A stretch of 61,924 bases of DNA, from contig WTGU01000084.1 in the NCBI GenBank assembly GCA_011523425.1, positions 1-61,924 on the forward strand, given 5' to 3'. Both the position numbers and the translations under genes were made by a program. Source of the DNA: Alphaproteobacteria bacterium. Lineage in GTDB: Bacteria; Pseudomonadota; Alphaproteobacteria; UBA828. Positions 1 through 61,924 of this stretch are shown here, one piece after another; positions within the stretch are counted from its first letter, which is position 1, and each line of letters opens with the position of its first letter. The notes below the pieces were generated by a model. It searched no databases, had not been told where the DNA came from, and was given only the letters and a program-made list of their open reading frames with translations.

Positions 1-4
1 CTAT

Positions 5-28
5 CCCCCTCCTCCCAGGAGGAGGGGG
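5..28. repeat. Extragenic palindrome (perfect hairpin)
   Basis: An 11-base arm of C and T (5-15) is followed two bases later by its exact reverse complement (18-28). It sits beyond the 3' end of ubiH together with a second, larger palindrome at 54-82. No T-tract follows on either strand, so it resembles a dispersed extragenic palindrome more than a classical terminator. Confidence 0.6.
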
Positions 29-53
29 AACGAAAGCGGCGCCACGCTTCTCT

Positions 54-82
54 CCCTCTCCTCCCCGCCGGGGAGGAGAGGG
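54..82. repeat. Extragenic palindrome with 13-bp perfect arms
   Basis: Arm 54-66 is the exact reverse complement of arm 70-82, with a 3-base GCC loop. This CCTCTCC/GGAGAGG type of palindrome is a frequent dispersed element in GC-rich proteobacterial genomes (established knowledge). Function here is unknown; it may protect or terminate transcripts arriving from either side. Confidence 0.6.
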
Positions 83-142
83 CCGGGGAGAGGTGGGGTT
101 TCCGGCACGCGCTGCGTAAGGAAATGAGTGCGTGCGGCCGTT

Positions 143-175
143 GAGCACGATCCCGTCCAGTCGGATCGTGCTCTA
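143..175 (-). repeat. Stop-codon-donating hairpin at the 3' end of ubiH
   Basis: Bases 143-153 (GAGCACGATCC) are the exact reverse complement of 163-173, separated by 9 bases. Read on the minus strand the element starts TAGAGCACGATCC, and its TAG (175-173) is the stop codon of ubiH. The same TAGAGC start occurs in the two longer elements at 27311 and 60581. No T-run follows, so it is not a typical intrinsic terminator. Confidence 0.6.
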
Positions 176-1405
176 AAGCGGCTCGCCGCGGGCGAGGCGC
201 GGTAGGTCGCCGGCGAGCCCCATGGCGTGGCGCATGAAGAAGCGCTTGACCGGCGGCAGCTCGTTGACTGCCGCGAGGCCGACGTCGCGGACCAGACGCA
301 GGCCCTGGCTCTCGTTCGAGAACAGCCTGTTCAGCCCGTCGGTCACCGCGATCAGCACCACGGAATCGAAGCGCCGCCGGCGCTGATAGCGGGTGAGCAC
401 GTCGCTCCCGCCGATGTCGAGGCCGAGGCGCGCGCGGTCGACCACCAGCTCGGCCAGCACCGCGGCGTCGCGGATGCCGAGGTTGAAGCCCTGGCCGGCG
501 AGCGGGTGGATGGCGTGCGCCGCATCGCCCGCGAGCGCGAGCCTGGGCGCGACGTAGCGCTTCGCGTGGGTGAGCGCGAGGGGATAGCTCCAGCGCGGGC
601 CGACCGGCTCCAGCGCGCCGAGGAAGTCGCCGAAGCGCAGCCCCAGCTCGCGCGCGAAGACGGCGTGGGGCGCCTCCAGCAGGGCGGGCGCCAGGCCTGC
701 GCGCTCGGTCCACACCAGGGAGGAGCGGTCGCCGGTCATGGGCAGGATGGCGAAGGGGCCGGCCGGCAGGAAGCGCTCGTGCGCGATGCCCCGGTGCGCC
801 CGCTCGTGCGCCACGGTGCAGACGATGCCCGTCTGCTCGTAGGACCAGCGCACGGTCTCGATTCCGGCGGCCTCCCGCAGTCGGGAGCGGGCGCCGTCGG
901 CGGCGACGGCGAGCCGCGCCCTCACGCATCTCCCGTCCGCGAGCCTGGCGAGCGTCGCGCCCGGCGCGGGCTCCAGCGCCTCCACCGAGGCGGGCGCGAG
1001 ATGGCGGAGCGAGGGCAGCCTCGCGGCGTGCGCGATCAGGCCGGCGCGGATGGCGCGGTTCTCGACGATGAAGCCGAGCGGGCCCGCGCCCACGTCCTTG
1101 TGGTCGTAGTGCAGGAAGAGCGGCGCGTCGCCGTCGGAGACGCGGATCTCCAGGATCGGCTGGGCGTCCCCCGCCAACGCCGGCCACAGGCCGATGGCGT
1201 CGAGCACGCGCTTCGAGCCGAGCGCGATCGACGAGACCCTGCCGTCGAACGCGGCGTCCTTCATCGCCGCAGGCGCAGCACCATCCACCACGACCGTCTC
1301 GATCCCGGCGCCGGCGAGCGCGGTGCCGAGCGTGAGCCCGACGAGGCCGCCGCCGATGACGACGACGTCGCTCTCGATCCGCTCTCCCGAGTCAGCCGCC
1401 GCCAT
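173..1405 (-). CDS. ubiH: UbiH/UbiF/Coq6-family FAD-dependent hydroxylase
   Basis: A 410-residue flavoprotein monooxygenase that hydroxylates the aromatic ring of a polyprenylated ubiquinone precursor, using NAD(P)H, O2 and FAD, probably at the inner membrane. The N-terminal Rossmann motif VVIGGGLVGLT is near residues 15-25. The family signature LAGDAAHAIHPLAGQGFNLG, which contacts the FAD ribityl chain, lies around residue 290. The length is normal for the family. The ATG at 1405-1403 sits directly before the acidic lead-in to the Rossmann strand. UbiH, UbiF, UbiI and the broad-range UbiL/UbiM enzymes cannot be separated by eye, so the ring position is not assigned. The stop codon lies inside the hairpin at 143-175. 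Upstream is a 540-bp gene-free region carrying a phased repeat array. Confidence 0.88.
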   Translation of the reverse strand: MAAADSGERIESDVVVIGGGLVGLTLGTALAGAGIETVVVDGAAPAAMKDAAFDGRVSSIALGSKRVLDAIGLWPALAGDAQPILEIRVSDGDAPLFLHYDHKDVGAGPLGFIVENRAIRAGLIAHAARLPSLRHLAPASVEALEPAPGATLARLADGRCVRARLAVAADGARSRLREAAGIETVRWSYEQTGIVCTVAHERAHRGIAHERFLPAGPFAILPMTGDRSSLVWTERAGLAPALLEAPHAVFARELGLRFGDFLGALEPVGPRWSYPLALTHAKRYVAPRLALAGDAAHAIHPLAGQGFNLGIRDAAVLAELVVDRARLGLDIGGSDVLTRYQRRRRFDSVVLIAVTDGLNRLFSNESQGLRLVRDVGLAAVNELPPVKRFFMRHAMGLAGDLPRLARGEPL

Positions 1406-1945
1406 GCCCCGTCACGCTTACCCCCCGGTCGCAGAGGGGCTCATCCTAGCCCGGATCGCGTCGGGCCGGGCCAGCGGTGTGCCGCCTCCGCCGGGCGCGA
1501 GGGACCCCGAACAATGGTGCGGTGCACGGCGCGACACGCAGGCGCAATGATCGCGCCATGCAGCGCGCAAGAGAACGGGGCGGGGCAGACGGGGCGACGG
1601 GGGGAGCCGCCCGTCGCCACCTCTCGGTCGCGGGATTCATCCCGGAAACCTGCCCCGATATCCCAGCGGAATCCCACCTTCTTCGGAAAATGTCCCGCGT
1701 TGAATCCCTTGCGATCCCGGCGAATCCCGGCAAAGGGGGGGCACTGCCGAATCCCACTTTCGCGCCCCGCGTCCGGGTCCGCCGCACGCACTCCGTCACC
1801 GCCGCCGTTCGACCCCCGGCTGTGCCGCATAGAGTGCCGTTTGTGCCGCTTTGTCCCGGGACATCCCGCATAGAAAACGGGGGGGCTGTGCCACGTTGCG
1901 CCCCCGCCGCCCGGCCGCGCATCGCGCAGGCGGCGTGGCAGGAGG
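1406..1945. other. Gene-free 540-bp region with phased repeats
   Basis: This region lies upstream of ubiH and downstream of the amidotransferase-like gene, both on the minus strand. Open frames exist on both strands but their translations are Arg/Pro-rich and unlike any family I recognise. The recognisable content is an array of TCCC/ATCCC and TGCCG boxes at roughly 10-bp spacing (1661-1868) and a perfect 12-bp palindrome TGTCCCGGGACA at 1852-1863. Confidence 0.6.
1661..1868 (-). repeat. Helically phased GGGAT-type direct repeat array
   Basis: On the plus strand ATCCC occurs at 1704, 1714 and 1724, exactly 10 bp apart with 5-bp spacers. Further TCCC boxes are at 1661, 1672, 1693 and 1752. 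A second block has GTGCCG at 1822, 1834 and 1843, then GTCCCG at 1853 and ATCCCG at 1863. Read on the minus strand this is GGGAT-N5-GGGAT-N5-GGGAT, an architecture like the TGGG-N5 tandem boxes bound by MraZ (known family behaviour). The array lies upstream of ubiH; no mraZ is present in the window. Confidence 0.45.
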
Positions 1946-2659
1946 CTAACGACCGCAGGCCTCGATCAGCGAGCGGAAGATGCGCGCATCGCCGGGGTCG
2001 ATGGCGTACTCCGGGTGCCACTGCACGCCGATGAACCAGCTGTGCGCCGGGTCCTCGATGCCCTCGATCACGCCGTCGGGCGCGCGGGCGTTGACGACGA
2101 GGCCGGGCGCCGCCTCTGCGACCGCCTGGTGGTGGGCGCTGTTCACCGCCATGGTGCCGCTGCCGACGATGGTCCCGAGCCGGCTTGCGGCCTCGAGCGA
2201 GACCGCATGCCCCGGCTCCGTGCGGGGGTTGGGCTGCTCGTGCGCGAGCGCGTCCGGCACCGCGTCGGGGATGTGCTGGATCAGGGTGCCGCCGAGCGCC
2301 ACGTTCATGAGCTGCTGGCCGCCGCAGATGCCGAGCGAGGGCACCGATGAGTCGTGGGCAGCCCGGGTGATCGCGAGCTCGAAGGCGGTCCGCCGGTCCT
2401 TGGTGGTGACCGTCTCGTGCCGGGTCGCGGCGCCGAAGAGCGCCGGGTCCACGTCGAAGGCGCCGCCGGTGATGACGAGGCCGTCCACCGTCTCCAGGTA
2501 GCGCGCGGCGAGGTCCGGCTCGTGCGGCAGGGCCACGGGAACCCCGCCGGCCGCGACGATGGCCGTGCAGTAGTTCTCGCGGATCGCGTACCAGGGCTCG
2601 CCGGAGTAGCCGCCGGGCGGCTCCGAATCGAGGGTGAGGCCGATGACGGGCCGGACCAT
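1946..2659 (-). CDS. Peptidase C26 gamma-glutamyl hydrolase (PuuD-like)
   Basis: A 237-residue class I glutamine amidotransferase-fold hydrolase of the gamma-glutamyl-gamma-aminobutyrate hydrolase group, which cleaves gamma-glutamyl amides in the cytoplasm, for example in putrescine catabolism. The nucleophile elbow LGICGGQQ puts the catalytic Cys at residue 112. The partner motif WHPEY gives His215 and Glu217, completing the triad. The N-terminal PVIGLTLD strand and the motif TGGAFDVDP (about residues 64-72) fit the family. The start at 2659 gives the expected N-terminus MVRPVIGLT. No other putrescine genes are adjacent, so the true substrate is open. Confidence 0.85.
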   Translation of the reverse strand: MVRPVIGLTLDSEPPGGYSGEPWYAIRENYCTAIVAAGGVPVALPHEPDLAARYLETVDGLVITGGAFDVDPALFGAATRHETVTTKDRRTAFELAITRAAHDSSVPSLGICGGQQLMNVALGGTLIQHIPDAVPDALAHEQPNPRTEPGHAVSLEAASRLGTIVGSGTMAVNSAHHQAVAEAAPGLVVNARAPDGVIEGIEDPAHSWFIGVQWHPEYAIDPGDARIFRSLIEACGR

Positions 2660-2780
2660 CGGCGGAGTCTAGGAGCGCCCCGGAACCGTCGCAACCGACG
2701 CTCGCCCCGGCAGGCGCATCTCGCCGCGACGCGTCGCTTCGGGCCTTGACCCCCCGCAGGGGTAGCCGGACCCTGCGGCA

Positions 2781-3239
2781 ATGGGGAAGGAGCCACCATC
2801 GCCGATGGACCTGGCACTGGCCGAAGCCGAGGCGGCGGCGGCGCGGGGCGAGGTGCCGGTGGGTGCGGTCGTGGTCGACGGGCGGAGCGGCGCCGTGCTG
2901 GCGCGGGCCGGCAATCGCACGGAGGCCGCCAACGACCCGACGGCGCACGCCGAGATGCTGGCCATCCGCGCCGCAGCGGCGGCGCGCGGCTCGGCCCGGC
3001 TCCCGGACTGCGACATCTACGTCACGCTGGAGCCCTGCGCCATGTGCGCGCAGGCGATCGCCTTCGCCCGCCTGCGCCGGCTCTATTTCGGTGCGCCCGA
3101 TCCCAAGGGCGGCGGGGTCGAGCACGGCGCCCGCATCTTCGCGCAGCCCACCTGCCATCACCGGCCCGAGGTGATCGGCGGCATTCGCGAGAGCCGCGCC
3201 GCCGCGCTGCTCCGCGCCTTCTTCGCGGCGCGCCGATAG
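2781..3239 (+). CDS. tadA: tRNA-specific adenosine deaminase TadA
   Basis: A 152-residue zinc deaminase expected to convert adenosine-34 to inosine in tRNA-Arg(ACG). The zinc and proton-shuttle motif HAE is at residues 56-58, and the PCAMC motif gives the other zinc ligands at Cys86 and Cys89. PVGAVVVDG (about 26-34) and the C-terminal ARIFAQP stretch are typical of TadA. The ATG at 2781 follows GGGGAAGGAG-like purine sequence; an internal start at residue 9 is possible. A related guanine/cytosine deaminase cannot be fully excluded, but the PCAMCAQAI context favours TadA. The gene is single and is transcribed away from the amidotransferase gene. Confidence 0.88.
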
Positions 3240-3252
3240 CGCCACGGCGCCG

Positions 3253-3281
3253 TTGCCGGCCGCAGGGCTAGTCTCTATAAG
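3253..3281 (+). promoter_or_regulatory. Sigma70-type promoter of ndk
   Basis: A -35 hexamer TTGCCG (3253-3258) and a -10 hexamer TATAAG (3276-3281) are separated by 17 bp. They lie 32 bp upstream of the ndk start and downstream of the tadA stop, which suggests ndk has its own transcript. Confidence 0.6.
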
Positions 3282-3312
3282 GGCCAGCCGCACATCTCTC
3301 GGGGGAGAGCCC

Positions 3313-3735
3313 ATGGCGATCGAGCGCACCCTTTCGATCATCAAGCCGGATGCCACACGCCGCAACCTGACCGGCGCCATCAACCAGCGCTTCGAGGAGG
3401 CGGGGCTCGCCATCGTCGCCCAGCGCCGGATCCGGCTGACGGAGGCGCAGGCCCGCGCCTTCTACGCGGTGCACAGCGAGCGCGCCTTCTACGACGACCT
3501 CTGCGCCTTCATGACCTCGGGCCCGGTGGTGGTTCAGGTGCTCGAGGGCGAGAACGCGGTGGATGCCAATCGCACGATCATGGGCGCCACCAACCCGGCC
3601 AACGCCGACTCCGGCACCATCCGCGCCTCCTTCGGCGAGACGGTCGAGGCCAACTCCGTGCACGGCTCGGATTCGCCCGAGAACGCCGCCATCGAGATCG
3701 CCTTCTTCTTCGCCGAGACCGACATCGTGGGGTAG
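3313..3735 (+). CDS. ndk: Nucleoside diphosphate kinase
   Basis: A 140-residue enzyme that moves the gamma-phosphate of ATP to nucleoside diphosphates through a phosphohistidine. It begins [18 protein letters not shown], the classic ndk N-terminus, and the active-site motif [12 protein letters not shown] places the phosphorylated His at residue 117. The length matches the family exactly. The reading frame is open further upstream, but the ATG at 3313 is chosen because it follows GGGGGAGAG at a good distance and matches family length. A plausible promoter lies at 3253-3281. Confidence 0.97.
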
Positions 3736-3802
3736 TGTCCTGATCGGGAAGTCCGTATGGCTTAGGGCTGTCCCTGCGGCCTCCCCCGCCCACCACTTCC
3801 CT

Positions 3803-3897
3803 CGTCATGCCCGGACTTGTTCCGGGCATCTCGTTCAGCCTGCACCGCCCGTCGCCAAGAACACTCGTGGATGGCCGGAATGAATCCGGCCATGACG
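3803..3897. repeat. Composite palindromic repeat with inverted ends
   Basis: The element has inverted ends CGTCATG (3803-3809) and CATGACG (3891-3897). Inside are two hairpins, each with 9-bp perfect arms and a 5-base loop: ATGCCCGGA (3807-3815) with TCCGGGCAT (3821-3829), and ATGGCCGGA (3871-3879) with TCCGGCCAT (3885-3893). CGTCATGCCCGG...CATGACG elements are widely dispersed in alphaproteobacterial intergenic DNA (established knowledge). Only one copy is in this window. Confidence 0.7.
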
Positions 3898-3979
3898 TGA
3901 CGGAGGTACGACGTGAATACACGCGAACTTCTCGGTCGGGACACTGACCCTGCGGGGCGTTGCGCCCGGCCCTCGATGC

Positions 3980-3985
3980 TATAAT
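3980..3985 (+). promoter_or_regulatory. Candidate -10 box of clpS-clpA
   Basis: A perfect TATAAT lies 72 bp upstream of the clpS ATG in otherwise GC-rich DNA. No good -35 is seen at 17 bp; TTGCGC at 3960-3965 is only 14 bp away. The call rests on the -10 match and position alone. Confidence 0.45.
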
Positions 3986-4057
3986 TTGGGCAGGTGCGCG
4001 CGGCGAACGCGGCGTGTCGCGCGCACGGCGAACGCGGTATGTGGTGCGTGGTGCGAA

Positions 4058-4384
4058 ATGTCGGATCAGCGGACATCCGGTCGGCCCGGCGACGATTCCC
4101 AGGTCATCACCAAGTCGCGCGCCGAGACCAAGAAGCCGTCGATGTACAAGGTCCTGCTGCTCAATGACGACTACACGCCGATGGAGTTCGTTGTCGTGGT
4201 GCTGATGCGGTTCTTCGGAATGGACGAGCAGCGTGCGACCACGATCATGCTTCACGTCCACCGGCGCGGCGTGGGAGTCTGCGGCGTCTATTCCTACGAG
4301 GTCGCCGAGACCAAGGTGAAACAGGTCTCCGACTTCTCCCGCCGCAACGAGCACCCGCTGCAGTGCACGATGGAGAAGGAGTAG
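4058..4384 (+). CDS. clpS: ATP-dependent Clp protease adaptor ClpS
   Basis: A 108-residue N-recognin that binds N-degron substrates and hands them to ClpAP. The core matches the family: [17 protein letters not shown] (about residues 29-45) and [15 protein letters not shown] (about 72-86), ending [10 protein letters not shown]. The N-terminal 25 residues are the usual flexible tail. The reading frame is open upstream to 3986, but the ATG at 4058 gives the expected MSDQ start and length. clpA begins 7 bp after its stop, so the two form an operon. Confidence 0.95.
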
Positions 4385-4391
4385 CGGACGC

Positions 4392-6734
<2,343 letters not shown>

Positions 6735-6752
6735 CCGGCAGCGCAGCCGGCG

Positions 6753-7889
6753 GTGCCCATTCCCTTCCTCACCGGCCTGAGAGTCCTCGATCTCAGCCAG
6801 TACATTCCCGGCCCCTACGGGACGCTGATTCTCGCCGATCTCGGCGCAGAGGTGATCAAGGTCGAGCCGCCGGGCGGCGAGCCGATGCGGGGCGTCGGGC
6901 CGAAGGATGCGACCGGCGTCTCGGTCTGGTATCGGATGGTCAACGGCGGCAAGACGGTGGTCGAGATCGACCTCAAGTCGGAGGCGGGAAAGCGCGACTT
7001 CCGCGCCCTGGTGGAGCGCTCGGACGCCTTCCTCGAATCCTACCGGCCCGGCGTGCTCGACCGCCTCGGCTTCGGCCACGCGGCGCTGCACGAGATGAAC
7101 CCCGGCATCGTCTCCTGCTCGCTCTCCGGCTGGGGCCTCGAGGGGCCCTATCGCCTGCGCGGCGGGCACGACATCAACTACATGGGCCTGATGGGCGGGC
7201 TGGAACGCTCCGGCGTGCCCGAGCGCCCGGTGGTCTCCTTCCCGCCCACCGCCGATTTCGCGTCCGGCATGCAGGCCGCGCTCAGCATCATGGGCGGGCT
7301 GCTCGGCCGCAGCCGGAACCCGGAGGGGAAGGGCGCCACCATCGACGTCAGCATCGCCGAGACCGTGCTGCCCTGGCAGGTGTGGGCGCTGAACGGGCTC
7401 CTCCACGAGGAGTGGGACGCCAGGCGCGCGGCCCAGTTCCCGAACGGCGGCGCGGCCTTCTACAACATCTACGAGACCAGCGACGGCCGCTTCGTCACCC
7501 TCGGCGCGTTGGAGGCCAAGTTCTGGGCCAACTTCTGCACCGCCTGCGGCCGGCCGGAGTGGATCGAGCGCCAGTGGGAGCCCCGGCCGCAGGAGGCGCT
7601 GATCGGCGAGGTCTCCGCCTTCGTGCGCGCGCGGACCCTCGACGAGATGAACCGGCTGATGGAGGGGGTGGATTGCTGCTACGAGCCGGTCCATCGCCTG
7701 GAGGACGTGCCCGAGCATCCCCATATCAAGGCGCGTCAGCTCCTGCGTCGGCACGAGGAGCCCATGCCGGCCTACGAGATCCTCTTCCCCGGCTGGATCG
7801 ACGGCGCGCCGCCGCCGCCGCGCCCGCCCGTGCGCCACATGGCGGCGCCCGACCTGCTCGCCTCCTGGCAGGAGGAGGGCCGGCCATGA
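6753..7889 (+). CDS. CaiB/BaiF-family protein, alpha-methylacyl-CoA racemase-like
   Basis: A 378-residue family III CoA-transferase-fold protein. The GHDINY motif (His about residue 139), the ADFASG motif supplying an Asp about 30 residues later, and LGALEAKFW supplying a Glu match the His/Asp/Glu catalytic set known in alpha-methylacyl-CoA racemases, rather than the lone Asp nucleophile of formyl-CoA transferases. It may therefore epimerise 2-methylacyl-CoA esters. The start is GTG at 6753, giving [15 protein letters not shown], the normal family N-terminus. Its stop overlaps the gatC start by 4 bp (ATGA), so it is translationally coupled to tRNA amidation genes, an odd partner that probably reflects shared transcription only. 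Confidence 0.8.
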
Positions 7890-8173
7890 GCATCGACAGG
7901 GACACCGTTCTCAGGATCGCCCGGCTCTCGCGCATCGCCATGGAGGAGGACGCGCTCGCGCCCATGGCCGACGAGCTGAACGGAATCCTCGCCTGGGTCG
8001 AGCAGCTCGACGAGGTCGATACCGAGGGCGTGGAGCCGATGACCGGCGCCATCGCGGCTGCGCTGCCGCAGCGCGAGGACAGCGCCGAGGACGGCGCGTC
8101 CACCGACGATCTGCTCGCCAACGCGCCGGACGCCGACGACGGCTTCTTCGTCGTCCCCAGGGTGGTCGAGTGA
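7886..8173 (+). CDS. gatC: Asp/Glu-tRNA amidotransferase subunit C
   Basis: A 95-residue GatC, the small subunit that clamps GatA to GatB in the complex making Gln-tRNA(Gln) and Asn-tRNA(Asn) from misacylated tRNAs. It begins [19 protein letters not shown] and contains [20 protein letters not shown] (about residues 32-51) and the end motif FFVVPRVVE, all typical. The ATG overlaps the upstream stop by 4 bp, and the gene overlaps the gatA GTG start by 4 bp (GTGA). Confidence 0.95.
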
Positions 8174-9657
8174 GCGCCCTCACCGCGCTCACCATTGCGG
8201 ACGCTCGCGCGGGCCTCGCCGCCCGCACGTTCTCGGCGCGCGAGCTGGTGGACGCGCACATCGCCGCCGTCGAGGCCGGGCGCGGGCTGAATGCCTTCGT
8301 CGCCGAGACCTTCGACCATGCGCGTGCCGGCGCGGACGCGGCCGATGCCCGCCTCGCCGCCGGCGAGGGGCGGCTGCTCGAAGGCATCCCGCTCGCAGTC
8401 AAGGACCTCTTCTGCACGAAGGGCGTGCGCAGCCAGGCCTGCTCGAAGATCCTGGAGGGCTTCGCGCCGCCCTACGAATCCACCGTCACCGCCAATCTCT
8501 GGTCCGCCGGCGCGCTCATGCTGGGCAAGACCAACATGGACGAGTTCGCCATGGGCTCGGCCAACGTGACCAGCGCGGACGGCCCGGTGGTCAACCCGTG
8601 GCGCCGGCGGGGCGAGGACAAGCCGCTGGTGCCGGGCGGAAGCTCCGGCGGCTCGGCCGCCGCCGTGGCCGCGCGTCTCTGCCTGGGCGCCACCGGCACC
8701 GACACCGGCGGCTCGATCCGCCAGCCGGCGGCCTTCTGCGGCATCGTCGGCATGAAGCCCACCTATGGCCGCTGCTCGCGCTGGGGCATGATCGCCTTCG
8801 CCTCGTCGCTCGACCAGGCCGGGCCGCTCACCCGCACCGTCGAGGACGCGGCGCTCATGCTGCAGGCGATGGCGGGCCACGACCCCAGGGATTCGACCTC
8901 CATCGACCGCCCGGTCCCCGACTACGCCGCGAGCCTCACGGGCAGCGTGCGCGACCTCACCATCGGCGTGCCGGCGGAGTACCGGATGGAGGGCATGCCG
9001 GCGGAGATCGAGGCGCTCTGGGCCGACGGCGTGCGCTGGTTCCGCGAGGCCGGCGCGACGGTCGTCGACATCTCGCTGCCGCTCACCCGATACGCGCTGC
9101 CCACCTACTACATCGTGGCGCCGGCGGAGGCCTCCTCCAACCTCGCGCGCTACGACGGCGTCCGCTACGGGCTCCGGGTGGAGGGCGACGATCCGGCCGA
9201 GATGTATGCCCGCACCCGGGCGGCGGGCTTCGGCCGCGAGGTCAGGCGGCGCATCCTGATCGGCACCTATGTGCTGTCCGCCGGCTACTACGACGCCTAC
9301 TATCTGAAGGCGCAGAAGGTGCGCACCCTCATCGCGCGCGACTTCGAGGCCGCGTTCGAGAGCGTGGACGCGGTGCTGACGCCGACCGCGCCGTTCGCCG
9401 CCTTCGCCATCGGCGAGAAGATGGACGATCCCATCGCGATGTATCTGAACGACGTGTTCACGGTGCCGGCGAGCCTCGCGGGCCTGCCCGCGATCTCGGT
9501 GCCGGCCGGGCTCACGGCGGACGGGCTGCCGCTCGGCCTGCATCTGATCGCCCGGCCCTTCGACGAGCCGACGCTCTTCCGCGCGGCAGGCGTGCTGGAG
9601 AGCGCGGCCGCCTTCGGCCACCGCCCGCCCGCGCCGGGCGAAGCCGAGGCGGCATGA
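8170..9657 (+). CDS. gatA: Asp/Glu-tRNA amidotransferase subunit A
   Basis: A 495-residue amidase-signature enzyme that releases ammonia from glutamine for transamidation. The Ser-cisSer-Lys triad is visible: KDLFCTKG near residue 78 supplies Lys, and the Gly/Ser-rich [18 protein letters not shown] (about 155-172) with [11 protein letters not shown] supplies the two serines. Length is normal. It starts at GTG 8170, overlapping gatC by 4 bp, and its stop overlaps the gatB ATG by 4 bp. The gatCAB order with overlaps indicates one tightly coupled operon. Confidence 0.96.
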
Positions 9658-11117
9658 GCGCGCCCGGCTACCGCATCCAAGGCCGCGAGGGCGAGTGGGA
9701 GATCGCGGTCGGCCTCGAGGTCCACGCCCAGGTGATCTCGGAGGCCAAGCTCTTCTCGTCCGCGCCCACCGCCTTCGGCGCGGAGCCCAACAGCCAGGTC
9801 TCCCTCGTCGATGCCGCGATGCCGGGCATGCTGCCGGTCATCAACCGCCACTGCGTGGCCCAGGCGGTGCGGACCGGTCTCGCGCTCGAGGCCGAGATCA
9901 ACCTGACCTCCGTGTTCGACCGCAAGAACTACTTTTATCCCGACCTGCCGCCGGGCTATCAGATCTCGCAGTATTCCCGGCCCATCGTGGGCAGGGGCCG
10001 GGTCGTGCTCGACCTGGAGGACGGCGCGCAGCGCACCGTCGGCATCACCCGGCTGCATCTGGAGATGGACGCCGGCAAGAGCATCCACGACCGCCGCGCC
10101 GACGCCACCTGCGTCGACCTCAACCGCGCGGGCGTCGCGCTGATGGAGATCGTCTCCGAGCCCGACATCAGGAGCCCGGAGGAAGCCGGCCTCTACCTGC
10201 GCAAGCTGCGCTCAATCCTCCGCTATATCGGCACCTGCGACGGCAACATGGAGCAGGGCTCGCTCAGGGCCGACGTCAACGTCTCGGTGCGCCGCCCGGG
10301 CGGGGCGCTGGGCACCCGCTGCGAGGTCAAGAACCTCAACTCCGTCCGCTTCGTGATGAAGGCGATCGAGGTCGAGGCCGCGCGCCAGGTCGAGCTGCTG
10401 GAGGACGGCGGCGCGGTGGAGCTGGAGACCCGACTCTTCGATCCGGACCGCGGCGTCACCCGCTCCATGCGCTCGAAGGAGGAGGCCCACGACTACCGCT
10501 ACTTCCCCGATCCCGACCTCCTGCCGCTCACCCTCGATCCCGCCTGGGTCGACGCCGAGCGCGCCCGGCTGCCGGAGCTGCCGGACGTGCGCAAGGCGCG
10601 CTTCATGGCCGACCACGGCCTGTCTGCCTACGACGCCGGCGTGCTGGTGGCGGCGCGGGGGATCGCGGACCTCTTCGATGAGGTGGCGGACGAGCGCGAT
10701 GCCAAGCGTGTCGCGAACTTCATCATGGGCCCGCTGTTCGGCGCGCTCAATCGGGCGGGGATCGACAACGAGGACTGTCCGGTCCCGGCAGACGCGCTGG
10801 CCGCGCTGATCGACCGGATGGCGGACGGCACCGTCTCCAACCAGGGCGCCAGCACCGTGATCCAGACGGTGGTCTCGACCGGCCGGGACGTGGACGCCAT
10901 CATCGAGGAGAAGGGGCTCCGGCAGGTGAGCGATGCCGGTGCGATCGAGGCGCTGGTGGAGCAGGTCATCGCCGACAATCCCGACAAGGTGGCCGACTAT
11001 CGCGACGGCAAGACGAAGCTCGCGGGCTGGTTCGTCGGCCAGGTGATGAAGGCGTCCGGCGGCAAGGCCAACCCGCGCGCGGTCAACGAGGCGCTGCGGG
11101 CGAGGCTCGACGGCTGA
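9654..11117 (+). CDS. gatB: Asp/Glu-tRNA amidotransferase subunit B
   Basis: A 487-residue kinase/amidotransferase subunit that phosphorylates the misacylated carboxylate and completes amidation. The motifs [12 protein letters not shown] (about residues 15-26), [20 protein letters not shown] (about 87-106) and HLEMDAGKS are diagnostic. The C-terminal YqeY-like tail domain begins near residue 330 and ends [11 protein letters not shown], as in the family. The ATG at 9654 overlaps gatA. Confidence 0.97.
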
Positions 11118-11161
11118 GCGCGCGCCGCAACCGACCACCCTGCCGGGAACGGGGCTGAGCC

Positions 11162-12070
11162 ATGTTCCTGCCGCTGAGAGACGACAACCCCCTCAACCGG
11201 ATCGGCTTCCAGTTCGTGACGGTGGGGCTGATCGCCGCCTGCACCGTCGTCTGGATCGTTCAGGCCATCGGCGGGGATCAGTTCGATTCCGAGCTGATCT
11301 TCCGCCTCGGCATGATCCCGGTGACGGTGCTCGGCGAGCTCAGGCGCGAGCCCGAGATGATCACGGTGACGCCCTGGCTCACCATCGTCACCTCGATGTT
11401 CCTGCACGGGGGCTTCTGGCACCTGTTCGGCAACATGCTCTACCTCTGGATCTTCGGCGACAACGTCGAAGACTCCATGGGCCACTGGCGCTTCGCGCTC
11501 TTCTATCTGCTCTGCGGCGCGGTGGCGGGGCTGACCCACGCCGCCGTGGAGCCCGCCTCGCAGGTCCCCACCATCGGCGCGAGCGGCGCGGTCTCCGGCG
11601 TGCTCGGCGCCTATTTCATGCTTCACCCCAGGCGGGGCGTCTGGATCCTCGTCTTCTTCATGCCCATCCGCTTCCCCGCTTGGGCCGTGCTCGGGCTCTG
11701 GATCGGCTATCAGGTCTTCAACGCGCTCGTCGCCGGCCCGGCGGGCGGGGGCGTCGCCTGGTACGCCCACATCGGCGGCTTCGCCGCCGGCGCATTGCTG
11801 GTGGTGCCGCTCAAGAAGCGCGGCGTGCCGCTCTTCGACCGCGGCCTCGTCCGCTCGCGGAGGCGCACGCCCTACCGGCCGCCGCCGGAGGCCGAGACCC
11901 CCGGATTGGGGCCGTGGGAGGAGGAGGCCGCCGATCCCGAAGCCGACGGCGATGCGCCCTGGCAGGAGCCACCCGCCGCCCGGCCCAACGGCAGCGATCC
12001 GCAGGACCGCGGCGGCGCACGCGGTCCCTGGGGGCGGCGGCCCCGGGGCCCCTGGGGGCGGAGGGACTAG
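11162..12070 (+). CDS. Rhomboid-family intramembrane serine protease
   Basis: A 302-residue membrane protein with about six hydrophobic segments between residues 15 and 220. The catalytic serine lies in [14 protein letters not shown] (about residues 139-152) and the partner His in [15 protein letters not shown] (about residue 203), the rhomboid Ser-His dyad. It probably cleaves membrane-anchored substrates in the bilayer. After the last segment comes a roughly 80-residue tail rich in Pro, Glu, Gly and Arg ([16 protein letters not shown] ... [15 protein letters not shown]), probably disordered and cytoplasmic. The ATG at 11162 lies 44 bp after gatB, so readthrough from the gat operon is possible. 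Confidence 0.87.
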
Positions 12071-12073
12071 GGC

Positions 12074-12280
12074 GTGAGCGCGGGCGGAAAGAGCGACTAC
12101 TTCGCGGACCGCATCCGGGCGGAGCTGGCGTTCGCGCGTTCGCGCGGCGCGCGGGACGCGGAGGCTCTGGCCCGGCACCTCAACGCGCGCGGCTTCCTCA
12201 CCCGCGACGGGCGGCGCTGGACCGCGGCGGACGTCGAGGCCGCGACCCGCCGCCCGCCCCGACCGAGGCCGGAGTCCTAG
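12074..12280 (+). CDS. Small recombinase-tail-like protein
   Basis: A 68-residue ORF beginning at GTG 12074, three bases after the rhomboid stop. The stretch [20 protein letters not shown] (about residues 29-48) followed by WTAADVEA resembles the helix-turn-helix-like part of the recombinase domain of large serine recombinases, where such a motif follows the catalytic domain. No catalytic residues are present. It may be a stand-alone DNA-binding domain or a conserved small partner of the rhomboid gene. GC content and codon bias match the neighbours. Confidence 0.5.
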
Positions 12281-12285
12281 CCCCG

Positions 12286-13989
12286 CTACTCCGCCGCGCG
12301 CGCGGCGCGGCCGTAGTGCTCGGCGGCGGCTTCCGCCGAGACGAAGCCCTCGGCCACGTCTTCGGCCACCAGCTCGCGCGCCCGCTCCGCCACCGGGCCG
12401 TAGCCGCCCCCGCCGCCCGACATGAGCCGGACGCGATCGCCGCGTCGCACCGAGACGTTGCCGAACTTGCTGGGCGAGACCTTGTCGTAGCCTTCGCAGA
12501 CGTCCTTCCAGGCGCTCTCGTTCGCCTTCTTGATGAGCAGCGCGGCCGAGCCGCCGTCGCCGCCGCCGAAGAGACCCCAGGGGGTGTTGCGGTGGCGGTC
12601 CGCCATGTAGCTGATGGTGATCTCGTCTGCCGTGCACTCCAGCGTCTTGGTCGAGCCGAGCCCGCCCCGGTACTTGCCGGCGCCGCCCGAATCCTCGGTG
12701 AGCGAGAGGTTCTCGACGAGCCAGGGGTAGCGGCTCTCGTAGACCTCGACCGGCACGGTGCGGCAGTTGCCGTTGATCAGGTTGCAGGTGTTGTTGCCGT
12801 CGGCGAAGGGCCGCCCGCCCCAGCCCCCGACCATGAAGTCGTAGCAGACGTAGTACTCGTCGCTGACCGGATCGTGGCCGCCGAAGAGGAAGTTGCCGTG
12901 GGTGCCGGCGTCGGTGGCAAACGCGCGCTCGGGCAGGCAGCGGGAGAGCGCCGCGATCACCGTGTAGCAGATGCGGACGTGGGTCTCGGTGTTGCCGCCG
13001 ACCTCCGGCGCCGGGAAGTCCACGTTCACCACCGTCGCCGGGCGCGCCAGCACGCGGATCGGCCGGTAGCAGCCCGCGTTGCGCGGGATCGACGGGTCGG
13101 TGAGATGCAGCATGGCGTTGTAGGTGGCGGAGCAGGTGACGCCGAGGGTGGCGTTGATCGCGCCCTTCGCCTGGGCGTCCGAGCGGCCGAAATCGGCGAC
13201 GATCTCGTCGCCCTGCACCACCATGTCGACGGCGATGCGGTAGGGCCGGGCGTCGATCCCGTCGTCCTCCATGACGTCCTCGAACGAGTACGAGCCGTCG
13301 GGGATGGCGGCGATCTCCGCCCGCATGCGGGATTCGGAATAGTCCATGAGGTCGGCGACCGTCCGGCGGAAGAGCGGCACGCCGTACTTGCGGATCAGCC
13401 CGGCCATGCGCTGGGCGCCGAGCTCGCAGGCGCTGATCATGGAGCGGTAGTCGCCGTAGTTGTAGCGGGGCGTGCGGACGTTCGCGAGCAGCAGCTTCCA
13501 GACCTCGTCCACGTCCCGGCCCTGCTTCTTGATCTTGACCGGGGGCACGCGCAGGCCCTCGTGGAAGATCTCGGTGGCCTCGCTCGCGAAGCCGCCCGGC
13601 ACCATGCCGCCCACCTCGGCCACATGGCCGATGGCGACCGCGTAGCCCATGAACTCGCCGTCCACGAAGAAGGGGGTGAAGAAGGTGTGCTCGGGCGTGT
13701 GCAGCCCGCCCCGGTAGGGGTCGTTGTGCATGATGACGTCGCCCTCTCGCACCTCCTCGCCCGCCATCTCGCGGATGCAGGACTTGATGAGCAGGGTCAT
13801 GCCGCCGATCTGCGCCGGGCAGTAGTCGGCGACCGCGATCATCTCGCCGTCGGCGTCGGCGATGGCGCAGCTGAAGTCGAGCGATTCGTTGAAGATCGTC
13901 GAGTAGGACGTCTTCATCATGGTGATGCCCATTTCCCGGCAGATCGAGAGCATCGTCGATTCGACGATGTTCATCGTGACGACATCCAT
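12286..13989 (-). CDS. Hydantoinase B / 5-oxoprolinase B-family protein (orphan)
   Basis: A 567-residue protein of the HyuB family, the B subunit of ATP-dependent N-methylhydantoinase, 5-oxoprolinase and acetone-carboxylase-like enzymes. It contains [20 protein letters not shown] (about residues 84-103), [19 protein letters not shown] just after, [10 protein letters not shown] and the C-terminal [12 protein letters not shown], all family hallmarks. The frame is open upstream to 14181, but the ATG at 13989 is preferred because it gives [14 protein letters not shown], the normal B-subunit start. The partner A subunit is missing on both sides: the flanking genes are on the other strand. It may pair with an A subunit elsewhere. 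It is divergent from rpiB. Confidence 0.85.
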
Positions 13990-14014
13990 GGCTTCCTCCG
14001 CGCTCGGTCCATAT

Positions 14015-14044
14015 ATTGTAGCCGGCGCGCGGGGCGGCGCATAA
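14015..14044 (-). promoter_or_regulatory. Candidate promoter of the orphan hyuB gene
   Basis: On the minus strand TACAAT (14020-14015) lies 18 bp after TTATGC (14044-14039), in an AT-rich patch (ATATATTGTA on the plus strand). It is 26 bp upstream of the ATG at 13989. Confidence 0.4.
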
Positions 14045-14065
14045 GGACGGGTGCATCGACAAGTG

Positions 14066-14095
14066 TTGCCCGGCCTTCGGCCATCGGCGTATACA
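14066..14095 (+). promoter_or_regulatory. Candidate promoter of the rpiB-glyA-nrdR-rib operon
   Basis: TTGCCC (14066-14071) and TATACA (14090-14095) are 18 bp apart, ending 33 bp before the rpiB ATG. Genes from rpiB to thiL follow on the same strand with short gaps or overlaps, so this may drive a long transcript. Confidence 0.5.
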
Positions 14096-14128
14096 GGGCC
14101 GCGCACGGACCGCGCGGGACGGGTGGCC

Positions 14129-14563
14129 ATGTCAGACCGGCGATTCGCCATCGCCTCCGACCATGCGGGCGTCGGCCTCAAGGCGGTGCTGCGGGCTGCG
14201 CTCGAGGCGACCGGACGCGAGGTGATCGACCTCGGCCCGGCAGGCGACGGCCCGGTCGACTACCCCGACTACGCGCAGGCCCTGGCACGGGCGATCGAGA
14301 GCGGGCGCGCCGACCGGGGCGTGCTCATCTGCGGGAGCGGCATCGGCATGAGCATCGCTGTCAATCGCAGCCGCGCGGTGCGCGGTGCGCTCTGCCGCGA
14401 CGAGGAGGAGGCCCGGCTCGCGCGCGCCCACAACGACGCCAACGTGCTCGCCCTCGGCGCGCGGCGCATCACGGAAGACGATGCGCGCCGCTGCCTGCAG
14501 GCGTTTCTGGACACCGAATTCGAAGGCGGCCGCCACAGCGCGCGCGTCGCCAAGCTCGCCTGA
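14129..14563 (+). CDS. rpiB: Ribose-5-phosphate isomerase B
   Basis: A 144-residue RpiB/LacA-family isomerase interconverting ribose 5-phosphate and ribulose 5-phosphate. [11 protein letters not shown] gives Asp11 and His12. The catalytic Cys68 is in [15 protein letters not shown], and His101 is in [12 protein letters not shown]. Length is normal. The ATG at 14129 is preferred over an open upstream frame because [14 protein letters not shown] is the normal N-terminus. It heads the run into glyA, a conserved alphaproteobacterial neighbourhood. Ribulose 5-phosphate is the RibB substrate, so the neighbouring rib genes fit biochemically. Confidence 0.95.
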
Positions 14564-14592
14564 GCCCGGCCGGCAGAGAAGGGGAACCGCTG

Positions 14593-15903
14593 ATGGCCGC
14601 CACCACCCGCCCCGAAGGGGGTGCCGGAGCCGCATTCTTCACGACACCGCTCAGCGAATCCGATCCGGCGGTCTACGCGGCCGTGGCCGGCGAGGTGGAA
14701 CGCCTGCAGACGACCATCGAGCTGATCGCCTCGGAGAACATCGTGAGCCGCGCGGTGCTGGATGCCCAGGGCTCGGTGCTCACCAACAAGTATGCCGAGG
14801 GCTATCCCGGCCGGCGCTACTACGGCGGCTGCGAGAACGTCGACATCGGCGAGCGGCTGGCCATTGAGCGGGCGATCGCGATCTTCGGCTGCGGCTTCGC
14901 CAACGTGCAGCCCCACTCCGGCGCGCAGGCCAACCAGGCGGCGTTTCTCGCCTCGCTGCAGCCCGGCGACGCCTTTCTCGGCATGTCGCTCGCGGCCGGC
15001 GGGCACCTCACCCACGGTGCGCCGCCCAACCTCTCGGGCAAGTGGTTCAGGGCGATCCAGTACGGCGTCCGCCGTCAGGACGGGCTGATCGACCACGACG
15101 AGGTGGCCGATCTTGCCCGGGCCGAGAAGCCGAAGCTGATCCTCGCCGGTGGCTCCGCCTATCCGCGCATCATCGACTTCGCGCGCTTCCGCGCCATCGC
15201 CGACGAGGTCGGCGCGCTCTTCATGGTCGACATGGCCCATTTCGCCGGCCTGGTCGCGGCGGGGGTCCATCCCAGCCCCTTCCCGCACGCCCATATCGTC
15301 ACCACGACCACCCACAAGACGCTGCGCGGCCCGCGCGGCGGCATGATCCTGAGCGATGACGAGGCGCTGGCGAAGCGCATCGATTCGGCCGTCTTCCCCG
15401 GCCTTCAGGGCGGGCCGCTGGAGCACGTGGTCGCCGCCAAGGCGGTGGCGCTGGGCGAGGCGATGCAGCCCGCATTCCGGGACTACGCCCGCCAGGTGGT
15501 GGCCAACGCCAAGGCGCTCGCAGCGGCGCTGATCGAGCGCGGCTACGACATCGTCTCCGGCGGCACCGACACCCACCTCCTGCTCGTCGACCTCCGCTCC
15601 AAGGGGCTGACCGGCAAGCGCGCCGAGGCCCTGCTGGAAGAGGCCGGCATCACCTGCAACAAGAACGGCGTCCCCTTCGATCCCGAGAAGCCCTGGGTGA
15701 CGTCTGGGATCCGGCTCGGCTCGCCGGCGGCGACCAGCCGCGGCTTCGGCGAGGGCGAGTTCCGGCGGATCGCCGGCTGGATCGCCGATCTGCTCGATAT
15801 CGAGGCCGGCGCGCCGGGCGCCGGCGAGGACCGCGCGGCCGAGATTCGCGCCGAGGTTCGGGCGCTCTGCGCCGCCTTCCCGGTCTATCCCGGCCACGCC
15901 TGA
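14593..15903 (+). CDS. glyA: Serine hydroxymethyltransferase
   Basis: A 436-residue PLP enzyme that converts serine and tetrahydrofolate to glycine and 5,10-methylene-tetrahydrofolate. The Schiff-base lysine is Lys242 in [30 protein letters not shown] (about residues 38-52), [19 protein letters not shown] (about 60-78) and the C-terminal [20 protein letters not shown] are standard. The start is ATG 14593 with AGAGAAGGGG upstream. The frame is open far upstream, but that part overlaps real genes on other frames and is not coding. Confidence 0.97.
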
Positions 15904-15916
15904 GAGGAGGTTCGCC

Positions 15917-16375
15917 GTGCGCTGTCCCTTCTGCGGCAACGACGACACCCAGGTGAAGGATTCGCGGCCGACGGAGGACAACACCGCGATCCGCCGCCGC
16001 CGGCAGTGCACCAACTGCGCAGGCCGCTTCACCACCTTCGAGCGCATCCAGCTTCGCGAGCTCTCGGTGATCAAGAACGACGGCCAGCGCGTTCCCTTCG
16101 AGCGCGAGAAGATGCTGCGCTCGATGCAGATCGCGCTGCGCAAGCGGCCGGTCGAGCCCAACCGGGTCGATCACGTCGTGACCGGCATCGTCCGCCGCCT
16201 CGAGAGCCTGGGCGAGACCGAGATCCCGAGCAGCGTGATCGGCGAGATGGTGATGGAGGCGCTCGGCGCCCTCGATCAGGTCGCCTATGTCCGCTTCGCC
16301 TCGGTCTACAGGAACTTCGGCGAGAAGAAGGACTTCGAGGAGTTCATCGGCGGGCTCGCCGACGAGCGGGGCTAG
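15917..16375 (+). CDS. nrdR: Transcriptional repressor NrdR
   Basis: A 152-residue ATP/dATP-sensing repressor of ribonucleotide reductase genes. The N-terminal zinc ribbon has Cys3, Cys6, Cys31 and Cys34 (MRCPFCG ... CTNC), followed by [11 protein letters not shown] and the ATP-cone domain (about residues 49-139). The start is GTG at 15917, directly after AGAGGAGG. Its place between glyA and ribD is conserved in alphaproteobacteria. No nrd genes are in the window, so its targets are elsewhere. Confidence 0.96.
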
Positions 16376-16379
16376 GCGC

Positions 16380-17513
16380 ATGGCCGCGGCCAGCGCCGCC
16401 AGGGCCGACGCCGGCCTCGACCGCCGCTTCATGGCGCTGGCGCTGGCGCTCGGCGGCCGAGGCCTCGGCCGGGCGTGGCCCAATCCCGCGGTGGGCTGCG
16501 TCCTGGTGCAGGCCGGCCGCATCGTCGGCCGCGGCTGGACCCAGCCCGGCGGCAGGCCCCATGCCGAGACGGAAGCGCTGGCCCGCGCCGGCCAGCGTGC
16601 GCGCGGCGCCACCTGCTACACCACGCTCGAGCCCTGCGCGCATGTGGGCGAGACCGGCCCGTGCGCGGACGCGCTGATCGAAGCGGGGATCGCGCGTGCC
16701 GTCATCGCGCTGCAGGATCCCGACCCGCGCGTCTCCGGCGGCGGCATCGCCCGGCTGGAGGCCGCCGGTATCGAGGTCGCGGGCGGCTGCATGGAGGCCG
16801 AGGCCCGGGCGCTCAACGCGGGCTTCCTCTCGCGGATCGAGCGCGGCAGGCCCCATCTTACGCTCAAGCTCGCCAGCAGCCTCGACGGCCGCATCGCGAC
16901 CCGGAGCGGCGACAGCCGCTGGATCACCGGCGCGGCTGCCCGCGCGCGTGGGCACCTGCTCAGGGCGAGCCACGACGCCGTGATGGTGGGCGCGGCGAGC
17001 GCGCTCGCCGACGATCCGGCGCTCACCTGCCGGCTGCCCGGCTTGGGCGACGCGAGCCCGGTGCGCGTCGTCATCGACGGCAGCGCCCGACTGCCGCAGA
17101 GCCACGCGCTCGTCTCGGGCGCCGGCGACGTCGGCACCTGGATCGTCTCCACGGCCGCTCTCGGCGACGACGGCCGGCATGCCGCCTGGCGCGGGGCAGG
17201 CGTCGAGGTCATCGAGGTCGAGGCTGAGGCCGACGGGCGCCCCCGACTTGCGGCGGCGCTGGAGGCGCTGGCCGCGCGCGGGCTCACCCGCGTGCTCGTC
17301 GAGGGCGGCGGCCGTCTCGCCGCCTCCCTGCTCGGCGCCGGCCTGGTCGACCGGATCGAATGGTTCCGCGCGCCGGGCGCCATCGGCGGCGACGGCGTGC
17401 CGGCGCTCGCCCCGCTCGGGATCGCGCGTGCCAGCGAGATGGCGCGCTTCGTCCGCATCGCGTCCGCGTCGCTCGGCGAGGACGCCCACGACACCCTGGT
17501 GCCGGCGGCCTGA
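16380..17513 (+). CDS. ribD: Bifunctional riboflavin deaminase/reductase RibD
   Basis: A 377-residue enzyme that deaminates and then reduces the pyrimidine intermediate of riboflavin synthesis. The deaminase domain (about residues 13-150) has HAE at 61-63 and zinc ligands Cys86 and Cys95 in TLEPCAHVGETGPC. The reductase domain (about 158-377) begins LTLKLASSLDGRIATRSGDS and contains VLVEGGGRLAASLL. The ATG at 16380 lies 4 bp after the nrdR stop. It is the first rib gene of the cluster ribD-ribE-ribBX-ribH. Confidence 0.95.
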   Translation: MAAASAARADAGLDRRFMALALALGGRGLGRAWPNPAVGCVLVQAGRIVGRGWTQPGGRPHAETEALARAGQRARGATCYTTLEPCAHVGETGPCADALIEAGIARAVIALQDPDPRVSGGGIARLEAAGIEVAGGCMEAEARALNAGFLSRIERGRPHLTLKLASSLDGRIATRSGDSRWITGAAARARGHLLRASHDAVMVGAASALADDPALTCRLPGLGDASPVRVVIDGSARLPQSHALVSGAGDVGTWIVSTAALGDDGRHAAWRGAGVEVIEVEAEADGRPRLAAALEALAARGLTRVLVEGGGRLAASLLGAGLVDRIEWFRAPGAIGGDGVPALAPLGIARASEMARFVRIASASLGEDAHDTLVPAA

Positions 17514-17523
17514 GGGGCTCGCC

Positions 17524-18117
17524 GTGTTCTCAGGAATCGTCACCGACGTGGGCCGGGTGCGAACGGTCTCCGACGCTGCCGGCGGCGGCTGCCGGCTGGA
17601 GATCGGCACCGCCTACGATACCGCCGCCATCACGCTCGGCGCGTCCGTCGCCTGCTCGGGCCCCTGCCTCACGGTGGTGGAGACGGGGCTGGGCTGGTTC
17701 GCCGTCGACGTCTCCGGCGAGACGATGGCCTGCACCACGCTCGGCGACTGGCGCGCGGGCACGCAGGTCAACCTGGAGCGCGCGCTCGCGCTCGGCGACG
17801 AGATCGGCGGCCATCTGGTGACCGGCCACATCGACGGCGTCGCGCTGGTTGAGGGCGCGGAGCCGGAGGGCGAATCGCTCCGCCTCACCCTGCGCTGCCC
17901 GGCGGAGCTTTCGCGCTTCGTCGCCGCCAAGGGCTCGGTCGCGCTCGACGGCGTCTCGCTGACGGTGAACGAGGTCGACGGCGCGCTGTTCGGGATCAAC
18001 CTGATTCCCCATACGCTCGCCTGCACCACGCTGGACGGCTGCGCCGCCGGCCGCCGCCTCAACCTTGAGGTGGACCTGATCGCGCGCTACCTTGCGCGCC
18101 TCCAATCAGGGCAGTGA
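17524..18117 (+). CDS. ribE: Riboflavin synthase alpha chain
   Basis: A 197-residue enzyme dismutating two 6,7-dimethyl-8-ribityllumazine molecules to riboflavin. It begins MFSGIVTDVGRV (GTG start at 17524) and has two tandem lumazine-binding barrels of about 95 residues, each with a VACSGPCLTV or VALDGVSLTV stretch; GGHLVTGHIDG lies between them. Cys48 is in the first repeat's CLTV motif. It follows ribD after 10 bp and precedes ribBX by 9 bp. Confidence 0.95.
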   Translation: MFSGIVTDVGRVRTVSDAAGGGCRLEIGTAYDTAAITLGASVACSGPCLTVVETGLGWFAVDVSGETMACTTLGDWRAGTQVNLERALALGDEIGGHLVTGHIDGVALVEGAEPEGESLRLTLRCPAELSRFVAAKGSVALDGVSLTVNEVDGALFGINLIPHTLACTTLDGCAAGRRLNLEVDLIARYLARLQSGQ

Positions 18118-18126
18118 CGGGTCGAG

Positions 18127-19276
<1,150 letters not shown>

Positions 19277-19284
<8 letters not shown>

Positions 19285-19723
19285 GGGGCCGCGCGTCCTC
19301 ATCCTGGAGGCGCGCTTCTACGCCGATATCGCCGACGAGCTCGTCAGGGGCGCCGCTGCTGCGCTCGACGAGGCCGGCGCGCGCCACGAGCGCATCGCCG
19401 TGCCCGGCGCCTTCGAGCTGCCGGCGGCGCTGGCGATCGCGATCGACAGCGGCCGCTTCGACGGCTTCGTCGCGCTCGGCTGCGTCATCCGGGGGGAGAC
19501 CAGCCACTACGATCACGTCTGCGGCGAATGCGCCCGCGGGCTCGCCATGCTCGCCGAGCGCCACCGCATCGCTTTGGGTTTTGGCGTGATCACCGCCGAG
19601 AACCGCGAGCAGGCCTGGGAGCGGGCGGCGACGGAGCGGCGCAACAAGGGCGCCGATGCCGCGGGCGCGTGCCTCGCGATGATGGCGCTCCGCACCTCCC
19701 TCGGCGCCGAGGCCCGGGGGTAG
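19277..19723 (+). CDS. ribH: 6,7-dimethyl-8-ribityllumazine synthase
   Basis: A 148-residue lumazine synthase that condenses the RibB product with the RibD product. PGAFELPAALAIAID (about residues 41-55), ALGCVIRGETSHYDHVC (about 65-81, with the catalytic His) and GFGVITAENREQAWERA (about 97-113) are the family motifs. It overlaps the ribBX stop by 8 bp. Length is slightly short but normal for alphaproteobacteria. Confidence 0.95.
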
Positions 19724-19728
19724 GCGCA

Positions 19729-20253
19729 ATGGGCACCGCGCCGGGCGCCGCCACGGCGCGAACGCCTCCCGGCCAGGGGCGGAGCAGCGCCAGGCTCGCC
19801 TGCGTGCAGGCCCTCTATCAGATCGAGATGTCCGGCCAGTCGGCGGACGAGGTGATCGAGGAGTTCCTGAGCCACCGCGCCGGCCACGAGATCGACGGAG
19901 AGCGCTACGCGGCGCCCCACCGCCGCCACTTCGAGCGCACCGTGCGCGAGGCCGCCGCGCGGGCCGACGAGTTCGACGCGCTGGTGGCGGCGACCCTCGC
20001 CGAGCGCTGGAGCATGGAGCGGCTGGGCGCCGTCGTGCGGGCGCTGATGCGGGCGGCTACCTGCGAGCTCGCGGCCTGCCCGGACGTGCCGGCGCGGGTG
20101 GTGATCGACGAGTATGTCGAGCTCGCCCGCGCGTTCTTCTCCGAGCGCGAGCCGGCGTTCGTCAACGGCGCGCTCGACAGCCTGGCGCGAAGGCTCCGCG
20201 CGGCGGAGATGGCGGACGGAGCGGACCATGACCGGCCGGCGCGGGCGCGGTGA
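19729..20253 (+). CDS. nusB: Transcription antitermination factor NusB
   Basis: A 174-residue all-helical RNA-binding factor that joins NusE (S10) on boxA of rRNA leaders. RSSARLACVQALYQIEMSG (about residues 18-36), VIDEYVELARAFFSEREPAF (about 125-144) and VNGALDSLARRLR are typical. The ATG at 19729 is 5 bp after ribH. The coding sequence overlaps thiL by 26 bp. RibH-NusB-ThiL order is strongly conserved in proteobacteria. Confidence 0.93.
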   Translation: MGTAPGAATARTPPGQGRSSARLACVQALYQIEMSGQSADEVIEEFLSHRAGHEIDGERYAAPHRRHFERTVREAAARADEFDALVAATLAERWSMERLGAVVRALMRAATCELAACPDVPARVVIDEYVELARAFFSEREPAFVNGALDSLARRLRAAEMADGADHDRPARAR

Positions 20254-21217
20254 ATTCGACCTCATCGCCCGCTACTTCGCGCCGCTGAGCCGCGCCGCGC
20301 CCGGTGCCTTCGCGCTCGGCAACGACGGTGCGCTGCTGACGCCGCCGGCGGGCGCGAGCCTCGTCGTCACCAAGGACCTGATGGTGGCCGGCGTCCACTA
20401 CCCGCAGGACGAGGACCCCGCCACGCTCGCCCGCCGGCTGCTGCGCGTGAACCTCTCGGACCTTGCGGCCATGGGGGCCGAGGCCAGCTCTTACGCGCTC
20501 GGCCTTGCGCTGCCCGAGGGTACCGCCGAGGACTGGGTGGAAGGGTTCGCGGCCGGGCTCGCCCGCGACCAGGAGAGCTTCGGCGTGGCGCTCATCGGCG
20601 GCGACACGGTGGTAACAAGCGGGCCGGCAGTGCTCTCGCTCACCGCCTTCGGCACGGTCGCGCACGGCGCCTGCCTCACCCGCGCGGGCGCGGCCGCGGG
20701 CGAGGACATCCACGTCTCCGGCACCATCGGCGATGCGGCGCTGGGCTTGCGCGCGGTACAGGGCGGCCTCGCAGCGCTTTCGCCCGAGGACCGCGCAGCG
20801 CTCAGCCGGCGCTACCGCCTGCCTGAGCCCCGCCTCGCCCTCGGCGCAGCGCTCGTCGGTCTCGCCACCTGCGCGATCGACGTCTCCGACGGGCTGGTCG
20901 CGGATCTCGGCCATCTCTGCGAGCAATCGGACGTGGCCGCGCGCGTCGCGGCCGAGTCCGTGCCGCTTTCCGGCCCGGCCCGGGGCGCGCTCGCCGCCGG
21001 CGAGGCGAGCATTGCCGATCTCGTCAGCGGCGGCGACGACTACGAGCTGCTCTTCTGCGCGCCACAGGCCGCGCGCGGTGCCGTCTCCGCTCTGGGCGAG
21101 CGCCTCGGCCTCGCGCTCGCCCGCATCGGCACCGTCGAGGGCGGCCAGGGCGTCACCGTCGTCGGCACCGACGGCCGGCCGCTGCCGCTGGCACGAGCGG
21201 GCTACACGCACTTCTAG
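20228..21217 (+). CDS. thiL: Thiamine-monophosphate kinase
   Basis: A 329-residue AIR-synthase-fold kinase that makes thiamine diphosphate from thiamine monophosphate and ATP. GRGEFDLIARYF at the N-terminus, GNDGALL (about residues 31-37), LLRVNLSDLAAMGAEASSYA (about 72-91), LIGGDTV and DVSDGLVADLGHLCEQS match ThiL. One small change is seen: the usual GDDAA after the N-terminus reads GNDGA. The start at 20228 lies inside nusB. A GC-rich stem-loop follows the stop codon. Confidence 0.92.
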   Translation: MTGRRGRGEFDLIARYFAPLSRAAPGAFALGNDGALLTPPAGASLVVTKDLMVAGVHYPQDEDPATLARRLLRVNLSDLAAMGAEASSYALGLALPEGTAEDWVEGFAAGLARDQESFGVALIGGDTVVTSGPAVLSLTAFGTVAHGACLTRAGAAAGEDIHVSGTIGDAALGLRAVQGGLAALSPEDRAALSRRYRLPEPRLALGAALVGLATCAIDVSDGLVADLGHLCEQSDVAARVAAESVPLSGPARGALAAGEASIADLVSGGDDYELLFCAPQAARGAVSALGERLGLALARIGTVEGGQGVTVVGTDGRPLPLARAGYTHF

Positions 21218-21254
21218 GAACGCCGCCCCCGGGCTTGCCGGCGACTCTTCTCCG

Positions 21255-21280
21255 CGCCCGCGACCTTTCAGGCGCGGGCG
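21255..21280 (+). terminator. GC-rich stem-loop after thiL
   Basis: CGCCCGCG (21255-21262) and CGCGGGCG (21273-21280) form a perfect 8-bp stem with a 10-base loop, 38 bp after the thiL stop. There is no clear T-tract, so termination is only a possibility. Confidence 0.35.
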
Positions 21281-21367
21281 ACGTTGACCGGCCGGCGCGG
21301 TCTGGTCATAACTCTGGCGCGCCGCCGGGCCGCTATCCAGCCCGAGGCGGCGAGGGAGAAGGGCGCC

Positions 21368-22063
21368 ATGATCGATCTCTATTACTGGCCGACGCCGAAC
21401 GGGTGGAAGCTCACCATCCTCTTCGAGGAGCTGGGCCTGCCGTACAACGTGATCCCCGTGGACATCAACAAGGGCGAGCAGTTCGAGCCGGACTTCCTCG
21501 CGATCGCGCCCAACAACCGGATGCCGGCGGTGGTCGATCCCGAGGGCGCCGACGGCAAGCCGCTCAGCCTCTTCGAATCCGGCGCCATCATGCTGCACTA
21601 CGCCGAGAAGCACGGCCGCTTCATCCCGGCGGACGAGCGCGGCCGGGCCGAAGTGCTGCAGTGGCTCTTCTTCCAGATGGGCAATGTCGGGCCGATGCTC
21701 GGCCAGTGCCACCACTTCCGCAACTACGCGCCGGAGCAGCTCCCCTACGCCGTCGAGCGCTACACCAACGAGGCGAGCCGGCTCTATCGCGTGGTGAACA
21801 AGCGGCTGGCGGACCGCGACTGGATCGCCGGCGACTATTCCATCGCCGACATGGCGATCTTCCCGTGGATGCGGCTCTGGTACAACCAGGGGCAGGAGCT
21901 TGAGGACTATCCCCATCTCGGCGCCTGGCTGGAGCGCAACAAGGAGCGGCCGGCGGTGCGGCGCGGCCTCGACGTGATGGCCGACCAGATCCGCAAGAAG
22001 CCCGAGTTCACCGAGGAAGAGCGCTCCATCATGTTCGGCGCCAAGCAGTTCGCCGCGCGCTAG
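21368..22063 (+). CDS. Glutathione S-transferase, YfcG/nu-class-like
   Basis: A 231-residue two-domain GST. The thioredoxin-like N-domain begins MIDLYYWPTPNGWKLTILFE; the Thr and Asn of TPNG correspond to the YfcG glutathione-contacting residues. PLSLFESGAIMLHYAEKHG (about residues 70-88) holds the Glu-Ser pair for the gamma-glutamyl group. The C-domain has SIADMAIFPW, the usual N-capping box. The likely activity is disulfide reduction or peroxidase-type chemistry with glutathione. The ATG at 21368 has GGGAGAAGGG upstream. A close paralogue follows 11 bp downstream. Confidence 0.9.
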   Translation: MIDLYYWPTPNGWKLTILFEELGLPYNVIPVDINKGEQFEPDFLAIAPNNRMPAVVDPEGADGKPLSLFESGAIMLHYAEKHGRFIPADERGRAEVLQWLFFQMGNVGPMLGQCHHFRNYAPEQLPYAVERYTNEASRLYRVVNKRLADRDWIAGDYSIADMAIFPWMRLWYNQGQELEDYPHLGAWLERNKERPAVRRGLDVMADQIRKKPEFTEEERSIMFGAKQFAAR

Positions 22064-22074
22064 GGGGAGCGGAC

Positions 22075-22692
22075 ATGATCGACCTCTACACCTGGGGCAC
22101 GCCCAACGGCTTCAAGGCCTCCATCATGCTGGAGGAGGTGGAGCTCCCCTACCGGGTGCATCCCGTCAACATCATGGCGGACGAGCAGTTCGAGCCTGCG
22201 TTCCTCGAGATCAGCCCCAACAACAAGATCCCGGCGATCGTCGATCCCGACGGGCCGGACGGCGCGCCGATCTCGCTCTTCGAATCGGGCGCGATCCTGC
22301 TCTACCTCGCGGACAAGACCGGCCGGCTGATCCCCGACGACGCGCGCGGGCGCTGGCAGGTGATCGAGTGGCTCATGTTCCAGATGGGGGGCGTCGGGCC
22401 GATGTTCGGCCAGGCCAACCATTTCCGGCGCTTCGCGAGCGAGGAGGTGCCCTACGCGATCGAGCGCTACACCAAGGAGGCGCACCGGCTCTACGGCGTG
22501 ATGGACCGCCGGCTCGCCGAGCGCGACTTCCTCGCCGGCGCCTACTCCATCGCCGATATCGCCTGCTTCGGCTGGGTCGCCCGCTGGGAATGGCACGGCA
22601 TCGACTGGGCCGACTACCCCAACCTGCACCGCTGGTTCGAGACCATCGGCGCGCGCCCCGCGGTGCAGCGGGGGCTCAAGGTCCCGCAATAG
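22075..22692 (+). CDS. Glutathione S-transferase, paralogue of the preceding gene
   Basis: A 205-residue GST with the same layout: MIDLYTWGTPNGFKASIMLE at the N-terminus, ISLFESGAILLYLADKTG (about residues 63-80) and SIADIACFGWV in the C-domain. It lacks the roughly 25-residue C-terminal extension (RKKPEFTEEERSIMFG) of its neighbour. The shared GPM(L/F)GQ..HFR stretch shows that the pair arose by tandem duplication followed by divergence. The ATG at 22075 follows GGGGAG. Confidence 0.9.
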   Translation: MIDLYTWGTPNGFKASIMLEEVELPYRVHPVNIMADEQFEPAFLEISPNNKIPAIVDPDGPDGAPISLFESGAILLYLADKTGRLIPDDARGRWQVIEWLMFQMGGVGPMFGQANHFRRFASEEVPYAIERYTKEAHRLYGVMDRRLAERDFLAGAYSIADIACFGWVARWEWHGIDWADYPNLHRWFETIGARPAVQRGLKVPQ

Positions 22693-22699
22693 GGCCCGC

Positions 22700-23194
22700 G
22701 TGGCGGACCCTCTCGCCCATCCGGCGGTCCGCCGGGTGCAGGCGGCGCTCGCGGCCGCAGGCTCGAGCGCGCAGGTGATCGCGCTGGCCGAGACGGCGAG
22801 GAGCGCCGAGGACGCCGCGGCCAGCATCGGCACGCCCTTGGGCAGCATCGTGAAGTCGCTGGTCTTCACTGCAGGCGGCGCGCCGATGATGGCGCTGGTC
22901 GCGGGCGACCGCCGCTGCGACGCGGCAGCGCTGGGGCGCGCGCTCGGGCGCGAGGGGAAGGTGCGCCGCGCCGATGCCGATGCGGTCCGCGCCGCCACGG
23001 GGTTCTCCATCGGCGGCGTCGCGCCCGTGGCCCACGAGACCCCGCTCGCGGTGGCGATCGATGCGAGCCTCGGCCGCTTCAAGACCGTCTACGCCGCCGC
23101 CGGCCACCCCCACTGCGTCTTCGCGACGACGCTGGGCGAGCTGGAACGCCTCACCGGCGGCACTGTCAGCGCGGAGATCGCCGTCGCGCCGTAG
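22700..23194 (+). CDS. YbaK/ProX-family aminoacyl-tRNA deacylase
   Basis: A 164-residue trans-editing domain that hydrolyses mischarged aminoacyl-tRNA such as Cys- or Ala-tRNA(Pro). GSIVKSLVF supplies the conserved Lys (about residue 53), and GFSIGGVAPVAH (about 101-112) is the substrate-loop motif. The start is GTG at 22700, 8 bp after the second GST gene; co-transcription is likely. Which tRNA is edited cannot be read from sequence. Confidence 0.87.
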   Translation: MADPLAHPAVRRVQAALAAAGSSAQVIALAETARSAEDAAASIGTPLGSIVKSLVFTAGGAPMMALVAGDRRCDAAALGRALGREGKVRRADADAVRAATGFSIGGVAPVAHETPLAVAIDASLGRFKTVYAAAGHPHCVFATTLGELERLTGGTVSAEIAVAP

Positions 23195-23204
23195 GAAGTG
23201 CGGG

Positions 23205-23834
23205 TTAACTCTCCGGCGGGCTCCGCATCAGCAGGGCAAGTTCCCCGGCCTCTTGCCCGTAACCGTCGCTCTCGACATGCCGTGCGGCCCGCAGACGAAC
23301 GCCGTCTTCCTTGTTCTGGTTGAGCTTCCAGGTGCCCTCCACGCTCTCCACGGAGAGCTCCACCGGCATGATCGAGCGCATCAGCTTGCCGAGCTGGTCC
23401 GGCGATACCTTCGAGGGCATCCACGGCGGCTTGGGTCGAAGCTCGCTCTCGAACCGGGCCGACAGCGCGTCCAGGTGGGCGCGGAGCGTCTCGTCGGCGC
23501 GGCGCCGGAGCGTGCCCCGGATATGCACGGCCACGTAGTTCCATGTCGGGACCTGATCCATCGCGCCGGCGCCGTACCAGTCCGGTGAGATGTAGCTGTC
23601 CGGTCCGCTGACCGCGAGCACGGCTGCCCGCTCCTGCTCTCGCAGGCGGCGCGCGATCGGATTCGAGCGGACGAGATGGGCGTGAACCGCCGCCCCGTCT
23701 TCGGTCAGGACGAACGGAACGTGGCTGACGAGAGGACCCCCGCCGTCGATGGCCAGGACGCCGAACCCCCGTTGCGCCGCGAATCTCAGGTTGCGATCTC
23801 GGGAGACGCGCCGGAAGGCGGGATTGCTGTGCAC
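23205..23834 (-). CDS. PaiB-family FMN-binding negative regulator-like protein
   Basis: A 209-residue flavin-reductase-fold protein of the PaiB family (Bacillus regulator of sporulation and degradative enzymes). Family stretches are VSHVPFVL (about residues 33-40), HLVRSNPIAR, YISPDWYG, VPTWNYVAVHIRGT and WKLNQNKEDGVRL near the C-terminus. The start is set at GTG 23834, giving HSNPAFRRVSRDRNLRFAAQ; the usual MYxPxxF opening is changed. The frame stays open far upstream through the genes on the other strand, which is not coding. It is convergent with ybaK, with 10 bp between stops. Confidence 0.8.
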   Translation of the reverse strand: MHSNPAFRRVSRDRNLRFAAQRGFGVLAIDGGGPLVSHVPFVLTEDGAAVHAHLVRSNPIARRLREQERAAVLAVSGPDSYISPDWYGAGAMDQVPTWNYVAVHIRGTLRRRADETLRAHLDALSARFESELRPKPPWMPSKVSPDQLGKLMRSIMPVELSVESVEGTWKLNQNKEDGVRLRAARHVESDGYGQEAGELALLMRSPPES

Positions 23835-23905
23835 CGGATCGGAGTCCCCCGTGCCTCTGGATCGCCCTAGCGTGCGACGTGAAGAGTTTGAGAGCGGAGC
23901 GCCCG

Positions 23906-24715
23906 CTACGGCAAGACCGGCAGGGCCGCGAGATACTCGAACAGCGCCGTCGCGATGCGCGCGCGCTCGTCCTCGGCCAGGCGGTCGGAGAGCGGCGGCA
24001 TGGTCGTCTCGTCGAACACGGAGAGCGGCTCCAGGACGAGGCCCACGAACTCTGCCTCCTCGTAGTCCTTGGTGATCTCGGCCAGGTTGCCCTCGTGCTT
24101 CTCGCCGCCGTAGCCGTTCACCATGTGGCAGGTCAGGCAGTGGGTCTTGGCCAATGCGGCGCCTTCGTGAAAGCGGGCGTCGAGCCCTTGCGGCAGCAGC
24201 GCGGCGTCCGAGAGGTTGACGATGTCCACCTCGGCCACCTGGTAGGGCCAGTTGCGCGCGCCCTCCTCCAGCAGCGCCGGGTTCCCGATGTTGTCCCAGA
24301 CCAGGTAGTAGGGGCCGAGCGGCACGCCGGTCTCGTTCTGCGCGAGGTTGTCGACGGTAAAGGGGGCGCCGTCCCGGCGCGCGAAGACGATGAAGGCGTC
24401 CTCGTCGAGGAAGCGTTCGACGTCGATGCGGGAGACGTAGCCGTCGAGCGCCCGAAACTCCACCGTCTCGCCGAGGCTCGACCAGCGGATGCCGAAGAGT
24501 TCGGCCAATACGTGCTCGGCCCGGTAGCCGACGTAGTCCACCGCGGCATGCTCGTCGCCCACGCTGAGATGCGGCTCGTAGACCGTCACCTTGCCGGGCG
24601 GCGGTCCCATGAGCGCCTTCAGGTCGTCGACGGGCGGCACCTCCGCCGCGCGGCCGGCGGAGGTCGCGAGCAGCAAGCCGAGCGCGATACAGAGAATCGG
24701 GAACCGTGCCCGCAT
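23906..24715 (-). CDS. Exported mono-heme cytochrome c with sulfite-oxidase-like N-domain
   Basis: A 269-residue secreted protein. Residues 1-24 form a signal peptide (hydrophobic ILCIALGLLLATSA, then GRAAE). The region 40-170 contains VDYVGYRAEHVLAELFG, VEFRALDGYVSRIDVERFL and GPYYLVWDN, which resembles the molybdopterin-binding fold of sulfite oxidase family proteins (inference). The C-terminal part has one heme site, Cys193-x-x-Cys196-His197 (CLTCH), with a likely Met ligand in TTMPPLSDR. It probably shuttles electrons in the periplasm. The ATG at 24715 has GGGGAGAGAG upstream. It is divergent from the PLP decarboxylase. Confidence 0.75.
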   Translation of the reverse strand: MRARFPILCIALGLLLATSAGRAAEVPPVDDLKALMGPPPGKVTVYEPHLSVGDEHAAVDYVGYRAEHVLAELFGIRWSSLGETVEFRALDGYVSRIDVERFLDEDAFIVFARRDGAPFTVDNLAQNETGVPLGPYYLVWDNIGNPALLEEGARNWPYQVAEVDIVNLSDAALLPQGLDARFHEGAALAKTHCLTCHMVNGYGGEKHEGNLAEITKDYEEAEFVGLVLEPLSVFDETTMPPLSDRLAEDERARIATALFEYLAALPVLP

Positions 24716-24884
24716 CGTCTCTCTCCCCGTGTGTGCACCCAGCGCGGCGCCGGATGGGCCGGATCGCATCGTAGCCAGCGTGGCGGCCGTTCCTCAACCG
24801 CGTCGCCCCTTCCATCCGGGCGTCGATCTGATATGTCTCGGAGCCGGGTGACGGCATCGCCGCAGCACACGGCGGGAGGAGACG

Positions 24885-26168
24885 ATGGCGGCAGGGGCGG
24901 CGGGCGAGGCGCGACGGAACCGGGGGTTCCCCCAGGCAGGCCGGCCGTGGGATTCGCTCAAGGCCGAGATGCTGTCTGCGCGCGAGGGCGACAAGCCCTG
25001 GTGTCACGAGCGGAGCTTCACTGCCGCCTACTTCGCCGGCGAGGACGTGCTGCGCTGCGCCGACGAGGCCTACGACGCCTACCGGGCGGAGAACGGCCTC
25101 TTTGCCGCCAGCGCCTATCCGAGCCTGGCGGCGCGCCAGCGCGAGCTGATCGCGGGCGTGCTGGACCTGCTGCACGCGCCGGAAGGCGCCGGCGGCTCCG
25201 CCACCGCAGGCGGCACCGAGAGCATCCTCATGGCCATGAAGGCCGCGCGCGACTGGGCGCAGGCGCACCGCCCGGTCGCAGGCCCGCCCGAGGTGGTGGT
25301 GCCGCAGACCGCGCACGCAGCCTTCGACAAGGGCGCGGCATGGCTCGGCATGCGGGTCGTCCGCATGGAACGGAGCGAGGACTGGCGCGCCGATGTAGCC
25401 GGCATGGCCGCCGCGGTCTCGGAGAACACCGTCATGATCGCAGGCTCCGCGCCGCCCTATCCCTACGGCGAGACCGACCCCATCGACGAGATCGCGCAGA
25501 TCGCCCGGGAGCACGACCTCTGGATGCACTCGGACGGCTGCATCGGCGGCATGATCCTGCCCTTCATGAAGGCGCTGGGCGATGCGATCCCGCCTTTCGA
25601 CTTCGCGGTAACCGGCGTCACCTCGATGTCGGTGGACATGCACAAGTTCGGCTACGCCAACAAGGGCATCTCGCTCTGCCTGCTGCGCGACGCCGGGCTG
25701 GATCGCTACCACCGCACCAGCTGCGACGGCTGGCCCGCCGGCCTCTATTCGACGCCCACGATCACCGGCACCCGCTCGGGCGGCGGCGTCGCCAGCGCCT
25801 GGGCGGTGATGACCCATCTGGGGGAGGAGGGCTTCCTGCGCATCCATGCGGCGCAGAAGCGGATCCGCGACCGGCTGGTGGACGGCATCGGCGCGATCGA
25901 GGGGCTCGTCGTGCTCGGCCGTCCGCATGCGCTGCACGTCAGCTTCTACGCCGACGGCTTCGATATCTACGCGGTGGAGGAGGGGATGGCGGCGCGCGGC
26001 TGGCGCTCCGTCCGCATGCGCGCGCCGGAAGCGATCCTGCTCTGGCTCAACATGAAGCATGCGCAGAGCATCGAGGCCTATCTCGCCGACCTCGCCGAGG
26101 TCGCAGCCGCGGTACGCGCGGGCGGGCTCACGGCGGCCGGGCGCGGCGCCTCCGACTATGCGACCTGA
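24885..26168 (+). CDS. PLP-dependent decarboxylase / sphingosine-phosphate-lyase-like protein
   Basis: A 427-residue fold-type I PLP enzyme of the group II decarboxylase/sphingosine-1-phosphate lyase family. GGTESILMAMKAARDW (about residues 108-123), WMHSDGCIGGMILPFMKAL (about 213-231) and TSMSVDMHKFGYANKG, with Lys254 as the Schiff-base lysine, are visible. The VDMHKFGYANKG context is closer to S1P lyase and archaeal tyrosine decarboxylase than to bacterial GadB. The substrate is unknown: an amino acid or a phosphorylated amino alcohol. The M14 peptidase gene follows after 24 bp, so the two are probably co-transcribed. Confidence 0.82.
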   Translation: MAAGAAGEARRNRGFPQAGRPWDSLKAEMLSAREGDKPWCHERSFTAAYFAGEDVLRCADEAYDAYRAENGLFAASAYPSLAARQRELIAGVLDLLHAPEGAGGSATAGGTESILMAMKAARDWAQAHRPVAGPPEVVVPQTAHAAFDKGAAWLGMRVVRMERSEDWRADVAGMAAAVSENTVMIAGSAPPYPYGETDPIDEIAQIAREHDLWMHSDGCIGGMILPFMKALGDAIPPFDFAVTGVTSMSVDMHKFGYANKGISLCLLRDAGLDRYHRTSCDGWPAGLYSTPTITGTRSGGGVASAWAVMTHLGEEGFLRIHAAQKRIRDRLVDGIGAIEGLVVLGRPHALHVSFYADGFDIYAVEEGMAARGWRSVRMRAPEAILLWLNMKHAQSIEAYLADLAEVAAAVRAGGLTAAGRGASDYAT

Positions 26169-26192
26169 TACCGGCCCGCAGCGGGGCCGGCC

Positions 26193-27311
26193 GTGAGCCT
26201 CGTGATCGACAGCGATTTCGACGGCGGCAACATCCGCTGCCTCGAAGCCTCAGCGCCTGACAGGATCAGGCTCGAGATCGTGCCCGACGCAGGCGGCGAG
26301 TTCTTCCAGTGGTTCTACTTCCGGCTCACCGGCGCCGCCGGCAAGGACTGCGTGCTGCGGATCGAGAATGCAGGCGGCGCCACCTATCCCGAGGGCTGGA
26401 ACGGCTATCGCGCCGTCGCCTCGGAGGACGGTGCGGACTGGCCGCGCGTTGCCACGGACTATGACGGGCGCGTGCTCACGATCCGCCACCGCCCGGCGGG
26501 CGACGAGGTCCGGTTCGCCTACTTCGCCCCCTACTCGATGGCCCGCCACGACGCGCTGATCGCGCGCGCAGGCAAGTCGCCCGTCGTCGACGCGCGCCCG
26601 CTCGGCACCACTCTCGACGGCGCCCGGCTCGACCTGCTGGAGGTCGGCGGCGAGCGGGAGCGCACCTGCTGGGTCATCGGCCGCCAGCACCCGGGCGAGA
26701 CCATGGCCGAGTGGTGGATGGAGGGATTTCTCGACCGGCTGCTGGACCCGCTCGACGCCGCTGCCTCCGCGCTGCTGGAGAGGGCGCGGTTCCGCGTGGT
26801 GCCCAACATGAACCCAGACGGCAGCCGGCGCGGCCATCTCAGGACCAACGCGGCGGGCGTCAACCTCAACCGCGCCTGGGCCGCGCCCAGCATGGAGGAG
26901 AGCCCCGAGGTCTTCCTCGTGCGCGCGGAGATGGCGCGGACCGGCGTCGATGTCTGCATCGACGTGCACGGCGACGAGGGGCTGCCCTACGCCTTCATCG
27001 CCGGGCCCGAGGGCATCCCCTCCTATTCCGACGCGCTCGCAGGCCGGCAGGCGCGCTTCTGCGACGCGCTGGTGGCGGCCAATGCGGACTTCCAGACCGC
27101 TCGCGGCTATCCGCCGACCCCGCCCGGCAAGGCCAATCTCGGCATCTGCGCCAACTACGTGGCGGAGACCCATGGCTGCCTCGCCATGACCCTGGAGCAG
27201 CCCTTCAAGGACGCGGCGAACGCGCCCGATCCCCGCCACGGCTGGTCGCCCGCGCGCTGTCGCCGCCTCGGCCGGAGCTGCGTCGAGGCACTCGCCGCGG
27301 TGCTCGGCTAG
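26193..27311 (+). CDS. M14-family zinc carboxypeptidase, CCP/AGBL-like
   Basis: A 372-residue metallocarboxypeptidase. A beta-rich N-terminal domain (about residues 1-125; EFFQWFYFRLTGA) precedes the catalytic domain, the layout of cytosolic (CCP-type) carboxypeptidases. Zinc ligands are His165 and Glu168 (HPGETMAEWW) and His259 (CIDVHGDEG). The catalytic Glu335 is in LAMTLEQPFKD. NPDGSRRGHLRTNAAGVNLNR contributes substrate-binding Asn/Arg residues. It has no signal peptide and is probably cytoplasmic. GTG start at 26193. Its TAG stop is the first base triplet of the repeat element at 27309-27484. Confidence 0.85.
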   Translation: MSLVIDSDFDGGNIRCLEASAPDRIRLEIVPDAGGEFFQWFYFRLTGAAGKDCVLRIENAGGATYPEGWNGYRAVASEDGADWPRVATDYDGRVLTIRHRPAGDEVRFAYFAPYSMARHDALIARAGKSPVVDARPLGTTLDGARLDLLEVGGERERTCWVIGRQHPGETMAEWWMEGFLDRLLDPLDAAASALLERARFRVVPNMNPDGSRRGHLRTNAAGVNLNRAWAAPSMEESPEVFLVRAEMARTGVDVCIDVHGDEGLPYAFIAGPEGIPSYSDALAGRQARFCDALVAANADFQTARGYPPTPPGKANLGICANYVAETHGCLAMTLEQPFKDAANAPDPRHGWSPARCRRLGRSCVEALAAVLG

Positions 27312-27484
27312 AGCGTATCCGTCTTTGACGGATACGCGACAGGCCGCGACTGCGGCCCGCCGCTTATGCGGCGCCCTCGCGGAGGCGCCGGCCGTCGCGC
27401 CGGCAGGCGCGCGGAATCGCGGAACGGCCGGCTGCCGTGAGCGACAAAGAGGCTAGGGCGTTTCCGTGTGAAGCGGACACGCTC
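27311..27484. repeat. TAGAGCG hairpin element, copy A
   Basis: A 174-bp extragenic element. Its first 63 bases are identical to the copy at 60581. It opens with a perfect 11-bp hairpin (27313-27337, TTT loop), then two short hairpins (CCGC-GACT-GCGG and CGCCGC-TTAT-GCGGCG), a variable GC-rich middle, and a conserved right end containing GAGGCTAG and GCGTTTCCG-N7-CGGACACGC. The preceding TA plus its first base form the TAG stop of the carboxypeptidase. No ORF is inside. It resembles a REP/BIME or small non-autonomous element. Confidence 0.8.
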
Positions 27485-27526
27485 CAGCGGGTCCGGTCTT
27501 TCGCGAATAGCCGTCCGGCCGGGGCG

Positions 27527-28819
27527 TCAGCTCTCCGCGGCGAAGCCCGCGCTCGGCTTCGCGTCGGGGAGGCGCACATAGGCCATGCACGCCAGCGCCA
27601 CCAGCGCGGCGAGGAAGGCGAAGAGCGCCTGGTAGGCCAGGGCCGGTGCGACGCCGTCGGTGGCGGGGAAGGCGCCGACGATCACGCCTCCCAGCGCCTG
27701 CAGCACCGCCGGCCCGCCCATGAAGGCGATCGCCATCAGCGCCATGCCGCGCCCGGCGAGCCGGTCGGGCAGCAGCGAGCGCGCATGGCCCGCGAGGATG
27801 ATGTTGTAGGAGCCGCAGCCGCCGATGACGGCGAAGAGGAGGATCACCGCCCAGGTGGCGAGCCGCGGCAGCGCGGCGAGCAGCCCGAGCGCGAGGACGA
27901 CGGCAGCGGCGCAGGCGAGGATGAGGCCCTTGCGCGTGTCCATCCGCCGCTCCAGCGGACCCAGCGCCAGGTTGGCGGCGATCAGCACCGCCGCCATCAC
28001 CAGCAGGGCGTTGCCGACCGCGACCGGCCCGAGCCCGTGGCGGTCCTCGAGGAAGGGTCCGCCCCAGAGGCCGAGCACCGTGATGACGACCGGATAGGAC
28101 GAGAACCCCATCAGGGTGAGCGTGGGGAAGCCCGGCGTCGCCAGTGCCGCGCGCACGCCCCGCAGGCTGCCTCCGAGCCCCTCGGCGCCCGCCGCACCGT
28201 GCGCTCCGCCTGCGGGCCGATCCCGCGCCATCGCATAGATCGCGATGGCGCCGGCCGCGGTCAGCCCCGCCGCGCCCCAGAAGGCCGTGCGCCAGCCGAG
28301 GGTCTCCGCGACCGCGGCGAGCGGCGTCGTCGAGAGCAGCCCGCCGGCGCCGCCGATCGCGATCATCCGCCCCATCCAGGTGCTGAAGGCGGCCGCCGGC
28401 GCCCACTGGCCGAAGAGGAAGAGCGAGCCCATGAGCACGCCCGAGCAGCCGACGCCCAGCAGCAGGCGCCCCGCCATCAGCATCGCCTCGCCCTCGGCCA
28501 TCCCATAGAGGAGCGAGCCCGCGATCGCGGCGGTGAGCACCACGGGCACCGTGCGGCGTGCGCCGAAACGGTCGAACAGCATGCCCACCGGGATCTGGGC
28601 TGCGCCGAAGGAGAGGAAGAACAGCCCGGTGAGCAGGCCGAGCGCTTCCGGCGAAAGGCCGAACTCGGCGCTCAGCGTCTTCGCGATGACGGCATTGGAG
28701 GCTCGGAAGAACTGGCTCAGCACGAAGACCGCGCCGAAGCAGATCACGATGGCGGTCAGCGGCTGCAGCCGCCACCGGCCCCCGCGGTCCGCCCCGGGCG
28801 GCTCAGCCTGCGAGCGCAC
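27527..28819 (-). CDS. Major facilitator superfamily transporter
   Basis: A 430-residue inner-membrane carrier with about 12 hydrophobic segments. The loop 2-3 motif GMLFDRFGARRTVPV (about residues 78-92) is the MFS signature, and RLLLGVGCSGVLMGSLFLFG (about 119-138) is the TM4 region. The substrate is not evident. The start is GTG at 28819, overlapping the chrA 3' end by 17 bp, so the two are translationally linked. In many genomes such MFS proteins are annotated as CynX/NarK-like. Confidence 0.82.
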   Translation of the reverse strand: MRSQAEPPGADRGGRWRLQPLTAIVICFGAVFVLSQFFRASNAVIAKTLSAEFGLSPEALGLLTGLFFLSFGAAQIPVGMLFDRFGARRTVPVVLTAAIAGSLLYGMAEGEAMLMAGRLLLGVGCSGVLMGSLFLFGQWAPAAAFSTWMGRMIAIGGAGGLLSTTPLAAVAETLGWRTAFWGAAGLTAAGAIAIYAMARDRPAGGAHGAAGAEGLGGSLRGVRAALATPGFPTLTLMGFSSYPVVITVLGLWGGPFLEDRHGLGPVAVGNALLVMAAVLIAANLALGPLERRMDTRKGLILACAAAVVLALGLLAALPRLATWAVILLFAVIGGCGSYNIILAGHARSLLPDRLAGRGMALMAIAFMGGPAVLQALGGVIVGAFPATDGVAPALAYQALFAFLAALVALACMAYVRLPDAKPSAGFAAES

Positions 28820-30053
28820 CGATCCCCCAGCCCCCCAGCGCGCCGAGGATCACCACGGCCCAGGGCGGCACCTTCCAGAAGACCAGCAGCACGAAGGCGG
28901 CCAGCCCGAGCGCGAGGTCGGCGGGCGTGCGGACGCCGCCGGTCCAGATCGGATCGTAGAAGGCGGCGCCGAGCAAACCCACGACCGCCGCGTTCACGCC
29001 CAGCATCGCGCGCTCGGCGGCGGCAAGGCGCCTGAGCGCCTCCCAGAAGGGGAGCGCGCCGACCACCAGAAGGAACGAGGGCAGGAAGACCGCGCCGAGG
29101 CAGAGCAGGCCGCCCGGCACCCCGCCCGGCCCGATGCCCGCCACGGCGCCAAGATAGGCGGCGAAGGTGAAGAGCGGCCCCGGCAGCGCCTGCGCTGCGC
29201 CGTAGCCGGCGACGAAGGTCTCGTTCGCGACCCAGCCCGGCGGCACGACCTCGGCCTGCAGCAACGGCAGCAGCACGTGGCCCCCGCCGAAGACCAGCGA
29301 GGCGGAGCGGTAGAAGCCGTCGACCAGCATCAGCGCCTGCGACGGCCAGGAATTGGCGAGCAGCGGCAGGGCGACGAGCAGCGCGAGGAAGAGGCCCAGC
29401 AGCAGGACCGCGAGCCGCCGGTCCACGGCGATGCCGAGCGACACGTGACGCTCGCCTGCGGCGGGGCGCATGAAGAGGAGGCCGGCGAGCGCGCCGGCGG
29501 CGATGAGCGCGACATGGGTCACGACCGAGGGCGCCAGCACGGCGGCCACCGCGGCGAGCACCGCCACCGTGGCGCGGGGTGCGTCGGGGCAGAGCGTGCG
29601 CGCCATGGCCCAGACCGCCTGCGCCACCACGGCCGCGGCGACGGTCTTCAGCCCCTGCAGGGCGCCGGGCGGAATGGCCTCCTCGTAGGCCGCCACGCCG
29701 TAGCCGAAGGCCAGCATGATGACCGCCGACGGCAGCGTGAAGCCGGCCCAGGCCGCCGCCGCGCCCGGGAGCCCCGCCTTCGCGAGCCCGATGCCGATCC
29801 CCACCTGACTGGAGGTCGGCCCCGGCAGCATCTGGCAGAGCGCGACGAGGTCCGCATAGGCGCGGTCGTCGAGCCAGCGCCGGCGGGCGACGAAGGCCTC
29901 GCGGAAGTAGCCGATATGGGCCACCGGGCCGCCGAAGGAGGTGAGTCCCAGCAGGAGGAAGGCCGTGAAGACCGCGCCGGCGGACTGCCTTCCTGCGCCT
30001 CTGCCTGTCCGGCCCGCGTCTTCCGTGCCGCTCGCCCCGCCCTTCATGGGCAT
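28803..30053 (-). CDS. chrA: Chromate efflux transporter ChrA
   Basis: A CHR-family antiporter of about 416 residues with two homologous CHR halves. The first half has GLTSFGGPVAHIGYFREAF and LCQMLPGPTSSQVGIGIGLA; the second has SASLVFGGGHVLLPLLQAE and QALPGPLFTFAAYLGA. These are the diagnostic repeats of long-chain ChrA. It exports chromate from the cytoplasm; in organisms with no chromate exposure the family may carry other oxyanions. The start is uncertain: ATG at 30053 or 30047 are both possible, and the open frame continues upstream into the divergent hydrolase gene. Confidence 0.88.
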   Translation of the reverse strand: MPMKGGASGTEDAGRTGRGAGRQSAGAVFTAFLLLGLTSFGGPVAHIGYFREAFVARRRWLDDRAYADLVALCQMLPGPTSSQVGIGIGLAKAGLPGAAAAWAGFTLPSAVIMLAFGYGVAAYEEAIPPGALQGLKTVAAAVVAQAVWAMARTLCPDAPRATVAVLAAVAAVLAPSVVTHVALIAAGALAGLLFMRPAAGERHVSLGIAVDRRLAVLLLGLFLALLVALPLLANSWPSQALMLVDGFYRSASLVFGGGHVLLPLLQAEVVPPGWVANETFVAGYGAAQALPGPLFTFAAYLGAVAGIGPGGVPGGLLCLGAVFLPSFLLVVGALPFWEALRRLAAAERAMLGVNAAVVGLLGAAFYDPIWTGGVRTPADLALGLAAFVLLVFWKVPPWAVVILGALGGWGIGALAG

Positions 30054-30172
30054 CGGGAATACGCTATTTCCGGGCCGCTGACACCTGCCGCCGCCGGCGG
30101 CGCGGCGATGCTCACAATTTCGGGTCGCGGGTGATACGGTGCCCGCCCGCAACGGGATCGGAACGAGAGGCG

Positions 30173-30844
30173 ATGACAAGCGAAGAGGCCGGCGCCACGC
30201 CCTTCGAGGCGGCGCACTGGGACCTCGTGCCGGGGCACACGGCGCTGGTCGTGATCGACGCGCAGAACGACTTCCTCCACGAGGGCGGCTGGTACGCGGC
30301 CAAGGGCATCGACATCGGCCACATGCGCCGCTGCATCGAGCCGCTGAAGGCGCTGCTCGCGGCCGCGCGCCGCGCGCGCATCCCCGTCGTCTGGACCCGC
30401 CACGGAATCAGGGGCGCGGACGACGGCGGGCCGTTCATGCAGCTCCGGCCCTTCCTCGCCGACGGCGGGCTCAGGCGCGAGACCTGGGGCTGGGAGGTTC
30501 TGGCGGACCTGGAGCCGGAGCCGGACGACTGGTACGTCGCGAAGACGCGGCTCAGCGCCTTCTACGGCACCGATCTGGAGGTCGTCCTGCGGGGCTTGCG
30601 CGCGGAGACGGTGCTGATGACGGGCGTGCTCACCAATCAGTGCGTCGCGGCCACCTCGAAGGACGCGATGTTCCGCGACTTCAAGCCCATCGTGATCGAG
30701 GAATGCACGGGAACGACGCTGCCGCACCTGCATGAGCCCGCGATCGAGATGATGCGGGTCGGCTGGGCCGAGGTGCGCGACCTCGACTCCGCGCTGGGCG
30801 AGATCAGGCAGCTCGCATCGGCGCGCGCAGCGGAGGGCCGCTGA
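30173..30844 (+). CDS. Isochorismatase-fold cysteine hydrolase
   Basis: A 223-residue hydrolase with the catalytic triad Asp29 (VVIDAQNDF), Lys124 (VAKTRLSAF) and Cys157 (GVLTNQCVAAT). The family includes N-carbamoylsarcosine amidase, biuret hydrolase, ureidoacrylate amidase and nicotinamidase. Its stop overlaps the start of a dimethylglycine/sarcosine-dehydrogenase-like gene (TGATG), so the product may feed that enzyme. N-carbamoylsarcosine amidase releases sarcosine, which would fit, but this is inference. The ATG at 30173 follows GAGAGGCG. Confidence 0.82.
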   Translation: MTSEEAGATPFEAAHWDLVPGHTALVVIDAQNDFLHEGGWYAAKGIDIGHMRRCIEPLKALLAAARRARIPVVWTRHGIRGADDGGPFMQLRPFLADGGLRRETWGWEVLADLEPEPDDWYVAKTRLSAFYGTDLEVVLRGLRAETVLMTGVLTNQCVAATSKDAMFRDFKPIVIEECTGTTLPHLHEPAIEMMRVGWAEVRDLDSALGEIRQLASARAAEGR

Positions 30845-33291
30845 TGGCTCGAGATCTTCCCCGCTCGGCCCGGGTCGTGATCGTCGGCGGCGGCGTGGTG
30901 GGCTGTTCCGTCGCCTATCACCTGGCGAAGCGCGGCGTCTCCGACGTGGTGCTGCTGGAGCGCCGCGAGCTCACCTGCGGCACCACCTGGCACGCCGCCG
31001 GCCTCATCGGCCAGCTCCGCCCCTCCAAGCGGATGACCGAGCTCGCCAAGTACACGGCCGAGCTCTACACCGGCCTCGAGGCGGAGACGGGCCAGGCGAC
31101 CGGCTTCAGGCAGAACGGCTCGATATCGCTCGCCACGCACGAGGGCCGCTTCGAGGAGCTGAAGCGCAGCGCCTCGATGGCCAAGGTGTTCGATCTCCGC
31201 GTCGACGTGCTCGGCCCGGACGAGATCAAGGAGCGCTACCCGCTGATCGCCGTCGACGACGTGGTGGGCGGGATCTTCATCCCCTCCGACGGCCAGGCCA
31301 ACCCCATCGACGTGACCCGCGCGCTCGCCAGGGGGGCACGGGACGGCGGCGTGCTGATCCGCGAAGGCGTCCCCGTCACCGCGATCGCCCACGACGGCGA
31401 GCGCATCACCGGCGTGGAGACCCCTGAAGGCGCCATAACGGCGGAGGCGGTGGTGCTCGCGGCCGGCATGTGGACGCGCGACCTTGCGGCCTCCGTCGGC
31501 GTGCATGTGCCGCTCCACGCCTGCGAGCACTTCTACGTGATGACCGAGCCCATCGACGGCCTGCCCGCCGATCTGCCCGTGCTGCGCGACTACGACCACT
31601 GCGCCTACTACAAGGAGGACGCCGGAAAGATCCTCCTCGGCGCCTTCGAGCCCGATGCCAAGCCCTGGGGCATGGACGGCATTCCGGACGACTTCAGCTT
31701 CGACCAGCTCCCCGACGACTGGGACCACTTCGAGCCGATCCTGACCCAGGCGCTGCAGCGCATGCCGGCGCTGGCGGAGACCGGTATCCAGACCTTCTTC
31801 TGCGGGCCGGAGAGCTTCACCCCCGACGACCGCTACCATCTGGGCGAAGCGCCCGGGCTCGCCGGCTGCTACGTCGCCGCCGGCTTCAACTCAATCGGCA
31901 TCCAGTCCGCCGGCGGCGCAGGCAAGGTGCTGGCAGAATGCATCGAGAGCGGCCGGCCGCTCGTCGACATGTGGGACGTGGACATACGCCGCGTGCTCCC
32001 CTTCCAGACCAACCGGCGCTATCTGCGGGAGCGGGTGAGCGAGACCCTCGGCCTCCTCTACGACGACCACTGGCCCTTCCGCCAATACGCGACGGCGCGG
32101 GGGGTGCGCCGCTCGCCCTTCCACGATCGCCTCGCCGCCCGCGGCGCCTGCCACGGCGAGGCCTTCGGCTGGGAGCGCCCCAACTGGTACGCCACGGACG
32201 GCATGGAGCCCCGCTACCAGTACAGCTTCGGCCGGCAGAACTGGTTCGATGTGTCCGCGGAAGAGCACCGTGCGGTCAGGCAGGGGGTGGGCCTCTTCGA
32301 CCAGACCTCGTTCGCCAAGTTCCGGCTGCAGGGGCGCGACGCCGCGAAGGCTCTGGGCCGGGTCTCCGCCAACGAGGTGGACGTGGCCCCCGGCCGCATC
32401 GTCTACACCCAGTGGCTCAACGAGGCGGGCGGGATCGAGGCCGACCTCACCGTCACCCGGCTCGCGGACGACGACTACCTGATCGTGACCTCCGGCGAGT
32501 TCCAGGTGCGCGACGCCCTCTGGCTGAGACGGCATATCCCGGAAGGCGCGCACGCGGTGCTGACGGACGTCACCTCGGGCCTCGCCGTCCTCGGCGTCAT
32601 GGGCCCCCGCGCCAGGGACCTGCTGCAGTCCTTGAGCCCGGATGATCTTGGCAACGGCGCCTTCCCCTTCGGCACCAGCCGGGAGATCGAGCTCGGCCTG
32701 GGGCGCGTCCGCGCCTCGCGCATCACCTACGTCGGCGAGCTCGGCTGGGAGCTCTACATCCCCACCGAGTTCGCGGCGGGCGTCTACGACGCACTGGTCG
32801 AGGCCGGCGACGGGGTCGGGCTCCGCCCGGTCGGCATGCATGCCATGAACTCGCTCCGGATCGAGAAGGCCTACCGCCACTACGGCCACGACATCACCGA
32901 TGCCGACACGCCGCTGGAGGCGGGCCTCGGCTTCGCCGTGAAGCTCGACAAGCCCGCACCCTTCATCGGGCGGGATGCCGTGCTGCGCCAGCGGGAGCAG
33001 GGACTCCGTCAGCGCCTCGTCCAGTTCCTGCTCGAAGACCCCGCGCCGCTGCTCTATCACAACGAGCCGATCTGGCGGGACGATGCGATCTGCGGCTACG
33101 TCCGCTCCGGCATGTACGGCCACACGCTAGGGGGCGCAATCGGCCTCGGCTATGTGGAGAACGAGGCGGGCGTGGACGCGGACTACGTGAACGCCGGCCG
33201 CTACGAGATCGAGGTCGCGGGCGAACGCTACCCGGCGAAGGCCTCCCTCCGCCCCCTCTACGACCCCACCTCCAGCCGCATCAGGGGCTGA
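30844..33291 (+). CDS. FAD-dependent dimethylglycine/sarcosine dehydrogenase with GcvT domain
   Basis: An 815-residue two-domain oxidoreductase. The N-terminal DAO fold (about residues 10-380) opens VVIVGGGVVGCSVAYHLAKR. His50 in TTWHAAGLIGQLR sits where DMGDH-type enzymes attach FAD covalently. An FAO_M-like linker spans about 380-435. The C-terminal GcvT/aminomethyltransferase domains (about 440-815; FAKFRLQGRDAAKALGRVSA, GYVRSGMYGHTLGGAIGLGY) bind tetrahydrofolate and capture the released formaldehyde as 5,10-methylene-THF. It probably demethylates dimethylglycine, sarcosine or a related N-methyl amine in the cytoplasm. It overlaps the preceding hydrolase by 1 bp. Confidence 0.87.
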   Translation: MARDLPRSARVVIVGGGVVGCSVAYHLAKRGVSDVVLLERRELTCGTTWHAAGLIGQLRPSKRMTELAKYTAELYTGLEAETGQATGFRQNGSISLATHEGRFEELKRSASMAKVFDLRVDVLGPDEIKERYPLIAVDDVVGGIFIPSDGQANPIDVTRALARGARDGGVLIREGVPVTAIAHDGERITGVETPEGAITAEAVVLAAGMWTRDLAASVGVHVPLHACEHFYVMTEPIDGLPADLPVLRDYDHCAYYKEDAGKILLGAFEPDAKPWGMDGIPDDFSFDQLPDDWDHFEPILTQALQRMPALAETGIQTFFCGPESFTPDDRYHLGEAPGLAGCYVAAGFNSIGIQSAGGAGKVLAECIESGRPLVDMWDVDIRRVLPFQTNRRYLRERVSETLGLLYDDHWPFRQYATARGVRRSPFHDRLAARGACHGEAFGWERPNWYATDGMEPRYQYSFGRQNWFDVSAEEHRAVRQGVGLFDQTSFAKFRLQGRDAAKALGRVSANEVDVAPGRIVYTQWLNEAGGIEADLTVTRLADDDYLIVTSGEFQVRDALWLRRHIPEGAHAVLTDVTSGLAVLGVMGPRARDLLQSLSPDDLGNGAFPFGTSREIELGLGRVRASRITYVGELGWELYIPTEFAAGVYDALVEAGDGVGLRPVGMHAMNSLRIEKAYRHYGHDITDADTPLEAGLGFAVKLDKPAPFIGRDAVLRQREQGLRQRLVQFLLEDPAPLLYHNEPIWRDDAICGYVRSGMYGHTLGGAIGLGYVENEAGVDADYVNAGRYEIEVAGERYPAKASLRPLYDPTSSRIRG

Positions 33292-33294
33292 GCC

Positions 33295-34482
33295 CTACCC
33301 CCAGAGCCGCTCGCTGGCCAGCGCGGCGCCGTCGGCGAGCATGCGGAGCTTGGCCCACGCCACGTCGTCGGCGACGAACTGGTAGCTCGCGAAGGTGCTG
33401 AAGCCGCAGTCGGTGCCGGCGATGACGCGCCGCTTGTCGCCCATCACCTCGGCATAGAGGCAGATGCGGTCCGCCACCACCTCCGGGTGCTCCAGATAGT
33501 TGGTGGTCACGTCGATCACGCCCGGGATCAGGATCATGGGCTCCGGCGGCGGGTTCGCCTTGAGCACCTTCCACTCGTGCTGGTGGCGCGGGTTGGAGCA
33601 GGCGATGCTGAGCGCGCCGACCTTGGCCTCGTAGAGCAGCGGCAGCAGCGGCTCGAGATCGCAGTCGTCGATATGGGGGCCGTCCCAGTTGCCGAAGCAG
33701 ACGTGGAGCCGGGTTTTCTCCGCCGGGATGTCGGCGACGGCGACGTTGAGCGCCCTGATGTGCAGCGCGACCCGATCCAGGAACTCGTCGAGCGGACGGT
33801 CCTGGAACATGAACTGGCGCTCCATGGCGAGGTCGGGGGCGTCGATCTGCAGCAGATGGCCCGAGGCGACGATGGCGTCGTACTCCTTCTTCAGCTCGTG
33901 GCCGAGCGCCATCACGTAGTCCTCGTCGCGCGGATAGTCGGGATTGTCCTCGGCCCGCAGCATGGTGGTGGAGACGATGCCGGGCGAGGCGGCGGTCACG
34001 AAGGTCTCGGCGAAGCTCCGGTCGGACCGCTCCAGCGACGCCGCGAACTGATCGAGCTCGAAAGTCACGTCGGCGAGATCGGGCTCGTACTCGACGGCGG
34101 TCTGCGCCTGCGGCGCGTTCCAGACCTTGGGCCGCTCCTTGTCGCGGCTCCAGGTGCGCTCGGTGAACATCTGCGCGTAGCCGGGGAACTTCACCATGTC
34201 GGTCAGCATGTTGCGCTGGGATTCGCCGCCGAAGCCCGACATGCGCTGCGGCACGTAGGTCTGGAAGCCGACGCGGGATTCCTCGCCGTCGCCGCCGATG
34301 TCGACGCCGCTCTCGATCTGCCTGGCGACGACCCAGTCGATGGCGTTTGCGACCGCCTGCTCGAATTCGCCCGGGTCGATGGCGGCGCCCTGCTCCCGCT
34401 TGATGAGCAGGGTCTCCAAGCCCGGCGGGCGCGGCAGGCTGCCGGCGTGTGTGGTGAGCATGCGGTCTTCGCTGGTCAGCAT
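33295..34482 (-). CDS. Cobalamin-independent methionine synthase (MetE C-domain)-like methyltransferase
   Basis: A 395-residue UROD/MetE-like TIM barrel corresponding to the catalytic C-terminal half of MetE, without the N-terminal half. Zinc ligands are visible as His260 and Cys262 (LHVCFGNWDG), Glu285 and Cys359 (GTDCGFSTF). Such short MetE homologues transfer methyl groups to a thiol such as homocysteine, with a donor that is often unknown. LTTHAGSLPRP at the N-terminus is typical. It is convergent with the dehydrogenase (3 bp between stops), which generates C1 units, a suggestive context. The start ATG is at 34482. Confidence 0.83.
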   Translation of the reverse strand: MLTSEDRMLTTHAGSLPRPPGLETLLIKREQGAAIDPGEFEQAVANAIDWVVARQIESGVDIGGDGEESRVGFQTYVPQRMSGFGGESQRNMLTDMVKFPGYAQMFTERTWSRDKERPKVWNAPQAQTAVEYEPDLADVTFELDQFAASLERSDRSFAETFVTAASPGIVSTTMLRAEDNPDYPRDEDYVMALGHELKKEYDAIVASGHLLQIDAPDLAMERQFMFQDRPLDEFLDRVALHIRALNVAVADIPAEKTRLHVCFGNWDGPHIDDCDLEPLLPLLYEAKVGALSIACSNPRHQHEWKVLKANPPPEPMILIPGVIDVTTNYLEHPEVVADRICLYAEVMGDKRRVIAGTDCGFSTFASYQFVADDVAWAKLRMLADGAALASERLWG

Positions 34483-34634
34483 TGTGAGCGTCTCCCGATC
34501 TCTCCGTGCGGTCGGCCGAGTGTGGCGGGCCGTGCCCGGAGAGGCAATCGCCTGGCCTCGACGTTTTCCGTCCTTGCGGCGGGGCGCGAAATCCTTCTAA
34601 TGGACCTCTCTCCGGGAGTGTGAAGGGGGCGACG

Positions 34635-36365
34635 GTGAGCAGTCCATATACGCTGGTGATTCGCGGCGGCACGGTGGTGGACGGCGCAGGCGGCGAGCCC
34701 TTCGACGCGGATGTCGGGATCGCGGGCGGGTGCATCGCGGCGGTCGGCCCCGGCCTCGGGCCGGGATCGGAAGAGATCGACGCGCGCGGCATGATCGTCA
34801 CGCCGGGCTTCATCGACCCCCACACCCACTACGACGCGCAGGCGACATGGAGCAGCCGGATCACGCCGTCGTCGTGGAACGGCGTCACCACGGCGATGAT
34901 CGGCAATTGCGGCGTCGGCTTCGCCCCCTGCCGGCCCGACCAGCGGGAGACGCTGGTGGAGTTCATGGAAGGCGTCGAGGACATCCCCGGTGCGGTGCTG
35001 GACGAGGGCCTGCCCTGGAGCTGGCAGAGCTTCGAGCAATACATGGATGCGCTGGACGCCAGGCCCTACGACCTCGATATCGCGGCGCAGGTGCCGCACT
35101 CGCCGGTCCGGGTCTTCGTCATGGGCGAACGCGGCGTGAAGCGCGAGCCCGCCACGGCCGAGGACAACGCGGCCATGGCCGAGCTCGCGGCGGAGGGCGT
35201 GCGCGCCGGTGCCTTGGGCTTCTCCACCTCGCGCACCCTCAACCACAAGACCCTCGACGGCCGCCCGATCCCCACGCTGACCGCGGCCGAGGACGAGCTC
35301 ACCGCCATCGGCGCCGCGATGGGCGAGGTCGGGGCCGGCTGGCTGCAGGTAATCTCGGACTTCGACGATCTGGACGCGGAGTTCGCCATGCTGCGGCGCG
35401 TGGTCGAGCGCAGCCGCCGGCCGCTGGCGATCACGATCCTGCAGGTCGACCGCAGGCCGGACGGCTGGCGCCGGATCCTCGACCACATCGCCGAGGCGAA
35501 CCGCGACGGCCTGCCGATCATCGGCCAGACGCTGACGCGCGCGACCGGCGTCCTGCTCGGCTTCGAGATTTCCATCAATCCGTTCTCCGGGCGGCCGAGC
35601 TGGGAGGCGATCGCGCAGCGGCCGCTCGCGGAGAAGCTGGAGATTTTGCGGCATCCTGCCTTCCGCGCCCGCCTCTTCGCCGAGGAATGTGCGAACCCCT
35701 CCCTCGCCCGTCGCGTCTCGAGCTGGGATCGGCTCTATCCGCTCGGCACGCCGCCGAACTACGAGCCGTCCGACGAGCAGAGCGTCGCCGCCATCGCAGC
35801 CCGCGAGGGGCGCACGCCCGAGGACGTCGCCTACGACTACCTGCTGGAGAGGGACGGCAAGGCATTGCTCTACCGGCCGGTCAGCAACTACAGCGAGGGC
35901 TCCCTCGACGCGGTGGGCGAGATGCTCCGGCATCCCAATACCCTGGTGAGCCTCGGCGACGGCGGCGCCCATGTGGGCATGCTGTGCGATGCGAGCGCGT
36001 TCACCTACATGCTGGTCCACTGGGTGCGCGACCGGGCGGCGGGCGCGCGCATGGAGCTTCCCTGGGCGGTCAGGCGCATGACCCGCGACAATGCGCTGGC
36101 CCTCGGCCTGACCGACCGCGGCCTGCTCCGGCCCGGCTTCAAGGCCGATCTCAACGTGATCGACCTCGACAGGCTTTCGCTGCACTGTCCGGAGCCGGTC
36201 TACGACCTGCCGGCCGGCGGCCGCCGCCTCATCCAGCGGGCCGAGGGCTACGTGGCGACGGTGCTCTCCGGCGCCCCGGTCTATCGCGACGGCGAGGCGA
36301 CCGGCGCGCTCCCCGGCCGCCTCATCCGCGGCCCGCAGGCCGGGCCGGCGGCGGCCACGGCGTGA
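34635..36365 (+). CDS. N-acyl-D-amino-acid deacylase-type amidohydrolase
   Basis: A 576-residue metal-dependent amidohydrolase of the D-aminoacylase/dihydroorotase superfamily. Residues 4-16 (YTLVIRGGTVVDG) start the beta-sandwich. The metal motif HTHYDAQ is in GFIDPHTHYDAQATWSS (about residues 62-78), and SLGDGGAHVGMLCDASAF (about 438-455) supplies the late Asp. It probably hydrolyses N-acyl-D-amino acids or a related N-acyl or carbamoyl substrate. GTG start at 34635 after GGGGGCG; the frame is open upstream but without family sequence. It is divergent from the MetE-like gene. Confidence 0.83.
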   Translation: MSSPYTLVIRGGTVVDGAGGEPFDADVGIAGGCIAAVGPGLGPGSEEIDARGMIVTPGFIDPHTHYDAQATWSSRITPSSWNGVTTAMIGNCGVGFAPCRPDQRETLVEFMEGVEDIPGAVLDEGLPWSWQSFEQYMDALDARPYDLDIAAQVPHSPVRVFVMGERGVKREPATAEDNAAMAELAAEGVRAGALGFSTSRTLNHKTLDGRPIPTLTAAEDELTAIGAAMGEVGAGWLQVISDFDDLDAEFAMLRRVVERSRRPLAITILQVDRRPDGWRRILDHIAEANRDGLPIIGQTLTRATGVLLGFEISINPFSGRPSWEAIAQRPLAEKLEILRHPAFRARLFAEECANPSLARRVSSWDRLYPLGTPPNYEPSDEQSVAAIAAREGRTPEDVAYDYLLERDGKALLYRPVSNYSEGSLDAVGEMLRHPNTLVSLGDGGAHVGMLCDASAFTYMLVHWVRDRAAGARMELPWAVRRMTRDNALALGLTDRGLLRPGFKADLNVIDLDRLSLHCPEPVYDLPAGGRRLIQRAEGYVATVLSGAPVYRDGEATGALPGRLIRGPQAGPAAATA

Positions 36366-36393
36366 CGCCGGGGGAAGCGGCGGGCGGGAGGCG

Positions 36394-37038
36394 ATGGCGA
36401 TGCGCGGGTGGGTGACGCGCCGCGGGGCCGTGGCCGGCCTCGCGAGCGCCGCCGCCGGGGCGGTCGTCGCACCCACGCAGGCCCGCGCCTGGGGGACGCC
36501 GCTCGACTATGCGTTCGAGGGCCCGGCGCCCGAGCGCGACCTCGGTCTCGCGCCGCCGCTCGCGTGCACGCCCGGCACGCCGGCGCAGACGGAGGGGCCC
36601 TTCTACACGCCCAAGACGCCACGCCGCGCCATTCTGCGCGAGCCGGGGACGGCGGGGGAGCCGCTGGCCGTCCAGGGCCTGGTGCTGACGCCGGACTGCC
36701 GGCCGGTGGCCGGCGCGGTGATCGACATCTGGCACTGCGACGAGCGCGGCGACTACGACAACCGCGGCTTCCGCTACCGCGGGCATCAGTTCACCGACGC
36801 CGCGGGCGCCTTCCGCTTCGAGACCATCCGGCCCGTGCGCTACGGCGGCCGCACGCCGCACATCCACGTCAAGGTGCAGGGCGAGGCGACGCGGCTGCTC
36901 ACCACCCAGGTCTATTTCCCCGACATGGGGGATGCCAACGCCGGCGACGTCATCTACCGGGAAGAGCTGACGATGCGGCTCGACCGTGCCGGCGATGGCT
37001 GGCGGGCGCGCTTCGACTTCGTGCTGACTCCGGCCTGA
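36394..37038 (+). CDS. Exported (Tat) intradiol ring-cleavage dioxygenase
   Basis: A 214-residue non-heme Fe(III) dioxygenase of the protocatechuate/catechol/hydroxyquinol family. It has an apparent Tat signal: TRRGAVAGLASAAAGAVVA followed by a QARAWG cleavage region, so it would be folded before export. Core motifs are TEGPFYTP (about residues 66-73), GAVIDIWHCDERGDYDN (about 107-123), the second Tyr in FRYRG and the His pair in RTPHIHVKV (about 153-161), which form the Tyr2His2 iron site. Periplasmic intradiol enzymes are a recognised but poorly studied subgroup. The ATG at 36394 is likely; MRGWVTRRG two codons later is an alternative. Confidence 0.83.
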   Translation: MAMRGWVTRRGAVAGLASAAAGAVVAPTQARAWGTPLDYAFEGPAPERDLGLAPPLACTPGTPAQTEGPFYTPKTPRRAILREPGTAGEPLAVQGLVLTPDCRPVAGAVIDIWHCDERGDYDNRGFRYRGHQFTDAAGAFRFETIRPVRYGGRTPHIHVKVQGEATRLLTTQVYFPDMGDANAGDVIYREELTMRLDRAGDGWRARFDFVLTPA

Positions 37039-37050
37039 GTCGACGAAGAA

Positions 37051-37084
37051 CGGGCACCGCCGCGGGGAGGTGCGGCGATGCCCG
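37051..37084. terminator. Bidirectional hairpin between convergent genes
   Basis: A 13-base arm (37051-37063) pairs with 37072-37084 with one mismatch and an 8-base loop. It lies between the stop of the dioxygenase gene and the stop of aceA, which converge here. There is no T-tract, but position and strength suit a shared transcript end. Confidence 0.5.
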
Positions 37085-37104
37085 TGGTGAGCGCGGCCCG
37101 CGGG

Positions 37105-38403
<1,299 letters not shown>

Positions 38404-38404
38404 C

Positions 38405-40060
38405 TTATTCTCCTGATCCGGCGGCGCCGTCGTGAATGGTGTTCAGCACCTGATAGGCGGGAAGCGTGAGGAAGTTGGGGAAGTCCTCGGCGGTCGCGAC
38501 CTCGGCGAAGAGGGCGACCGCCTCGTCGAAATGGCCGCCGTCGAAGCGGTCGGCGCCGAGCGTCTCCCTCAGGCCCGCGACCTCCTCGGCCAGCAGCCCC
38601 TCCACCAGCGCGCGATCGACGGCGCGGCCGTCCGCAAGCCGCGCGCCGTGGCGGATGCCCTGCCAGATCTGGGCACGGCTGATCTCGGCGGTCGCCGCGT
38701 CCTCCATCAGGTTGTAGAGCGGCACGGCGCCGCGCCCGGCGAGCCACGCCTCGATGTACTGGACGCCGACGCGGATGTTGGCGCGCAAGCCCTCCTCGGT
38801 GAGCGCGCCCTCCGGCACCGCCAGAAGGTCTGCCTCGGTCACCGCGAGGTTGCCGATCGCGCGCGAAAGCTGGTTGGCCTCCGGCATCAGGCGGTCGAAC
38901 ACGTCGCGGGCGACGGGCACGAGGCCTGGATGGGCGACCCAGGTGCCGTCATGGCCGTCGCCGGCTTCGCGCTCCTTGTCGGCGCGGACCTTCGCGAACG
39001 CCTCGTCGTTCGCCTCGTCGTCGCCCTTGATGGGGATCTGCGCCGCCATGCCGCCCATCGCGTGCGCGCGGCGCCGGTGGCAGGTCTCGATGAGGAGCCG
39101 GCTGTAGGCGCGCATGAACGGCTGCGTCATGGTGACGAGGCCGCGGTCCGGCAGCACCCAGTCCGCGCGGTTTCGGAAGGTCTTGATGACGCTGAAGATG
39201 TAGTCCCAGCGGCCGCAGTTGAGGCCGACGATGTGGTCCTTCAACGCGTGCAGGATCTCGTCCATCTCGAAGGCCGCAGTGATGGTCTCGATCAGCACCG
39301 TCGCCTTGATCGTGCCGCGGGGGAGGCCCAGCTCCTCCTGGGCCGCGACGAACACGTCGTTCCAGAGCGCGGCCTCCTCGTGGTGCTCCAGCTTGGGCAG
39401 GTAGAAGTAGGGGCCGGAGTCGCGCGCCATGAGCCGGGCCGCGTTGCGGAAGAAGAAGAGCCCGAAGTCGACGAGGCTCGCGGACGCCGGCCGGCCGTCC
39501 ACCAGCACGTGCGCCTCTTCCAGATGCCAGCCGCGCGGGCGCACGATGAGGGTCGCGGTCTCCTCGCCGAGCGCATACGACTTGCCGGTCCTCGGGTCGG
39601 TGAGCGCGATGGTGCGGCTCACGGCGTCCCGCAGGTTGACCTGGCCCGCGATCATCACGTCCCAGGTGGGCGCCGCGGAGTCCTCGAAATCGGCCATGAA
39701 GCAGGAGGCGCCGGAGTTCAGCGCGTTGATGACCATCTTGCGGTCCACCGGCCCGGTGATCTCGACCCGCCGGTCGGCGAGGTCGGCGGGCGTGCCGGCG
39801 ACGGTCCAGTCGCCGTCGCGGATCGCCTGCGTCTCGGGCCGGAAGCCCGGGTTCTCGCCGGCGTCGATGCGCGCCTGGAAGTCCGCCCGGGCCGCGAGCA
39901 GGCGCCGCCGCTCGGCGCCGAAGCGGCGCTCCAGCATGGCGACGAAGGCGGCGGCGTCAGCGCTCAGGATCTCGGCGAGACCCGGAACGATGGGGCCGAC
40001 GATGCTGACGCCCGGATCCCAGGGCGTCTCGACTTCCTTCCTGCGGCTCTGCTGCATCAC
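38405..40060 (-). CDS. aceB: Malate synthase A
   Basis: A 551-residue malate synthase condensing glyoxylate with acetyl-CoA. Its length and the sequence [20 protein letters not shown] (about residues 188-207), [20 protein letters not shown] (about 264-283; the Arg/Glu region binding Mg and glyoxylate) and [16 protein letters not shown] identify the A isoform and not the larger G isoform. It is the promoter-proximal gene of aceB-aceA. Just upstream is a TTGCA-TGC-TGCAA palindrome and an AT-rich promoter region shared with the divergent regulator. Confidence 0.96.
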
Positions 40061-40070
40061 CTAGCGTCCC

Positions 40071-40083
40071 TTGCATGCTGCAA
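40071..40083. promoter_or_regulatory. TTGCATGCTGCAA palindrome upstream of aceB
   Basis: A perfect 13-bp palindrome (TTGCA arms, TGC centre) starts 11 bp upstream of the aceB ATG. RamB-type regulators bind TTTGCAAA-like sites (known in actinobacteria). It is therefore a candidate operator for the divergent regulator gene. Confidence 0.45.
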
Positions 40084-40247
40084 CGCAATATGGGCGGACT
40101 GTTGCCCGACACGACGGAAAAGTCCATAACTTGCTGGAAAAAAAGATGTATTTCAGTCGCATTTCGTGTATTTTCTTCTGTCATTTTGTAAATATTGTAT
40201 TGGTGGGGCGCCGGGGGCGTTCGCGGCGCGCGTGACGGGGGCAGGTC
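40084..40247. promoter_or_regulatory. AT-rich divergent control region aceB / scfR
   Basis: The stretch 40130-40205 is conspicuously AT-rich (for example GGAAAAAAAGATG, TTTTGTAAATATTG) inside very GC-rich DNA. It separates aceB (minus) from the regulator (plus, 40248). TTTTGTAAAT at 40183-40192 is another TTTGCAAA-like box. Promoters for both directions are expected here but no single -35/-10 pair stands out. Confidence 0.5.
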
Positions 40248-41684
40248 ATGCAGGGAAAGCTGATGGCGGGCCAGCGGGTGCGGCGGCTGCGGCGGGAGCG
40301 CGGCCTCACCCAGGCGCGCATGGCGGCCCAGCTCGGCATCTCCACCAGCTACCTGAACCTGATCGAGCGCTCGCAGCGGCCGGTCACGGTTCCTTTCCTG
40401 CTCCGGCTCGGCCAGGCCTTCGACGTCGACCTGCAGCGCTTCGCCGAGGACGACGAGGGGAGGGTCACCGCCGCGCTCAGGGAGGTCTTTGGCGACCCCC
40501 TGTTCGCGCGCAGCCAGGTAACGGATCAGGACATCCGCGACGCGGCGCAGGCGAGCCCGGCGCTGGGCGACGCGGTCGTCCTGCTCTTCCGCGCCTACCG
40601 CGACCTGCTGGAGAACGCGATGGACCCGGCGGAGGCGCAGCGCGGCAGTCTATCGTCCGCCGCGGCGGCGGCGGCGGCCGCAGCGGTCCGCGCACCCGGC
40701 GACGAGGTTCAGGAGGCGATGCAGGCCCGCTCCGGCTACGTCCACGAGCTCGAGGAGGCCGCCCAGCGGCTCTGGGCGGAGGCGGGCCTCGAGACCGACG
40801 GCCTCTACGAGGGCCTCCGTGCCGTTCTCACCGACGCTCACGGCCTCCGGGTGCGTATCCTGCCTGCGGAGGTGATGCACGACCTTGTCCGGCGCTACGA
40901 CCGCCACGGCCGCCGCGTGCTGCTGTCGGACGCTCTGGCGCCGGAGGAGCGCGCCTTCCAGCTCGCCCATCAGCTCGCGCTGCTCGGCTGGCGCGAGACG
41001 ATCGACGACCTCGCGGCGGGCTCGGGCCTGGAGGGGGCGGCGCGCGACCTCCTGGTCGTGGAGCTCGCGAACTATTTCGCCGGCGCCTGCCTGATGCCCT
41101 ACGAGCGCTTTCTCGAGGCTGCCGACGGCCTCGCCTACGACATCGACCTCCTCGGCCGCCGCTTCGGGGTCGGGTTCGAGCATGTCTGCGAGCGCCTCGT
41201 CACCCTGCAGCGGCCAGGGGCGAAGGGGCTGCCGTTCTTCCTCGTCCATCTCGACTGCGCGGGCAACGTGCTGCGCCGCGTCGACGCGGGCGGCTTCCGC
41301 TTCGCGCGCTTCGGCGGTCTCTGCCCGCGCTGGGGCGTGCACCGCGCGTTTCAGACCCCCGGCGAGACGCGCGTCGAGATCGTCGAGATGCCGGACGGCG
41401 CACGCTTCCTCACCGTCGCCCGTGCGGTGTCGCGCCCCGGCGCCGGCCACGCGCTGCCCGGCCAGCAGCGGGCCATCGCCATCGGCTGTTCGCTCTCCTA
41501 CGGCGCCGGCCTCGTCTACGGCGCGGGCATCGACCCCGAGCGTCCCGCCGCCGTGACCCCCATCGGCGTCAACTGCCGCCTCTGCGAGCGCACCGATTGC
41601 AGCCAGCGCGCCGTCCCGCCGCCGGGCCGGCGCCTGATCGTGGACGAGAACCAGCAGGGGCTCTCGCCCTGGTTCTTCGCTTGA
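40248..41684 (+). CDS. ScfR/RamB-type XRE-family transcriptional regulator
   Basis: A 478-residue short-chain-fatty-acid regulator. An XRE helix-turn-helix spans about residues 8-62 (RVRRLRRERGLTQARMAAQL, STSYLNLIERSQRPVTVPF). A low-complexity alanine stretch lies at about 139-147. A central IrrE/peptidase-like domain follows (DALAPEERAFQLAHQLALL, ELANYFAGACLMPYERF). The C-terminal ScfR domain has Cys-rich VNCRLCERTDCSQRAVPP near 443-460. Relatives sense acyl-CoA levels and control glyoxylate or methylcitrate genes. Divergent placement next to aceBA strongly suggests control of that operon. ATG at 40248. Confidence 0.88.
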   Translation: MQGKLMAGQRVRRLRRERGLTQARMAAQLGISTSYLNLIERSQRPVTVPFLLRLGQAFDVDLQRFAEDDEGRVTAALREVFGDPLFARSQVTDQDIRDAAQASPALGDAVVLLFRAYRDLLENAMDPAEAQRGSLSSAAAAAAAAAVRAPGDEVQEAMQARSGYVHELEEAAQRLWAEAGLETDGLYEGLRAVLTDAHGLRVRILPAEVMHDLVRRYDRHGRRVLLSDALAPEERAFQLAHQLALLGWRETIDDLAAGSGLEGAARDLLVVELANYFAGACLMPYERFLEAADGLAYDIDLLGRRFGVGFEHVCERLVTLQRPGAKGLPFFLVHLDCAGNVLRRVDAGGFRFARFGGLCPRWGVHRAFQTPGETRVEIVEMPDGARFLTVARAVSRPGAGHALPGQQRAIAIGCSLSYGAGLVYGAGIDPERPAAVTPIGVNCRLCERTDCSQRAVPPPGRRLIVDENQQGLSPWFFA

Positions 41685-41706
41685 CGGACTCCCGCCGCGC
41701 GCGCCG

Positions 41707-42615
41707 TCAGGCGGCAGGCACCACGGCGCCGTCCCAGCCGGCGGACGCCAGCACCGCCTTGTCGACGATCAGCCGCGCCGCCATGGTGGGCCGGGGCGAG
41801 GTGCCGATGCGGAGCTCGCCGACGATGCCGAGCAGCATGTAGGCCTCCCGCCGCGAGAGCCCGGTCCAGCGCGAGACCAGGCCGACGGCGGCATTCGAGG
41901 CGTCCTCGGTCGCCGCTTCCACCGAGGGGCCGTAGCCCACGATCTGCACCGTGCCGTTCTGCTCGAAGATCGGCCGTTCCACCGGGCTCTCCTTGTTGAG
42001 CGCGATCCGCGCCCGCACCCGCGCCGAGCACTCGACCCCGGTGCCGCTGATGATGCCGTCGCTGATCGCAGCATGGGGGTCGGCCATGAAGATCAGCGCG
42101 TCGTCGACCATCACCGGCAGGTGAACGCGGGCGCCGACTCCCACGTCGCGCTGGTCGAAGTCGCCGCCGTAGGGGCCCGCGTGGGAGGGCCGGTAGCCCT
42201 CGGGCGGCATGGTGCTGAGCGTGCCCAGATTGGGGGCGAGCGGGATCGCCACCCGGTTTCCGAACCAGGCCTGCCCGTCGCGGATCGGGCAGGAGACGAT
42301 GGCGGGCTCGGCGAATTCCTCCTTGAGGACGCCGAAGTCGCGCAGCACCGCGTTGGCGCCCTCGCCGAAGGGCTCGATCGCGAGCAGGTCGATCGCCACC
42401 GAATCCCCCGGCCGCGCGCCGCTGACGGCGATCGGGCCGGTCACCGGCGCGAGCGGATGCCCCTCCGAGGCCGGCGTGAACGGCGTCGGCACCGCGGCGA
42501 TGTCCTCGATGTCGTCGAAGGCGCCGTCGACGGTGACCTCGATCTCCGTGCCGGGGTCGATGGTCATGGCCGGCGGCGTGGCCGGGCTGACGGTGAAGAG
42601 GTAGGTCTTGGCCAT
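41707..42615 (-). CDS. Acetamidase/formamidase-family protein
   Basis: A 302-residue FmdA/AmdA-type amidase. Family stretches are DPGTEIEVTVDGAFDDIEDI near residues 21-40, GPIAVSGARPGDSVAIDLLA (about 61-80), GPYGGDFDQRDVGVGARVHL and MADPHAAISDGIISGTGVEC (about 175-194), which corresponds to the metal/active-site GDxHaxqGDGEvxGT region but with Ile-Ile replacing the usual Glu-Val/Ile. It may hydrolyse small amides to ammonia and acids. It lies 24 bp downstream of a Rieske oxygenase gene, on the same strand, so the two are probably co-transcribed. Confidence 0.82.
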   Translation of the reverse strand: MAKTYLFTVSPATPPAMTIDPGTEIEVTVDGAFDDIEDIAAVPTPFTPASEGHPLAPVTGPIAVSGARPGDSVAIDLLAIEPFGEGANAVLRDFGVLKEEFAEPAIVSCPIRDGQAWFGNRVAIPLAPNLGTLSTMPPEGYRPSHAGPYGGDFDQRDVGVGARVHLPVMVDDALIFMADPHAAISDGIISGTGVECSARVRARIALNKESPVERPIFEQNGTVQIVGYGPSVEAATEDASNAAVGLVSRWTGLSRREAYMLLGIVGELRIGTSPRPTMAARLIVDKAVLASAGWDGAVVPAA

Positions 42616-42639
42616 CGTGGGGCTCCGGGGGTGCTGGGG

Positions 42640-43776
42640 TCAGCCGGCGAGCGCGGCGTCGCGCACGTGGTGGAAGTTCTGCAGGCCGATCTCGTTCCGG
42701 CCGAACACGATCTCGCGCTGGATGCCGGCGGCGAGGTTCGCCTGCACGCCCTCCATCACGGCGAAGTCCTCGGTGTCCAGCACGCCGAGCGCGAGCCGCA
42801 TCATCTCGTCCCAGTCCCGCCCGGAGCGATCGTCCGCGGGCGAGGCGAAGCTGAAGCGGCACATCGTGGTGTCCGGCCGCGCGGGGTCCGGGAAGAAGCG
42901 GACCAGCTCCACGTGCGGGCCCTGGCTGATGAACACCGCGTTGGGGAAGAGGCGATAGACGATGGTCGCGTGCGGCAGCACCCGCCAGCCTGCGGGATCG
43001 CCATCGCGCTGATCCTCGATGCTGCGGCGCGGCGCCACCAGCCGCGCGTGGCGGCCCAGCGCCTCGTAGAGGAAGACCGTGCCGAACAGCGTCTTGCCGA
43101 TGGAGCCGCGGTGCAGGATGGGCACGTGGTAGTACTCGAGGAAGGTATCCACGCCGAGCTTCCAGTTCATCCGCTTGGTCCAGGCGTGGCTGCCGCGGTG
43201 GCGGTAGCCGCCGAGCCCGTAGGCCGCGAGCTCCGGCCCGAGGGGGCCCAGCGCGGCATCGAGGTCGAGCGCGCCTGCAGGGTCGAGCAGCAGCCAGACG
43301 AGGCCGTCCCGCTCCGCCGCGGGGAAGCGCACCAGCCTCTCCTCCCCCACCGCGATGTGGGGGAAGTGCTCGCCCGCCGGCTGCGCCCTGAGCACGCCGC
43401 AGCGGTCATAGGACCAGTTGTGATAGGGGCAGGCGAAGGCCTTGCCGACGTGGCCCGCGCCGTCGAGCAGGCGGGCGCCGCGGTGGCGGCAGGTGTTGAG
43501 CAGGCCCTGCACCGTGCCGTCGTCGCCGCGCATCAGCAGCACCGGCACGCCGGCGATGTCGAGGGTGAGGTAGTCGCCGGGGGCGGCGATCTCGCAGCCG
43601 AAGGCGAGCGGCAGCGGGTGGCGGCGGAAGAGCGCCTCCTTCTCCGCCGCCAGTGCGTCCGTGCAGGTGTAGCGCCTGCCGTCCACCGTCATGGCGGCAT
43701 CGGCCTCGGGCAGGGCGCTGCGGCCGATGCGGTCGAGCGCTTCGGTGGCGAGGCGTCGCTCGGTCTCTGGCTGCAC
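42640..43776 (-). CDS. Rieske non-heme iron oxygenase, alpha subunit
   Basis: A 378-residue ring-hydroxylating or N-demethylating oxygenase. The Rieske centre is Cys96-His98 (CRHRG) and Cys116-His119 (CPYHNWSY). The mononuclear iron site is in NWKLGVDTFLEYYHVPILHR with His217 and His222; a C-terminal Asp is expected near residue 340. It needs electron-transfer partners not found next to it. GTG start at 43776, with AAGAGG 5 bp upstream; the frame is open far upstream across the divergent gene, which is not coding. The downstream amidase may act on its product. Confidence 0.87.
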   Translation of the reverse strand: MQPETERRLATEALDRIGRSALPEADAAMTVDGRRYTCTDALAAEKEALFRRHPLPLAFGCEIAAPGDYLTLDIAGVPVLLMRGDDGTVQGLLNTCRHRGARLLDGAGHVGKAFACPYHNWSYDRCGVLRAQPAGEHFPHIAVGEERLVRFPAAERDGLVWLLLDPAGALDLDAALGPLGPELAAYGLGGYRHRGSHAWTKRMNWKLGVDTFLEYYHVPILHRGSIGKTLFGTVFLYEALGRHARLVAPRRSIEDQRDGDPAGWRVLPHATIVYRLFPNAVFISQGPHVELVRFFPDPARPDTTMCRFSFASPADDRSGRDWDEMMRLALGVLDTEDFAVMEGVQANLAAGIQREIVFGRNEIGLQNFHHVRDAALAG

Positions 43777-43905
43777 GGAAACCTCTTGCCGGCTGCGTCG
43801 CGCCCATACTAACCGATTGCGGCGGACGGGGCCGTGCAGAGACAATGCTTCATGCCCCTGCGGGCATAGCATCTGCACAACCCGGTTAAGTGACGTGAAC
43901 GACCG

Positions 43906-45060
43906 ATGACCGATCCAGCCGAGAACCAGGACCTCGCGATCACCCTCGGCGTCGAGGAGGAGTTCTTCCTCGTCGATCCCGAGACTCGCGATCTCCTCGC
44001 CGATCCCGACGAAGGCATCTTCGAGCACTGCCAGGCGAACGCCGGCCCCCACAAGGTCGTGCACGAGTTCCTGCGCTCCCAGATCGAGACCAACACGCGG
44101 GTGTGCAACTCGGTGTCCGAGGTGCGCCAGGCGTTGATCGAGACCCGGCGGCTCGTCGTCGAGGCGGCCGAGGCGCACGGTGTTGCGGTCATGGCCTCCT
44201 CCTCCCACCCCTTCGCCTCGTGGCGGGAGCAGGCGCCCACGCCCGGGGAGCGCTACCGCCGCTTCGCGTCCACCTATCGGGAGACCGTGCGCCGCACCCT
44301 CGTCGGCGGCATGCACGTCCACGCCGGCTTCGGCGATGACGATGTGCGCATCCGGGTGATGACCGCGCTCAGGCGCTACCTGCCGCTGCTGCAGGCTCTC
44401 TCCTCGTCCTCGCCGTTCAACAGCGGGCACGATACCGGGTACAAGTCCTATCGGCTCACCGTGATGGGCGCCCTGCCGCGCACCGGGCTGCCCGGCCCGC
44501 TCGACTCCCGGGCCGATTACGACGACCTCGTCTCCGACTACCGGCGCATGGACTACATCGGCGATGCCAGCGAGCTCTGGTGGGACATCCGCCCTTCCAG
44601 GGCCTATCCGACCATCGAGCTGCGGATCTGCGACGTCTGCACGGGCATCGAGGATGCGATGAGCGTCGTCGCGCTCTATGCCGCCCTGGTCCGCCGGCTC
44701 TGGCGCCGGGAGCGGGACGGCGCGCTGCCGCCCGAGCCGCGCACCGAGCTCATCGCGCAGGATCGCTGGATTGCCCAGCGCTACGGCGTGCACGCCTTTT
44801 TCGGCGATAGCGCTGCCGGCAGCGGGCGCGTGGACATCCACGACTACGTGAGCGCGCTGGTCGACGAGCTTGCGGCGGACGCCCGCGCGCTCGGCTGCGA
44901 GACGGAGCTGCGTCGCGCGCTCACCATCGTCAGGGAGGGCACCGGCGCGGATCGCCAGATCGACCTCTACCGCCTGCGGCGCCTGGAGGGCGACACGGAA
45001 GACGAAGCCCTGCACCGCGTGGTCGATATGGTGCTGGCCGAGACCAAGGCGGGGCTCTAG
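43906..45060 (+). CDS. YbdK-family carboxylate-amine ligase
   Basis: A 384-residue GCS2-type ATP-dependent ligase related to glutamate-cysteine ligase. TLGVEEEFFLVDPETRDL (about residues 10-27), ETNTRVCNSVSEVRQALIET (about 65-84), GMHVHAGFGDDDVRIRVM (about 139-156) and WWDIRPSRAYPTIELRICDV are family motifs. YbdK shows weak glutamate-cysteine ligase activity; the physiological substrate is unknown. ATG at 43906 following the divergent Rieske gene. About 165 bp separate it from parE, and parE has its own promoter. Confidence 0.9.
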   Translation: MTDPAENQDLAITLGVEEEFFLVDPETRDLLADPDEGIFEHCQANAGPHKVVHEFLRSQIETNTRVCNSVSEVRQALIETRRLVVEAAEAHGVAVMASSSHPFASWREQAPTPGERYRRFASTYRETVRRTLVGGMHVHAGFGDDDVRIRVMTALRRYLPLLQALSSSSPFNSGHDTGYKSYRLTVMGALPRTGLPGPLDSRADYDDLVSDYRRMDYIGDASELWWDIRPSRAYPTIELRICDVCTGIEDAMSVVALYAALVRRLWRRERDGALPPEPRTELIAQDRWIAQRYGVHAFFGDSAAGSGRVDIHDYVSALVDELAADARALGCETELRRALTIVREGTGADRQIDLYRLRRLEGDTEDEALHRVVDMVLAETKAGL

Positions 45061-45144
45061 ACCCGGTCGGTCGTGCCGGCTGGCGACTCAAGCAACCACT
45101 TGTGGTAGCAGGGCGCCTGCGGACCACAACATGTCGAAGGATCG

Positions 45145-45173
45145 TTGGCAGACGCCGCGCCCCTCCCTATAGT
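45145..45173 (+). promoter_or_regulatory. Sigma70-type promoter of parE
   Basis: TTGGCA (45145-45150) and TATAGT (45168-45173) are separated by exactly 17 bp. The -10 box ends 52 bp before the parE ATG. This near-consensus pair is the best promoter in the window. Confidence 0.7.
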
Positions 45174-45225
45174 GGCGCCGGCGCGTCCACGCGCTCGCCG
45201 CAGCAACGGGGCCGTCGTCAGGGCC

Positions 45226-47331
45226 ATGGCCAACACCCTCGATCTCTTCGCCGGGCTCGACGAGAGCGCCTCTGCCGCCCCGGCCAAGAAGGGGAAGGGC
45301 AGGGACAAGGGCAAGGCCGCGCGCAAGGCGCCTGCTGCAGGCCGCCGCCGGCAACAGGCGAAGGCGCAGGCGGCGGCCCCGTCGCCCGCGCGGCCCTCGG
45401 GCGGCTACACGGCGCACGACATCGAGATTCTCGAGGGGCTGGAGCCGGTGCGCCGGCGGCCCGGCATGTACGTGGGCGGCACCGATCAGCGGGCGCTGCA
45501 CCACCTGCTGGCCGAGCTGGTCGACAATGCCATGGACGAGGCGATCGCCGGCCATGCGAGCCGCATCGAGATCGCGCTCCACGGCGACGGCTCGGCGTCG
45601 GTCAGGGACAACGGCCGCGGCATCCCGGTCGACCCGCATCCGAAGTACGAGAACGTCTCCGCGCTCGAGGTGATCCTCACCACGCTACACTCGGGCGGCA
45701 AGTTCGGCGACAAGGTGTATGCGACCTCGGGCGGGCTGCATGGCGTGGGCCTCTCGGTGGTCAACGCGCTCTCCGAGACGCTGACGGTCGAGGTCGCGCG
45801 CGACAGGCGGCTGTGGCGGCAGGGTTACGCCCGCGGGCTGCCCGCCGGCCCGCTGGAAGACGCAGGGCCGGTCACCAACCGGCGCGGCACGCTCGTGCGC
45901 TTCCGCCCCGATCCCGAGATCTTCGGGGCGGCGCTCCGCTTCGGGCCGGGGCCGCTGCACGAGATGGCGCGGACGCGCGCCTACCTCTATCGCGGCGTCG
46001 AGATCCGCTGGTCCTGCGATCCCGCACTGCTCGGCGGTAGCGATGCGGTGCCGGAGAGCGCCGTGCTGCACTATCCGGGCGGGCTCGTGGACTATCTGAA
46101 GGCCACGCTTGGCAGGCGTCACACGCTGACGCCCGCCCCCTTCGCCGGCCAGGGCGCGCTCAACGGCGATGCCGGCCGCCTCGAATGGGCGCTCGCCTGG
46201 CCCGATGACGAGGAGGGCTTCGTCGCCTCGCACTGCAACACGGTGCCGACGAGCGACGGCGGCAGCCACGAGGCCGGCATGCGCGCGGCCCTGGTGCGCG
46301 GACTGAAGGGCTATGGCGCGCTGGTGGGCAACAAGCGTGCCGCCCAGCTCACCGCCGACGACGTGGTGGGCGGCGCCTGTGCGCTGCTCTCGGTGTTCCT
46401 GCGCGAGCCGCAGTTCCAGGGGCAGACCAAGGAGCGCCTGGTCTCGCCCGAGGCGGGCCGCCTGGTGGAGAACGCCCTCGGCGATCACTTCGACCACTGG
46501 CTGTCGGCCGATCCCGCCGCCGCCAACCTGCTGCTGGAGCGCGTCGTCGAGCGCGCCGAGGAGCGGCTCCGGCGTCGCAAGGACCGCGAGGTCGCGCGCA
46601 AGCGCGCCGCCCGCAAGACCCGCCTGCCGGGCAAGCTCGCCGACTGCGCGCGCGAGGCGGCGGCGGGCACCGAGATCTTCCTGGTGGAAGGCGATTCGGC
46701 CGGCGGCTCCGCCAAGCAGGCGCGCAACCGCGAGACCCAGGCGGTGCTGCCGCTGCGCGGCAAGATCCTCAACGTCGCCAGCGCCAGCGCCGACAAGCTG
46801 CGCGGCAACAAGGAGCTGGACGATCTCGTGCAGGCGCTCGGCTGCGGCACCGGCGCGCGCTTCGACGCGAACGCGCTCCGCTACGAGCGCGTCATCATCA
46901 TGACCGACGCCGACGTGGACGGCGCCCATATCGCAGCGCTGCTGATGACCTTCTTCTACCGCCAGATGCCGGGGCTGATCGACGCCGGGCAGCTCTTCCT
47001 GGCGCAGCCCCCGCTCTATCGTCTCGCCCGCGGCGGCACGACCCACTATGCGCGCGACGATGCCGACCGCGACCGGCTGCTCGCCAGCGACTTCGCCGGC
47101 GCCGGCAAGGTCGAGATCAGCCGTTTCAAGGGGCTGGGCGAGATGCCGCCGGCCCAGCTCAAGGAAACCACCATGAACCCGGCAGGGCGCACGCTGCTGC
47201 GCGTCGAGATCGGCGAGGGCGCGGGCACGGCCACCGCGCGCCGGGTCGAGGAGCTGATGGGCCGCCGTCCCGAATCCCGCCTCGCCTTCATCCAGACCCA
47301 CGCCGACAGGGTGACCGCGCTCGACCTCTGA
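45226..47331 (+). CDS. parE: DNA topoisomerase IV subunit B
   Basis: A 701-residue type IIA topoisomerase ATPase subunit that works with ParC to decatenate chromosomes. A basic Lys/Ala-rich leader (about residues 20-60) precedes the GHKL ATPase, with EGLEPVRRRPGMYVGGTD and LVDNAMDEAIAG. The TOPRIM domain has FLVEGDSAGGSAKQ, PLRGKILNV and MTDADVDGAHIAAL. The C-terminus ends FIQTHADRVTALDL, as in alphaproteobacterial ParE and not GyrB (no 170-residue insert). ATG at 45226 is preferred; an upstream TTG lies inside the promoter. Confidence 0.95.
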   Translation: MANTLDLFAGLDESASAAPAKKGKGRDKGKAARKAPAAGRRRQQAKAQAAAPSPARPSGGYTAHDIEILEGLEPVRRRPGMYVGGTDQRALHHLLAELVDNAMDEAIAGHASRIEIALHGDGSASVRDNGRGIPVDPHPKYENVSALEVILTTLHSGGKFGDKVYATSGGLHGVGLSVVNALSETLTVEVARDRRLWRQGYARGLPAGPLEDAGPVTNRRGTLVRFRPDPEIFGAALRFGPGPLHEMARTRAYLYRGVEIRWSCDPALLGGSDAVPESAVLHYPGGLVDYLKATLGRRHTLTPAPFAGQGALNGDAGRLEWALAWPDDEEGFVASHCNTVPTSDGGSHEAGMRAALVRGLKGYGALVGNKRAAQLTADDVVGGACALLSVFLREPQFQGQTKERLVSPEAGRLVENALGDHFDHWLSADPAAANLLLERVVERAEERLRRRKDREVARKRAARKTRLPGKLADCAREAAAGTEIFLVEGDSAGGSAKQARNRETQAVLPLRGKILNVASASADKLRGNKELDDLVQALGCGTGARFDANALRYERVIIMTDADVDGAHIAALLMTFFYRQMPGLIDAGQLFLAQPPLYRLARGGTTHYARDDADRDRLLASDFAGAGKVEISRFKGLGEMPPAQLKETTMNPAGRTLLRVEIGEGAGTATARRVEELMGRRPESRLAFIQTHADRVTALDL

Positions 47332-47904
47332 TCCGGCCGCTCGCTCCGGCGGGGCAGGGCGGACGGCGCCCGCACGACGGGGAGGAAGACGATGTGAGCG
47401 CTGGGATGCCTTCGCCCGCTTCCTCGACGACGGGCGCATCTGCCTCACGAATAACGCGGCCGAGAGGGCGCTGCGTGGCATCTGTCTCGGACGCAAGTCC
47501 CGGTTGTTCGCGGGCGCCGATCGCGGCGGCCAGCGCGCGGCGGTGATGCATGCGCTCATCGGCACCGCCAAGCTCAACGCTGCCGCCCCCCCCAAAGCTT
47601 GGCTCGCCAACGTCCTCAAGCCCTCGCGGCCAGATCTGCGTCGCTCAGTGAAAGCTCCCGCAGGGCCCACCGGCTGGACCGTGGTGCTTTACCAGCCGCG
47701 GTTCTGACGGAATAGATATGAAAAAGATATCTAAATAGTCAGATAATTCACACTAATGATACATGCGATGAGTTATGTTACGCTGCAGATCGCCATTCGC
47801 CGAGACGGCGCGAGAGCTGGAGCGCGAAGGGCGAGTTGGTAGCGCTAACCGACCAGAACTTGTTGTGACTCGCGTTGGCGCCCTCAAAGGAGGAGTGATA
47901 GAGG
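47332..47904. other. Degenerate region with IS66 relic and AT-rich DNA
   Basis: Between parE and the DUF1330 gene. It holds the 3' part of an IS66 transposase frame (47396-47707) and then a short, strikingly AT-rich stretch (47711-47775: for example AAAAAGATATCTAAATAG) unlike anything nearby. No terminal inverted repeats of an intact insertion sequence were seen. Confidence 0.65.
47396..47707 (+). pseudogene. IS66-family transposase (TnpC) C-terminal remnant
   Basis: The frame from 47396 reads ERWDAFARFLDDGRICLTNN, then AAERALRGICLGRKSRLFAG and later RAAVMHALIGTAKLNA with PPKAWLANVLK. This is the conserved C-terminal end of IS66 TnpC, including the NNxAERALR segment with the catalytic Glu. 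No start codon or N-terminal four fifths is present. After the conserved end the frame runs on about 30 codons to a TGA at 47705-47707. It marks an old insertion. Confidence 0.85.
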
Positions 47905-48192
47905 ATGGCGTGCTACCTGGTCGCGGACATGCACATTTCGGACCCGGGGCTATTCCGCGAGTTTGTCGAGGCGGTTCCGGCGACAGTAGAAAAGTATGGC
48001 GGCAGGTACCTGATTCGGGGGGGCAAGTTCGAAGTGGCGCAGGGCGACTGGACGCCCGACCGCGTGGTCGTCATCGAGTTCGGCAGCATGGACCAGGCGA
48101 AGGCATGGTACGATTCGCCAGAATTCGAGGGCCCCAAGCAAACGCTGGCACGCTCCAGCAACTCCAGTTTCATCTTCGTCGAGGGCGTGTAG
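47905..48192 (+). CDS. DUF1330-family protein
   Basis: A 95-residue dimeric alpha-beta-barrel-type protein. MACYLVADMHISDPGLFREF (residues 1-20), GGRYLIRGGKFEVAQGDW (about 32-49), VVVIEFGSMDQAKAWYDSPE (about 54-73) and the final FIFVEGV match DUF1330. The role is unknown; relatives look like small monooxygenase or stress-related proteins. An unusually strong Shine-Dalgarno AAAGGAGGAG (47886-47895) stands 9 bp before the ATG. Codon use is less GC-biased than in the flanking core genes, in line with the SulP gene that follows. Confidence 0.85.
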   Translation: MACYLVADMHISDPGLFREFVEAVPATVEKYGGRYLIRGGKFEVAQGDWTPDRVVVIEFGSMDQAKAWYDSPEFEGPKQTLARSSNSSFIFVEGV

Positions 48193-48460
48193 TACCTACC
48201 ATAGTGACTGGCCTGCTTCCCCGATCAGCCGGGTACGTGCTGCGGCTTGCGGGACGCGCGTGCCATGAAAACGTCTTTCGGACCGGATCGGCAGCTATCC
48301 AGCGCTGAACGAGCCGCTCTGGCGCCCTTCACCCCAGTTGTCGAGACGTCTGGCGTGCGACGCTAAACAAGCCCGCGCACATGCTCCCGTACGACGGCCG
48401 CAACCGGCGACAATTCGAGATCAAACTCGTTTCCGCGCAACGCAGTATCCCGGCAGGTCG

Positions 48461-50665
48461 ATGAGACCGCCGCTCAAGAACCTGATAACCGAACTCCGCA
48501 CTGACGTGCTCTCGGGGAATCTGTTCCCTGCGCTGTCGGTCGGCCTGGTCGTGGGCGTGATCGGAGCGGCATACCTGATTTCCGTGGGGGCCCTCGTATT
48601 CTCGGGCCCGTTGGCGCCGTTTCTGTCCCAGGGCACGATCATGGTGCTGTTCGGCGGATTCGTCGTCTGCCTGTGGATCGCCCTGACCAGCGGCTACCGT
48701 GGCGCGCTCTCGATGACCGCGGTGCCGTCCTCGATGGTCTTGGTCGTGATCGCGTCAACGATCGGTGTGGAGGGCGATGCGGTCGCGCGCTTCGTGACCA
48801 CGGCCACGGTCGTGATCATCGGGGCAGTGGCGACGGGCATCTGTTTTCTGATCGTCGGGCATTTTCGGCTCGCCAACCTGATCCGGTTCATCCCCTATTC
48901 CGTGGCCGGCGGGTTCATCGCCGGGACAGGGGTACTTTTGTGCGTGGCCGCCCTGTCGCTGATGGGAGTCACGGCGGAGAGGCAAACCCTCCCCTCTCTC
49001 CTGGAGCCCGACGTGCTGTGGAGATGGGCTCCGGGCGTGGCCTACGGTTTCGGCCTTGTCCTTGCCACGAAACGCTGGAGCAATCATTTCATTCTGCCGG
49101 CGAGTTTCCTGCTCATCGCCATGCTCTATCATCTGGTCCTTGCCGGCATCGGGGTCTCCGGAGATGAAGCCCGGGCGGCGGGCCTGCTGTTCGCCGGCAC
49201 GGCGGAAGGAGGCCTGTGGCATCCCTTCCAGTCCGGCGACGTGACGCATGTGGATTGGGCCGCGGTAGCCGCTCAATTTCCCAACATTCTGACCCTGATC
49301 GTGGTGACTCTGATCGCCGTGGCCATGCACTTGAGCGCCCTTGAACTTGCCGTGAACCAGGAGTTCGAGTGGAACAGGGAGTTCAAGGCGGCAGGCGGCG
49401 CCGGTGTGATCGCCGGCCTGGGCGCCGGCCCGGGTGGAAGCCTGATATTCACCTTTTCGATTCTCAGCAACAGGTTCGGGGCGGAAACTCGGCTGACCGG
49501 CGTCGTGACCGCCCTGCTGATCGGCTCTGTCGTTCTCCTGGGCGATTCACTCTTGAACCTGATCCCCGTGCCGCTCATTGCAGGGATGCTGCTCTTCCTC
49601 GGCCTCGGTCTGCTGGACGAGTGGATCGTGAAGGGCCGCAGGCGGCTGCCCTGGATCGAATACGCAATTCTCCTGCTGATCGCCGCCACCATCGTGTCCC
49701 TGGGTTTTCTCGAGGGGGTGGGCGTCGGAATGCTGATCACCATGGTGTTCTTCGCCGTCCGCCTCAGCCGCGTGGACTTGATCGAAGCCAGCTACACCGC
49801 CCGTGAGCGTCACAGCAACAGGAGCCGTTCCATTCCCGATCGAGCCATACTGCGGGCAGAGGGAGAACGGATACAGGCGTACCGGCTGCGCGGATATGTC
49901 TTCTTCGGCAGCGTCGGCCCCCTGCTGGACCGCCTCAGGCAGTCTCTGGACGCCACCCCGAGGCCGGCATGCATCCTGCTGGATTTCGGCGCCGTGTCTG
50001 GTTTCGATTTCTCAGCCATCAACGGGCTGTGCAGGTTCATGCATGCCGCGCAGGCCGTCGGAGCGCGGGTGGTGCTGAGCGCAGCGTCGGAGAAACTCGA
50101 GAACGGACTGGAGCGCAACCTCCCCTCCGCCGTTCACGAAAACCTGCTGTTCGAGCCGGATGCGGACCGTGCCCTGGAGCGCTGCGAGGATATCGTTCTC
50201 GACACCTGGCGGTCGGACCCCGCCGCAGACGAGGACCTGGGCGACGCTTTGCTGGAACGGGTCGTCGGCGACATGGAGCGCCATCTCGACAGGCAGGTCG
50301 TGTTCGAGGACATGGTCGATGAGCTCCGCGACTGGCTGGAAGCTCGCGAATACGACGCCGGCGAGGCCCTCGTATCGATTGGCGAGCCGCAGAAGGGCTT
50401 GCAACTGCTGACAAAGGGCCAGGCCTCCGCCTTCGATTCCTCAGGCGCGCGGCTGTTTCAATGCGGGCCGGGCGATGCGGTCGAGCCGAGAGGCGCCTTC
50501 GGCGCGCATGCAGCCGAGACCGCTATGATTGCGGACCAGCCCTGCCGAACGATGATGCTGACCCCTGCCGCCCGGCTGTGGCTTGAGGAGAATGAAGAGC
50601 AGCTAATCGTGAAGCTCTATCGATATCTCCTCACCATCGAATCCCGGGAGCACGGACACTCGTGA
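48461..50665 (+). CDS. SulP-family anion transporter with STAS and cyclic-nucleotide-like domain
   Basis: A 734-residue membrane protein. Residues about 20-440 hold 10-12 hydrophobic segments of the SulP/SLC26 transporter, with GGFIAGTGVLLCVAAL and GAGPGGSLIFTFSIL stretches. A STAS domain follows (about 465-575; GYVFFGSVGPLLDRLRQSLD, ILLDFGAVSGFDFSAINGLC). The C-terminal part (about 625-734) resembles a cyclic-nucleotide-binding fold (ALVSIGEPQKGLQLLTKGQA), a fusion known in the family. It may import sulfate, bicarbonate or dicarboxylates. The start is set at ATG 48461 because the open frame upstream lacks family sequence. Base use is less GC-rich than in neighbours, a sign of transfer. Confidence 0.87.
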   Translation: MRPPLKNLITELRTDVLSGNLFPALSVGLVVGVIGAAYLISVGALVFSGPLAPFLSQGTIMVLFGGFVVCLWIALTSGYRGALSMTAVPSSMVLVVIASTIGVEGDAVARFVTTATVVIIGAVATGICFLIVGHFRLANLIRFIPYSVAGGFIAGTGVLLCVAALSLMGVTAERQTLPSLLEPDVLWRWAPGVAYGFGLVLATKRWSNHFILPASFLLIAMLYHLVLAGIGVSGDEARAAGLLFAGTAEGGLWHPFQSGDVTHVDWAAVAAQFPNILTLIVVTLIAVAMHLSALELAVNQEFEWNREFKAAGGAGVIAGLGAGPGGSLIFTFSILSNRFGAETRLTGVVTALLIGSVVLLGDSLLNLIPVPLIAGMLLFLGLGLLDEWIVKGRRRLPWIEYAILLLIAATIVSLGFLEGVGVGMLITMVFFAVRLSRVDLIEASYTARERHSNRSRSIPDRAILRAEGERIQAYRLRGYVFFGSVGPLLDRLRQSLDATPRPACILLDFGAVSGFDFSAINGLCRFMHAAQAVGARVVLSAASEKLENGLERNLPSAVHENLLFEPDADRALERCEDIVLDTWRSDPAADEDLGDALLERVVGDMERHLDRQVVFEDMVDELRDWLEAREYDAGEALVSIGEPQKGLQLLTKGQASAFDSSGARLFQCGPGDAVEPRGAFGAHAAETAMIADQPCRTMMLTPAARLWLEENEEQLIVKLYRYLLTIESREHGHS

Positions 50666-50722
50666 CGACTCAATTCCTGAAGCGCGGCGCGCCGTGACGA
50701 GGGCTGTCCGGGCGCGGCTCCG

Positions 50723-51817
50723 CTATCCCTCGGCGTCGGACGCCAGGCACCCCGCGAACGAGGCGGCCATGGTGCGCAGCAGCGTCTCGTAGAGCGCCGG
50801 CCCGTCCTCGATGTCGGCGCCAAGCGGGTCGACGGTGCCGGACCGGACGTCGCTGCCTTCGATGACGGTCCGCACCAGGCGCTGGTCGAACTGGGGCTCG
50901 TCGAACACGCAGACCACGCCGAGCGCGTCCAGCTTGTCGCGGAGCTCGGCGATGCGGCGGGCGCCTGGCGGGCGTTCGGGGCTCACCACGACGGAGCCGG
51001 CGGCGGCGAGCCCGAAGCGGTCTTCGAAGTAGCGGTAGCCGTCGTGGAAGACGATGAACGGCATGCCCCGCGCCGGCGCTACCTGGGCTGCGACCTCCCC
51101 GGTCAGACGGTCCAGGCGGTGCAGCAGCGCATCGACGTTCGCCTCGTAGGTCGCGGCGTTGGCGGGGTCGACCTCGGCCAGCGTGGCCGCGATCGCGCGC
51201 GCCATGGTCCAGCCGTTGATGGGGTCGAGCCAGACGTGCAGGTCGTAGGCGCCGTGCTCGTCGTGCTCGTCGGCATGGTCGTCGTGATCGTCGTGCCCGT
51301 GCCCGTGGTCGTCATGATCGTCGTCGCGGTGCATGGCCGCGTCGTGGTCGTCATGGTCGTCATGACCGTGCCCGTGATCGTCCTCTCCCTGATGCCCGTG
51401 GCTGCTGTGGTCGTGCTCCTCGAAGGCGCCGCCCTCGCGGATCGGCTTCTTGATCAGGCCGGGGACGTCGAACAGCCTGACCACGCGCGCGTGCCGCGAC
51501 AGCGCATCGACCGGCCCGGCGAGCGCGGTCTCCATGGTGTCGCCGATCAGGAAGACGACGTCCGCGTCCTCGAGCGCCGCCGCGTCCGAGGGGCGCATGG
51601 TGAAGGTGTGCGGCGACGAGGCGCCCCGGATGACCAGGTGCGGCTCGCCCACGCCCGCCATTACCGCGCTTACCAGCGAATGCACCGGCTTGATCGAGGC
51701 GACGACCTGCAATCCGTCGTCATCGGCCGCGGCCGGCCCCGCGACCGCACAGCCGAGGAGAGCCGCCGCGGCGAGTGTCAGGGCAACGCGTCGTGCTTCC
51801 ATCGCCGGACGATCCAT
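50723..51817 (-). CDS. znuA: Zinc ABC transporter substrate-binding protein ZnuA-like
   Basis: A 364-residue periplasmic zinc-binding protein. The N-terminal signal peptide (RVALTLAAAALLGCAVAGPAAA) precedes VVASIKPVHSLVSAVMAGVG and SSPHTFTMRPSDAAALEDAD, which gives the first metal His. A His/Asp-rich loop of about 55 residues (about 178-233; repeated DDHDDH and HGHGHDDHD units) is a zinc-sensing or scavenging loop. DLHVWLDP, FIVFHDGYRYFEDRFGLAA and DEPQFDQRLV complete the cluster A-I SBP fold. znuB and znuC are not in the window. The ATG at 51817 has GGGGAGA upstream; an internal ATG at 51802 is possible. A candidate Zur site lies just upstream. Confidence 0.92.
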   Translation of the reverse strand: MDRPAMEARRVALTLAAAALLGCAVAGPAAADDDGLQVVASIKPVHSLVSAVMAGVGEPHLVIRGASSPHTFTMRPSDAAALEDADVVFLIGDTMETALAGPVDALSRHARVVRLFDVPGLIKKPIREGGAFEEHDHSSHGHQGEDDHGHGHDDHDDHDAAMHRDDDHDDHGHGHDDHDDHADEHDEHGAYDLHVWLDPINGWTMARAIAATLAEVDPANAATYEANVDALLHRLDRLTGEVAAQVAPARGMPFIVFHDGYRYFEDRFGLAAAGSVVVSPERPPGARRIAELRDKLDALGVVCVFDEPQFDQRLVRTVIEGSDVRSGTVDPLGADIEDGPALYETLLRTMAASFAGCLASDAEG

Positions 51818-51850
51818 GATGATGTCTCCCCATGCCGGGCGGTTATACGA

Positions 51851-51871
51851 GCAATAATGTAATAATGTTGC
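51851..51871. promoter_or_regulatory. Candidate Zur box upstream of znuA
   Basis: An AT-rich imperfect palindrome (GCAATAATG ... TAATGTTGC; 14 of 21 positions symmetric) stands 34 bp upstream of the znuA ATG, beside TATAAC (51847-51842 on the minus strand) as a possible -10. Position and base composition fit zinc-dependent repression by Zur. Confidence 0.5.
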
Positions 51872-51964
51872 ATTTGTTTCTGGCCTTTTGCAAGCGGCAC
51901 GCAGGGCGGATGCGGCCTTGCCGTCGGGCGATGTGAGCGTGCCGCCCGTCACGTCTCGGGCTCG

Positions 51965-52954
51965 TCAGCCGAGCGGCGCGTCGAGATAGGCGACGAAGGA
52001 GACCAGCCCGATGAGGGTCACCAGGGCGGCGCCGGCGTAGTTCAGCCCGTGGCGGAGCGTCTCGACCCGCCCGCCGCCGCCGGAACGCTCCATGACCCGC
52101 ATCGCCGCCTGTCGCGCGAGAATCGCGCCGACGCCGAGCACGCAGATGGACGCGCCGATTCCGAGCGACATCGAGGCCACGAGCAGGGATCCCGGAACGA
52201 TCATGTCGTTGCCCACCGCGTAGAGCATGATCAGCACGGCGCCCGGGCAGGGGACCATGCCGGCCGCCAGCGCGAGGAAGCCGCCCTCCGCCCTGCCCCC
52301 GTGACTGTGGCTATGGCTGTGACCGTGGCCATGATCGTGACCGTGGCCGTGGTGGTGATGGTCGTGATGATGGTCGTGATGGCGATGGTGGTGGTGGCCG
52401 CCCGCCCCGCGGCCGCGCGCGCGCAGCGACACGCGCACCGCCCGGTAGAGCATGTAGAGGCCGATGCCGACGATGATGAGGAAGCTCGCGGCGCGCACGC
52501 CCGGAATCTCCGAGAGCCCGAGCCCGAAACCGCCTCGGAGCACGGCATCGGCCAGCCAGACGATGACGACGGCGGCGATGACGTGGACGATGGCGATCTG
52601 GATCGCGAGCACGACGCCGCGCATCACCCGCGCCTCGCGCCCGAGGAAATAGGAGACGATGACGAACTTCCCGTGTCCGGGGCCGAGTGCGTGGACGGCG
52701 CCGTAGGCGAAGGCGATCGCGAGCGCGAGCAGGAAAGCGCCGAGGTTCTCGCCCCGCTCGATCGCACTCATGTGGAAGGAGACCTCGGCGTTGGCGCGGT
52801 GCTGAAAGTCCGTCAGCACCTCGGTCAGAGTCGCGAACAGGCCGGCGTCGTCCTCGGCGAGCGCCGCCCCGGCCGCGCCTGCCTGCGCCGCCACCGGCGA
52901 CAGGGTCAGGATCAGGGCGGCAGCCAGCACTGCCAGCCGCACCATGGTCGCCAT
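51965..52954 (-). CDS. NicO/RcnA-family metal transporter with His-rich loop
   Basis: A 329-residue membrane protein with an N-terminal signal-like segment (MVRLAVLAAALILTLSPVAA), about 6 further hydrophobic segments and a His-rich loop (about residues 195-228, HHHHRHHDHHH ... HSHSHSH). LGPGHGKFVIVSYFLG (about 91-106) and GMVPCPGAVLIMLYAV (about 237-252) are NicO signatures; the HGK motif is metal-binding. Family members move Ni or Co, out of the cell (RcnA) or in. Standing directly upstream of znuA on the same strand, with no znuBC, it may instead handle zinc. Start ATG at 52954. Confidence 0.85.
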   Translation of the reverse strand: MATMVRLAVLAAALILTLSPVAAQAGAAGAALAEDDAGLFATLTEVLTDFQHRANAEVSFHMSAIERGENLGAFLLALAIAFAYGAVHALGPGHGKFVIVSYFLGREARVMRGVVLAIQIAIVHVIAAVVIVWLADAVLRGGFGLGLSEIPGVRAASFLIIVGIGLYMLYRAVRVSLRARGRGAGGHHHHRHHDHHHDHHHHGHGHDHGHGHSHSHSHGGRAEGGFLALAAGMVPCPGAVLIMLYAVGNDMIVPGSLLVASMSLGIGASICVLGVGAILARQAAMRVMERSGGGGRVETLRHGLNYAGAALVTLIGLVSFVAYLDAPLG

Positions 52955-52966
52955 GGCAGAGACTTA

Positions 52967-52988
52967 TGACATGTTGTCTGACATGTCA
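52967..52988. promoter_or_regulatory. Perfect inverted repeat upstream of the NicO gene
   Basis: TGACATGT (52967-52974) and ACATGTCA (52981-52988) are exact inverted arms around TGTCTG. The site lies 13 bp upstream of the NicO gene start and 75 bp after the GntR gene stop. The central TTGTCTGACAT resembles the TNGTNNNACNA sites of FadR-subfamily GntR regulators, and a metal regulator is equally possible. Confidence 0.5.
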
Positions 52989-53062
52989 ATGCGGCTGCAG
53001 GCGTCGGCCGTGCTGCCCGGCGGCGGCAGCCGGGACCAGTCGGGTGCGTTTCGGGGCCCGGC

Positions 53063-53809
53063 TTAGAGGCTGACGTCCAGTTCCCCCGGCGCCACCTCGG
53101 CGGCCGATGCGGTGAGCACCTCCATCACCTTCTTCTGGCCGCCGCGCAGCGCCGCCTCGGTCAGCTGCGCGGCACGCTCGCCGTCGCCCTCGATCAGCGC
53201 GGTAACCAGGTCGTCGTGGAAGTGATGGAACTCGCGCTCGCGCCGCTGCAGGGCGAGGCCCAGGTGCACGATGCGCTCGTGCTGCTCCATGAGGGAGACG
53301 ACGAGCGCGACCAGACGCTGATTGCCGGCGCATTCCGCGACGTAGCGGTGGAAGGCGCGGTTGGCCCTGAGATAGGCGGCCTCGCCGGCGCTGTCGCTGG
53401 CGGCATGGGTGGCGTGGGCAGCCTCGTTCAGTGCGCGCAGCCGCGCCGCATCGACCTTGCCGGCCGCGAGCCTGACGGCGGTCACCTCGAGCACGAGACG
53501 GAGCTGGAAGATCTCCTGAACGTCGCGCAGCGTGACCGGGGAGACCGCGTTCCCCTGGCGCCCGCGCGAGACGATCAGCCCCTCCTGGCGCAGGCGCATC
53601 AGGGCGTTGCGAATGGGCGCCTTGCCCATGCGATAGCGCGCCACCAGCAGGCCCTCGGAGACGTCTTCGCCGGGCTGCAGGGCGCACGAGATGATGTCGT
53701 CCTTGATCGCGTCGTAGGCGATGTCGTTGAGGCTCCGGTCTGCGGCCTGCCGGCCCTCGCCCGTCTGTTCCGCAGGGCTGGGGGAGTCGCGCTCGTTCGT
53801 GGAAGGCAT
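53063..53809 (-). CDS. GntR-family transcriptional regulator (FCD domain)
   Basis: A 248-residue FadR-subfamily regulator. The winged helix-turn-helix spans about residues 24-95 (LNDIAYDAIKDDIISCALQP, ISCALQPGEDVSEGLLVARY, MGKAPIRNALMRLRQEGLI). The FCD effector domain spans about 100-230, with HRYVAECAGNQRLVALVVSL and HDDLVTALIEGDGERAAQLT, the latter holding metal- or ligand-binding His residues. Regulators of this group usually control neighbouring catabolic genes for organic acids. The divergent cupin gene is the nearest candidate target. ATG at 53809. Confidence 0.87.
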   Translation of the reverse strand: MPSTNERDSPSPAEQTGEGRQAADRSLNDIAYDAIKDDIISCALQPGEDVSEGLLVARYRMGKAPIRNALMRLRQEGLIVSRGRQGNAVSPVTLRDVQEIFQLRLVLEVTAVRLAAGKVDAARLRALNEAAHATHAASDSAGEAAYLRANRAFHRYVAECAGNQRLVALVVSLMEQHERIVHLGLALQRREREFHHFHDDLVTALIEGDGERAAQLTEAALRGGQKKVMEVLTASAAEVAPGELDVSL

Positions 53810-54008
53810 GGGTGGCAGGTTCCTTGCCGGAGCCGGGCCCGCGAGGCGGCCGGGCGGCGCAGCGGGTCCGGCGCACGGTAGCGCAATCGGCGACCCCTCG
53901 CGAGCGCGGCACGGCCCCGCGCCCCGCCGCCGCTTGCGCCAGCCCGCCGTTCGGCTAGGCTCGGCCCGCGCGCCGCGCCCGGCGCGCCCGTGCGAGGAGA
54001 GTTCCCCC

Positions 54009-54536
54009 ATGAGCCGAGCCGCCAGCCACGCCGCCCCCGTCGCCCGCATCAATGCGCCGAGCGCCCATCCCTTTTCGCCGCCCGATATCGTGCTCCCGAC
54101 CGCGCCGGAGGACGAGCGCATCTGGGTGCCGCTGAAGGAGGGCGTCTGGCTGCGCCCGCTGATGTACAACACGGTGCAGGGCGGCTGGTGCGAGGTGGTG
54201 AAGGTCACGGGCGGCGGCTTCGTCTCGCGCCATCGGCATCCGGCGCCGGTGCATGGCCTCGTGCTGAAGGGCGCCTTCCGCTATCTGGAGCATGACTGGA
54301 TCGCGGACGAGGGCACCTACATCTACGAGCCGCCGGGCGAGGTCCACACCCTCGTGGTCGACGAGGACTGCCCCGAGATGCACTGCTTCTTCGCGATCTC
54401 GGGCTCGGTCAACTATGTGGACGAGGAGGGTCGCGACGTCCGCGCCGAGGACGTCTTCCACCGCCTCGACCGCGCCAGGCAGCACTACGAGGAGGTCGGC
54501 CTCGGCGCCGACTACGTCCAGAACTTCGTGCGCTAG
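54009..54536 (+). CDS. Cupin-domain protein, dihydroxyacetophenone/acetylacetone dioxygenase-like
   Basis: A 175-residue single-cupin protein. The metal motif FVSRHRHPAPVHGLVLKGAF (about residues 76-95) supplies the first histidines and Glu-equivalent, and YIYEPPGEVHTLVV (about 105-118) supplies the last His. Its layout resembles the 2,4'-dihydroxyacetophenone dioxygenase family, non-heme Fe enzymes that cleave C-C bonds. The reaction here is not known. The gene is divergent from the GntR regulator and has GAGGAGAG upstream of the ATG. A GC-rich stem-loop follows. Confidence 0.75.
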   Translation: MSRAASHAAPVARINAPSAHPFSPPDIVLPTAPEDERIWVPLKEGVWLRPLMYNTVQGGWCEVVKVTGGGFVSRHRHPAPVHGLVLKGAFRYLEHDWIADEGTYIYEPPGEVHTLVVDEDCPEMHCFFAISGSVNYVDEEGRDVRAEDVFHRLDRARQHYEEVGLGADYVQNFVR

Positions 54537-54541
54537 GGCAA

Positions 54542-54559
54542 GCGGCGCCTGCGCGCCGC
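54542..54559 (+). terminator. Stem-loop after the cupin gene
   Basis: GCGGCGC (54542-54548) and GCGCCGC (54553-54559) form a 7-bp stem with a 4-base loop, 5 bp after the cupin stop. It lacks a T-tract, so termination is only suggested. Confidence 0.35.
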
Positions 54560-54602
54560 AAGCGATCGGGTCCGAAGGCGCCGGGAATGGGAGCGGGTCA
54601 TC

Positions 54603-54815
54603 ATGCAGGAAGGGTTCACGGCTGTGGTGAAGCAATCCGGCCCCTGGTGGATCGGCTGGATCGAGGAAATTCCGGGCGTCAATTGCCAGGAGCGCACGAA
54701 GGAGAAGCTGCTGGAAACGCTCCGGGTGACATTGCGGGAAGCGCTCGAAATGAATCGTCGCGAAGCCCTGGAGGCCGCCGGGAAGGACTATGAAGAAGCC
54801 ACCGTCGTCGTATGA
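54603..54815 (+). CDS. hicB: HicB-like antitoxin
   Basis: A 70-residue HicB-type antitoxin with the partial RNase-H-like fold of the family: TAVVKQSGPWWIGWIEEIPG (residues 6-25), then NCQERTKEKLLETLRVTLRE and ALEMNRREALE. No separate C-terminal DNA-binding domain is present, as in short HicB proteins. The ATG at 54603 is preceded by GGGAGCGGG. Its stop overlaps the ATG of a hicA frame by 4 bp (ATGA), the usual hicB-hicA coupling. That hicA is broken, so this antitoxin appears to stand alone. Confidence 0.82.
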   Translation: MQEGFTAVVKQSGPWWIGWIEEIPGVNCQERTKEKLLETLRVTLREALEMNRREALEAAGKDYEEATVVV

Positions 54816-55000
54816 AGCGGCGGAAACTCCTGCGGCACTTGCGCAGGAACGGTTGCGCGTTGCTGCGTGAGGGTGCCAGGCACTCCTGGTAGCACAACCC
54901 CTCGTCGAACAGGCGTTCGGCCGTTCCACGACACGCGGAGATCGACGACCGTCTGGCCCGCAAGATCTGCAAGGATCTCGACGTGCCCGTTCCCGACTGA
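54812..55000 (+). pseudogene. hicA: hicA toxin gene with a premature amber codon
   Basis: The 63-codon frame overlaps hicB by 4 bp. It reads MKRRKLLRHLRRNGCALLRE then GARHSW, then TAG at codon 27 (54890-54892), then HNPSSNRRSAVPRHAEIDDR and LARKICKDLDVPVPD. This is a normal HicA mRNA interferase in every other respect, with the conserved active-site His (GARH, codon 24) and the VPRHAEI end. A single base change (TGG to TAG) would explain the stop, since a second Trp is common after HSW. The truncated 26-residue peptide would lack most of the fold, so the toxin is inactive unless the codon is read through. Confidence 0.85.
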
Positions 55001-55041
55001 CCCTCCGCCAAACACCCGTGCACGGCGGCCGCCGCCGCTCC

Positions 55042-55047
55042 TATAAT
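55042..55047 (+). promoter_or_regulatory. Candidate -10 box of the molybdenum hydroxylase operon
   Basis: A perfect TATAAT lies 33 bp before the ATG of the FAD subunit gene in GC-rich DNA. The hexamer 17 bp upstream (TGCACG) is a poor -35, so an activator may be needed. Confidence 0.45.
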
Positions 55048-55079
55048 GCCTGGTCCGCCATAGACGGAGAGCAGCCAGC

Positions 55080-55973
55080 ATGTATCCAGCACCGATCGAC
55101 GAATATGTGCGGCCGGCGACGGTCTCCGACGCGCTGGCCGCGCTGGGCCGCTACGACGAAGGCGACGCGGTGTTCGTGGCCGGCGGCCAGAGCCTCATGC
55201 AGGCGGTCAAGGCGCGGCTCGTGCGTCCGCGCTGCCTGATCGACCTGCAGGCGGTGGACGGCCTCTCCGGCATCGACGCGGGCGCGGACGGTCTGCGTAT
55301 CGGGCCCATGACCCGCTACGTCGAGATCGCCGGCCACGGGGGGCTCGGCGGCGCCTACGGCGCGCTCGGCGACGCGGCGCGCCACGTCGGCGACCGCCAG
55401 GTCCGCAACCGCGGCACCATGGGCGGCAGCCTCTGCTGGAACTATGTCGCCGCCTGCATGCCGCCGGTCGCGATCGGGCTCGGCGCCACCCTGGAGCTGA
55501 CCGCGGCGGAGGGCGGCGCCCGCAGCCTCGCGGCGGAGGATTTTCTGGGCGGCCCGCTGGAGACGGCGCGGGAGGAGAACGAGATCCTCACCGCCATCAC
55601 GATCCCGGCGGCCGCGGGGAATGCCGGCTCCGCCTACAAGAAGTGGGGCCTGGTGACCGACGCGCTGCCGGTGATCGGCGTCTGCGTCTCGCTCGAGGTG
55701 GCAGACGGCCGCTGCGCCGCAGCGCGGGTGGCGGTCGGCGGGCTCGCCACCGGGCCGCAGCGCGCAGGCGCGGCCGAGGCGGCGCTGGCGGGCACCGTGC
55801 CCGGCGATGCGGCAGCCATCGGCGCGGCGATGAAGGCGGCCGCCGCCGAGATCGAGACCCAGCAGGATCTCTGGGCCGACAGCGACTATCGCAAGCAGCT
55901 CATCCGCTCGCTCGGCGCCGAGGTGACGCGAAACGCCTTCGCGCGGGCGACGGGAGGGGAGGCCGGGCAATGA
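55080..55973 (+). CDS. Xanthine dehydrogenase-family FAD subunit (CoxM-like)
   Basis: A 297-residue medium subunit carrying FAD. VFVAGGQSLMQAVKARLVRP (about residues 35-54) is the FAD pyrophosphate-binding AGGQSL motif, and VGDRQVRNRGTMGGSLCWNY (about 103-122) is the second FAD motif. The C-terminal CO_deh_flav_C domain follows from about 180. It passes electrons from the 2Fe-2S clusters to its acceptor. It is first of three overlapping genes (FAD, 2Fe-2S, Mo), the usual order for aerobic molybdenum hydroxylases. Its TGA overlaps the next ATG by 4 bp. Confidence 0.92.
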   Translation: MYPAPIDEYVRPATVSDALAALGRYDEGDAVFVAGGQSLMQAVKARLVRPRCLIDLQAVDGLSGIDAGADGLRIGPMTRYVEIAGHGGLGGAYGALGDAARHVGDRQVRNRGTMGGSLCWNYVAACMPPVAIGLGATLELTAAEGGARSLAAEDFLGGPLETAREENEILTAITIPAAAGNAGSAYKKWGLVTDALPVIGVCVSLEVADGRCAAARVAVGGLATGPQRAGAAEAALAGTVPGDAAAIGAAMKAAAAEIETQQDLWADSDYRKQLIRSLGAEVTRNAFARATGGEAGQ

Positions 55974-56443
55974 GCACCACGACAGTCACGGTGACGATCA
56001 ACGGCGAGACCTTCGAGGAGACGGTGCCGGTCCGCATGCTGCTGGTCGATTTCATCCGCGAGCGCGCAGGCCTCACCGGCACCCACATCGGCTGCACCTA
56101 CGAGGGCGTCTGCGGCGCCTGTACGGTCCAGCTCGATGGCGAGGCGGTGAAGTCCTGCCTGATGGTGGCCGCCCAGGCCGACGGGCACGAAATCACCACC
56201 GTCGAGGGCCTGGCCGACGGCAGCACGCTCTCGCCCCTGCAGCGGGCCTTCAACGAGCACCACGCGCTGCAGTGCGGCTACTGCACGCCGGGCATCCTGA
56301 TGAACATGGACGAGTTCCTGCGCGAGAACCCGGACCCCAGCGACGACGACATCCGCCACGGGCTGGTCGGCAATCTCTGCCGCTGCACGGGGTACGCGCA
56401 CATCGTCGAAGCGGTGCGCAGCGCCGCGAAAGAGACCAGGTGA
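55970..56443 (+). CDS. Xanthine dehydrogenase-family 2Fe-2S subunit (CoxS-like)
   Basis: A 157-residue small subunit with two 2Fe-2S clusters. The plant-type cluster uses Cys42, Cys48, Cys51 and Cys63 (GCTYEGVCGACTVQLDGEAV). The second, near the molybdenum site, uses Cys102, Cys105, Cys137 and Cys139 (QCGYCTPGIL and LCRCTGY). All ligands are present. ATG at 55970; the Mo subunit gene follows after 14 bp. Confidence 0.95.
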   Translation: MSTTTVTVTINGETFEETVPVRMLLVDFIRERAGLTGTHIGCTYEGVCGACTVQLDGEAVKSCLMVAAQADGHEITTVEGLADGSTLSPLQRAFNEHHALQCGYCTPGILMNMDEFLRENPDPSDDDIRHGLVGNLCRCTGYAHIVEAVRSAAKETR

Positions 56444-56457
56444 GGGAGGCGAAGCCG

Positions 56458-58869
56458 ATGACCGGGACGAGCCAGGGCTGGGTCGGCAGCCAATTCCACC
56501 GCAAGGAAGACCATCGGCTTACCACCGGGCGGGGCCGGTTCTTCGCCGACATCGTGCGGCCGGGCATGCTGCACATCGTCTTCAAGCGCAGCGATCACGC
56601 CCATGCCCGGATCACGGGCATCGACGTGAGCGCGGCCAGGGCGATGTCCGGCGTCGTCGCCGTCGTCACCGGCGACGACATCAAGGACGCGATCCTGCCC
56701 ATGCCGCAGCCGGTCGTGCAGCCAGCGCTGCCCGCGGTCTACCCCAAACACTGGCCGCTCGCGGTCGGCAAGGTGAAGTGGCACGGCGAGCCGGTGGCGG
56801 CGGTGGTCGCGCGCGATCCCTATGTCGCCGCGGACGCGGCCGAGGCGATCGAGGTGGGCTACGACCCGCTGCCCTATGTCGGCGATCCCGAGAGCGCGCT
56901 CGCCGACGGCGCGACCCTGGTCCACGAGGACTGGGAGGACAACGTCATCTTCGAGATGGACTTCACCGGCGGCGCCGACGCCGACGCCCAGGCCGCGCAC
57001 GAGGCCAAGGTGCAGGAGGTGTTCGACGGCGCCGATATCGTGATCAAGGAGCGCTTCACCTGCCACCGCTGCGGCGTGGCGCCGATGGAGACCCGCGGCG
57101 CGCTCTTCGACTGGGACGAATCCGACGGCATGACCGGCTGGCTCACCACCCAGCGCCCGCATATCGATCGCCTCGCGCTGTCGGACATCCTCGACATCCC
57201 GGCGGAGAAGATGCGCATCATCGCGCCGCGCGATCAGGGCGGCGGCTTCGGCGTCAAGGCGCCGTTTTACCGCGAGCCGATGCTGGTGGCCCACATGGCC
57301 AGGACCCTCGGCCGCCCGGTGCGCTGGGTGGAGACCCGCCAGGAGCATCTGATGGCGGTGAGCCAGGAGCGCGACCAGATTCACGATCTCGAGGTCGCGG
57401 CGGCCAACGACGGCACCCTGCTCGCCATCCGTAACCGCGGCCTCGCCGACTGCGGCGACGGCTGCGAGGGGGTCTACTGGGGCTTCCTCATGCCCTTCCT
57501 CGGCTCGGTCGAGCTCCCCAACGCCTACGACTGGCCGATCGGCGACATCAAGGTGAAGGTCGCCGTCACCAACAAGTCCGCGCTCTCGCCGGCGCGCGCC
57601 TTCGGCGAGCTGCCGACCCGCTTCGCCATGGAGCGGGCCATCGACATGGTGGCCAGGCGCTGCGGCATGGAGCCGGCGGACGTGCGCCGCAAGAACCTGG
57701 TCGCCACGCTGCCCTACACCTCGATCACGAACGAGTATTTCGACAGCGGCGACTTCATCAAGGTGTGGGACAACCTGATGGCGCACGCTGACCTGCCGGG
57801 CTTCCGCGCCCGCCAGGCCGAGGCGCGGGCGGCGGGCCGCTATCTTGGCATCGGCTTCGGCCTCGGCGTCGAGCTCTCGGGTGTGGCGTCCGAGCTCTTC
57901 GTGCCGATGGAGAACCAGCCGGGCTACGGCGCCGCCACGGTGCGGCTCGACCCGCGCGGCAAGGTGCTGGTCTTCGAGGGCGATGCTCCCGGCGGGCAGG
58001 GGCACGAGACCACCGTCGCCCAGGCCGTCGCCCAGAGCTTCGGCATCCATCCCAACGACGTGGTGGTGACCACCGGCGATACCGGGACCACGCCCTTCGG
58101 GTCTGGCACCGTCGGCGCCCGCGCCGGCTCCTACTTCGTCAGCGCCGCGGTCCAGGCCTGCGATTTCCTCAAGGAGAAGATCGCGCGCATCATGGCCCAC
58201 GACCTGGCGCTTGCCGACGCCTCGCCGGCCGACTTCGAGTTCAGGGACGGCTTCGTCACCTACACGAAGGACGCCAACATCAAGAAGACGTTCCGCGAGG
58301 CGGTGGAGCGCATCATCATGGCGCCGATCAACCTGCCCGAGGGCGAGTCCGGCGGTCTCGAGCACACCGCCTTCTTCGAGGCGGAGAAGCCCATGATCGC
58401 CTTCAACGCCGATGTCTGCACGGTCGAGGTCGATATCGAGACCGGCCAGTTCGAGATCCTGAGCTGGACCACGTCCGAGGACGTGGGCCAGATCATCAAC
58501 CCGCAGATCGTCGAGGGGCAGATGCAGGGCGCCATCGTCCAGGGGCTCTCCAACACCATGTTCGAGGAGTTCGTCTACGACGAGAACGGCCAGCAGCTCA
58601 CCGCCGATTTCGAGAACTACAAGCTCGCGACGGCGGCGGACGTGCCGGACATTACGGTCACCCACGCGCCGACGCCGTGCCCCTACACGCCGCTCGGCAG
58701 CCGCGGCATCGGCGAGGGCCGCCCGTCGGACGTGCCGGGCACGCTCTGCAACGCCGTCTGCGATGCGCTCGAGCCCTTCGGCGTCGAGATCACGGAGCTT
58801 CCGCTCAGGCCGAACTCGCTCTGGCGGCTGATCCAGGCGGCGCGCGGCGACGAGGCGGCGGCCTCCTGA
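56458..58869 (+). CDS. Xanthine dehydrogenase-family molybdopterin-binding subunit
   Basis: An 803-residue catalytic subunit binding molybdenum-cytosine-dinucleotide cofactor. RKEDHRLTTGRGRFFADI at the N-terminus, DQGGGFGVKAPFYREPMLVA (about residues 259-278), GGQGHETTVAQAVAQSFGIH (about 515-534) and the catalytic Glu in GSRGIGEGRPSDVPG (about 746-760) identify the family. The active-site loop reads SPARAFGELPTRFAMER, not the AYRCSFR of true CO dehydrogenase nor the common AYRGAGR, and the GEGR-P following the catalytic Glu also differs from GEGG. It is therefore not a CO dehydrogenase; the substrate is probably an aromatic, heterocyclic or aldehyde compound. ATG at 56458. Confidence 0.9.
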   Translation: MTGTSQGWVGSQFHRKEDHRLTTGRGRFFADIVRPGMLHIVFKRSDHAHARITGIDVSAARAMSGVVAVVTGDDIKDAILPMPQPVVQPALPAVYPKHWPLAVGKVKWHGEPVAAVVARDPYVAADAAEAIEVGYDPLPYVGDPESALADGATLVHEDWEDNVIFEMDFTGGADADAQAAHEAKVQEVFDGADIVIKERFTCHRCGVAPMETRGALFDWDESDGMTGWLTTQRPHIDRLALSDILDIPAEKMRIIAPRDQGGGFGVKAPFYREPMLVAHMARTLGRPVRWVETRQEHLMAVSQERDQIHDLEVAAANDGTLLAIRNRGLADCGDGCEGVYWGFLMPFLGSVELPNAYDWPIGDIKVKVAVTNKSALSPARAFGELPTRFAMERAIDMVARRCGMEPADVRRKNLVATLPYTSITNEYFDSGDFIKVWDNLMAHADLPGFRARQAEARAAGRYLGIGFGLGVELSGVASELFVPMENQPGYGAATVRLDPRGKVLVFEGDAPGGQGHETTVAQAVAQSFGIHPNDVVVTTGDTGTTPFGSGTVGARAGSYFVSAAVQACDFLKEKIARIMAHDLALADASPADFEFRDGFVTYTKDANIKKTFREAVERIIMAPINLPEGESGGLEHTAFFEAEKPMIAFNADVCTVEVDIETGQFEILSWTTSEDVGQIINPQIVEGQMQGAIVQGLSNTMFEEFVYDENGQQLTADFENYKLATAADVPDITVTHAPTPCPYTPLGSRGIGEGRPSDVPGTLCNAVCDALEPFGVEITELPLRPNSLWRLIQAARGDEAAAS

Positions 58870-58905
58870 GCCGAGGCCCGCCATGACGCACGCCTGAAGG
58901 GCGCC

Positions 58906-60255
58906 ATGGCGGCGAAGCGGGTACGCATCGGCTCCGGCGCGGGCTTCGCCGGCGACCGCTGGGAGCCGGCGGTCGAGCTGGTCGAGTGCGGCGATATCGA
59001 CTACATCGCCTTCGAATGCCTCGCCGAGCGCACCATCGCGCGCGAGACGCTGGCGGCGCGGCGGGGCGAGGGGAGCGGCTACAACCCCCAGCTCGAGGAC
59101 CGCATGCGCGCGGTGCTGCCGCCGGCGGCCGCGCGGGGCGTGCGGGTGCTCAGCAACATGGGCGCTGCCGACCCGCTGGCGGCCGGGCGCAGGACGGCCG
59201 ATATCGCGGCCGAACTCGGGCTCGACGACCGCCGCTGCGCGGTTCTGCTCGGCGACGACGTGCGGGATGACGTCGCCGCCCGCCCGGCGCTTCCCCTGAT
59301 GGAGTCGGGCGAGCCGCTCGAAAGCATCCTGCCGCGCATGGCGTCGGCGAACGCCTATCTCGGCGCCGATGCCGTGTCGTTCGCTCTCTCAACCGGCGCG
59401 CCGGTGGTGCTGACCGGCCGGGTCGCGGATCCCTCGCTCTTCGTCGGCCCCATCGTCCACGCTCTCGGCATGCCCTACGACGAGGACGACCGCCTCGCCC
59501 AGGCCACGGTGGCCGGTCACCTGCTGGAATGCGCGGGCCAGGTGACCGGCGGCTACTTCGCCGACCCCGGCGTCAAGGACGTGCCGGGGCTCGCGCGCCT
59601 CGGCTTCCCCTTCGCCGACGTGAGCGACGACGGCGCGGTCACCATCGGCAAGTGTGCGAACACGGGCGGGCGCATCGACGTCTCCACCTGCACCGAGCAG
59701 CTCCTCTACGAGGTGGACGATCCCGCGGCCTACGTCACGCCCGACTGCGTGCTCGACATGACCGGCATCGCGCTGCGCGAGGCGGGGCCGGATCGTGTGT
59801 CGGTCTCGGGCGCCCGGGCGCGTCCGCGCACCGGGACCTACAAGGTGAGCATTGGCTACTTCGACGGCTACCTGGGAGACGGGCAGCTCTCCTACGGTGG
59901 CCCCGGCGCCCAGGCGCGCGCCCGCCTCGCCGGCGAGATCGTGACGGAGAGGCTCCGGCTCAGGGGCTTCGCCTTCGATGCGCTGGAGGCGCGCCTGATC
60001 GGCCTCGACAGCCTGCACGGGCCGGGCGACGGCCGGCCCGAGCCCTACGAGGTCAGGCTCCGCGTCAGCGGGCGGACGCAGGATCGCAAGGCCGCGGAGG
60101 CGGTGGGCTTCGAGGTCGCGGCGCTCTACACCAACGGGCCGGCGGGCGGGGCCGGCGATTCGGCGTCTGTGCGCGAAATCCTCGCGGTGCAGTCGGTGCT
60201 GCTGCCGCGCGCGCTGGTCAGGCCCCGGGTCGAGGTGGTGGGAGACGCAGGTTGA
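58906..60255 (+). CDS. AtuA-family (DUF1446) acyclic terpene utilisation protein
   Basis: A 449-residue protein of the AtuA/DUF1446 family. RIGSGAGFAGDRWEPAVELV (residues 6-25), DYIAFECLAERTIA (about 31-44), GRVADPSLFVGPIVHALGMP (about 168-187), HLLECAGQVTGGYFADPG and ANTGGRIDVSTCTEQLLYEV are family hallmarks. AtuA is needed for citronellol and geraniol use in Pseudomonas but its reaction is not firmly known. It follows the molybdenum hydroxylase after 36 bp and overlaps the next gene by 1 bp. Confidence 0.87.
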   Translation: MAAKRVRIGSGAGFAGDRWEPAVELVECGDIDYIAFECLAERTIARETLAARRGEGSGYNPQLEDRMRAVLPPAAARGVRVLSNMGAADPLAAGRRTADIAAELGLDDRRCAVLLGDDVRDDVAARPALPLMESGEPLESILPRMASANAYLGADAVSFALSTGAPVVLTGRVADPSLFVGPIVHALGMPYDEDDRLAQATVAGHLLECAGQVTGGYFADPGVKDVPGLARLGFPFADVSDDGAVTIGKCANTGGRIDVSTCTEQLLYEVDDPAAYVTPDCVLDMTGIALREAGPDRVSVSGARARPRTGTYKVSIGYFDGYLGDGQLSYGGPGAQARARLAGEIVTERLRLRGFAFDALEARLIGLDSLHGPGDGRPEPYEVRLRVSGRTQDRKAAEAVGFEVAALYTNGPAGGAGDSASVREILAVQSVLLPRALVRPRVEVVGDAG

Positions 60256-60581
60256 TGCAGGTCAGGGTGCGCGATCTGGCGCATGCCCGCGCCGGCGACA
60301 AGGGGACCAGCGTCAACGTCTCGGTCATCGCCTTCGACGAGGCGGGCTACGAGCGGCTCACGCGGGAGCTGACCGAGGCGCGGGTACAGGCCGCCTTCGC
60401 CGCGCTGGCGGAAGGGCCCGTGCGGCGCTATGCGCTGCCGGCGCTCGGTGCGCTCAACTTCGTCATCGAACGCGTCTGCGGCGGCGGCGTGACCGCGACC
60501 GGCGCGCTCGACATCCACGGCAAGAGTCTCTCCTCGCTGATGCTCACGATCCCGCTGCCGGGCAACGAGCCGGAGGGATAG
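60255..60581 (+). CDS. AtuA-associated ferredoxin-fold-like small protein
   Basis: A 108-residue partner that is fused to the C-terminus of AtuA in many organisms but separate here. VRVRDLAHARAGDKGTSVNV (residues 2-21) and a late SLSSLMLTIPLP are the family marks. The overlap with the AtuA gene (TGATG) points to a one-to-one complex. Its TAG stop (60579-60581) is shared with the repeat element that fills the gap to dtd. Confidence 0.85.
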   Translation: MQVRVRDLAHARAGDKGTSVNVSVIAFDEAGYERLTRELTEARVQAAFAALAEGPVRRYALPALGALNFVIERVCGGGVTATGALDIHGKSLSSLMLTIPLPGNEPEG

Positions 60582-60725
60582 AGCGTATCCGTCTTTGACG
60601 GATACGCGACAGGCCGCGACTGCGGCCCGCCGCTTATGCGGCGCGCCCGCGCAGGCGTCGGCTGCAAGCCGACTGCCGCGAGCGATAAAGAGGCTAGAGC
60701 GTCTCCGTGTGAAGCGGACACGCTC
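60581..60725. repeat. TAGAGCG hairpin element, copy B
   Basis: A 145-bp copy whose first 63 bases equal those of copy A at 27311, followed by a different middle and the same right end (GAGGCTAG, then GCGTCTCCG-N7-CGGACACGC). It spans exactly the space between two convergent genes. Its left TAG is the stop codon of the AtuA-partner gene, and its right end, read on the minus strand (TGAGCGTGTCCG), supplies the TGA stop of dtd. The opening hairpin 60583-60607 has 11 perfect base pairs. Confidence 0.85.
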
Positions 60726-61167
60726 AGCCCGCCGTGTCCAGCCAGATCGTGACCGGGCCGTCGTTGACGAGGTGGACCTGCATCACCTGGCCGAAGCGCC
60801 CGGTGGCGACCGGCACCCCGTGCCCGGCGAGGGAGGCGGTGAAGAGCTCGTAGAGCCGCTCGCCCTCGTCCGGCGGGGCGGCATGGGAGAAGCCCGGCCG
60901 GTTGCCGCGGCTCGTGTCGGCGGCGAGCGTGAACTGGCTCACCACCAGCGCGGCCCCCCCGCTCGCCAGCACCGAGAGGTTCATCTTGCCCGGCTCGCTC
61001 TCGAAGATGCGCAGGTTGGCGATCTTGCGCGCCAGAAGTCGGGCCTCGTCGTCGCCGTCGCCCTGCATGGCGCAGACGAGGACCAGCATGCCGTTCTCGA
61101 CCTCGCCGACCGTCTCGCCGGCGATATCGACGCGGGCTCCGGCGACCCGCTGGATCAGCGCCCTCAT
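60724..61167 (-). CDS. dtd: D-aminoacyl-tRNA deacylase
   Basis: A 147-residue DTD that removes D-amino acids from tRNA. It begins [20 protein letters not shown] and contains [14 protein letters not shown] (about residues 46-59), [20 protein letters not shown] (about 77-96; the SQFTL motif) and [12 protein letters not shown] near the end (the cross-subunit Gly-Pro motif). Length is normal. The frame is open upstream, but ATG 61167 is the family start. Its stop codon is contributed by the repeat element at 60581-60725. Confidence 0.95.
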
Positions 61168-61268
61168 GTGTCCTCCCTCGACGACGAGCCGGCCGCCCCT
61201 CCCGCCCGATTGCGACCGCACCGTCACCGTGTACCATCGGCGGGGCCGAGGGCAAGCGGAGAGGACGG

Positions 61269-61924
61269 GTGGCGAGCCGAACTGCAGGGGCGGAAGACGC
61301 GACCGGCGCCACGCTCCGGCTCGGGCGCTGGGTCGCCGAGGCGCCCCGCGCGTGGAGCGAGGAGGCGGAGCGGCGGGCGGCGAGCGCCTTCGTCGATACG
61401 GTCGCCTGCATGCTGGCCGGCGCCGACGACCCCGCCCCGCGCGCAGCCCATGCGGGTGTCGCGCGCTGGGGCGCGGGAAGCGCCGTCGTCGCCGGCACGC
61501 CACAGCGGCTGGCGGCGCCCTGGGCCGCGCTCGTCAACGGCACCGCCGCCCATGCGCTGGACTACGACGACATTCTGGAGATCAGCAACGCTCACGTCAG
61601 CGCGGTGCTGGTGCCGGCCCTGCTCGCCCTCGGGCAGGAGCGGGACGTCGACGGCGGGTCTTGCGTGGATGCCTTCATCGTCGGCGTGGAGGTCTTGGCC
61701 CGCCTCGGCGAAGCGCTCAACACGGCCCACTACTTCAGGGGCTGGCATACCACGTCGACCCTGGGGGCACCCGCCGCCGCTGCCGCCTGTGCCCGGCTGA
61801 TCGGTCTCGATGCCGCGCGAACGACCGCCGCGCTCGGCCTCGCCACCAGCCTTTCCTCCGGCACCAAGTGCCAGTTCGGCACCATGGCGAAGCCGCTCCA
61901 CGCCGGGCTCGCGGCCAAGAACGG
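61269..61924 (+). CDS. MmgE/PrpD-family protein (5' part, runs off the window)
   Basis: The first 218 codons of an MmgE/PrpD-type protein, the family of 2-methylcitrate dehydratase, cis-aconitate decarboxylase and related lyases. [20 protein letters not shown] (about residues 18-37), [20 protein letters not shown] and [20 protein letters not shown] (about 89-108, the family core) are visible, then [23 protein letters not shown] start at 61269, just after GGAGAGGACGG. The gene is cut by the window end. It is divergent from dtd and follows the AtuA/Mo cluster. Confidence 0.85.

Follow-up and report, generated by a model that had tools for sequence, protein, structure and literature searches.

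Miniature TA-inserted elements that probably rebuild the stop codons they enter in a GC-rich alphaproteobacterial genome

Two copies of a hairpin-rich, non-coding element, A and B, lie exactly at gene ends in the 61,924-nucleotide stretch of alphaproteobacterial DNA analysed here (the window; contig C123, 71% GC), which belongs to a draft genome of 3.62 Mb that is 99% complete. Both are very probably non-autonomous, MITE-like elements of the IS630/Tc1-mariner type that enter TA dinucleotides, preferably within YTAR, with the stop codons that they enter being rebuilt and other insertions being lost. They represent a new MITE family of an already known kind. Stop codons were called with a home-made gene caller that uses codon usage and was trained on the loci, on which all stop counts given below rest, and the genes adjoining these stop codons were identified by gene call and Pfam.

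Copy A (27309-27484, forward strand) consists of a TA duplication and a 174-bp core; the family was collected by BLAST and its ends were set by comparing copies. The first three bases of the copy (27309-27311, forward) are the TAG stop of an M14 carboxypeptidase gene (26193-27311), as indicated by gene call, Pfam and empty-site comparison with relatives, and this codon is composed of the target TA and the G of the element. Hairpins predicted by RNA folding follow on the same strand: H1 (27313-27337), which is the left terminal inverted repeat and whose arms vary from copy to copy in a compensatory way that preserves pairing, H2 (27342-27357), H3 (27359-27372) and H5 (27456-27484), the right terminal inverted repeat. 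Comparison of copies leads us to expect TA after the right end, and the decayed duplication reads CA (27485-27486, forward). Copy B (60579-60725, forward) has a TA duplication and a 145-bp core. It forms the TAG (60579-60581, forward) of an AtuA-ferredoxin-like gene (60255-60581), while its last two bases, together with the A left over from a right target duplication that has lost one base, form the TGA (60724-60726, minus strand) of the convergent gene dtd (60724-61167, minus strand). A preliminary description made from the letters of the window had reported two such copies at stop codons, with copy B supplying the TGA of dtd, and both copies were recovered, each TAG terminating the upstream gene in frame and the gene call and Pfam agreeing on dtd. 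The starts that it gave, 27311 and 60581, are the last bases of each TAG, as the TAGAGCG motif itself starts at 27309 and 60579. The left end is identical between the copies as it claimed, over 66 bp instead of 63 bp, and the right end is indeed conserved (91% identity over 58 nt).

The two copies belong to a family with at least 57 curated, non-redundant members in the genome. BLAST gave at least 45 matches to the family (40 of 271 candidates scored), and the genome-wide search for the left end that the preliminary description had proposed returned 54 matches to the left hairpin with at most three mismatches, against none for the reversed control; the right hairpin has 25 matches. Full copies are non-coding and measure 147-231 bp including one TA (core about 145-229 bp). 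Their terminal inverted repeats read GAGCGT-TCCG at either end, inverted, with outer ends GAGCG...CGCTC, and they fold as H1, H2, H3, a variable H4 and H5. Palindromes resembling H1 and H5 are also found alone (e.g., C89:53163-53195 and C103:21601-21633). Perfect TAGAGC...GCTCTA palindromes were tried as a general class and rejected: they occur at just eight sites, all of main-family hairpin types, which is below the control, and the hexamer pair is uninformative alone. Several copies are adjoined by a further interspersed inverted repeat, approximately GTCATGGCCGGGCTTGTCCCGGCCATCCACG...GATGCCCGGAACAAGTCCGGGCATGACGA, which lies downstream of the element at loci L101, L120 and L129 and is also seen at L169. 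At locus L089 (contig C24, about 133-294) the right TA of a copy doubles as the TA of a TAGAGCACGATCC repeat; two families joined at one TA are expected from successive TA insertions.

Tabulating the copies against the nearest stop codon, another check suggested in the preliminary description, showed that their positions are not random. An end of the element serves as stop codon to the adjoining gene in 45 of 57 copies (79%), namely the left end in 25, the right end, with the gene on the other strand, in 16, and both ends in four. Intact copies read N-TA-[GAGCG...CGCTC]-TA-N, and 19 stop copies have TA on both sides. If an existing stop codon had been entered, its third base must now lie just past the far TA, and this matches what is observed: that base completes the old stop in 18 of the 19 intact copies. 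Among the intact copies whose right end supplies the stop, the left TA is preceded by C in ten, by T in two and by A in one, hence by a pyrimidine in 12 of 13. All three intact copies whose left end supplies it have G directly after the right TA, and three both-end copies give the reconstructed sites CTAA, CTAA and TTAG.

Orthologues in seven congeneric sister genomes agree with this. The end residue is the same in 87 of 100 comparisons (22 of 28 genes, gyrB included), and a recognisable element follows only a few of those orthologue stops. The idea that insertions truncate genes can thus be rejected for most of them, as the orthologues stop at the same residue. The site of copy B is preserved empty in sister genome G005 (L170) as TTAG, GATTAGCC, where two convergent stops overlap: the upstream gene terminates in TAG and dtd, on the opposite strand, in TAA, and one TA is common to both. 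Insertion at this shared TA would have formed both stops at once, and dtd would have acquired its present TGA when the right TA lost a base. In sister genome G001 (L165) the orthologous stop of the copy A gene bears a member of the family inserted the other way round, and insertion at this stop apparently took place on separate occasions there and here. Some genes have TGA in every sister orthologue (e.g., those at L103 and L131), so at those loci a change from TGA to TAG before insertion must be assumed. Judged by these comparisons, the element is best read as having entered the TA of an existing TAG or TAA stop, with its GAGCG end rebuilding TAG.

We then compared the sites with the TA dinucleotides available in the gaps between genes, counted in the window and the loci analysed. 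Inferred empty sites are YTAR in 22 of 31 cases, compared with 107 of 491 gap TAs (p = 7e-9), and no consensus beyond YTAR is obvious in them by eye. Between co-directional or convergent genes, 104 of 329 gap TAs (32%) lie at a stop, a share that rises to 49 of 79 (62%) when only YTAR is counted; the fraction of copies at stops exceeds both expectations (p = 3e-13 for all TA, p = 0.005 for YTAR). None of the 57 copies lies in a divergent gap, though 162 of the 491 gap TAs do. The target sequence, combined with the disappearance of insertions that fall in genes or promoters, accounts for most of the stop excess but leaves a residual. This residual may reflect mild selection for hairpins at gene ends, a more refined target preference, or quicker decay of copies away from stops, the last being suggested by the three non-stop copies with a recognised right end, each of which has lost TA on at least one side.

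The mechanism that we propose for these observations would run as follows. An IS630-family transposase, since lost from the genome, probably moved the elements in trans and inserted them into TA, with YTAR preferred. At 71% GC, TA is scarce outside stops, and YTAR, where it falls outside genes and promoters, is mostly part of a TAG or TAA stop codon. Insertion there would be nearly neutral, since TA followed by the GAG... end gives TAG at once, and where convergent genes share one TA both stops would be rebuilt. Insertions within genes or in divergent, promoter-containing gaps would be removed by selection. The preliminary description had seen in the stop-codon position either target choice or selection for 3' end processing. 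It was right that the position is not due to chance and that targeting is involved; the target appears to be TA, preferably in YTAR, and not the stop codon as such. Selection for 3' end processing is unnecessary for most of the effect and may still contribute to the residual excess.

The alternative that survives best, which we nevertheless consider unlikely, is that selection retains the hairpins at gene ends for some benefit to the mRNA, as terminators, RNase barriers or sites of 3' processing, and that their position does not reflect targeting. The strong multi-hairpin fold of the elements (z = -4.7 for copy A and -6.3 for copy B; no Rfam family matched the window at gathering score), their avoidance of divergent gaps and the part of the stop fraction that exceeds the YTAR expectation are what such a benefit would lead one to expect, as is the compensatory change that keeps H1 paired (93% paired, compared with 87% for permuted arms). 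Correction of palindromes during replication could equally keep this pairing, and the H1 pattern fits either a palindrome constraint or such correction. A benefit to the mRNA leaves unexplained why the first base of the element falls exactly on the stop and not some bases downstream, and it does not account for the TA duplication and the vestigial stop base. Moreover, there is no U-run and there are no terminator-like sites around copy A, and just 38 of 67 sister-species copies form a stop (under a strict rule, with copies found by core sequence excluding the ends). The first hairpin begins at most two bases from the stop codon, and REPs within 15 nt of a stop have been reported to stall ribosomes (PMC12306157); by analogy, an effect of the element on translation termination is conceivable.

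True stop-codon targeting, in which the transposase would recognise stop codons or gene ends as such, is very improbable. It draws on the excess of stop copies over the YTAR expectation, and on the fact that copies with both TAs intact are nearly all at stops. However, the sister-species copies show no excess, and most of the effect is covered by the TA/CTAG preference known for IS630, a preference for TA within CTAG (Tenzen and Ohtsubo 1991, title cited in PMC2170065). For their part, REP or REPIN elements, which are likewise many-copy intergenic palindromes near gene ends, can practically be dismissed, since the RAYT/TnpA_REP-like transposase (PF01797, Y1_Tnp) for which the preliminary description had advised a search has no match in eight genomes of the genus, the control search being positive in 5 of 14 genomes, and since the elements carry a TA duplication, which to our knowledge is not a feature of RAYT.

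TA duplication is a hallmark of IS630/Tc1-mariner elements (PMC2170065), and candidate partners are found in sister species. Two IS630 elements there, at L265 (G003) and L264 (G002), have ends of the form TA|GAGC...GCTC|TA that are 1052 and 1056 bp apart, respectively, and enclose a transposase matching NF033545 (E = 5.5e-61 at L265 and 2.4e-42 at L264). The right end of both forms the stop of the next gene (position 2454 of L264, 2026 of L265). The genome that carries copies A and B (G000) yielded no IS630 transposase. The end of the main family (GAGCGTATCCGTC) can be matched to the IS630 end (GAGCACTATCCGATC) only if gaps are allowed, and thus it is by inference that we assign its mobilisation to IS630.

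A closer tie to IS630 exists at the start of the window. A 31-bp hairpin, GAGCACGATCC...GGATCGTGCTC (143-173, minus strand), has the sequence of an IS630 end, its first 13 bases (GAGCACGATCCGA) being identical to an IS630 end of sister species, and it abuts the TAG (173-175, minus strand) of a ubiH-like FAD monooxygenase gene (173-1405, minus strand; gene call and Pfam). The preliminary description had taken this hairpin, at 143-175, for a short form of the A and B elements. It does form the TAG stop of the ubiH-like gene, but genome matches indicate that it is one end of a longer repeat (1-175, minus strand) cut by the contig edge; this extension and the 13-base identity place it with a repeat other than the A and B family. 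Among non-coding matches to the end of this repeat with at most two mismatches, 12 of 25 form a stop. The 1-175 repeat is also present at or near the ends of many contigs (e.g., C156, C81, C46, C67, C100, C145, C115, C29, C131 and C110), and for this reason it probably breaks the assembly. A second repeat family begins (T/C)AGAGCA(C/T)TATCCGACC..GGTCACCACGGC (loci L360, L362, L367, L370, L374, L375, L378, L379 and L381-L386); many of its copies are near contig ends, and about half of the non-coding ones form the stop codon of a gene.

The closest known counterpart is RUP of Streptococcus pneumoniae, described in PMC2229807 as a 107-bp element with IS630-Spn1 as its proposed mover. According to the same review, RUP resembles the family described here in being short, non-coding and intergenic, with inverted-repeat ends, a TA target and IS630-like ends. 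The sequence differs, however, as does the multi-hairpin middle of the present elements, and here the end together with TA spells TAG so that most copies form a stop, which is not among the features reported in that account of RUP. Members of the IS630 family (IS630 of Shigella, ISY100) share the TA duplication, and those of the sister species also share GAGC ends that form stops, whereas the window elements are without a transposase gene. ERIC/RU-1 and Correia/nemis elements are likewise TA-flanked, miniature and foldable as RNA (PMC2229807 and, in part, general knowledge), a likeness by description only, and occur in other hosts. The CIR elements of Caulobacter are also alphaproteobacterial intergenic inverted repeats, but they carry the GANTC methylation site, which is present here in only 8 of 31 full copies. 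In the literature searched, mostly non-subscription papers, we found no report of stop codons being re-created by such ends.

Healing of the entered stop codon is a consequence of the end sequence of the family, and it offers a mechanical reason why mobile hairpins crowd gene ends in GC-rich bacteria that invokes neither stop-specific targeting nor function: target sequence and end sequence together can create a harmless niche. A hairpin abutting a stop codon therefore need not be regulatory. It is a tentative and rather doubtful extension of this proposal that the GAG... ends were shaped by selection to heal the stops that they enter, and that stops in this lineage would serve several families of elements, along with their IS630 partners, as a genome-wide safe harbour.

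Two other kinds of repeats were observed in the window. Positions 21367-21666 and 22074-22373 are 300-bp direct repeats, 71% identical, in neighboring genes, and probably reflect a tandem gene duplication. Imperfect short repeats (CGTGGTCGTCATG...) at 51274-51381, close to where a minus-strand gene ends, may code for a low-complexity stretch.

Follow-up and report, generated by a model that had tools for sequence, protein, structure and literature searches.

Which sequence switches the glyoxylate shunt genes at this locus, and what does it respond to? The window, by which we mean the whole stretch of DNA analysed, comprises 61,924 nt of Alphaproteobacteria bacterium (UBA828; GCA_011523425.1, contig WTGU01000084.1, forward strand 1-61,924). 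Its intergenic region 40061-40247 separates aceB-aceA on the minus strand from an ScfR-family regulator gene on the plus strand. The preliminary description of this DNA had placed two boxes here, a TTGCA palindrome TTGCATGCTGCAA and the sequence TTTTGTAAAT, beside an AT-rich core. Our analysis points, with a probability of roughly 0.9, to a class 2 RamB operator consisting of two groups of half-sites, A and B, which would serve as an acyl-CoA-responsive switch of aceBA.

The divergent genes and the regulator protein

Profile matches identify the genes on both sides. Malate synthase A is encoded by aceB (38405-40060, minus strand; NCBIfam malate_syn_A, 814 bits against a cut-off of 594) and isocitrate lyase by aceA (37105-38403, minus strand; 724 bits against 562). 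The gap between them is 1 bp, and the two genes are probably expressed from a shared transcript. The start codon of aceB is the ATG at 40057-40055, preceded by AGGGACG, with a GTG one codon further upstream. The ramB-type gene occupies 40248-41684 on the plus strand (Pfam ScfRs, 199 bits against 24, together with an NCBIfam scan). It thus lies divergent from a malate synthase or isocitrate lyase gene, the arrangement expected of class 2 RamB. The proposed divergent arrangement around 40061-40247 is therefore confirmed, and the identities of aceB, aceA and the regulator justify calling the region a glyoxylate shunt control region. On the far side of ramB, and convergent to it, lies an acetamidase/formamidase-like gene (41707-42615, minus strand; FmdA_AmdA, 63 bits); a reading frame of this kind also adjoins ramB in a genus relative.

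The regulator has the domain order of the ScfR family (short-chain fatty acyl-CoA regulators): an XRE helix-turn-helix (PF13560/PF01381), an IrrE-like domain (Peptidase_M78, PF06114; 80 bits, cut-off 22) and the ScfR C-terminal domain (PF09856; 199 bits, cut-off 24). The C-X2-C-X4-C iron-sulphur motif of that family is present as well, with Cys359, Cys443 and Cys446 found in all 128 aligned relatives and Cys451 in 126 of them. A profile search detected no second ScfR protein in the genome. Solved structures of Mycobacterium tuberculosis PrpR span most of the protein (286 bits with 6cyj), which by comparison with PrpR carries a CoA pocket. The actinobacterial RamB equivalog model NF038139 gave 390 bits against a cut-off of 700, so the regulator is not the same equivalog as Corynebacterium glutamicum RamB (class 1), an acetate regulator that belongs to the ScfR family too and has its domains in the same order. 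A placement of the window regulator in class 2 would be based on its operator, the order of the genes and its domains, not on a tree.

A conserved tandem box in front of ramB

Phylogenetic footprinting, which the preliminary description had suggested for the aceB-regulator region, was done with RamB relatives gathered from 40 relatives of the organism (21 with a match) and 386 genomes of its class (69 with a match at E <= 1e-100), supplemented by a scan of named genomes, of which the best 80 loci were used. The RamB start was placed by tblastn alignment in 168 loci, the whole-genome and named-scan loci overlapping. A divergent aceA (92) or aceB (42) was found in 134 of the 168, some of the aceA matches being distant isocitrate lyases of about 30% identity. 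Upstream regions of at least 90 bp were available for 167 loci, and 156 were kept after dropping those more than 80% identical without gaps. This set retains many relatives, Bradyrhizobium above all, so the counts given below are not independent events.

De novo expectation-maximisation on the 156 upstream regions yielded the motif attTGTAAAttTTGTaAA, and a 50-base search of the same regions revealed a further TGTAA box at a distance of 32 bp. Relative to box A, as we call the main site, mean scores peaked at +9, -8, -9, -17 and -32. Column conservation in 140 anchored regions showed TGTNA half-sites at -37 (weak), -29, -5, +3 and +12, and their alignment a conserved TGTAA at -29 and a G at -36. 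The threshold of 8 bits was exceeded by 138 of the 156 regions, a figure that includes the training set; within the window's own family, held out from training, 15 of 16 regions reached at least 8 bits and the exception has a truncated upstream. On the minus strand 40/156 regions also reached 8 bits, the half-site being partly self-complementary. A conserved tandem box was thus what the footprinting found; the palindrome was not conserved.

In the window, box A lies at 40185-40201 on the plus strand and consists of the tandem RamB half-sites TTTGTAAA-T-ATTGTATT, 17 bp long with a period of 9 bp. A matrix trained with the window's family left out, on 140 regions, gave it 15.8 bits (40184-40201), which ranks first among 123814 positions; the next-best score in the window, both strands included, is 4.9 bits. 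Of 10000 shuffles of the intergenic region, 13 reached this score. The sequence TTTTGTAAAT, at 40184-40193, belongs to the conserved tandem TTTGTAAA-N-TTTGTAAA, falling in the middle of its 17 bp, and a motif search on those 140 regions recovers this tandem unaided. Of the two boxes proposed earlier, this one stands and TTGCATGCTGCAA does not; the tandem partner half-site, group B and the predicted aceB promoter had been overlooked.

Nowhere else in the 3.6-Mb genome is box A matched exactly. With up to two mismatches, the 16-base box pattern occurs at 2 genomic places, compared with 3 and 2 for a reversed control. We therefore rejected a wider RamB regulon in this genome and credit only the exact match in the window. 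Likewise, TTTGTAAA occurs once in the window free of mismatches, and the octamer pattern with at most one mismatch is not commoner than chance across it, so the value of TTTGTAAA comes from its context.

That context comprises further half-sites. TGTCA at 40179-40183 on the plus strand (5.1 bits), 8 bp ahead of box A, corresponds to the conserved TGTNA at offset -5. Group B (40147-40159, plus strand) is formed by TGTAT at 40147 and AGTCG at 40155, which precede their group A counterparts by 32 bp; TGTCA (40179), TGTAA (40187) and TGTAT (40196) complete the series. The group B segment is weak at 6.2 bits, a score reached by 18 of 5000 shuffles. Measured against the class 2 RamB pattern of two near-identical boxes with an 18-bp spacer, the window has a strong box A and a partner that is correctly spaced and weak.

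This architecture has a precedent. Kremer et al. (2023; PMC10370305) showed that RamB of Paracoccus denitrificans Pd1222 (Pden_1365), a class 2 protein, is both activator and repressor; it binds to a pair of boxes in the ramB-ms interval, and mutating either box abolishes acetate induction. The protein is described as a tetramer that gives way to dimers with CoA esters, beta-methylmalyl-CoA being the best, and a RamB motif was derived from 67 genomes. Scored with our matrix, the verified wild-type probe from that work reaches 16.5 bits at box 1 on the ramB strand, with box 2 found exactly 32 bp off at 1.9 bits, and the published double mutant falls to -3.8 bits or below. Paracoccus and the window share an ScfR-family regulator divergent from malate synthase (ms) and isocitrate lyase (icl) genes; the start-to-start distance of 32 bp between the boxes agrees as well, group B being the weak partner in the window. 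They differ in the distance of box A from the regulator start codon, which is 46 bp in the window, whereas the Paracoccus box abuts this codon in the probe sequence, and in that the second box sequence is weaker in the window. This class of operator is already known from Paracoccus, and the window locus is most probably a further member of it.

The AT-rich core, the predicted aceB promoter and the aceB leader

The AT-rich core noted earlier is real: GC content over 100 bp drops to 0.35 at 40102-40201, compared with a window mean of 0.71. Genomes of high GC content often have AT-rich promoters, and two more stretches of the window fall below 0.50 GC, at 47649-47829 (minimum 0.37) and 51789-51911 (minimum 0.47), which may be other promoters. 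One could accordingly regard the core as only a promoter or a nucleoid-protein site, with the regulator acting elsewhere. We consider this extremely improbable, because the RamB motif is conserved with fixed spacing and is absent from the other two AT-rich stretches, the best score elsewhere in the window being the 4.9 bits given above.

The core also holds a candidate promoter of aceB. In 17 of the 140 regions the element GTCYATAA sits precisely at offset -62 relative to box A, and in two at -63. In the window it reads TTATGGAC on the aceB strand (40129-40122), and its spacing makes it a plausible -10 of aceB. The corresponding -35 (40147-40152) would overlap group B, on the outermost half-site, and aceB transcription would be expected to start near 40116-40118. 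A scan with the sigma-70 consensus gave no promoter match in the region, so it is from the spacing that we infer the identity of the promoter.

The palindrome TTGCATGCTGCAA (40071-40083) is located next to the ribosome-binding site, within what is predicted to be the aceB leader. As the main operator of this regulator, or that of a second one, it would block transcription inside the leader. It is a perfect 5-bp inverted repeat, the only one in the region (spacer 0-8), and a TTGC..GC segment at its place is loosely conserved in the window's family. Nevertheless, the exact sequence recurs in just 1 of the 134 upstream regions with divergent aceA or aceB (3 of 134 with at most one mismatch), its symmetry is broken even in genus relatives, and it does not fit the conserved motif. 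Nor is such a repeat unusual, as 74% of 2000 shuffles of the intergenic region contain at least one, with a mean of 1.7. Conservation and chance expectation thus led us to reject TTGCATGCTGCAA as an operator; a regulatory role for it is very improbable, and we regard the palindrome as incidental.

The loosely conserved TTGC..GC segment might instead belong to a structured aceB mRNA leader, with a hairpin before the ribosome-binding site acting post-transcriptionally. Twelve leaders were aligned for covariation, and 11 of them were folded for z-scores, L010 being left out. Leader length is constant (66 nt as cut) in 9 of the 11, and two leaders, L011 (z -3.3) and L012 (z -2.0), fold better than shuffles. 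The window leader does not (z -0.03), the mean over the 11 is -1.0, the hairpin arms keep no single register across the alignment, and folding the consensus gains hardly any energy. With no common register and a weak consensus the hairpin was rejected, and we judge a structured leader unlikely. An Rfam scan returned no family at threshold, its one sub-threshold match (13.6 of 40 bits) lying off the element. Several members of the family (L010-L016) have a GC-rich GCNNTGCGGAATAA-like element after box A, on the ramB side; it is similar to TTGCNNTGCGGCAT in the aceB leader and is not evident in the window's genus.

Operator layout across phyla and the signal of the module

The suggestion that the site logic is shared across phyla is supported from two sides. 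The Mycobacterium PrpR/RamB element consists of TTTGCAAA and TTTGCgAA one base apart, 17 bp in total (PMC6765138, our source for the actinobacterial end of this comparison). M. tuberculosis and the window therefore have the same 8+1+8 bp octamer layout, with TTTGCAAA in the former and TTTGTAAA in the latter, a change of C to T. Under the class 2 matrix, two-octamer layouts score a mean of 14.5 bits with a 1-base spacer and at most 5.8 with spacers of 0 or 2-6 bases. The regulators of both have an IrrE-like fold, a CoA pocket and the C-X2-C-X4-C motif.

The second line of support comes from 20 regions outside the alphaproteobacteria, titled Myxococcota, Acidobacteriota, Holophagaceae and the like, some of them from MAGs. 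A de novo run on these 20 alone, which is the independent check, gave t.gtAAatttTGTaAATt. At least 8 bits were reached by 16 of the 20, compared with 0.85 in shuffles, using a matrix whose final estimate was made on other alphaproteobacteria, although the matrix it was initialised with had been trained with the 20 included. Isolates among those passing are Anaeromyxobacter oryzae (19.0 bits) and Plesiocystis pacifica (25.4 bits); two Sorangium loci, Geothrix and one Acidobacteria MAG stay below the threshold. In Sorangium cellulosum (L131 and L144), TGTAAACTATTGTAAA appears to have half-sites 10 bp apart, not 9, and this period may account for the low matrix scores. Searches of the openly licensed literature listed no study of this operator beyond Paracoccus and the actinobacteria.

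What the module senses appears less uniform. In Paracoccus, RamB is tied to the ethylmalonyl-CoA pathway. Crotonyl-CoA carboxylase/reductase (Ccr), the enzyme expected where the ethylmalonyl-CoA pathway controls RamB, scores no higher than 102 bits in the window genome, listed as 99.25% complete, and so stays below the cut-off of 378.55. Matches over the cut-off were obtained for prpB (387 bits against 354) and for a methylmalonyl-CoA mutase-type protein (871 against 304). Among 73 further genomes searched, Ccr exceeded the cut-off in 18 and not in 55. An ace-linked RamB with a box A of at least 8 bits was present in 50 of the 68 genomes with upstream DNA, the window's included, and these module genomes divide into 41 without Ccr and 9 with it. 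Within the window's own genus, two of the five genomes searched (G002 and G006) have Ccr over the cut-off and the window genome does not, so the pathway varies inside the genus.

Residues of the ligand pocket differ as well. The selectivity residue, Phe155 in PrpR and His143 in M. tuberculosis RamB, is Gly151 in the window regulator, the column having been set by comparing 6cyj (F155H chain, His) with 6cyy and 6cz6 (Phe). Val, Ser, Ile, Gln, Leu, Gly, Ala or Thr occupies this position in 121 of the 128 relatives. PrpR Arg348 corresponds to Arg344, an arginine kept in 124/128 relatives, and PrpR Arg159 to Gln155, where 77/128 have arginine. Given 41 of 50 module genomes without Ccr and the diverged selectivity residue, gene content makes it unlikely that the Paracoccus signal, an intermediate of the ethylmalonyl-CoA pathway, is the general ligand.

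For the window locus, the class 2 RamB operator suggests the following mechanism. The regulator (40248-41684) would bind the tandem TTTGTAAA half-sites of group A (40179-40201) and also the weaker half-sites of group B (40147-40159). The 32 bp between the groups correspond to three helical turns, which would put both on one face of the DNA, and group B, by overlapping the predicted -35 of the aceB-aceA promoter, would govern it. By analogy with Paracoccus, a RamB tetramer across both groups would repress, and acyl-CoA in the pocket would convert it into dimers that, in contact with RNA polymerase, activate aceBA during growth on acetate. Autoregulation of ramB through box A is likely, because the box lies 46 bp from its start codon.

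A broader reading is that one module, tandem TTTGYAAA octamers of 17 bp repeated at a distance of 32 bp, governs the glyoxylate shunt in Actinomycetota, Alphaproteobacteria, Myxococcota and Acidobacteriota, its DNA part near-frozen and its ligand pocket diverged. In this reading, nearly all class 2 members have neither Phe nor His at the selectivity position, and the only class 2 ligand known comes from a pathway that most hosts lack. We put it forward tentatively, at somewhat less than even odds; if true, class 2 RamB would be a family whose acyl-CoA sensors can be exchanged while the operator stays constant. At the locus itself, the tandem TTTGTAAA site replaces the palindrome as the predicted switch sequence. 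This gives a precise candidate operator and takes a regulator-operator pair known from Paracoccus to further hosts. The ligand of class 2 RamB where the ethylmalonyl-CoA pathway is absent, as in those 41 of 50 module genomes, thereby becomes a testable question.
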